From Deltaproteobacteria bacterium (GTDB taxonomy: Bacteria > Desulfobacterota > Desulfarculia > Adiutricales > JAFDHD01): a stretch of DNA of 32,278 bases. Positions within the stretch are counted from its first letter, which is position 1, and each line of letters starts with the position of its first letter. This document shows, piece after piece, positions 1-32,278 of the stretch. The stretch covers positions 1 to 32,278 of the forward strand of contig JAFDHD010000028.1 in the NCBI GenBank assembly GCA_019308995.1, given 5' to 3'. The translations under genes and the position numbers were made by a program. The notes under the pieces are model-generated. The model was not told the origin of the DNA, ran no database searches, and saw nothing but the letters and a program-made list of their open reading frames with translations.

Positions 1-1
1 T

Positions 2-61
2 CAACCATTGGAACAGGCGACTGAAATTACTCGCCCCATTGCCATCGTGCAGAAGACCTAG
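2..61 (+). CDS. 3' end of an unidentified gene cut by the window edge
   Basis: The first bases read without a stop in frame 2 as the last 19 residues of a protein, ending in ...RPIAIVQKT and a TAG stop. The composition looks like protein rather than random sequence, but the piece is too short to identify. It converges on the minus-strand sulfatase remnant that follows. It could equally be chance open frame. Confidence 0.3.
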   Translation, partial: QPLEQATEITRPIAIVQKT

Positions 62-105
62 CTCAAAATATAATAGGTAACTATTTAAAGGACTCCGATT
101 TTGAT

Positions 106-333
106 TTAAAACCGCCTGTCCGTATCGTATGGCACGACGTCGCAGGTTTCCATGTACCAGCTGAGCATCCGTTCTTTGAGCTGTGAGAGGTCCTGAGAGT
201 AAGCCTTGTCGGCGATCACATTGTGAAGTTCCTGCGGGTCCCTTTCGAGGTCGTACAATTCGTCCTTTTCATACAGCCGCCGCACGTACTTATGCGTCCT
301 GGTGCGGCACATGGCCGCCTTACCCATGTATGA
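106..333 (-). pseudogene. C-terminal remnant of a sulfatase
   Basis: This minus-strand frame reads SYMGKAAM, then a run rich in Arg, Thr and Tyr, then LYDLERDPQELHNV, and stops after about 75 residues. The L-Y-D-L-x-x-D-P-x-E-x-x-N pattern is the usual C-terminal signature of arylsulfatase-type enzymes of the alkaline phosphatase superfamily, which are normally 450-550 residues long. The catalytic N-terminal part, including the formylglycine Cys/Ser motif, is absent. Immediately upstream on the same strand, in another frame, is the end of an alpha/beta hydrolase gene without its own stop, so the fragment looks like what is left after a deletion or recombination joined two genes. There is no SD sequence for independent translation. 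It is probably non-functional. Confidence 0.6.
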
Positions 334-1127
334 GAAAGGAAGTTCATCAAGGCCTCATTAAAGACTTCCGGGGCTTCCTCATGAGGCGAATGGCCCACAC
401 CGGGAACAGTGACAAGCTCGGCCTGGCTGATGTTTCCTTTCAGAACCTGGGATGCTTCTGTAAAAGCCGTATCTTCCTCACCCCAGAAGACGAGCGTTGG
501 CGCCTTTATTTCATTCAGTCTGTCTGTTACCGGCGGCCACTTCCTGAAGGTCCTTGCCACGTAGATGTAACCATCTACTGAAGTATTCAAAACTTTCTGC
601 CGGGATATTTCACGTAATTCAGGATGTTTTTGAAATCTTTCGATCCGCATCGGATTATTGGCTGCATCGTATTCAAAAGCAGCCTCCAATCCCTCGTTTC
701 TAGCCAGCTCATCCAGCTTAGCCCTTAACTTGGCATACCCGGGTGGCAAATCCCAGCTACCGCTGGAAGTGTCCACAAGCACCAGGGCCTTGACCGCCTC
801 CGGGTGATCAAGGACAAACTGGAGGGACATAAATCCTCCCATGGAATGACCGACCAGGCAGCAGCGATCAATACCGAGCGCGTTTAAGAGAGCGTTCACA
901 TCCTCGCTGAAGATTTTGACGGAGTAATCTTCTTCCGATGTCAATGCTTCTGATTTACCGTGGCCTCTGTGATCCACAGCGATGGCTTTGTACTTTTGAG
1001 AAACAACGGGTATCTGATTCTGCCAGTCCTCGACACTGCCGGTATAACCATGAAGGAAGACGACAGCCTCGCCTTCACCTATTTGCTCATAGTTCAGATT
1101 GACCTTGTTCACCTTTAATAACGTCAT
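216..1127 (-). CDS. alpha/beta hydrolase with an aberrant C-terminal tail
   Basis: A 303-residue frame starting at an ATG behind a good GGAGGG SD. It has the alpha/beta hydrolase fold landmarks: the oxyanion-hole HGYTG near residue 26, the DHRGHGKS strand near 52-59, the nucleophile elbow GHSMGG with Ser95, acid Asp219 in GEEDTAF and base His246 in GVGHSPH. The substrate is unknown; relatives act on esters, lactones or acyl-CoA-derived compounds. Homology ends near residue 266 (NFLSH), where the family normally stops within a few residues. The last 37 or so residues are an out-of-frame reading of the sulfatase remnant. The catalytic domain is complete, so activity may be kept. It is a paralogue of the hydrolase at 5283-6074, and lies about 100 bp downstream of the acyl-CoA synthetase gene on the same strand. 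Confidence 0.75.
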   Translation of the reverse strand: MTLLKVNKVNLNYEQIGEGEAVVFLHGYTGSVEDWQNQIPVVSQKYKAIAVDHRGHGKSEALTSEEDYSVKIFSEDVNALLNALGIDRCCLVGHSMGGFMSLQFVLDHPEAVKALVLVDTSSGSWDLPPGYAKLRAKLDELARNEGLEAAFEYDAANNPMRIERFQKHPELREISRQKVLNTSVDGYIYVARTFRKWPPVTDRLNEIKAPTLVFWGEEDTAFTEASQVLKGNISQAELVTVPGVGHSPHEEAPEVFNEALMNFLSHTWVRRPCAAPGRISTCGGCMKRTNCTTSKGTRRNFTM

Positions 1128-1225
1128 AGTTCACCCTCCGTATGAAGATTTTTGATGTGCTTGGTTGCTTTGGACAAATCGAACCCGGTCTTGTTTTTCA
1201 AGAAATTTCCTGGAAAAGATTCCCT

Positions 1226-2671
1226 TCAAGAGCTATATGAATCAAGTTTATTGGTCTCACGGGTATAATAACGGCAAAGGTGAGCCAGGGCTCTGGCCGC
1301 CCTGCTAAGCGATGGATAAGCCGGGATTCCGGCCTTGCAAAACTCTGCCCTCTGAGCAGTTCCCTTAACGGCCAGATCAGGGTCCCCGCCGTCGGAATCC
1401 ACCGTAAAGACCGTGGGCTTTTGATGTCCTTTCTTTTTAATAAATTCAATCGTTTTCAACGTCATGTCTGATGTTAGATCCATGTGAAAGGCAAGTCTGG
1501 GAATAAGTCGGTCAATAATGATCATATCAATATAAGGGTCCCGGTATCCCAGCGCCAAAACCTCTGCCAGATACTCCGGATCTTCAAAGGTCCGCCACAT
1601 ATCGAGCGGATTTCCAGCGATTGAGCCTGCCACGGGCACGCTCTGACGCAGGCTTTCCATAGTGGTTTCAGACAAGGGCGGAACATCAAGTCCCTCGCGA
1701 ATGCAGATATCACTGTAAGATACGCTATTACCACCTCCACCCCCGACAAGGAAGATACTCTTTCCTTCTGGCGCTGGCAGAAGGCAGAAGGCGGTGACGG
1801 CGTCCGCCCACTCGTTCATTGAGTGTACCTGCATCGCTCCGGCCTGACGAAAAAAGGCTTCCCAGAGCCTGTGCTTGCCAGCCATGGTGCCGGTATGGGA
1901 GGCCACTGTCCTGGCCCCGGCCTCGGTCTCTCCGCCCTTCCAGATAATAATAGGTTTTTTTTGGCTTACTTCCCTGGCAAGCTCCAGAAAGCCCTGGCCA
2001 TCCTTAACGCTCTCCAGATACATGGCGATTACCCGAATCTTTTCATCTTCAGCCATGAACTTAAGGTAATCCGTGCTGTCCAGGACCGCGGCGTTCCCGA
2101 AACTAACCGCTTTCTCCACGCCAATCCCCAGCGAATATGCATATTCGGTCAGGCGCTGGGTGATCCCGCCACTCTGAGAAATAACGCCGAGCGGGCCACT
2201 CATGCCAGGCAAAGCGCCCCACGCCGTCAGGCCTGCTGAAGGGCAGTAAGGTCCCATACAATTTGGGCCGATGACCAGGAGTCCGTTTTCCTTGGAAATG
2301 GAGACAACCTGTCTTTCAAGCTCCTTTCCTTCTTTTGTTCCTATTTCTTTGAACCCGGCAGAGAAGATATGGATGTGCCTCAGGCCAATGCGCCCGCATT
2401 CTTCAAGAATCGCGGGCACATACCGTGCAGCTACGCAGACGATAGCCAGGTCCGGCACCTCAGGGACAGATGACAGGTTAGGGTAAGCCTTGAGTCCTTG
2501 AAGCTCATCAGCCCGCGGGTTGATGGGATAAAGCTTCCCTGAAAAATTAAAATCCTGAAGTCTCCTCATGAAACTCATGCCGCCAAAACGATTCTTGCCT
2601 CTTGAAACGCCGACAATGGCAATATGTCTTGGATTGAAAAATGGTATTAAATCGGCTTCTGGGGAGATCAT
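1226..2671 (-). CDS. acyl-CoA synthetase (NDP-forming), alpha-type protein
   Basis: This is a succinyl-CoA-synthetase-like protein of the ADP-forming acetyl-/acyl-CoA synthetase family. These enzymes interconvert acyl-CoA plus ADP plus phosphate with acid plus ATP. Visible parts (numbered from the upstream GTG at 2683) are an N-terminal CoA-binding Rossmann domain (IAIVGVSRGKNRFGG near 21-35; LYPINP), the GPNCMG motif at 139-144, SQSGG at 169-173 and the conserved SHTG at about 262-265, followed by a third flavodoxin-like domain. The ATP-grasp (beta) domain is missing, so it needs a separately encoded partner not seen here. I chose the ATG at 2671 because the GAGG SD sits 7 nt before it; the GTG 12 nt further up has a GGA touching it. 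It probably forms a catabolic group with the flanking minus-strand genes. Confidence 0.8.
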   Translation of the reverse strand: MISPEADLIPFFNPRHIAIVGVSRGKNRFGGMSFMRRLQDFNFSGKLYPINPRADELQGLKAYPNLSSVPEVPDLAIVCVAARYVPAILEECGRIGLRHIHIFSAGFKEIGTKEGKELERQVVSISKENGLLVIGPNCMGPYCPSAGLTAWGALPGMSGPLGVISQSGGITQRLTEYAYSLGIGVEKAVSFGNAAVLDSTDYLKFMAEDEKIRVIAMYLESVKDGQGFLELAREVSQKKPIIIWKGGETEAGARTVASHTGTMAGKHRLWEAFFRQAGAMQVHSMNEWADAVTAFCLLPAPEGKSIFLVGGGGGNSVSYSDICIREGLDVPPLSETTMESLRQSVPVAGSIAGNPLDMWRTFEDPEYLAEVLALGYRDPYIDMIIIDRLIPRLAFHMDLTSDMTLKTIEFIKKKGHQKPTVFTVDSDGGDPDLAVKGTAQRAEFCKAGIPAYPSLSRAARALAHLCRYYTRETNKLDSYSS

Positions 2672-2969
2672 AAATTGCCTCACTCCATAAAGTCAGCTTT
2701 AACGTGGGAACAGGTGCAACCAGATCGTTTCTTTCTCAGGAGTTGTCCTGATAGGCTGATCGGATTTAGGCCTTATCATATGGGCCAAGGCATGAAAGAC
2801 TGCCCTCAAGGACCCATCCCTGTCATCACTTGAATTCCTTGAGTTCCGCGCGTAAGAAAAATCAAAGATATAGTGGATGGCGATGGTCTTAAGAGGCCTT
2901 GATAATAAGCGAACGACCGGGCCTTCGGTCCCTACGAATGCGTTATACCTGATTATCCGCTGATCTATA

Positions 2970-3944
2970 CTAATCGGCCGAGAGAGTCTGAATCAGCCTC
3001 TCTTTTACCTCCATCGCTTCAGACACGATTGCCTGCATGAGTTCGGCAACGCTCGGGATGTCATGGATACGGCCCACGACCTGCCCGACTGAAAAGAGTC
3101 CCTTGTCGAGGTCTCCCTGCAGCCATCCCGTGCGGCCGGCCTCCCCGCTGATCAGGGGCGCGAGTTCTTCAAAGGAAGCGCCCCGGTTTTCCATCTCGAG
3201 GATTTTTTCTGCCCAGGCGTTTCGAAGAACCCGGCTCGGATTTCCCAGAGACTGCATGACGATCACAGTGCTCGTTTCAGGAGATTCGATCATTTTCTGC
3301 TTGACCGCGTCAGGCACCGTACATTCCTTGGTGCCCATGAAACGGGTCCCCATGTTGACGCCTTCCGCCCCGAGGGCCAGGGCCACCACCAGAGAGCGGC
3401 CGTCGCTGAATCCCCCACCGGCAATCAGGGGCTTCTCCGTTCCATCCACGGCCTGCGGTATCAGGACCAGAGAGGTCACGCCCTCCATACTCGGATGGCC
3501 GCCGCACTCCGTACCGACGATGGATACCGCATCCACACCCAAGCGATCCACCTTGACCGCGTCCCGCACACGGGCGCACTTATGGATGTGAATCAGACCG
3601 GCGTCGGCGATCTGCTCCCGGTAAGGCTGCGGGTTCCGACCGGCTGTCTCGATTATTTTCACTCCTGATTCAATAACCGTGTCAATCAACTCCTCAGCCG
3701 GCCTGGGCATCAGGGCCGGAAACAGGGAGACGTTGACCCCAAACGGCTTATCCGTCATGTCTTTGGTTTTTTTAATCTCGTCCAGCAGTTCCTCTTCTTC
3801 CGGAAAGGTGGCCGCCGGGATACAGGAAAAGCCCCCGGCATTTGCCACGGCCGACACCAATTCAGCCCGGGTTATCCCCTGCATGGTCCCGCACTGAATC
3901 GGATACTCAATTCCCAACAGTTCTGTTAATCTCGTTTTCAGCAT
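2970..3944 (-). CDS. nitronate monooxygenase / FMN-dependent oxidoreductase (NMO family)
   Basis: A 324-residue TIM-barrel flavoprotein of the nitronate monooxygenase / FabK-like family. Diagnostic stretches are the start LTELLGIEYPIQCGTMQG, the loop VSIVGTECGGHPS near residues 140-152 and the phosphate-binding LIAGGGFSDGRSL near 174-186, followed by GAEGVNMGTRF. Members oxidise nitronates or act as FMN-dependent enoyl reductases; sequence alone does not decide between them. The gene is about 300 bp upstream of the acyl-CoA synthetase on the same strand and divergent from the hot-dog hydratase genes, so a role in degrading an acyl compound is plausible (inference). Length is normal for the family. 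Confidence 0.75.
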   Translation of the reverse strand: MLKTRLTELLGIEYPIQCGTMQGITRAELVSAVANAGGFSCIPAATFPEEEELLDEIKKTKDMTDKPFGVNVSLFPALMPRPAEELIDTVIESGVKIIETAGRNPQPYREQIADAGLIHIHKCARVRDAVKVDRLGVDAVSIVGTECGGHPSMEGVTSLVLIPQAVDGTEKPLIAGGGFSDGRSLVVALALGAEGVNMGTRFMGTKECTVPDAVKQKMIESPETSTVIVMQSLGNPSRVLRNAWAEKILEMENRGASFEELAPLISGEAGRTGWLQGDLDKGLFSVGQVVGRIHDIPSVAELMQAIVSEAMEVKERLIQTLSAD

Positions 3945-4408
3945 GACACTCCTTCCTTTTGTTAAAATAGTTGATTGATACGGGCCAAAAATTTTTACTA
4001 CTATACCTGATGCTAAAAGATTTTTCGACCCTTTTATGAGGACTCTTCCAGGAATCTAATTACCCATTATCATCGGATTAGAGACCTGCCCGCAACACAT
4101 GGATTTGAAAGGTGATACCTGGGCAGAGAGACCGAGGAGACACACAGGTATTCTAAAGGACAGTGGAAGAACTGCCAGTGTTCATAACAAAGGCCCGTTT
4201 GGGTTGTTTATTCTGATAAGGCACCCCCATTTTCTTTTTGTTTATTGACTCTGCCTGGCAAGCCTGCTAATTTTTTCAGAGCGATAATAAGTCTAATCAG
4301 TCTGCTATTTTTTGCGCTGACCTGGTTAGTTATTGGATTCTGCCGACCGGATAATCAAACGTTTGATGACACGATTGCCTTGACTGTATTATGGGAGGGA
4401 CCCATAAC
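3945..4408. other. divergent intergenic region
   Basis: About 460 bp separate the NMO-like gene (minus) from the hot-dog hydratase genes (plus). I see no convincing ORF. The main feature is a perfect 14-bp palindrome at 4354-4367 with a GATAAT hexamer at 4350-4355 overlapping its edge. A TTGACT at about 4245 lacks a good -10 at normal spacing. Both divergent promoters presumably lie here. Confidence 0.5.
4354..4367. promoter_or_regulatory. perfect 14-bp palindrome, candidate operator
   Basis: The sequence ATCAAACGTTTGAT equals its own reverse complement. It lies 41 bp upstream of the ATG of the first hot-dog gene and overlaps a -10-like GATAAT (4350-4355). The size, symmetry and position suit a TetR- or similar repressor operator for the acyl-CoA hydratase genes. 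No regulator gene is adjacent, so the binding protein is unknown. Confidence 0.4.
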
Positions 4409-4810
4409 ATGAGTGAAAAATCAGGTTTTGAAGCCATTCCAATTGGTATGGAGGTGGGGCCGAAGGAATTGACCCTTGATGTGCAGACCGTTAAGGAGAG
4501 GATCGGGCTTGTCCAGTGGGAGGTCAAAGAGCTTATGGATACCGGTCTGGCCCCTCCGGGCTTGACTATTGTCGAGCATCCTCGCATGAAGTTCGCGGCG
4601 CTGCCAGATTTGCGTTCATCTATCTGGGCTAAAAGCGAACATGAATTCCTCAAGCCCATGAAGATCGGCAGTAAGATATTCATTCGCGGCAAGGTTGTGG
4701 AAAAGTATGTTAAGCGCGGCTGGAAGTATGTCGTGTGCGAGTATGAAACAATTGATGAAGCCGGTGAGGTGCTGTTGAGGAGCCGCGAAACAGGTACATA
4801 CATTGAGTAA
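4409..4810 (+). CDS. hot-dog fold protein, MaoC/FAS1-like dehydratase, N-terminal type
   Basis: A 133-residue hot-dog protein resembling the FAS1-like dehydratase domain (N-terminal half of MaoC-type double hot-dog hydratases). The pattern WEVKELMDTGLAPPG followed by a strand-rich second half (FLKPMKIGSKIFIRGKV, WKYVVCEYETID) fits. It lacks the D-x-N-P-x-H-x-D catalytic motif, which is present in the next gene, so the two probably form a heteromeric (R)-enoyl-CoA hydratase or related hydratase. That is inferred from known two-subunit MaoC enzymes. I start it at ATG 4409, 18 nt inside the longest frame, because GGGAGGG sits at the right distance before it. It is the first gene of a three-gene plus-strand operon. 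Confidence 0.7.
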   Translation: MSEKSGFEAIPIGMEVGPKELTLDVQTVKERIGLVQWEVKELMDTGLAPPGLTIVEHPRMKFAALPDLRSSIWAKSEHEFLKPMKIGSKIFIRGKVVEKYVKRGWKYVVCEYETIDEAGEVLLRSRETGTYIE

Positions 4811-4823
4811 GGAGGTGAAGATC

Positions 4824-5237
4824 ATGGAACAAGCTGCGCAGCCCATAAAGACAGGTCAGGAGATCCCCAGCCTGATCAAAACGGCCTACATGCCCATTGA
4901 CCCGGATGAACGGAATCCCATCCATACCGACGACTACGCCAAGAAATATGGCATGCGAGGGGCCCTGGTGGGAGGCGCCATCTTGCTGAGTTATGTGCTG
5001 GAGATGCTGTATAATTATTTTGGCCAGAACTGGCTGTATTACGGCAAGATCAATGTTTCCTTTGTCGGCGGCGGGGCGATAAATGGTGATGTGGTCACCA
5101 GTCACGGTTTGATCACCGCGCTAGAACCCGAGGAAGCCGGTACCAGGCTTAAGCTTGATGTCTGGCTGGAAAATCAGGATCAGAGCAAGATAGTGGTTGG
5201 TGAGGCGAGCTGCATCCAGCAGCAGCCGGCCCAATGA
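4824..5237 (+). CDS. MaoC-like hot-dog hydratase, catalytic partner
   Basis: A 137-residue hot-dog protein with the hydratase-2 motif DERNPIHTDDYAKKYGMRG, in which the Asp and the His of NPIH are the expected catalytic pair. Family members add water to, or remove it from, the double bond of an enoyl-CoA. The AAGGAGGTG SD overlaps the stop region of the preceding gene, and the ATG at 4824 is 6 nt after it, so the two genes are closely coupled. A TTG 21 nt upstream in frame is less likely as the start. Usual MaoC proteins carry HG after the motif, whereas this one has VGG, so substrate and exact chemistry are uncertain. Confidence 0.75.
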   Translation: MEQAAQPIKTGQEIPSLIKTAYMPIDPDERNPIHTDDYAKKYGMRGALVGGAILLSYVLEMLYNYFGQNWLYYGKINVSFVGGGAINGDVVTSHGLITALEPEEAGTRLKLDVWLENQDQSKIVVGEASCIQQQPAQ

Positions 5238-5282
5238 TGCTGTCTGAGGCGTGGATTATAGTTCATAAAGGAGCACAGCAGT

Positions 5283-6074
5283 ATGCCCAAGGTCAAGGTT
5301 AATGGTATTGATATCTACTACGAGGTTCATGGTCAGGGTTATCCAGTGGTTTTTCTTCACGGCTTCTCAGCGACACACCAGATGTGGGAGCCTCAGATGC
5401 CGGTACTCTCCGGGGGCTACCGGTTCATAATCTACGACGCGCGGGGTCACGGCCAATCGGAAAGTCCTCCCTCGGTCGAAGATTACTCTGCTGACATTGT
5501 CGTGGAGGACCTGTATCAGCTTTTGGGAACCCTGGGGATACAAAATATGGTTCTGGGCGGTCTTTCCATGGGAGGCTACCAGTCACTGCGGTTTTTTCTG
5601 ACCCATCCTGAGATGGTTACAGCGCTCATCCTCATGGATACCGGTCCTGGTTACCGCAACCCGGCTCATCGGGAGGAGTGGAATCGCAGTCGGGAAAAAC
5701 TGGCTCACCGGCTGGAAGCTGAAGGTATCGAGGTCCTAGCTGCTGATGCGCCTACGGAAACTGGCAGAGAAATCATGCTCCAGCAGAACCCGGTGGGGCT
5801 GGCGCACATGGTTCGCAAGGTAGTCGCCCAGCATGATTCCTGGGTCATGGACAATCTGGGTGAAATTAAGGTCCCGACCCTGGTCCTGGTGGGGGAGAAT
5901 GATACTCCCTTTCATGCGGCGGCAAGCTATATGGCCAGGACTATTCCTGCGGCAGAATACGTGGTTGTCCCAGACGCCGGTCACGCCGCTAACATTGACA
6001 ACACTGAAGCCTTCAATCAGGTGGTGCTTGGTTTCTTGAAAAAGCTGGATTTGACTCAAGCTGAGGCCAGATGA
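5283..6074 (+). CDS. alpha/beta hydrolase
   Basis: A 263-residue alpha/beta hydrolase with a complete triad: Ser95 in GLSMGG, Asp207 in GENDTPF and His234 in DAGHAANID. The oxyanion-hole HGFSA is near residues 26-30. An AAGGAG SD precedes the ATG. It follows the hydratase pair by 45 bp on the same strand, so it may hydrolyse a product of that pathway (ester, lactone or ring-cleavage product; inference). It is similar throughout to the hydrolase at 216-1127 and shows how that paralogue should end: FNQVVLGFLKKLD and about eight more residues. Confidence 0.78.
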   Translation: MPKVKVNGIDIYYEVHGQGYPVVFLHGFSATHQMWEPQMPVLSGGYRFIIYDARGHGQSESPPSVEDYSADIVVEDLYQLLGTLGIQNMVLGGLSMGGYQSLRFFLTHPEMVTALILMDTGPGYRNPAHREEWNRSREKLAHRLEAEGIEVLAADAPTETGREIMLQQNPVGLAHMVRKVVAQHDSWVMDNLGEIKVPTLVLVGENDTPFHAAASYMARTIPAAEYVVVPDAGHAANIDNTEAFNQVVLGFLKKLDLTQAEAR

Positions 6075-6161
6075 TATTCTGCACACTGGCAGATGGTTAG
6101 ATCATGGGAAAAATTATGGTACCCACGCAACGTTTAAAGAAAGGCAGATGAGTTAAATGCG

Positions 6162-6989
6162 TTAAAGCTGATCAGCCTTAGCCAAGGAGTAAAGACGGGC
6201 CACGTTCATCTTCTGCAGTTCAGGCCCAAACTCCTCTGCTATTTTCACATCCATTGGATAACGATCGAGAAAAGATATCCGTTCCTGTGCCTCCTCCAGA
6301 GACCACCCCTTTTTTACCGCCTCCTTAACTGCTGCAATCCATTCCCGGATAAAGGCGGCTTGTTCATCCAGATATTCGACCGTACATACTTCGCCATGTC
6401 CGGGAACAAAAAAATCAGCATCCAGTTGCTTGAGGGCTTCCAGGGACTTCAGCCACTCGTTAGGCAGCGCTTCGTGCAGGAAGGCCTGGACTTTATAAAA
6501 TATGTTGTCCCCGGTGAAAACTACACGCTCCTGAGGGACAAACACGGCTGTCTGACCGGAGGTGTGACCGGGAAGGTGAATTAATTTAAATTCATGATGC
6601 CCCACGTATAATTTCATTGATTCGGTGAAGGTGATTGTGGGGAGACGGATGCTGTAAGAGTTAAGAATTGAGGCGCAGTCAGGATCAATCAATTTTAGCT
6701 GTTCTTTTAACCCTTCCAGGGATGCCTGCTCTATTGCTTCCCTGGTGTCCTGGTGGGCCACACAGGTGCCATCGAAAAAGAAATTACCTGAAAAATGATC
6801 GCCATGGGATTCGGTATTGATAAGGTATCTAACCGGGCCATGCTTTTCGATCTCACTCCGAAATTCCAAGGCATCAGTGGGCCTTTGCGGGGTGTCTATC
6901 ATGACCACCCCGTCTGATGTCGCTACAAATCCAGGGTTGCAGCCCCGATAACCTGTTTCAACAAAAATATTGTTTGTAATCTGCTTCAT
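6162..6989 (-). CDS. MBL-fold metallo-hydrolase with a variant metal site
   Basis: A 275-residue metallo-beta-lactamase-fold protein with a GGAGG SD. Metal-site motifs are NTESHGDHFSGN (59-70), LPGHTSGQ with His143, FTGDN with Asp162 and VPGHGE with His199. The usual first motif is H-x-H-x-D-H; here the first His is Glu60, giving E-x-H-x-D-H. The remaining ligands are intact, so it probably binds metal, with an altered first site. Typical substrates of this large family are thioesters, lactones and similar compounds; no specific substrate can be read from sequence. It lies convergent to the hydrolase operon and divergent from the epoxide-hydrolase-like gene. Confidence 0.75.
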   Translation of the reverse strand: MKQITNNIFVETGYRGCNPGFVATSDGVVMIDTPQRPTDALEFRSEIEKHGPVRYLINTESHGDHFSGNFFFDGTCVAHQDTREAIEQASLEGLKEQLKLIDPDCASILNSYSIRLPTITFTESMKLYVGHHEFKLIHLPGHTSGQTAVFVPQERVVFTGDNIFYKVQAFLHEALPNEWLKSLEALKQLDADFFVPGHGEVCTVEYLDEQAAFIREWIAAVKEAVKKGWSLEEAQERISFLDRYPMDVKIAEEFGPELQKMNVARLYSLAKADQL

Positions 6990-7400
6990 GGTGCGATCCC
7001 TCCATCTGTTGTGTTTTCGCGAACATTAAGAATTCGCTCATTACTATCGTTACTTATCAACTTCCCTTTTTCCGCATGCAGGTATTGAATTCATATGGTC
7101 TCTTCGGCGCTGACGTTTGGTTTTATATTAAACCCAATGCCTTTGGCAATCTATTTTTCGATTTTTATTATCAATGAATTGACAATAGCCCTTCTCGACT
7201 TGCGCCTCTGAACCTTCAAGGGCCAAGACACGGTATTCTAACAAGCATTTTAATTCGACGAATCCTGGGAAATAAAATTTAATTCTTAAAGACAGGATCT
7301 TGTGGTATATAAAAAACTAAATTTATTTTTACTAAACGCGGATGGAAAAACCCGTGTCCCAACGTAATACGAAAGGCATATAACAGGCAAGGAGGGCGCT
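6990..7400. other. divergent intergenic region, AT-rich
   Basis: About 410 bp between the MBL-fold gene (minus) and the epoxide-hydrolase-like gene (plus). I found no coding frame, RNA gene or repeat. An AT-rich stretch near 7280-7335 contains TATATAAAA about 85 bp upstream of the plus-strand gene and may include a weak -10 element, but no matching -35 is convincing. Confidence 0.4.
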
Positions 7401-8315
7401 ATGACAGAGGTAAAATTGGACGAAAAATACAAAGGCCTTGAACATGAGTACGCCGAAGTAAACGGCGTGCAGCTGCATTATGTGACCATGGGTGAGGGAA
7501 AACTGATCATGTTTGCCCATGGATTTCCAGAGTTCTGGTACCTCTGGAAGGATCAGCTCGTCGAGTTCGGCCAGGATCATCAGGCCGTGGCTCTGGATAT
7601 GCGCGGGTATAATTTATCTTCAAAGCCCCAAGAGGTTGATCAGTACCGTGTCAACATCCTGATAGAGGACTTGAGGGCCCTGGCCGAATACCTCGGTCAC
7701 AGGAAGTTTATCCTGGTTGCTCATGATTGGGGCGGCGTGGTGGCCTGGCCGTTTGCCATGCAGCACCCGGACTGGCTTGAGAAGCTCGTCATCATCAATG
7801 CGCCCCATACCGGCGTCTTTGCGCGCTTGCTGGCTAAGAACAAGGATCAGCAATCGTCCAGCCAGTACATCCGCATGTTCAGAACATCAGAGGCGGAGAA
7901 GATTCTCTCGGAAAACAATTACGCCACCCTGCTGGATACAATTCAGACAGACAGGACCAATTTCACCGAGACAGACAAGCAGATGTACATCAACGCCTGG
8001 TCTCAGCCCGGAGCCTTGACCGGAGGATTGAACTATTACCGGGCCTCTCCCTTCGAGCCTTCTGCTCCAGACGAGGAGACAGGAGAGCGGGTTGATAAAT
8101 TTGTAAGCACCATGAATCGCGAGGCCCTCATGGTCAGGGTGCCGACCCTGGTGATCTGGGGTGAGCTGGACACGGCGCTGACGGTCCATAACCTGGACGG
8201 TCTCGATGAATTCGTCCCTGACCTGACGATAAAAAGGATTCCAGACGGTTCGCACTGGGTTATTAACGAACAGCCTGAACGCATCAACGCCTTGATCCGG
8301 GATTTCATCAAGTGA
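7401..8315 (+). CDS. epoxide-hydrolase-like alpha/beta hydrolase
   Basis: A 304-residue protein of the epoxide hydrolase / haloalkane dehalogenase branch. The oxyanion motif HGFPEFWYLW (40-49) is the H-G-x-P form typical of epoxide hydrolases. The nucleophile is Asp109 in AHDWGG, with acid Asp257 in GELDTAL and base His285 in DGSHWV. Candidate ring-opening cap-domain tyrosines are Tyr156 and Tyr212/213. Dehalogenases usually have Trp, or His-Asp-Arg, in the nucleophile loop, so hydrolysis of an epoxide is more likely than dehalogenation. A strong AAGGAGG SD precedes the ATG. It appears to be a single-gene unit, convergent with the flavin reductase gene. Confidence 0.75.
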   Translation: MTEVKLDEKYKGLEHEYAEVNGVQLHYVTMGEGKLIMFAHGFPEFWYLWKDQLVEFGQDHQAVALDMRGYNLSSKPQEVDQYRVNILIEDLRALAEYLGHRKFILVAHDWGGVVAWPFAMQHPDWLEKLVIINAPHTGVFARLLAKNKDQQSSSQYIRMFRTSEAEKILSENNYATLLDTIQTDRTNFTETDKQMYINAWSQPGALTGGLNYYRASPFEPSAPDEETGERVDKFVSTMNREALMVRVPTLVIWGELDTALTVHNLDGLDEFVPDLTIKRIPDGSHWVINEQPERINALIRDFIK

Positions 8316-8378
8316 ATGCGAGGTTGAGGGCTTTTGCTGAAGGCCTGCTATAGCAAGGTGGCAAATTTCTGGCAAAAC

Positions 8379-8395
8379 GTGATTTAGCAAATCAC
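8379..8395 (-). terminator. hairpin downstream of the OYE-family gene
   Basis: A perfect 7-bp inverted repeat (GTGATTT / AAATCAC) with a 3-nt loop, followed on the minus strand by GTTTTGCC. It lies between the convergent ends of the epoxide hydrolase and OYE genes. The U-tract is short, so efficiency as a terminator is doubtful. Confidence 0.35.
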
Positions 8396-8420
8396 CTAAC
8401 GTGAGAAAGGAGGACGAAAA

Positions 8421-8537
8421 ATGAAAAGAAGAACAAGGCATCTTAAACACATCAGTTTCTTGCAAGGTCTAATTTGTTTTTTTTCTTTTTTAACTGCCGA
8501 CAATAGATGTTGTGCCTGCCTTTGCCAGCAAGGTTAA
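8421..8537 (+). other. 38-codon ORF with a strong SD, overlapping the 3' end of the OYE gene
   Basis: An AAAGGAGG SD sits 8 nt before an ATG that opens a 38-residue frame beginning MKRRTRHLKHISF, with a Cys-rich end. The second part is simply antisense to the OYE C-terminus. It could be a small protein, or the start of a gene that lost its body when the convergent gene arrived. No family is recognised. Confidence 0.2.
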
Positions 8538-9585
8538 AGCATCCACCGCAGGAGATGCATTCCGCCGGCCTGACGTCACCTTCTTTCCACCGCTTGATGA
8601 GGTCTGGCTCCCTTAGTAAAGGGCGGCAGAGGGATATACAGTCAACCACACCGGACTTGATGATTTCTTCCATGACCGGCAGACTTCTCATGCCTCCGAC
8701 CAGGCAGAGAGGCCCGGCGGTCGCTTTTCGAATGACGCGGGCCTCTGGAAGGTAAAAAGCCTCTTTTTCGGGTGAGTTGATACCGGTGGGAATAGTCTGG
8801 TCCGATGGGAACCCGTTGCTAATCTCGACAAAGCAGACCCCCTCTTTCTCGAGGACCCTGACCACCTCTGCCCCTTCCTGAATGGTCAACCCGCTGTCAT
8901 CTGTCAGATAGTCGCGGCAACCCAGCTTGATCATAACCGGGAAATCCGGGGTCACCTGGTTCTTAATGGCCCGGGTTACTTCGACCACAAATCTCATTCT
9001 ATTTTTCAGGCTGCCGCCCCATTGATCCTGCCGCCGGTTGGTGAGAGGAGATAAAAACTGTGAAATAAGATAGCCGTGCGCCCCATGTATCTGCACCCCG
9101 TCGAACCCGGCCTCCTGAACCCGGCGCGCCGCCTGGCCGAAGGCTTTAATGATACTTTCTATATCCTCGTCTGTCATCTCTCTGGCCTTCTTACCGTATT
9201 GAGGCATCCCCTGTGTAAGGGAAACAGCCATATAGTCCCCGCCCCATATGGACACTGAGTAGGCGTTGGCTCCGCCATGCACGATCTGCATGACGATTCG
9301 ACCCTCCAGTTCATGAACCGTCCTGGTCATTTTTTGATAGCCGAGAATATGATCGTCGTCCTGGATGCCATTCATGTCAGGAACCGACTGCCCGTTTTTA
9401 AGGACATAAGCGAATCCGGTTACAATCAGGCCGACTTCATTTTTCGCCAGCTGCTTCATCAATTCAACGCTGTCTTTGCCAATAAATCCGTCTTTATCGG
9501 CTAAGGCGTAATAGGTAGCTGACCGGACGAAACGATTCTTTATCTCGAAATTGCCGATTTTTATTGGTTCGAACAGTATGGACAT
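8452..9585 (-). CDS. NADH:flavin oxidoreductase, Old Yellow Enzyme family, short form
   Basis: A 377-residue TIM-barrel FMN enzyme. Motifs are FEPIKIGNFEIKNRFVRSAT at the start, the substrate/hydride site IHGAHGYLISQFLSPLTNRR and WGGS, and FMN phosphate-binding segments around LVGGMRS and CRPLLREPDL. The protein ends with C-x2-C-x2-C then Cys 13 residues on (CISCGGC...C), like the 4Fe-4S site of 2,4-dienoyl-CoA reductase-type OYEs. It lacks the second FAD/NADPH domain of the roughly 670-residue enzymes. It may therefore take electrons from another protein, or reduce a C=C bond with NADH directly. Two ATGs are adjacent; the second (9585) has better SD spacing from GGGAGG. It lies 54 bp downstream of arfB on the same strand. 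Confidence 0.78.
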   Translation of the reverse strand: MSILFEPIKIGNFEIKNRFVRSATYYALADKDGFIGKDSVELMKQLAKNEVGLIVTGFAYVLKNGQSVPDMNGIQDDDHILGYQKMTRTVHELEGRIVMQIVHGGANAYSVSIWGGDYMAVSLTQGMPQYGKKAREMTDEDIESIIKAFGQAARRVQEAGFDGVQIHGAHGYLISQFLSPLTNRRQDQWGGSLKNRMRFVVEVTRAIKNQVTPDFPVMIKLGCRDYLTDDSGLTIQEGAEVVRVLEKEGVCFVEISNGFPSDQTIPTGINSPEKEAFYLPEARVIRKATAGPLCLVGGMRSLPVMEEIIKSGVVDCISLCRPLLREPDLIKRWKEGDVRPAECISCGGCFNLAGKGRHNIYCRQLKKKKNKLDLARN

Positions 9586-9639
9586 CATTTCCTCCCTATC
9601 TGGGAATGCTACTCAAATCAAAGATAATATCTGACCGGA

Positions 9640-10065
9640 TTAATCTTCTGATGACAAAACAGGTCGCCGCGACCGTTTCGTTTCACCGCGCCTGTGTTTT
9701 TCTTCCAGCCGCTTTTGCTTCGATGCCAATGACAGCCTGGTCTTGCGGCGGGGTTTGGGTTTTTCAGCCGCTTTCTGGATTAAGGCCACCAGTCGCTCCC
9801 TGGCGTCCTGGCGGTTTTTTTCCTGGGTGCGAAACCGCCGGGCATTGATAACCATGACGCCGCCTTCTGTCATCCTCTTGCCAGCCAGACGAATCAGACG
9901 CACGCGGACGTCATGAGGCAGGGAAGGGGATTTGCCTACGTCAAAGCGAAGCTGCACGGCCGTGGCTGCCTTGTTGATCTTCTGCCCGCCCGGTCCGGAG
10001 GCGCGGATAAATTCCTCCTTGATTTCGCTTTCATCAATGGAGATGTCGGGTGTGACGTGGATCAT
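9640..10065 (-). CDS. arfB: ArfB-type peptidyl-tRNA hydrolase (ribosome rescue)
   Basis: A 141-residue class-I release-factor-like protein. The catalytic GGQ is in ASGPGGQKINKAATAVQLRFD near residues 23-43. The tail is very basic (EKPKPRRKTRLSLASKQKRLEEK), as in ArfB/YaeJ, where it enters the empty mRNA channel of a stalled ribosome so that GGQ can release the peptidyl-tRNA. The length (about 140) matches ArfB and is far below RF1/RF2, and codon-recognition domains are absent. No SD is visible before its ATG. The start instead overlaps the stop of a short upstream ORF (ATGA), which suggests translational coupling. Confidence 0.88.
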   Translation of the reverse strand: MIHVTPDISIDESEIKEEFIRASGPGGQKINKAATAVQLRFDVGKSPSLPHDVRVRLIRLAGKRMTEGGVMVINARRFRTQEKNRQDARERLVALIQKAAEKPKPRRKTRLSLASKQKRLEEKHRRGETKRSRRPVLSSED

Positions 10066-10118
10066 GCTTTTGTGATCTGGCCTGGCAGAAAGTAAGTTTG
10101 CTCGGGCTGAAAGCTCAT
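10062..10118 (-). CDS. 18-codon upstream ORF overlapping the arfB start
   Basis: An ATG preceded at 7-8 nt by AAGGT opens the frame MSFQPEQTYFLPGQITKA. Its TGA shares bases with the arfB start codon (ATGA). arfB itself has no recognisable SD, so ribosomes finishing this ORF would be positioned to start arfB. Function as a coupling or regulatory ORF is inferred; the peptide is not a known family. Confidence 0.4.
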   Translation of the reverse strand: MSFQPEQTYFLPGQITKA

Positions 10119-10229
10119 ATTTTTTACCTTGGTATTAAAACAACAGCCTCTTGATAACTGTTTGTGCAGTCGGACAGATATTAATTGGAATATGCCATTT
10201 GTTTTCCTGGTTGAACTCTTTATTTTCCT

Positions 10230-11555
10230 TCAGCCCTCTTGCTTTAACGAGCCTTCGGCTATCATGGCTTTAAGGGAGTCAATCAAGGCGGAGACCGTTC
10301 TGTCAACATCCTCTTCAGTGTGTTCCGAGGAGAGGACAAACAATCTGGCCAGCAGGGTGGAGACACCGCGCTGAAGAAGATGCTGATCCAATCGAAGCCT
10401 GGAGAGGCCTATCTCGACAATCTGATTGATGTCCTTGGTGGGAGGCGTTGTCTCGTCTGATGGTTCAAACTCAATGGGTCCCAGGTAGATGTGAGTGATG
10501 CTTCGGCCATAAAGCCGGGCGCCAATGGCCTTTTCTTTCAGTATCTTGTTTCCTTTTTCTCTGAGCGAGGCGGCAAGCCGGTTGGCTTTTTTTTGCGGCT
10601 CCCCGTTTTGGATGTATTTAAGGGTAGCGATGCCAGCGGCACTGGCAAGCGGGTTGCCATTCCAGGTACCAGAATGCAAAACCTGCCTGTCCCTGGGGGC
10701 GGTGATGCTGAAGGCCTGCATGATATCGGCTCGACCGACCAGGGCGCCGGCGCCGAGACCGCCGGCGACAATCTTGCCCAGGCTGGTTAAATCCGGCTTG
10801 ACGCCCACCAGGGCCTGGAAGCCTCCGACTGCATCCCGGAAGCCGGTCACAACCTCGTCCATATGCCAGACGGTGCCATATTTGTGAGCCAGGGAAGGTA
10901 ACTCACGAACAAAATTAAAATCAACCGGGACCTGACCGCTCATGTGAGCACCGCCGCCTTCTGTCATCAGGATGGCGTACGCTTCCGTGGCGAGTTCCTC
11001 CTCCACTCGGTCGAGGTCATAAGGGATAGTCTTTACTTCCCTGGAGACGATACCCGGCGCGTCCGGCGGCAGGGCGACCTCATCGGCCCACCCGTGAAAA
11101 TTCTCGATAAACCTGAGGATTTTCTTTCGTCCGGTAAAGATACGGCTGAGCCTGATGGCCATGAGATTGCTTTCTTGTCCGCACGAAAAAAACTCAATCC
11201 TCTCTGCTGAAGGCATCATGCCTTTTATTTGTTCAGCCCACTCGACTTCCAGTTCATGGTTGTCGCCGTAGTGGACGCCTTTGACTACCTGTTCCTGCAC
11301 GGCTTTGACCAGTGTCGGATGGCTGTGCCCCAGGAGCAAAGCTCCATGACCCATGACATAGTCTATGTATTCGTTACCATCGGCGTCCCATTTTTTAGAA
11401 CCCTTGGCGTGGGTGATATAAGGCCGGTAAGGTCTGTGGATACGAACAAAAGATGTGGCCCCGTCTCCGGCGAAGAGGTTCATGGCCCGCTCATGCAGCT
11501 TTCCAGATTCAGGATGACTCTTTTTGTATGTTTCGACTAACCGATCGCCCGCCAT
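10230..11555 (-). CDS. class-III PLP aminotransferase, glutamate-1-semialdehyde aminomutase-like
   Basis: A 441-residue fold-type I PLP enzyme related to HemL/GSAM. Visible motifs are WDADGNEYIDY and the gate HGALLLGHSHP, the phosphate-binding SCGQES (usually SGTEA), FHGWAD, the cofactor Asp in HMDEVVTGFR and the Schiff-base Lys in TSLGKIVAGG. HSGTWNGNPLASAAG follows, as in GSAM-like enzymes. The SCGQES change and the neighbour argue against true HemL. The gene starts 11 bp after a 2,4-diaminopentanoate-dehydrogenase-like gene, so the pair probably acts in one amino acid or diamine pathway. A GGAG SD lies 8 nt before the ATG. Confidence 0.75.
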   Translation of the reverse strand: MAGDRLVETYKKSHPESGKLHERAMNLFAGDGATSFVRIHRPYRPYITHAKGSKKWDADGNEYIDYVMGHGALLLGHSHPTLVKAVQEQVVKGVHYGDNHELEVEWAEQIKGMMPSAERIEFFSCGQESNLMAIRLSRIFTGRKKILRFIENFHGWADEVALPPDAPGIVSREVKTIPYDLDRVEEELATEAYAILMTEGGGAHMSGQVPVDFNFVRELPSLAHKYGTVWHMDEVVTGFRDAVGGFQALVGVKPDLTSLGKIVAGGLGAGALVGRADIMQAFSITAPRDRQVLHSGTWNGNPLASAAGIATLKYIQNGEPQKKANRLAASLREKGNKILKEKAIGARLYGRSITHIYLGPIEFEPSDETTPPTKDINQIVEIGLSRLRLDQHLLQRGVSTLLARLFVLSSEHTEEDVDRTVSALIDSLKAMIAEGSLKQEG

Positions 11556-11566
11556 AGTCTTTACTC

Positions 11567-12586
11567 CTATTTAGATATTAATCGGCCCCAGCTGCCTGCA
11601 TAGGCATGCACCGGCGGCAGGTCTTTCATGGTCAGCAATCCGGCCGGGGCGTTGATAACTCTCGGGATGGCATTGACCGTGATCGAAGCGGTCGCAATAT
11701 CACCCTGAATTCCGTCTTTAGCCACGACCTCCATGTTCGGCCTGCCCGTTATATACACGGCGTCATAAGATTCGGGCGCACCGAGAAAAGCCCTGAACTC
11801 CATACGGATAACCTCCTGACCGTTCATCTTTCCGACAGCGATCTGCTCCACGCCAACCGCCTGCCCTGGCTTGACAGTCAGGTACTCGCTGGAGACCTCT
11901 GTTTCAGTCATAATCGGTTCAATGCTCTCTTGGTACTCATCAACCTTCCATCCCAGAGCCGCAGCAATCATATGCGCAGATTCTTCCAGCCCCACATGCC
12001 TTAATGAACCGGCGTTCTTTAATTCATCGAACTGCTCCGGCGTACAGCCAGCGCCGATTTTTTTCTGAAAAGGCAGCCGTCTTGACCTGGCATCCTGAAT
12101 ACGAGCCACCCTGATATGCTCCACATTCTGACAAACCCCGGTCATGACAATGGGAAAAGTATCCATACAGAAACCCGGATTCACCCCGGTTCCCAGGACG
12201 GTGACGTTGTTTTCTTTAGCCAAAATATCAAGCTCCCTGGCGAGAGCGGTCTGCTTGTCCCAGGGATATGACAGCTCCTCGCAGGTTGAAACGATATTTA
12301 CTCCAGCCCTGATAATACCTGCCAGCTGATCTTTTACTTTTTCAAGAGACGACAGCGTCGAGTGTACCGCGATATCCGGCTTCAGCGCCAGGGCCGCGCC
12401 CAGGTCGTCAGTCAGTGGAACATTCAGCTTTTTACCCAGGGCAATAACATCGCCAGCATCCTGGCCGAGTTTGACTCTTTCAATGGCCCCGACTAGCTTT
12501 AGGCCTTGCTTCTCACAGGCAAGTTTACAAATCCTGGCTCCCATCGGTCCAAGGCCGATATGCACAAACTTGATTATATCCGCCAT
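11567..12586 (-). CDS. 2,4-diaminopentanoate dehydrogenase-like NAD(P)-dependent amine dehydrogenase
   Basis: A 339-residue protein with an N-terminal DapB-like Rossmann domain (FVHIGLGPMGARICKLA near residues 7-23) and the family hallmark VSTCEELSYPW, then VLGTGVNPGFCMDTFP. The C-terminal half matches the 2,4-diaminopentanoate dehydrogenase type (AGSLRHVGLEESAHMIAAALGW; TVNAIPRVINAPAGLLTMKDLP). The characterised enzyme of clostridial ornithine fermentation oxidatively deaminates 2,4-diaminopentanoate. Here the other ornithine-pathway genes (ortAB, oraSE) are absent, so the substrate may differ. It is first gene of an operon with the GSAM-like aminotransferase and has a plausible promoter at 12635-12663. 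AAGGAAG is a good SD. Confidence 0.75.
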   Translation of the reverse strand: MADIIKFVHIGLGPMGARICKLACEKQGLKLVGAIERVKLGQDAGDVIALGKKLNVPLTDDLGAALALKPDIAVHSTLSSLEKVKDQLAGIIRAGVNIVSTCEELSYPWDKQTALARELDILAKENNVTVLGTGVNPGFCMDTFPIVMTGVCQNVEHIRVARIQDARSRRLPFQKKIGAGCTPEQFDELKNAGSLRHVGLEESAHMIAAALGWKVDEYQESIEPIMTETEVSSEYLTVKPGQAVGVEQIAVGKMNGQEVIRMEFRAFLGAPESYDAVYITGRPNMEVVAKDGIQGDIATASITVNAIPRVINAPAGLLTMKDLPPVHAYAGSWGRLISK

Positions 12587-12634
12587 TTAACTTCCTTTCC
12601 GGATTTGAAGCAATAAGGATTTTATTATGGAAGG

Positions 12635-12663
12635 AGCATAGGAAAAAGATATGGGAGCGTCAA
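12635..12663 (-). promoter_or_regulatory. sigma-70-type promoter for the amine dehydrogenase-aminotransferase operon
   Basis: TTGACG (-35, 12658-12663), 17-bp spacer, TATGCT (-10, 12635-12640), about 50 bp upstream of the start codon. It lies in the 125-bp gap after selD, so this operon can be transcribed separately from lysR-selD. Confidence 0.55.
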
Positions 12664-12711
12664 GTGCAAATCAATGGGATGCACATATATCTTTTACCCG
12701 CAGACAGGGTT

Positions 12712-13758
12712 TTAGATTATTTCGATACTCCCTGCCAGACCATTGGTCACCTGGCCGATTATGGCGGCCTGAGGAGCTTCCTGTTTCTGAAGATAGGTAA
12801 TCAGCTCATCGGCTTTTTCCTGGGGGACGGCCAGGAGCAATCCGCCTGAAGTCTGGGCATCGGCGAGCACGTTCAGCATTTCTGCCGACACACCGGAAGC
12901 GACGTTAAATGATTTGTGGCAAAATTTCTGGTTGGCCCATGATCCGGCGGGAACGAGCCCCATGGCCGCATACTCCAGGGCTTGGGGGAAGATCGGGACC
13001 TTCTTGCTATCTATAACCACCCCGACCTGACTGGCCCGAGCGAGCTCGCCCGCGTGGCCCAGAAGACCGAAGCCGGTAACGTCCGTCCCCCCCTTGATTC
13101 CAAAGCGAGCCGCCTCCTCCCCGAAACGATTGAGGGCCGCCATGCTCCTGACGATCTCGGCCTCGTCATCTGCGGAAGCGATATTCCCCTTGACAGCTGT
13201 TGCGATTATTCCTGTGCCCAACGGCTTGGTCAGAATCAGGGGTTGCCCGGGTTCTGCGCCGGTATTGGAGACTATCTTATCCGGGGCCACCACACCGGTC
13301 ACGGAGAGGCCGTATTTAAGCTCGATATCGTCCACAGAATGCCCGCCCACCAGAACTGCTCCGGCCTCATGGACCTTTTCGAGGCCGCCTTTGAGGATTT
13401 GGACCAGGACCTCTTTATCCATGGTCTTGACCGGAAAACAGACGATGTTCATGGCCGTCCTGGGACGGCCGCCCATGGCGTACACGTCTGACAAGGCGTT
13501 AGCTGCGGCAATCATACCAAAGGTAAATGGATCGTTGACGATGGGCGTAAAGAAATCCAGAGTCTGGATGAGGGCCACCTCATCGTTTAAGCGAAAGACA
13601 CCGGCGTCATCGGCCAGATCGAAACCGACAATCAAATCAGGATGCTCCTCCCGAGGAAGGTGCCGCATGATGTCTTCCAGGTCGCCCGGACCTATTTTAG
13701 AAGCTCAGCCAGCACCCCGCACTGCGGTGGTCAAAGCGGGGGTCTTCTCATCACTCAT
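12712..13758 (-). CDS. selD: selenophosphate synthase containing selenocysteine
   Basis: SelD makes selenophosphate from selenide and ATP for Sec-tRNA (and selenouridine) synthesis. The frame opens at ATG 13758 and reads through an in-frame TGA at 13705-13707 (codon 18): GAG-[Sec]-ASKIGPGDLED. Family members have GC(A/G)AKIGPGDL or Sec at this position, so Sec18 is the catalytic residue and Lys21 its partner. The rest is complete: GFDLADDAGVF, GGHSVDD and GGTDVTGFGLLGHAGELA. Total length is 348 residues, normal for SelD. A caller that treats TGA as a stop would start at Met31 and lose the active site. The start overlaps the lysR stop (ATGA). A stem-loop just after the TGA fits a bacterial SECIS. 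Confidence 0.95.
13672..13707 (-). promoter_or_regulatory. bacterial SECIS element of selD with the Sec UGA
   Basis: After the UGA (13705-13707) the mRNA can form AGGUC/GACCU (13689-13693 with 13679-13683) around a CGGGC loop, extended by an outer CUUC/GAAG pairing. The apical loop starts 16 nt after UGA and has G in its second position. Both fit published bSECIS rules, in which SelB reads a small loop 16-37 nt downstream. Folded by eye. Confidence 0.75.
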
Positions 13759-14681
13759 GATTTCCTCTTTAATTTTAAAGTTGATTTCCGTTTATCTTTT
13801 TCCATGTATTCCAAAAAAACCTGACACAAGGGCGAACGGGTCCGTTTTTTGTGAATAACGATGTAAAATAAACGTTTGAGATTCAGACCAGATACCTTGA
13901 TGTCCTTAATTAGATTGAATTTAATATCGTCGGCGACAGCGATCCGGGAGAGGATGGATACCCCCAGTCCGGCTTTAACGGCCTGGCGCACCGCTTCAGT
14001 GCTCCCCATTTCCGCGATCACGTTCAGGTCTTCGGGCTCAAGGCCATGATTCTTCAGGGCGGCCAGCATGGTCGTCCGGGTGCCGGAGCCTTTTTCGCGT
14101 ATGATAAACAGCGTCTGGGTGAGGTCTTGAACGTTTTGGAGGGTTCCGGCCTTGGCCAAGGGATGATCGGGCGGCGCGATCAGAACCATCTCGTCCTTGA
14201 CCATCGGTCTATAGTCAAGATTCTCATGGGAAAGCTGAGCTCCGACCACCCCGATTTCAATTTCGCCGTCCAGGACCCGGTTCACGATACCGGTGGTATC
14301 GTCCAGGATCAGGCTCAAGTAAGCCTCCTTGTATTGCTGATGAAATTTGCCCATGATGACGGGCAGGATGTAACCGCCAGGGATGGTGCTCCCACCGAGC
14401 TTGAGCTGGCCGCTAACCCGCCCCATAAACTGATCGAGCGCATACACGGCTTCAGTCCTGAGTTCAAGAATTCGTCGGGCATAGCCGAAAAGGACTTCAG
14501 CCGCGCTCGTGGGTAGAACCTCCCGGCCGTGTCGGTCAAAGAGCCGCACCCCGAGCTCCTCTTCCAGAGTCTTGATGTGTCCGCTCACTGTAGGTTGACG
14601 GATGGATATTTCTTCTGCGGTTCGTGAGAAACTTCGCGTTTCCATCAATTTGCAAAAGACTTCTAATCTTCTGAGGTCCAT
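13755..14681 (-). CDS. LysR-family regulator associated with selenium metabolism
   Basis: A 308-residue LysR-type regulator. The N-terminal winged helix-turn-helix reads MDLRRLEVFCKLMETRSFSR with AAEEISIRQPTVSGHIKTLE-type spacing, followed by the co-inducer-binding domain (GGSTIPGGYILP, EIGVVGAQLS, FIIREKGSGTRT). It closely resembles the CysB/CysL-like group found beside selenium genes. Its stop overlaps the selD start by 4 nt (ATGA), so the two are co-transcribed and translationally coupled. A near-perfect 19-bp palindrome with TTATA/TATAA half-sites overlaps its own -10 region, which suggests autoregulation, perhaps in response to selenium or sulfur status (inference). Some residues after about 285 are a basic tail. 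Confidence 0.85.
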   Translation of the reverse strand: MDLRRLEVFCKLMETRSFSRTAEEISIRQPTVSGHIKTLEEELGVRLFDRHGREVLPTSAAEVLFGYARRILELRTEAVYALDQFMGRVSGQLKLGGSTIPGGYILPVIMGKFHQQYKEAYLSLILDDTTGIVNRVLDGEIEIGVVGAQLSHENLDYRPMVKDEMVLIAPPDHPLAKAGTLQNVQDLTQTLFIIREKGSGTRTTMLAALKNHGLEPEDLNVIAEMGSTEAVRQAVKAGLGVSILSRIAVADDIKFNLIKDIKVSGLNLKRLFYIVIHKKRTRSPLCQVFLEYMEKDKRKSTLKLKRKS

Positions 14682-14704
14682 ATCTTCGTATTTTCCTATA
14701 AAGT

Positions 14705-14723
14705 TTATAAGTATTACCTATAA
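14705..14723. promoter_or_regulatory. LysR-type operator candidate
   Basis: A 19-bp sequence with TTATA and TATAA ends, symmetrical at 16 of 18 non-central positions. It begins inside the -10 hexamer of the lysR promoter and ends 24 bp before the lysR ATG. This is the T-N11-A-like dyad that LysR proteins bind; the location would repress lysR-selD. Confidence 0.5.
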
Positions 14724-14748
14724 TAAACGGTAAGCATCAGGCTGTCAA
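14720..14748 (-). promoter_or_regulatory. promoter of the lysR-selD operon
   Basis: TTGACA (-35, 14743-14748), 17-bp spacer and TATTAT (-10, 14720-14725). It sits 22 bp after the stop of the acetoacetyl-CoA synthetase gene, with no room for a strong terminator between, so some read-through is possible. Confidence 0.7.
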
Positions 14749-14769
14749 GGGCATGGAAAGGCCTGGCTG

Positions 14770-16722
<1,953 letters not shown>

Positions 16723-16768
16723 AATATCTATCTCCTTGTCAGTCTTATCGTTAGAGTCGGCTAGGAGA

Positions 16769-16796
16769 ATTCTATCATCAATAAAATGGTCGTCAA
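16769..16796 (-). promoter_or_regulatory. promoter of the acetoacetyl-CoA synthetase gene
   Basis: TTGACG (16791-16796), 16-bp spacer, TAGAAT (16769-16774), in the gap between the 92-residue gene and the synthetase. Confidence 0.5.
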
Positions 16797-16886
16797 GGCG
16801 GCAGGAAGAAAACTAAAAAAAATAGACATCCCTGGTTTCTGTCACGAGGCTCAAATTGACAGGCTCAGCGGTTTGACATATATTGC

Positions 16887-17165
16887 TTAACCAGATTTCC
16901 AGCGCCACAGGCTCGAAGGGTTGGTGTAGTAAAGCGTGCCATCAGGAACTGTGGAGATTTTTAAAATGTTGCGCCTGAGCAGCTCGGTCAGGGCCTGATC
17001 CAGTTCACTCTCAGACTTTGTCCAGCGCGTCTTGATTTCTTCCAGGGAGGGACGGATATTCTGTTCCACAAGCGAAGAAACCAGAATGTATGCTGAGGTT
17101 GCTTCGATTGGAAGGTCAAGTTTAAAGATGTTCCGATCCATGTGGGCATGAAAGTGTTCGATCAT
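16887..17165 (-). CDS. small protein of unknown function, possible winged helix
   Basis: A 92-residue frame with an AAGGAG SD 7 nt before ATG 17165. I do not recognise a family. The middle (SLEEIKTRWTKSESELDQALTELLRRNIL) followed by a short strand pair (KISTVPDGTLYYTNP) resembles the helix-helix-wing pattern of a winged helix, which is a guess from pattern only. It is divergent from the 360-residue gene, with only 29 bp between start codons, so their promoters must overlap coding sequence or each other. The acetoacetyl-CoA synthetase gene lies 164 bp downstream on the same strand. Confidence 0.6.
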   Translation of the reverse strand: MIEHFHAHMDRNIFKLDLPIEATSAYILVSSLVEQNIRPSLEEIKTRWTKSESELDQALTELLRRNILKISTVPDGTLYYTNPSSLWRWKSG

Positions 17166-17194
17166 CAAATTCTCCTTTAGGCGGAAAAAATTTT

Positions 17195-18277
17195 ATGTTT
17201 GTTCCAGAAGCACTTTATTTTCCTTACACCGATATTTCCAGAGACCGGCTGACTCAAGCGCTTTTATTTTTTGAAAGAATTATACTATACCGACTTCCTG
17301 AAGACCAGCTAGAAGACCATCTCTCTTCAGCCGTTCAGCGGGGTTTGGTTCGGCTTATAGAGGTGAGTTTTATTAAGGACCGCACTGAGATTAAACGTAT
17401 CCTTTCTGAAACGACCCAGTTATTTGAACAGTACCGTGAACCGGGTTACCTGTCCATCCTTGAGCAGCAAACTTTAGAGGCCGAATCAGAGGACACACCA
17501 ACGCAGTTGGCCTCTGCTATCCGTCGTTATCAGTCAAACCGGTCTTCAGCCTGGGATCCGGCCAGGCAGGCCCAGATTTTCCTTCATTTTGCCCGGTATC
17601 TGGATCGGCAGGCAGATGAGGTCAATGAACTTATGAGGAAGATAGACCAGAAGGGGAACTTGATTGAGGATCTGCTGGGTATAGAAGGAACCATTAATGC
17701 TCAGGTGAAATCGGTCCAGGAAGACCCGGGTTTAGGATTTTTGCCTCACCGCTTGACAGCCTGGGGTCATTTTTACGCCGCTCATGGAAACGCCGGGGAA
17801 CCTCTGTTTAGTGATCGGCGAGAGGCTATTGACCGTCTGGATCAGACCATGGCTCGAACCAGACCGCGTCCTGATTTGAGTATGGATCGGAGAACCGAGG
17901 CTCTGGAGCCATTTTTAGAGATCAAGCTTCCTGATACGGTTATGTCAACCTCTTTCGATGAAATTGAAACCCGCCGGCAAGAACTAAGGGGTCGGCTCAG
18001 CCCTGAATGGTTTACCCTGATATCGCAGGTCATTTCTCAAACGTGGTCCAGGGAGAACCTTGTTGATCTCAAGGAAAGGTTCTCAACCCTGGTGCGGGAG
18101 CTGCAATTGAACCCGCACCCTGACGCCGGAGAATCCAGCCTCACTCTCTATGGTTACCTCCTGCCCGGAACTGACCTTAAACAGGCTTATCTTGAGGCCG
18201 TCGGCTTGGCGCCGGGTTTGGACGAGACTCAGGTCTTCTGTGGACCGATTTTTGAGATCCGCCTCACCCGGGCCTGA
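17195..18277 (+). CDS. hypothetical protein, mostly helical, soluble
   Basis: A 360-residue frame starting MFVPEALYFPYTDISRDRL. I do not recognise it. It has no signal peptide or membrane segment. It is rich in charged helices, for example 128-165 (FLHFARYLDRQADEVNELMRK) and the LRGRLSPEW-to-LVRELQLN stretch, and ends in a strand-like YGYLLPGTDL segment. The opening resembles proteins that declare a fixed surface for a multi-protein assembly, but no motif supports a function. The SD is weak (GGCGGA). It is divergent from the 92-residue gene and followed after 2 bp by a 52-residue ORF, which may be co-translated. Confidence 0.65.
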   Translation: MFVPEALYFPYTDISRDRLTQALLFFERIILYRLPEDQLEDHLSSAVQRGLVRLIEVSFIKDRTEIKRILSETTQLFEQYREPGYLSILEQQTLEAESEDTPTQLASAIRRYQSNRSSAWDPARQAQIFLHFARYLDRQADEVNELMRKIDQKGNLIEDLLGIEGTINAQVKSVQEDPGLGFLPHRLTAWGHFYAAHGNAGEPLFSDRREAIDRLDQTMARTRPRPDLSMDRRTEALEPFLEIKLPDTVMSTSFDEIETRRQELRGRLSPEWFTLISQVISQTWSRENLVDLKERFSTLVRELQLNPHPDAGESSLTLYGYLLPGTDLKQAYLEAVGLAPGLDETQVFCGPIFEIRLTRA

Positions 18278-18279
18278 AA

Positions 18280-18438
18280 ATGCCTGCGAGCGAAATTAAA
18301 ATGGCCCAACTTACCTTACATTTGGAAGATTCCCTGCTGCTTGCAGCTGGGAGCTTCAATTTGATGGATCTTTATCAAAAAAAAGATTTTAAGGAGTTAG
18401 TTCCCGTCGCCTCTATCAGCACAAATAAAGGCAGTTGA
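18280..18438 (+). CDS. 52-residue ORF coupled to the preceding gene
   Basis: An ATG begins 2 bp after the stop of the 360-residue gene and opens a 52-residue frame (MPASEIKMAQLTLHLEDSLL... ending STNKGS). Amino acid use is protein-like (amphipathic start, KKDFKELVPVASIS). There is no SD, so termination-reinitiation coupling would be needed. No family is recognised. It could be a small partner of the upstream protein or the remnant of a longer gene. Confidence 0.4.
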   Translation: MPASEIKMAQLTLHLEDSLLLAAGSFNLMDLYQKKDFKELVPVASISTNKGS

Positions 18439-18485
18439 CTCACCATAGGCCTCAGAGTCGAGACCTCAGCAAGCCTGTTTCCTGT

Positions 18486-19643
18486 TTAACCTTCACTTTC
18501 AGTTGGGGGAGCTGAACCCTGACGCAATGATTGACGGGGATATTTCGGGGTGATATTCAGCGGTTCTGGAGCATAGATATTTCTGACCGCATCAGGCCTG
18601 CGTTTCACGCCGCTTTCCTCTTGGAGCAGGTGTCTTTGGTAGGCCTGGATCCAGAAAGATAGATCCTCGAAAGACATCCATGTGGCCGGACTAAAGGAAA
18701 TGGCCCTAGCCTCCTGGTCGAGGGTGCCTCGCTCGACGAACATGAGCTTTAAGTGAACCTCATTTAAGGAAGAACGGTCAAAGTCAACAACTCTGGCCTT
18801 TATAAAATGATTGGTTGGAATATCTTGGATGTCCAGATCATTGATCGGGAGTTTAAAATGAAGATAGATGAGATCATTTTTTTTAAATTCTTGATTTGAT
18901 TTACGGTTCTTCATTGTAACGTTCAGACCGCCGATGCTGATATCATTAACAGTGGCTTTGCCAATTAATTTGAAAGATTTAAGAGGCACCAGCTTCCCGT
19001 CCTGGGTCGGCCTAATAAGGTTGACGCTGAGGCCAAATTCACCTGCAGGCTCAACCCGGACGAAGCGACGTTTCTGACCTCGGTTCACGATGGTGGGAAT
19101 TACAAGCCGGATTGATTTTTCACGCAGCTTTCTAATCACAGTAAAATCAAGGTATAAAGACTTGGTTTCGAAGTGGTAGAATTCCTCCTTGCCGCGCCGT
19201 GACGTGCGGAAAGCGATTCTGACAGCTTTATCCCGGAAATCCAGATTCGGGTCCAGATAGGAACTGATCTCAATCTCCAGTTCGTTGGTTTTATTAATGC
19301 CGATGGGCATGCATTTATAAATTTCCTGGTAGGCCTTATCATAAACCTCCAAATCGTATACAGCTCTGAGGTCTATGGAACGGCGAATGATGCGCCGGAT
19401 TCGCCTTGGACTTTCAATGCGGTCAATATGAATGTTGGCGATAGTGTATTTATCAAGACGAAATATTATCTTAATTAAATAAAAAATCAGAATCGCGGCC
19501 GCAAGAATTCCGATAACAAGAGCGACTTCCTCCATGCCCCAGGTAAAACCGGAGGAACCAAAGCCTTCCTGAACTCGATTCAGGAAAACCTTATCCACCC
19601 CCGAACGGGGGATTAAAAAGTTGTTGATCATCCAGCAGGCCAA
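18486..19643 (-). CDS. membrane-anchored PilZ-domain protein
   Basis: A 385-residue protein with one membrane segment near residues 39-61 (EVALVIGILAAAILIFYLIKIIF), a YcgR-N-like strand-rich middle domain (about 110-185) and a PilZ domain. The c-di-GMP-binding signature is present: R192-x3-R196 in KRRFVRVEP, then D234-x-S236-x2-G239 in NDISIGGL. It probably acts as a c-di-GMP receptor at the inner membrane, like flagellar-brake YcgR relatives, but its partner is unknown. The first codon is TTG, well spaced from GGGAG; an ATG four codons later (19631) lacks an SD. A sigma-70-type promoter lies 45-73 bp upstream. It is convergent with the 52-residue ORF. Confidence 0.78.
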   Translation of the reverse strand: MACWMINNFLIPRSGVDKVFLNRVQEGFGSSGFTWGMEEVALVIGILAAAILIFYLIKIIFRLDKYTIANIHIDRIESPRRIRRIIRRSIDLRAVYDLEVYDKAYQEIYKCMPIGINKTNELEIEISSYLDPNLDFRDKAVRIAFRTSRRGKEEFYHFETKSLYLDFTVIRKLREKSIRLVIPTIVNRGQKRRFVRVEPAGEFGLSVNLIRPTQDGKLVPLKSFKLIGKATVNDISIGGLNVTMKNRKSNQEFKKNDLIYLHFKLPINDLDIQDIPTNHFIKARVVDFDRSSLNEVHLKLMFVERGTLDQEARAISFSPATWMSFEDLSFWIQAYQRHLLQEESGVKRRPDAVRNIYAPEPLNITPKYPRQSLRQGSAPPTESEG

Positions 19644-19687
19644 TATCTTCTCCCATTTAATTAATTAAAGCATGCTGTATGAAACTA

Positions 19688-19716
19688 GTTATAACATAAA
19701 AACATATTTATGACAA
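19688..19716 (-). promoter_or_regulatory. promoter of the membrane PilZ gene
   Basis: TTGTCA (19711-19716), 17-bp AT-rich spacer, TATAAC (19688-19693). Confidence 0.6.
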
Positions 19717-20025
19717 TACTTTAAGTAAATTGGGCTCTCATGGCGGGAAAGAGAAATAAATGCCTTCTCAGCAATTTCTGGGAGGTCTTGAGATAGAAAA
19801 ACATTGAATTGTTTCACGGGAAACAGAAGAGGCGGGTAATGTGATGGCAATCTTACTTGGCTAAAAATAATGCGGTATCTTTCTTCTTGAATCCCTGACC
19901 AAACGCTTTAAAGTCCGCTGAAACACAACTTGTGTAATCCATTTTTTCCTGTCATGGAGGTCTTTTTCCTACTGGCATTGGGTAAAATCTTCGTTTATTT
20001 AGGGATGTTAGGTTGGACAGGCGGC
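19717..20025. other. intergenic, nothing recognised
   Basis: About 310 bp between the PilZ promoter and the gene relic. I see no ORF with an SD, no RNA gene and no clear repeat. Confidence 0.4.
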
Positions 20026-20450
20026 TTATTTTTTGCTCTTTGCCTTTGCCAGATGGCCGCATCGAGCGGGGTTAAAACGCAAGGTGTTGAGAAGACAGCC
20101 CCATCCCTTCCAGTCATTGATGCCAACGTTAAAATTTATCTCTTCTTCTTCATCTCCGAGTTTTAGAAAATGCTCGGCGTGAAGGTTTTCAAGTTGAATC
20201 GCTTTTAATTTGGCTGTCTTTTTATTTTTCACTTTTTCGGTCTTCTTCATTTTTACATTAAAATTTAGCAATTTTAATGCCAAACTGTCGAAATCGCTGT
20301 CTTGGGTACCAGCGGCGGCTGCTAATGATTTAAATTCACCGAACCTAAGACAGAGTGGGCTTTAACCGGGTCTTCCAAATCACTCATCGCTTCCTGAATC
20401 TCCAGACAGGTTAACTTCCGGCTCTCTCTAGATCCGGGATTGGTCGGAAA
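20026..20450 (-). pseudogene. frameshifted relic of an unidentified gene
   Basis: Two overlapping minus-strand frames both look protein-coding. The upstream one reads SRKLTCLEIQEAMSDLEDP then VKAHSVLG and stops at TAG (20322-20324). The other picks up as GEFKSLAAAAGTQDSDFDS, continues with a Lys-rich and then EEEE-containing stretch, and stops at 20026. Joined, they would make about 130 residues with a frameshift near 20345. No SD precedes either. Not recognised as a family; I treat it as a decaying gene, with sequencing error as the alternative. Confidence 0.4.
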
Positions 20451-20563
20451 AATTCAGTATATCAAGTTCATGAAAAATATCTTATTTACAAATGATTATT
20501 TGATTATTACTTTTTACCCGGATTTTGCTATGGTTCGAACAGAATCTTAAGGCTAGGCAAATC

Positions 20564-21610
20564 ATGCATTGGCTGATAGTAATCGTTTCCTTTGGTATAT
20601 TCTCTTTTCCTCTGTCCACCTGTTATTCTCAGAACTTTCTGGTCTTATTAAAGGATGGACGGGAGATTCGGGCAGATATCTATGGGTATGAGGGAGATCA
20701 GGTCAGACTCCATCAGAATGAAAAAACCTGGGAGATCAACAGAGGTTTTATCAAGGAGATAAAGAGGCTTCAGAAACCCATTCAAACACCGGACAAGCAG
20801 CATAAAGGAAGATATGACCAACAATCCCGGCAAACAAGTTACAAAGTAAGCGGCGCTCAACTTACAACTTTTGAACAGGGCTATGTGTCAAGCCTGGGTA
20901 AAGCCTCCATTCAGCAGGAATTTCAATGGCTAAGTGACGTGCTGCTTCAAGCAAAGGGTGACCCCTGTGATGTGGCCATCCATCCTGGTGGTTACGCAAT
21001 CCGGTGGACCGGATCGCCAACCTTATCTGTCTTTGGTGCGACCGAGGCAGGAGAGAGAGCCGCCCGGAAGGCGGTTAATGAAATCAATAACGCCCTGGCC
21101 AAGACTCCTATCAAGATTATATCCCTTGAACCCAACGACAGCTTAGCAAAGATACGAGTAATCTTTAGTTTGACAAGGAGTTTCCCTTCAGAACCCACAG
21201 TTGACAGTTCCCGGTTTGACGGCCGCTGCCACATAAAAGGTGTTAGTTTTAGGACACCGGAAATTAAATCCGCTGCCATCTGGATCGCTACTGACAAATC
21301 GTTTGAGCAAGGGTTCTCTTTTTTGAGCGAGGCGCAGCGAATGGCCGTGGGCAAGGTCTTGCTTGAGCAGCACTGGCAAAGGATTATTCTACATGAACTT
21401 GTCCATGCCTTGGGTCTTTTTCATTCAGCGGTATTTGAGGATAGTACGATGTACTGTGAGCTTATTAACGGTCATCCAGAGGGGAATGCCCGGACTTTTC
21501 TGAGCGCCAGAGATAAGGAGGTGATTAAATTCTTTTACAGCCGCGTATTCCCAGGTTGGAGGGAGGATAAATTAGGTGAGGCCGTCAAACGCTACTGGCG
21601 TGATTTTTAA
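20564..21610 (+). CDS. secreted metzincin-like zinc protease
   Basis: A 348-residue protein. From ATG 20564 it begins with a signal peptide (MHWLIVIVSFGIFSFPLSTC) and a short SH3-like strand domain (LVLLKDGREIRADIYGYEG) common in exported deltaproteobacterial proteins. The C-terminal domain has the extended zinc motif H277-E-x-x-H281-x-x-G-x-x-H287 (HELVHALGLFH) followed by STMYC with Met296, a good Met-turn. This is the metzincin arrangement; the domain resembles DUF2927-type peptidases. It probably acts in the periplasm or outside the cell; the substrate is unknown. The longer frame from TTG 20525 would bury the signal peptide. A terminator-like hairpin follows. Confidence 0.7.
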   Translation: MHWLIVIVSFGIFSFPLSTCYSQNFLVLLKDGREIRADIYGYEGDQVRLHQNEKTWEINRGFIKEIKRLQKPIQTPDKQHKGRYDQQSRQTSYKVSGAQLTTFEQGYVSSLGKASIQQEFQWLSDVLLQAKGDPCDVAIHPGGYAIRWTGSPTLSVFGATEAGERAARKAVNEINNALAKTPIKIISLEPNDSLAKIRVIFSLTRSFPSEPTVDSSRFDGRCHIKGVSFRTPEIKSAAIWIATDKSFEQGFSFLSEAQRMAVGKVLLEQHWQRIILHELVHALGLFHSAVFEDSTMYCELINGHPEGNARTFLSARDKEVIKFFYSRVFPGWREDKLGEAVKRYWRDF

Positions 21611-21611
21611 T

Positions 21612-21664
21612 CAAGGCATGGCGCGAGGGTTAAGAAACCTAGGCGTGCGAATCCTTGTTTTTTT
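21612..21664 (+). terminator. rho-independent terminator after the protease gene
   Basis: CAAG/CUUG outer and GCAUG/CGUGC inner pairings, with AGGGUU/AACCU at the tip, form an imperfect hairpin followed by seven T residues (21658-21664), beginning right after the stop codon. Confidence 0.5.
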
Positions 21665-21716
21665 AATAAAGCTTCAACAGGGCCAAAGTAAGAACCAGGT
21701 CCGGCTGTTAGTTATC

Positions 21717-22526
21717 TCAGGCCGCCTTTTGCGTATATCGGGCCAGGACTGTCAGGGCTTCATCCACACTGCGCCGCTTATGAACGATTTGACTCATGGC
21801 CTGTATCATGGCCGAGGGGCAGTGATGCTGGAAGACGTTCCGGCCGATGGAAAGTCCCGCCGCTCCGGCGCATATAGCGCCATGCACCATTTCCAGAACA
21901 TCCCGGTCCGAGTTCATCTTGGGCCCGCCAGCAATGACTACCGGCACCCCGCAGCCTTCCACCACCCTGCTGAAGGATTCGGGATCACCGGTATATGGAA
22001 CCTTGACCAGGTCAGCACCGAGTTCAGTTCCCAGGCGCGCGCCATGCTTAACGGCCTCGGGGTCGTACTCGTCTTTAACCCGATCACCGCGGCAGTAGAT
22101 CATGGCCAGAAGCGGCATGCCCCATTCGTTAGCCACCCGGGCCACCGTGCTCAAATCAGTCAGCATCTCCCTTTCCCGATTGTTACCCAGGTTCACGTGA
22201 ATCGAAACCGCGTCAGCGCCAAGTTTAATGGCCTCTTCAACAGTGCAGACCAGGGTCTTGGCGTGTGGCTCAGGGGATAAAGCCGTGCTGCCGGACAGGT
22301 GAACAATGAGGCCCAGATCGCTGGGTTTTGCGTGACCGTTGTTCACAAGCCCCTTATGGATGATCACAGCATTAGCTCCGCCTCTGGCAGCCTCGCTGAT
22401 GGCATGCTTCATGTCAATTAAGCCCGCGACCGGTCCCACGCTTACCCCGTGATCCATGGGCACGATAACGGTCGTTCGCCGTTTTTGATCCATAAGACGT
22501 GCCATGCGAATCGTTTTACCGATCAT
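21717..22526 (-). CDS. 2-amino-3,7-dideoxy-D-threo-hept-6-ulosonate (ADTH) synthase, DhnA-type aldolase
   Basis: A 269-residue class-I DhnA-family aldolase. It closely matches archaeal ADTH synthase: [11 protein letters not shown] with Asp25, [32 protein letters not shown], Tyr144, the Schiff-base Lys175 in [12 protein letters not shown] and the phosphate loop [15 protein letters not shown] synthase condenses aspartate semialdehyde with a 6-deoxy-5-ketofructose-1-phosphate-type donor, bypassing DAHP synthase on the way to dehydroquinate. The start is ATG 22526 (GGAGG SD); the longest frame runs back into the leader. The partner dehydroquinate synthase II is not in the window. The leader carries a Phe/Tyr/Trp attenuator, which favours ADTH synthase over a fructose-bisphosphate aldolase role. 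Confidence 0.85.
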
Positions 22527-22559
22527 TTTATCCTCCGTGTGTTCCTTAAAAATAAGAAT

Positions 22560-22593
22560 AAAAAAAGGCCGCGAGCTGTTTTTGCCCACGGCC
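22560..22593 (-). terminator. leader terminator (attenuator) of the ADTH synthase gene
   Basis: On the minus strand GGCCGUGGGC and GCUCGCGGCC pair over 10 bp (two G-U) around a 7-nt loop, followed by U7, ending 34 nt before the gene's ATG. The first arm plus the following CAAA-type bases can instead pair with the end of the leader ORF (22623-22637), which makes the two structures mutually exclusive. Confidence 0.8.
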
Positions 22594-22619
22594 TGAATAG
22601 TTCAAAGATATGTTTGCGT

Positions 22620-22691
22620 CTAGACCATGGGACAAACCTCCGGCCAAAAACCAAAGAAATAAAAATTACGAATTTGATAAAAAATTGACAC
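22620..22691 (-). CDS. aromatic leader peptide of the ADTH synthase gene
   Basis: GTG at 22691, with GGAG 6 nt upstream, starts a 23-residue frame MSIFYQIRNFYFFGFW then PEVCPMV and TAG. Eight of residues 4-16 are aromatic (five Phe, two Tyr, one Trp). It lies between a strong promoter and a terminator hairpin, in the geometry of amino acid attenuators. A ribosome stalled for lack of charged Phe/Tyr/Trp tRNA would leave the distal part (22623-22637) free to form the antiterminator; one that reaches the stop would cover it. Confidence 0.75.
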   Translation of the reverse strand: MSIFYQIRNFYFFGFWPEVCPMV

Positions 22692-22726
22692 CCGTGTCTC
22701 CACAGTCTTAAGTAAAGTTACGAACT

Positions 22727-22755
22727 AGAATATCAGAAGCACTGATTTGTGTCAA
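22727..22755 (-). promoter_or_regulatory. promoter of the ADTH synthase gene
   Basis: Consensus TTGACA (22750-22755), 17-bp spacer, TATTCT (22727-22732). Transcription would begin near 22720, giving a leader of about 195 nt. Confidence 0.75.
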
Positions 22756-22948
22756 GAAAAATCTATCACAAGCTGCGCTATTCAGAGTAATTTTTGAAAT
22801 AATATTCATTTATGAGTTCCTGCTTCTGGGCGGATGAACCTTGATAACAATCCTTCTTAATCAAGACCCCACTTGCAAAAAAGAGATTGAATGGAACAGG
22901 ACTTGGTAAGGGAATGCTTCTGAAGGGGACGGCTTGGAGAACTTGACT

Positions 22949-23323
22949 TCAAAGCCCGGAAATAAGTCTATCAATGACCTCCTGATTTTTCTTTATGATA
23001 TCTATTAATTTTACGCCAACTTGAAAGGTATTTACCTCAGCCGACCGGTCATACCAGCGAATCTCTATCCTCGACTCCAAGACTCCTTCCGGCGAAAACA
23101 TTTTCAGATTCAGTTTAGGTTTGTGCTGGACCACAATTAGGTGCTGACCGTCAATATATAGCTGGTCTAGATGCAGCAGGGCTCCGGTCACGGAGAAATT
23201 TATCACCTTGCCTTGGACTTCCCCTGTAAAATCCTGGAAGCTAGCTTCCAGCGAGGCATCCCAATCAACCTCATATCGCTTGTGATACCTGTGATACCGA
23301 CGTATCTTTTCCCCGATAGGCAT
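22949..23323 (-). CDS. small single-domain PilZ protein
   Basis: A 124-residue PilZ protein. R12-x3-R16 (RYHKRYEV) and N42-x-S44-x2-G47 (INFSVTGALL) are the c-di-GMP-binding signature. There is no membrane segment or other domain, so it is likely a cytoplasmic c-di-GMP effector or adaptor. The ATG at 23323 is preceded at 9 nt by GGGAG and sits at the centre of a perfect 14-bp palindrome, perhaps by chance. It has its own strong promoter and a leader of about 160 nt with several hairpins, so it is probably not part of the trp operon upstream. Confidence 0.75.
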   Translation of the reverse strand: MPIGEKIRRYHRYHKRYEVDWDASLEASFQDFTGEVQGKVINFSVTGALLHLDQLYIDGQHLIVVQHKPKLNLKMFSPEGVLESRIEIRWYDRSAEVNTFQVGVKLIDIIKKNQEVIDRLISGL

Positions 23324-23484
23324 GCCTATTTTCTCCCTTTTTCCCCATGGGTCTTTTTCTGCATTTTAGACCTTGGAGGCCCACCGCTTTACCTTTTGTC
23401 GGCCTGGCGGCGTGCACCTGATTTTGCATCCATCAGATTCCCGGGATTTCGCCCCTAGCCTGGAGGTGACAGTAATACGATTAA
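23324..23484 (-). ncRNA. long, probably structured 5' leader of the small PilZ gene
   Basis: Between the predicted transcription start and the PilZ ATG the RNA can form three hairpins: CUGAU/AUCAG (23432-23436 with 23418-23422), AGGCC/GGCCU (23401-23405 with 23377-23381) and GGUCU/AGACC (23368-23372 with 23350-23354). UGCA in the first loop (23425-23428) could pair with UGCA at 23413-23416 as a pseudoknot. It does not match the c-di-GMP-I riboswitch consensus as I know it, nor another class I recognise. Confidence 0.35.
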
Positions 23485-23490
23485 TTTGAA

Positions 23491-23518
23491 ATTATAGAAG
23501 AATCAGGGATATAGTCAA
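23491..23518 (-). promoter_or_regulatory. promoter of the small PilZ gene
   Basis: TTGACT (23513-23518), 16-bp spacer, perfect TATAAT (23491-23496), 50 bp after the trpA stop. Confidence 0.7.
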
Positions 23519-23565
23519 GCTGGAAATGGTACATATTCCCAGCCGAATTGCATATTTGAGTTTTT

Positions 23566-24363
23566 TCAAGCGGCTTCGATTGCCGCCTTGAGCTCGCTTA
23601 CCGCAGCGCCCACACGCTGTATTTTCTCAGTTTTTGAACCGTTTTCCATTAGTCTGACCAGGGCGGAGCCTATGATAAGACCATCTGCGTGCGGCGCCAG
23701 CCGACGCACCATTTCCGGACCGGATATGCCAAAGCCAGCGGCTACCGGTTTGGCGGACATCTTCCTTAACGCCGTTAGATTCTGGATCAGCTCTTCTGGC
23801 AGCCTGTCCCTGACACCAGTCGTTCCGGTCAGGGTCACGGCGTAGACAAAACCGGTACTGGCCTTACAGATTTCGGCCAGCCGCTTCGGCCCGGAAGTAG
23901 GGGAAGCCAGAAAAACTGTGTCCAGGCCAGCCTCTTTGGCAATCCGACGCCAGGGCGAGGCTTCCTCGACAGGCAGTTCTGGCATAATGAGTGCGTCCAC
24001 CCCGACTTCTTTGGCCTGAAGCCCGAACTCGGCCAAACCCATGCGCAGGACTGGATTCAAATACGTCATCATGACCAGCGGTAGTGCGACCCTTCTTCTT
24101 AAGTCGGTCACGGCCTCCAGGATGGCTCTTAAGTTGACTCCGCCAGCCAGGGCTCTTTGTGAGGCCGCCTGGATCGTGGGGCCGTCAGCCATGGGGTCTG
24201 AGAATGGAACGACCAGTTCCAGGATGTCCGCGCCGCGGGCAGCCAGTTCCTCGGCCGCGTCAATCGTGGTCTCAAGGTCTGGATCGCCCGCCACCAGACA
24301 TGGGATCAGAGCTGCTCGTTGGGTTTTGCCTAACCTGGTAAAGGTTTCCTTTATTCGGCTCAT
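23566..24363 (-). CDS. trpA: tryptophan synthase alpha chain
   Basis: A 265-residue TIM barrel that cleaves indole-3-glycerol phosphate to indole and glyceraldehyde 3-phosphate. Glu49 in [10 protein letters not shown] and Asp60 in MADGP fall at the same numbers as the catalytic pair of the enterobacterial enzyme. The phosphate-binding end ([20 protein letters not shown]) is intact. The usual GVPFSDP reads VVPFSDP here. Its ATG overlaps the trpB stop by 4 nt (ATGA). It is last gene of the trp operon; no strong terminator was seen, and the promoter of the small PilZ gene begins 48 bp on. Confidence 0.95.
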
Positions 24364-25562
24364 ATCCGGCCCTCCAGATGATCGGTGATGATGTTTAAAT
24401 CTTTATCCCCCCGCCCGGACAGGTTGATGATGACACAGTGAGACCGCGGCAGGTCCGGGAGGATTTTCAAGACATGGGCCACGGCGTGTGCGCTTTCCAG
24501 AGCCGGGATGATGCCTTCGGACCGGCTCAGGGTCATAACGGCCTCCAGGGCTTCCTCGTCAGTCACAGAAACATAGTCTGCCTTCCCCACTGTCTTCAGG
24601 TTGGCGTGTTCAGGCCCCACACCGGGATAGTCCAGGCCCGGAGCCACGGAGTGGGCTTCGAGAACCTGCCCGTGTTCATCCTGAAGCAGAAGGCTGAATG
24701 TCCCGTGAAGAACGCCTTCTTCACCTTTAGACAGGGTGGCAGAATGGTGGCCGGTATAAAGCCCTTCGCCCGCGGCTTCAACCCCCACCAGGCAGACATC
24801 GGCGTCAAAGAAGGGAGAAAAGAGGCCCATGGCGTTACTGCCGCCTCCGACGCAGGCGATTAGCATGTCAGGCAGACGGCCTTCCTGCTCCAGAATCTGC
24901 GCACGCGCCTCCCGCCCGATGACCGACTGGAAGTCTCGGACCATATTTGGGTATGGATGGGGTCCGACCACAGAGCCCATGACATAATGGGTCTGCCGCA
25001 CGTTGGTGACCCAATCCCTGAGGGCTTCATTGATGGCGTCCTTGAGGGTTTGACTGCCTTGATGCACTGGAATGACGTCAGCCCCAAGGAGCTGCATCCG
25101 TTTGACGTTCTGTTGTTGCCGTTCAATGTCCTTAATGCCCATATAGACCCGGCAGCTCATCCCGAATAAGGCCGCGGCCGTGGCGGTGGCCACACCATGC
25201 TGACCGGCCCCGGTCTCGGCAATGATCTCCTTTTTACCCATATATTTGGCCAGAAGAACCTGCCCCAAGGTGTTGTTGATCTTGTGTGCGCCGGTGTGGG
25301 CCAGATCTTCCCGTTTGAGGTAGATTCGGGGGCCGCTGTCTCCGCGATCCCCACCTCTGGCGGCAGACAGCTTAGCGGCCCTGTATAACGGCGTCGGCCG
25401 CCCGACGTAGTTCCGAAGGTACTGGTCAAGTTCCTTCCAGAAGCTTGCGTTGGCTTTGGCCTCGGCATAGGCGGCTTCTAATTCCAGGAGGGCTGGCATC
25501 AGCATTTCAGGAACATACTGCCCTCCATACCTGCCAAAGTAACCTTTTTTATGATTTTCCAT
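24360..25562 (-). CDS. trpB: tryptophan synthase beta chain
   Basis: A 400-residue PLP enzyme joining indole (from TrpA) with serine. It is the standard TrpB1 type: [13 protein letters not shown] at the start, PLP Lys94 in [21 protein letters not shown], the phosphate-binding GGGSNAMG and LSGRGDKD near the end. A short insertion ([12 protein letters not shown]) precedes [11 protein letters not shown]. It overlaps the 3' end of trpF by 14 nt, which favours translational coupling. Confidence 0.96.
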
Positions 25563-26166
25563 GATCAGCCTCTTGAACTTTAGAAATAAAATCTATCATC
25601 TTCTGTTTATCCTTTCTCCCTGGTTCAGCCTCTACCCCGCTGGAAACATCCACCGCCCAAGGCCCTGTGAGTTCAATGGCCTTAATGATGTTTTCGGCCT
25701 TAAGACCGCCGGCGAGAATCAACCTCGTTCGCTCAAGGCCTTGAGGCAGAGCTTTCCAATCAAATGTCTGCCCGGTACCCCCGCTGCCTGAATCAAGGAG
25801 CAAGGCCCGGGTAACTTTCTCATAAGCATGCACCTGTTCCATATCCACCTTTTTGTCCATCCGCAGGGCCTTGATCGCCCGGCTGGCAAATCGGGCGCAG
25901 AACTCAGGAGTTTCCTGGCCATGAAATTGAACGAAATCCAGACCCAAGTATTTGATTAGGCCTGCTACTTCATCCGCGGTGCTATCCACGAAAACTCCCA
26001 CCGATGATACGAAAGGCGGAAGCCGGCGTATGATCCGACGGGCGGCCTCAGCAGATACTCGGCGCGGACTGGCGGCCAAGACAAAGCCCAGGGCATCCGC
26101 CCCTGCCTCAGCCGCTGCTAAGGCGTCAGCTTCTCTGGTTATGCCGCAGATCTTAATGTGCGTCAT
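25549..26166 (-). CDS. trpF: phosphoribosylanthranilate isomerase
   Basis: A 205-residue TIM barrel performing the Amadori rearrangement of phosphoribosylanthranilate. The catalytic Cys7 is in IKICGITR and the acid Asp in [16 protein letters not shown]. Phosphate-binding [11 protein letters not shown] and VDVSSGVE follow. It is a separate gene here, not fused to trpC as in enterics. The start overlaps the trpC stop by 4 nt. Confidence 0.95.
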
Positions 26167-26945
26167 GAGCTTCCCTCTATTAATTCTTTTACGGCCTTGG
26201 CGCGATCCGAGGCGCGCATGAGCGATGTCCCGATCAGGAAGGCGTTTACGCCAGCCATGGTCAGGCGGGCCAGGTCTTCAGAAGTGGCCAGGCCGCTTTC
26301 GCTGACTATGACTGGCCCAGGGTCCACTTCTGCGGCCAGCGTCAATGTGGTCTGAAGATCAACCTCCATTGTCTTGAGATTGCGGTTATTGATCCCGATA
26401 ATAGAAGGACTTATTGCCAGAGCTTCCCTGAGTTCCTGCCGATTTCGCACTTCAACCAAGGCCTCCAAACCAAGTTCATGGGTCAGATTAAACAAGGTTT
26501 TAAGCCGGATTCGATCAAGAAGCGCAACAATGAGCAGGATGGCGTCCGCGCCTGTGGCCGCGGCCAGCAATATTTGTATTTCATGAATAAAAAAGTCCTT
26601 GCTCAAGACGGGCAGATTGACGGCATCCTTGACCAGCCTTAGGTCTTCATAACGGCCGTCAAAGAAGGACGAGTCGGTCAGCACGGAAACGGCAGCCGCT
26701 CCGCCGGCCTGGTAATCCCTGGCAACCTGATCGGCCTTCGCATCTGGAGCGATAGGTCCTTCGGAAGGGGAGGCCCTCTTTACCTCGGCGATAATTCTCG
26801 GCCCGACCCCCTGGCTTAAGGCTTTGCTCAGGCTTGACCGCGGCGCGGCCTCAGAGATTTGCCTTCTCAGGTCCGCCCCGGATATGTCCCTGACAAGCCG
26901 TGCGACTTCCTTTTTTTTAACCTCAACAATCCTATCCAAGATCAT
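26163..26945 (-). CDS. trpC: indole-3-glycerol phosphate synthase
   Basis: A 260-residue single-domain IGPS. The catalytic Lys56 is in [13 protein letters not shown], a second Lys in LSKDFFI, Glu in LEALVEVRN and [14 protein letters not shown], with phosphate-binding SESGLAT and FLIGTSLM. It closes the indole ring after TrpF. The start overlaps the trpD stop by 4 nt. Confidence 0.95.
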
Positions 26946-28006
26946 GGTTTGGCTTTCCCTTGTCCAAAGTTCACCAGGGCTTTAAGTTTTTCTAAAGCGC
27001 GGCCCGAATCAATGACGCTCCGTGCCAGTTCCACCCCGTCGGCCATGTCCTGGGCCTGGCCGGAAACCACAAGCGCCGCGGCGGTGTTAAGCAGTACAAT
27101 ATCCCGGCGCGGCCCCTGTTCACCCTCCAGAATACTCTTGATAATCCCGGCATTCTCCTCGCTATCTCCCCCGCGGATATCATCAATAGAGGCGCGGGTC
27201 AACCCGGCGTCTTCCGGTGTGAGGTCAAAGGACTTGACCTGGCCTCCCTTGAGGTGGGCCACGCGCGTTTTGCCTGTGATACTGAGCTCGTCCATACTGC
27301 CTTCCCCATGAACCACGAAGGCTTCTCGACTCCCCAGTTCTCCCAGGACTCGGGCCAGCTTCTCGGTGAGGTCCTCGCGATAAACGCCCAGCACCTGTAC
27401 ATGCGCCCCGGCTGGATTGGTCAATGGTCCGAGAACGTTGAAAATGGTCCGGATACCGATCTCACGGCGAACCGGCGCAGCAAAGGCCATGGCCCCGTGG
27501 AAGAGCGGGGCATAGAGGAACCCGATCCCGATCTCTTCAATGGCCTGTTCGACTTCAGCCGGCGTCAGGTCCAGTCGAATGCCGAGTTTTTCCACCACAT
27601 CAGCGCTGCCGCATTGGCTGGAGACGGCCCGGTTGCCATGCTTGGCCACTTTAAGGCCCGCTCCAGCCACGACAAATGCCGTGGTAGTGGATATGTTAAA
27701 GGTTCTGGTTCCGTCACCGCCGGTGCCGCATGTATCCACAATTGTCTGGGCGTCCACGTTGATTTCTTCGCGGTCCACGTTGATCAGATGATTACCCGGC
27801 TGGATTTTAGTGGCAAACCGGCGCATGACTCGTGCCGCTGCAGCTATCTCGGTCACGGTCTCTTCCTTCAGGCGCAGGCCCACGAGGAAGGCGGCTATCT
27901 GAGCCGGTGTGGCCTGGCCGCTCATGATCTCCTCCATGGCGCCGGTCATCAATTCATCGGAGAGGTCTTTTCTCTCAATAACGGCAGCGATAGCTTCAGT
28001 GATCAT
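26942..28006 (-). CDS. trpD: anthranilate phosphoribosyltransferase
   Basis: A 354-residue enzyme transferring phosphoribose from PRPP to anthranilate. The PRPP/Mg motif [17 protein letters not shown] is at 91-107, followed by [15 protein letters not shown] and the anthranilate-side [11 protein letters not shown] and [14 protein letters not shown]. Its start lies within the last codons of trpG (11-nt overlap). It is not fused to trpG, unlike in E. coli. Confidence 0.95.
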
Positions 28007-28574
28007 GATTTGCTCCTTTTAAAAAATTTTGAATAATCAGCGCTGCCTCTTCGGCCATGATTGATTCGGGATGGAACTGTATGCCGGTCACATGGAAGGT
28101 TCGATGCCTTATGCTCATGATCTCCCCTTCAGCTGTTTGAGCCGAAATCTCGAGGCAGTCCGGGAGAGTTTCTTTTTCCACCAATAGGGAATGGTAGCGC
28201 ATGCCAAAGAAGGGTTTCTTGACGCCGGAAAATATGCCTTGTTCATCATGCTGAATTGGTGAGCCTTTGCCATGATACAGAGTTTGGGCCCGTGTAATGC
28301 GAGCGCCAAAGGCTGCGGCTATAACCTGGTGACCCAGACAAACGCCCAGGATGGGCAGGCGGGAGGCCAGATGACGGACCGCCTCCAGACAGACGCCGGC
28401 TTGCTCGGGGCGACCGGGGCCGGGGGAGAGGATCAATCCTTTTGGTTGAAGCGCCTCAAGCCCTTCCAGCGTGATCTCGTCGTTGCGAACCACCCGGGTT
28501 CGAGCCCCTTGCTCACTTAGCAGATGGACAAGGTTGTAAGTAAATGAGTCATAGTTATCAATCATCACAAACAT
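27996..28574 (-). CDS. trpG: anthranilate synthase glutaminase component
   Basis: A 192-residue class-I glutamine amidotransferase. The triad is Cys79 in GVCLGHQ and His168/Glu170 in FHPES; the oxyanion region [11 protein letters not shown] is at 50-60. It supplies ammonia to TrpE. The start is 11 bp after the trpE stop, with an AAGGAG-type SD. Such subunits can also serve folate synthesis (PabA), but the operon indicates TrpG. Confidence 0.94.
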
Positions 28575-28585
28575 GGCTTTACTCC

Positions 28586-30073
28586 TTATTTTTTTCGTCC
28601 ACGCCTCAAGGCGGTCAATATCGCCTCGGCCTTGTGAAGGCTCTCCTGATATTCAGTCGCAGGGTCAGAATCAGCCACGATCCCGCCTCCGGCCTGAATC
28701 CAGGCCTGGTCGCCTTCCACGACCAGGGTGCGGATGGTAATGCAAAAATCTATATCTCCGGAAAAACTTAAGTACCCCACCGCTCCCCCATAGGGTCCAC
28801 GGCGAATCGTTTCTAATTCTTCAATGATTTCCATGGCCCGGATTTTGGGCGCGCCGCTTAAGGTCCCGGCCGGGAAGGCGACCTTGAGGACATCGAGCGG
28901 TTTGCGGTTCTGGTCCAGGATTCCTTCGACATGAGTGACGATATGCATGACGTGGGAGTAAAATTCGACCGTCATCAGGTGCGGCACCGTGACTGAGCCC
29001 AGGCGCGCCACCCTGCCGACGTCGTTACGCCCCAGGTCCACCAGCATGATATGCTCGGCCGTCTCCTTGGGATCGCTCAAAAGGTCCTTGACCAATACCT
29101 CGTCAGCGTCGGGACTGCTTCCCCGGGGGCGAGTACCGGCGATAGGCCGGAGCTGAATACGATTGCCTGTCAGACGGACAAGCATTTCGGGAGAAGCCCC
29201 GACCAGGCAGAGGTCATCGAAGTCGAGAAAGAAGCAGTATGGAGAAGGGTTGATTTCCTTCAAGGCCCGGTACAGGCTTAACGGGTCTCCTTCAAAATCC
29301 ACACTGAGTCGCTGAGACAAAACCACCTGGATGATATCTCCGTTTCGGATGTACTCCTTGGCCTGGTGAATCCGGTGCTCATATTCCGACTGGGAGACAT
29401 TGCTTCGGACTTCAGTCCCGCATTTAAAATTATCGAGAAATCCTTGATCCTCTGTTGAATCTGCCTGTAGAAGTTTCTGCCTCATCTCCTTTACACGGGA
29501 GGCAGCTGCCTGGTAAGCGGCCTCTAGGTCTTTGCCTTCCTGAAGAAGGGCTAAAGAGATTAGAAGCACTTCGCTGGTGCGCCGGTCAAAACGAAGCAGA
29601 TCCCTGCAGACGACGAAGTGCATCTCGCATTGTTCAGGCTCCACAAGGCAGAGACTGGGGAGCCGTTCCAGGCTCCGTACCGCGTCATAGCCCATAAAAC
29701 CCACGGCCCCTCCCCAGAAATTACCCAGGTCCGCGGGAACCGCGGGACGAAACCGGCTCATTAGAAGTTTCAGGCCCTGCCACGGGTCAGCGTCATATTT
29801 TTCGTTCCTGCCGCTTACGAAATCCTGAAGCTCGACCCGGCCCGGCCAGGCCTTTGCGGCTGCCAGCGGATTGATCCCCAAAAAACTGGCGCGGCTGAAT
29901 TCGCCGTATGGGCCAAGGCTTTCGAGCAGAAATACAGGCCTGACCGGCGCTAAGGCAGAAATAGCCTGATTCGGAGAAATGGCGACGTCAGTAAACCTGG
30001 TATAAACGGGAACCACATTTCTCCCCTCTGCTTGATGACAAAATGTCTTAAAATCGGGCTTGATAAGCTCCAT
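28586..30073 (-). CDS. trpE: anthranilate synthase component I
   Basis: A 495-residue enzyme converting chorismate plus ammonia to anthranilate. The N-terminal feedback site carries FLLES (the Trp-binding LLES element). Catalytic parts include DIIQVVLSQR, PSPYCFFLDF, the pyruvate-side GTRPRGSSPDADE, DLGRNDVGRVA and TLSGAPKIRAMEIIEELE. The start is ATG 30073 behind GCGGAG; the open frame continues upstream only because it crosses the attenuator. It is first gene of the operon, under the attenuator and trpL. Confidence 0.95.
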   Translation of the reverse strand: MELIKPDFKTFCHQAEGRNVVPVYTRFTDVAISPNQAISALAPVRPVFLLESLGPYGEFSRASFLGINPLAAAKAWPGRVELQDFVSGRNEKYDADPWQGLKLLMSRFRPAVPADLGNFWGGAVGFMGYDAVRSLERLPSLCLVEPEQCEMHFVVCRDLLRFDRRTSEVLLISLALLQEGKDLEAAYQAAASRVKEMRQKLLQADSTEDQGFLDNFKCGTEVRSNVSQSEYEHRIHQAKEYIRNGDIIQVVLSQRLSVDFEGDPLSLYRALKEINPSPYCFFLDFDDLCLVGASPEMLVRLTGNRIQLRPIAGTRPRGSSPDADEVLVKDLLSDPKETAEHIMLVDLGRNDVGRVARLGSVTVPHLMTVEFYSHVMHIVTHVEGILDQNRKPLDVLKVAFPAGTLSGAPKIRAMEIIEELETIRRGPYGGAVGYLSFSGDIDFCITIRTLVVEGDQAWIQAGGGIVADSDPATEYQESLHKAEAILTALRRGRKK

Positions 30074-30087
30074 TTTTTTCTCCGCAT

Positions 30088-30171
30088 AAAAAAACCGTGG
30101 TCCGATTGACGGTTCCACGGCTATTTGAGATGAAAATGAAAAGCCGTGGACAGGAAGCCTGCCCACGGCTT
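30088..30171 (-). terminator. trp operon attenuator
   Basis: In transcript order: hairpin C:D (30158-30171 with 30141-30154, 9 bp plus an inner CAGG/CCUG), then E:F (30115-30120 with 30095-30100, CCGUGG/CCACGG plus an inner CCG/CGG) followed by U7 (30088-30094), the terminator. D can instead pair with E over 8 bp (CCACGGCU/AGCCGUGG), giving an antiterminator. The ORF of trpE continues only past this point. Confidence 0.85.
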
Positions 30172-30194
30172 GTTTTTTTATTATTTAGCGTTAA

Positions 30195-30293
30195 CTAATG
30201 CAAATCAAATGGCGAGCAGACCTCCTTTATGTGAATCTGCCACCACCACCAGTTTAACCCGTTAACCAGATTTTGACCTTGCCTGATGGTCAT
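30195..30293 (-). CDS. trpL: trp leader peptide with four consecutive Trp codons
   Basis: ATG 30293, preceded at 8 nt by AAAGGG, opens a 32-residue frame: MTIRQGQNLVNGLN, then Trp-Trp-Trp-Trp (30240-30251), then QIHIKEVCSPFDLH and TAG. This is a classical attenuation peptide. Unlike the E. coli leader, the Trp codons are about 70 nt before the pause hairpin. The gap holds an extra pairing segment (30211-30222) that can bind either the Trp-codon region or the pause hairpin. Confidence 0.88.
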   Translation of the reverse strand: MTIRQGQNLVNGLNWWWWQIHIKEVCSPFDLH

Positions 30294-30324
30294 GAAACGG
30301 CCCTTTCCAAATAATTTCTGAGCT

Positions 30325-30353
30325 ACCATATCACGCACCTGCAATCTTGTCAA
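30325..30353 (-). promoter_or_regulatory. promoter of the trp operon
   Basis: Consensus TTGACA (30348-30353), 17-bp spacer, TATGGT (30325-30330). Its -35 is only 16 bp from the end of an IS-derived element. No TrpR-type operator was recognised, which fits control by attenuation. Confidence 0.75.
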
Positions 30354-30369
30354 TAGCTGGAGAGAGGAA

Positions 30370-30683
30370 TGTCAGTAGCACATGATATGTCCGCTTTTCA
30401 TAGCACTTAATTTGTCCGGTTTGACGGATTTTGGATACTGGTACCTAAGGAGGTACCATGAAACGACATCCAGGATCTGCGGATATTGAGAGTTACAGCC
30501 CGGACGATGAGGCAGAAGCAAACCGCTCCCGCCTCTTCCCCGGTCGCACCACGGGCGCTCGGGTCGCTCCCCAGCGTGGCCCTATCCTCACATGGTGCAA
30601 TTGAATGATAAACAGAAACTAAAAAAAAGCAACCGGACATTTAATGTGCTATGAACACCGGACATTTTAATGTGCTATTGACA
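30370..30683. mobile_element. 314-bp IS-derived mini-element, IS21-like ends
   Basis: Both ends start TGTCA-TAGCACAT inward and carry two copies each of a TAGCACA-TGTCCGG-type repeat: 30376-30393 and 30401-30419 on the left, 30633-30651 and 30658-30677 inverted on the right. TGT/CA tips and several internal end-repeats are typical of the IS21 family. No istA/istB reading frame fits in 314 bp, so it is an internally deleted, non-autonomous copy. I see no obvious target duplication. Confidence 0.6.
30458..30604 (+). other. 48-codon ORF inside the mini-element, SD in a hairpin
   Basis: ATG 30458 opens a 48-residue frame (MKRHPGSADIESYSPDDE... ending ILTWCN). GGTACC at 30440-30445 and 30452-30457 flank TAAGGA, so the SD lies in a 6-bp-stem hairpin touching the ATG. 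It is probably a fusion of transposase-gene edges left by internal deletion; no function is claimed. Confidence 0.3.
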
Positions 30684-30707
30684 GCCTCAGCTGCAGCCAT
30701 CGTTGCC

Positions 30708-30736
30708 TTGACATACCACTCCCCTTTCGCCATACT
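30708..30736 (+). promoter_or_regulatory. promoter of the serine hydrolase gene
   Basis: TTGACA (30708-30713), 17-bp spacer, CATACT (30731-30736), 54 bp before the ATG. Confidence 0.5.
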
Positions 30737-30789
30737 CCGAATCGTAAAAATGGTTCCCCTTATTTTGCGTAAAGATAAAGGAGGCTCTG

Positions 30790-32010
30790 ATGCTCACCCA
30801 GCCTAAAGAAGTCGGTCTCTCAAGCGAACGACTCGGCCGTATTGACCAGCATCTCAAGCAGCGCTATCTCGATTCGAAAAAGATCGCCGGGGCCTTGACC
30901 CTGGTGGCCCGGCGAGGCGGGATTGCCTATTTTTCACCGGTGGGCATGATGGATCTCGAGCGCGGCAAGCCCATGTCCCAAGACACGATCTTCCGCATCT
31001 ACTCCATGACCAAACCCATCACCTCTGTGGCCCTGATGATGCTGTACGAGCATGGTCATTTTCAGCTCAATGATCCGGTCCACAAGTTCATTCCAGAGTG
31101 GAGAGACCTTTGTGTTTACCTTTCCGGAAATTATCCGAACTTCCTCACCACCCGCACTGAACGACCCATGACCATCCTCGACCTCATGACTCACACCTCC
31201 GGCCTGACCTACGGATTCATGGAAAGAACAAACGTGGACGCCGCCTATCGGAAACTCGACATCGGCGGGGTGGGGTCTGGTGATACGCTCCGGGAGATGA
31301 TCGAGAAGCTCGCCGGCTTACCTCTTGAATTTTCGCCCGGGACGCGCTGGAACTACTCGGTCTCAACCGACGTTCTCGCCTACCTCGTCGAAGTGATTTC
31401 AGGTATGCGCTTTGATGAGTATCTGAAGACGAAGATATTCGAGCCTCTCAAAATGAATGATACGGACTTCTGGGTCCCGCCGGAAAAGCTGGATCGTTTT
31501 GCCGCGAACTACAGCCGCCGACCGGATAAGTCTTTACAGCTTGAAGACGATCCGGTCACAGGCCTCTTCACGCGGCCCGCAACCTTCTTCTCCGGCGGCG
31601 GCGGTCTCGTATCCACGGCCTCCGACTACTTCCGCTTCTGCCAGATGCTGCTCAACGGCGGCGCATTGGAAGGCGTTCGCATCCTGGGCTGCAAGACGAT
31701 CGAGTTGATGACCATGAATCACCTGCCTCAGGGCCAGGACCTGATGGACTTAAGTGTCAGCCCGTTCACTCAGACAGCTACCCAGGGTTTCGGCTTTGGT
31801 CTGGGCTTCTCGATCCATCTCGGCTCGGCCAGGTCTCAGATCATCGGTTCGCCAGGTGAATACGCCTGGGGAGGCGCAGCCAGTACGGTTTTCTGGATTG
31901 ATCCGGTTGAAGATTTGATCGTTATCTTCCTGACCCAGTTCATGCCCGATGGCACCTTTAACTTCCGCGGCCAGTTAAAGACCCTGATCTACCCGGCCAT
32001 CATAGACTAG
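30790..32010 (+). CDS. beta-lactamase-family serine hydrolase (class C fold)
   Basis: A 406-residue serine hydrolase of the beta-lactamase / DD-peptidase / EstB-esterase superfamily. The S-x-x-K motif is SMTK near residue 72 (FRIYSMTKPITS), the Y-x-N-like position is YSV in RWNYSVSTDVLAYL, and WGGAAST near the C-terminus replaces the KTG/HTG box. A signal peptide is absent, so a cytoplasmic esterase role is more likely than antibiotic resistance or wall turnover. The AAGGAGG SD is clear. It is a single-gene unit between two mobile-element traces. Confidence 0.8.
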   Translation: MLTQPKEVGLSSERLGRIDQHLKQRYLDSKKIAGALTLVARRGGIAYFSPVGMMDLERGKPMSQDTIFRIYSMTKPITSVALMMLYEHGHFQLNDPVHKFIPEWRDLCVYLSGNYPNFLTTRTERPMTILDLMTHTSGLTYGFMERTNVDAAYRKLDIGGVGSGDTLREMIEKLAGLPLEFSPGTRWNYSVSTDVLAYLVEVISGMRFDEYLKTKIFEPLKMNDTDFWVPPEKLDRFAANYSRRPDKSLQLEDDPVTGLFTRPATFFSGGGGLVSTASDYFRFCQMLLNGGALEGVRILGCKTIELMTMNHLPQGQDLMDLSVSPFTQTATQGFGFGLGFSIHLGSARSQIIGSPGEYAWGGAASTVFWIDPVEDLIVIFLTQFMPDGTFNFRGQLKTLIYPAIID

Positions 32011-32193
32011 CCCGGGGCTCATGTTAGGCAAAAGCGTCCCGTGACTGCCGCCTTTTCAGGTGTGGGTAAGATATCTCTAGCTTTCGTTTTAAGCCGATGT
32101 TCCGGCGTGCAAATGATATAAGCTATTGATATTCTGAGAATAAAGTATGTTTTTAGTCAAAAAATGGTAGCCAGTAAAATAATAATATATATC

Positions 32194-32221
32194 TTGACAA
32201 ATAGAACTAATGTGTTATATT
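32194..32221 (+). promoter_or_regulatory. promoter of the partial transposase gene
   Basis: TTGACA (32194-32199), 16-bp spacer, TATATT (32216-32221). A TGGTAGCCA motif overlaps the -10 edge (32221-32229) and is repeated at 32165-32173; the downstream copy forms the palindrome ATTGG-TAG-CCAAT. Confidence 0.55.
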
Positions 32222-32231
32222 GGTAGCCAAT

Positions 32232-32278
32232 ATGCACATCGAACGCATCAAGTCAAAACAAGGGAAAAAAGTCTATAC
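32232..32278 (+). CDS. 5' end of a transposase, IS1634-like, cut by the window edge
   Basis: ATG 32232 begins MHIERIKSKQGKKVY. This opening (M-x-I-x-x-x-K-x-x-x-G-x-x-x-Y) is typical of IS1634-family transposases. It follows a strong promoter in an AT-rich stretch unlike the neighbouring genes. Only 15 residues are visible, so the family is tentative. Confidence 0.45.
   Translation, partial: MHIERIKSKQGKKVY

Follow-up and report, generated by a model that had tools for sequence, protein, structure and literature searches.

The leader upstream of trpE in the 32,278-nt stretch of DNA analysed here (called the window) is very likely a ribosome-mediated trp attenuator in which two serial terminators are worked by one ribosome position. 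Segments A to D are an ordinary four-segment attenuator of the E. coli type with C:D as its terminator (T1), and E:F is an added second terminator (T2), linked to the first by the helix D:E. Direct support comes from the parts themselves, their pairing potential, the covariation of B:C and of D:E, the tandem arrangement of the terminators and the absence of TrpR.

The trp operon and its leader ORF

A complete trp operon, trpEGDCFBA, occupies the minus strand from 30073 down to 23566, and all leader features given below lie on the same strand. According to the Pfam assignments (PF00425/PF04715, PF00117, PF00591, PF00218, PF00697, PF00291 and PF00290) the gene order 3' of the leader is trpE (28586..30073), trpG, trpD, trpC, trpF, trpB and trpA. 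Directly upstream of this operon is a translatable leader ORF, trpL (MTIRQGQNLVNGLNWWWWQIHIKEVCSPFDLH; 30195..30293), of 32 codons from the ATG at 30293 to the TAG at 30197-30195. It contains four UGG (Trp) codons in succession (TGG x4, 30240..30251; WWWW in the peptide) and is preceded by the SD-like sequence GGAAAGGG (30308-30301). The predicted trp promoter (30325..30353) consists of TTGACA (30353-30348), a 17-nt spacer and TATGGT (30330-30325).

The homology to a congener, G001, starts at the TTGACA of this promoter. Further upstream, a multicopy sequence (30367-30483) stops about 13 bp before the trp -35 box; two other contigs of the same genome carry copies at their ends that are 99-100% identical, and G001 has no homology to it upstream of its TTGACA. 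Judging by its sequence, it resembles one end of an insertion sequence of the IS21 type. It was also observed that TrpE of the genus reaches about 470 bits and 50% identity with TrpE of other classes in the phylum, versus at most 298 bits and 44% with its own order. The trp operon may have a history different from that of its order.

Alternative pairings of six segments

Segment A, the classical segment 1 (GGUGGCAGA, 30236..30244), pairs with positions 30220-30211 in a helix of 9 bp with one bulge, and 6 of 2000 shuffles were equally good. Segment B, the classical segment 2 (30211..30226, with UCUGCUCGCC at 30220-30211), can alternatively pair with segment C, the classical segment 3 (30152..30170, with GGGCAGGCU at 30164-30156), which comprises the 5' arm and loop of T1. 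The initial annotation of this DNA had seen the B:C pairing as 9 bp long; the pairing is real, but it extends over 15 unbroken bp, between AGGAGGUCUGCUCGC (30226-30212) and GUGGGCAGGCUUCCU (30166-30152). When the B region was dinucleotide-shuffled 2000 times, no shuffle gave a helix of at least 13 bp (mean longest 6.4), and a single one matched the duplex energy of -28.3.

Segment D, the classical segment 4 (30133..30154), is the 3' arm of T1 and precedes UUUUCAUUUU. Its hairpin with C has -25.9 kcal/mol and ends in an interrupted U-tract, CUUUUCAUUUU. Segment E (30114..30122) is the 5' arm of T2, of which AGCCGUGGA forms 9 bp with UCCACGGCU of D (30150-30142), a pairing equalled by 1 of 2000 shuffles. 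Segment F (30088..30100) is the 3' arm of T2 (CCACGG) with UUUUUUU behind it, and the E:F hairpin has -16.1 kcal/mol. The mutually exclusive helices 1:2, 2:3 and 3:4 of a classical attenuator are thus A:B, B:C and C:D, the last of them resembling a terminator with its U-tract. Apart from the length of B:C, the initial annotation had described these parts correctly: the four Trp codons and all six segments lie where it had placed them, A:B is the bulged 9-bp helix that it had given, and D pairs with C or E, and F with E.

Leaders of related bacteria

A search of 60 relatives with the leader DNA found G001 as the sole match, and the relatives were therefore gathered via TrpE. From TrpE searches in the class and the phylum the upstream regions were taken, which gave a panel of 53 distinct leaders whose ORF is of the WWW type. 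When more leaders that could be aligned were sought in the order of genome G109, the four TrpE loci that came up all belonged to genomes already sampled, and one wider contig scan with TrpE gave matches in distant phyla that were of little use. T2 is present in 36 of the 53 leaders and absent from 17. It usually follows T1 at a distance of 3-22 nt, with E:F energies from -12.5 to -25.5 kcal/mol.

G001 has the same leader layout (ORF VDYKGHKNLLNSLNWWWWQIHIREVCSPSDMN, then stop), and its C:D hairpin ends in UUUUUU. After the Trp run 7 of 8 codons (CAG ATT CAC ATA. GAG GTC TGC; QIHI-EVC) are identical between G001 and the window; at conserved residues of trpE this holds for 50.5% of the codons, and the start and end of the trpL ORF vary freely. 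One could ascribe the conservation behind the Trp codons to a functional leader peptide (WWWWQIHIKEVC) instead of RNA structure, as this peptide is nearly identical in G001 and as the trp leader peptide of Sinorhizobium works in trans according to PMC7298713. Yet the synonymous positions are conserved too, and across the phylum the residues after WWW vary freely while B stays complementary to the non-coding segment C, which makes such an explanation extremely improbable.

In another family of the class, genome G041 (ORF MMTNMLHNLNNWWWPCYIGGVCR, then stop) has the same architecture built from unrelated stem sequences: GGAGGGG:CCCCUCC for B:C, GGGCGGUCCCC:GGGGCCGCCC for C:D and GCCGCCC:GGGUGGC for D:E. 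The one-terminator form of the leader is found in a family of the same order (f2). Leaders with a single terminator include L118, L119, L133, L134, L142, L143, L145, L151, L162, L202 and L215; they are natural counterparts for gauging the effect of the second terminator.

In 32 of the 36 leaders with two terminators the C:D hairpin is followed by at least 4 U, and by six or more in many of them, G001 included; the remaining four have fewer than 4 U. This bears on the possibility that termination takes place at E:F only, with C:D as an intermediate hairpin that does not terminate, like that of hisL. Such a leader would have the same topology as the his leader (PMC1183508), and the broken U-tract of the window (CUUUUCAUUUU) as well as the four leaders with fewer than 4 U would suit it. 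We regard it as unlikely, given the U-tracts of the 32 others and the fact that C:D is the sole terminator of 17 leaders. The initial annotation had taken C:D for a pause hairpin and had remarked on a gap of about 70 nt between it and the Trp codons. From the last Trp codon to C:D there are 67 nt in the window and 45-78 nt in leaders of the panel, and E. coli trpL has 53 nt to its terminator, so this spacing is ordinary. On the grounds of U-tracts and spacing the pause-hairpin assignment was rejected; the place of the 1:2 pause hairpin is held by A:B. The U-tracts, the leaders in which C:D is the only terminator and the E. coli-like spacing together identify A to D as the classical segments 1 to 4 and C:D as T1.

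Covariation of B:C and D:E

In a MAFFT alignment of 22 leaders, which could be read, the B:C registers differ from clade to clade. Therefore, duplex tests of own versus swapped partners and duplex-based counts of pair types were used. B:C surpassed 95% of its shuffles in 47 of 53 leaders, A:B in just 30. For 44 nonredundant leaders the mean B:C energy was -22.5 kcal/mol with the own partner versus -16.1 kcal/mol with swapped ones (z = -12.6, 20,000 permutations), a test which keeps composition and not phylogeny, so that the number of independent events is overstated among these related leaders. Most B:C positions outside the GUGG of C show between three and six types of pair, including changes on both sides; these counts lean towards structure, as the partners are set by duplex energy, a bias of which the swap test is free. 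The covariation check that had been proposed together with the initial annotation thus found B:C pairing kept with differing sequences across the phylum.

D:E behaved in the same way. In 32 nonredundant leaders own partners were favoured with z = -5.3, and with z = -4.3 after removal of the clade with a WCWW motif; in either case 0 of 20,000 permutations were equally good, subject to the same overstatement of independent events. This supports the pairing of D with E that the initial annotation had described. Inside the WCWW clade own D:E pairs were no better than swapped ones. Furthermore, D, E and F have changed jointly in several lineages (G041, L205 and L206).

These data have to be weighed against a plain four-segment attenuator, in which regulation would lie entirely with A to D. 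E:F would then be a copy of T1, weak or vestigial, with no coupling through D:E. A to D by themselves do fit the E. coli arrangement, the 17 of 53 leaders that have no T2 presumably work, and the WCWW clade gives no D:E signal. Duplication of a hairpin would by itself yield complementarity between D and E, and judged from the sequences the D:E complementarity could partly be a by-product of the duplication of a single hairpin, with C resembling E. Still, E:F is a good predicted terminator just before trpE that would block expression unless it is countered, own D:E pairs beat swapped ones both overall and without the WCWW clade, and the joint changes of D, E and F were seen in G041, L205 and L206. 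A plain four-segment attenuator is therefore quite unlikely, and we prefer two terminators coupled by D:E.

The WCWW clade consists of L113, L115, L129, L130, L131, L140, L147 and L154. In its leaders the UGA stop codon is inside B (e.g. CCCGUGAGG), paired to segment C (CCUCACGGG), and B is thereby masked directly once a ribosome stands at the stop. In several leaders of the panel, for instance L205, L160, L164 and L190, D:E reaches into the U-tract of T1, which pairs with an A-run before E; with this extension the D:E antiterminator is roughly 13 to 16 bp long.

Folding with a ribosome on the leader

For each of the four Trp codons of the window, folding the RNA that a ribosome at that codon leaves free, up to E, gave B:C together with D:E as the minimum. 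A ribosome covering B led to C:D, and when the ribosome stood at the stop codon and folding was confined to the RNA 3' of it, C:D and then E:F formed. The window leader without a ribosome folded into A:B, C:D and E:F. Among the 36 leaders with two terminators the stalled state gave B:C and D:E in 32, versus 22% with a dinucleotide-shuffled B; C:D formed in 29 with the ribosome at the stop codon and in 26 without a ribosome. These folds and the covariation across the phylum support the relay as the initial annotation had proposed it, in which stalling hides A, B:C and then D:E form, and F is left free.

Some states are finely balanced. In the window 15 nt separate the end of B from that of the ORF; a ribosome halted at the stop codon thus covers just 3-4 nt of B, and in this state A:B with C:D is close in energy to B:C with D:E. 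The off state should therefore lean on timing or on the re-forming of A:B. While the ribosome is stalled, C:D has a slight energetic advantage before E is made, hence D:E may in addition help to stabilise B:C. For G001 the equilibrium fold contains C:D in all states, even with A masked, and the switch there would have to be kinetic.

A model of the switch

Since T2 sits between T1 and trpE, some way to disable it is needed, and D:E is the evident one. We infer in which order the RNA folds during transcription, that T1 and T2 do terminate it, that the leader responds to tryptophan and that its purpose is to keep basal expression low where a repressor is missing. In the model A:B would act as the 1:2 hairpin, B:C as the antiterminator, C:D as T1 and E:F as T2 before trpE. 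If tryptophan is short, the ribosome would stall on the UGG codons and cover A; B could then capture C and free D, which in turn would capture E and leave F single-stranded, so that RNA polymerase would pass both T1 and T2. If tryptophan is plentiful, the ribosome would be passing over B during the synthesis of C and D, with A:B able to re-form behind it. With B unavailable, C:D would form and transcription would terminate at T1, and polymerases leaking past T1 would meet T2, as D is then occupied and E free for F.

TrpR (PF01371) was absent from the genome of the window, which is 96.5% complete, in a search that detected the E. coli control; with no TrpR gene in the genome, a TrpR-controlled operon was ruled out. 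None of 63 genomes of the class contains TrpR, and the 15 of 390 genomes of the phylum with a match above the cut-off do not include the source of any panel leader. For the enteric his leader, Elf and Ehrenberg (PMC1183508) described an extra hairpin between the pause hairpin and the terminator and argued that it cuts basal readthrough, as the his operon is not repressor-controlled. The absence of TrpR fits this argument, by which an extra hairpin lowers basal readthrough where the repressor is missing. We consider it rather probable that this type of attenuator is widespread in the phylum, with one ribosome decision acting on two serial intrinsic terminators via D:E and the multiplied repression replacing the missing TrpR.

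Comparison with known systems

The Rfam scan of the window gave no match at gathering level. The Trp_leader model (RF00513) scored 15 bits (E = 2.1) on the leader, below its gathering cut-off of 41 bits, and the trpB motif with 28.8 bits was also below cut-off. A T-box or other known riboswitch was rejected, as an Rfam match above cut-off was absent. The arrangement of the segments can serve as a structural signature by which trp leaders missed by the current Rfam Trp_leader model may be annotated.

With E. coli trpL the leader shares an ORF with tandem Trp codons, the 1:2, 2:3 and 3:4 pairings and the spacing given above. Unlike E. coli trpL it has T2 and the coupling helix D:E, and its genome lacks TrpR. 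Tandem terminators are also known from the rimP leader (PMC2965389), which has two, one of them with a possible antiterminator; this leader lies upstream of rimP in some Gammaproteobacteria and is not a Trp leader of the present kind. Two attenuation decisions in one leader are likewise made in Salmonella mgtCBR, where, according to PMC3641672 on its tandem attenuators, two ORFs are involved, whereas the trp leader here has one ORF and a single decision relayed by D:E.

A search of the open-access literature, a scope that leaves subscription comparative attenuator surveys outside, found no description of a trp leader with two terminators. Related leaders with one or two terminators around the same Trp sensor amount to a natural experiment across the phylum, and with them one can test the proposal of PMC1183508 that a leader's additional hairpins reduce basal expression in the absence of a repressor.

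Among the closest known systems is hisL of E. coli and Salmonella, with a six-segment relay, an extra C:D hairpin, the alternative helices B:C and D:E and no control by a repressor. The codons differ, being Trp here and His there, and in the trp leaders the middle hairpin C:D mostly is itself a terminator with a U-tract, whereas in the hisL sequence it has none. The initial annotation had presented the six segments as going beyond known attenuation models. As hisL of enteric bacteria already has six (PMC1183508), this claim shrinks to that of a new trp form of the known his-like principle. The relay is thus familiar from the his leader, while its trp version, with two terminators and in genomes without TrpR, seems to be new.
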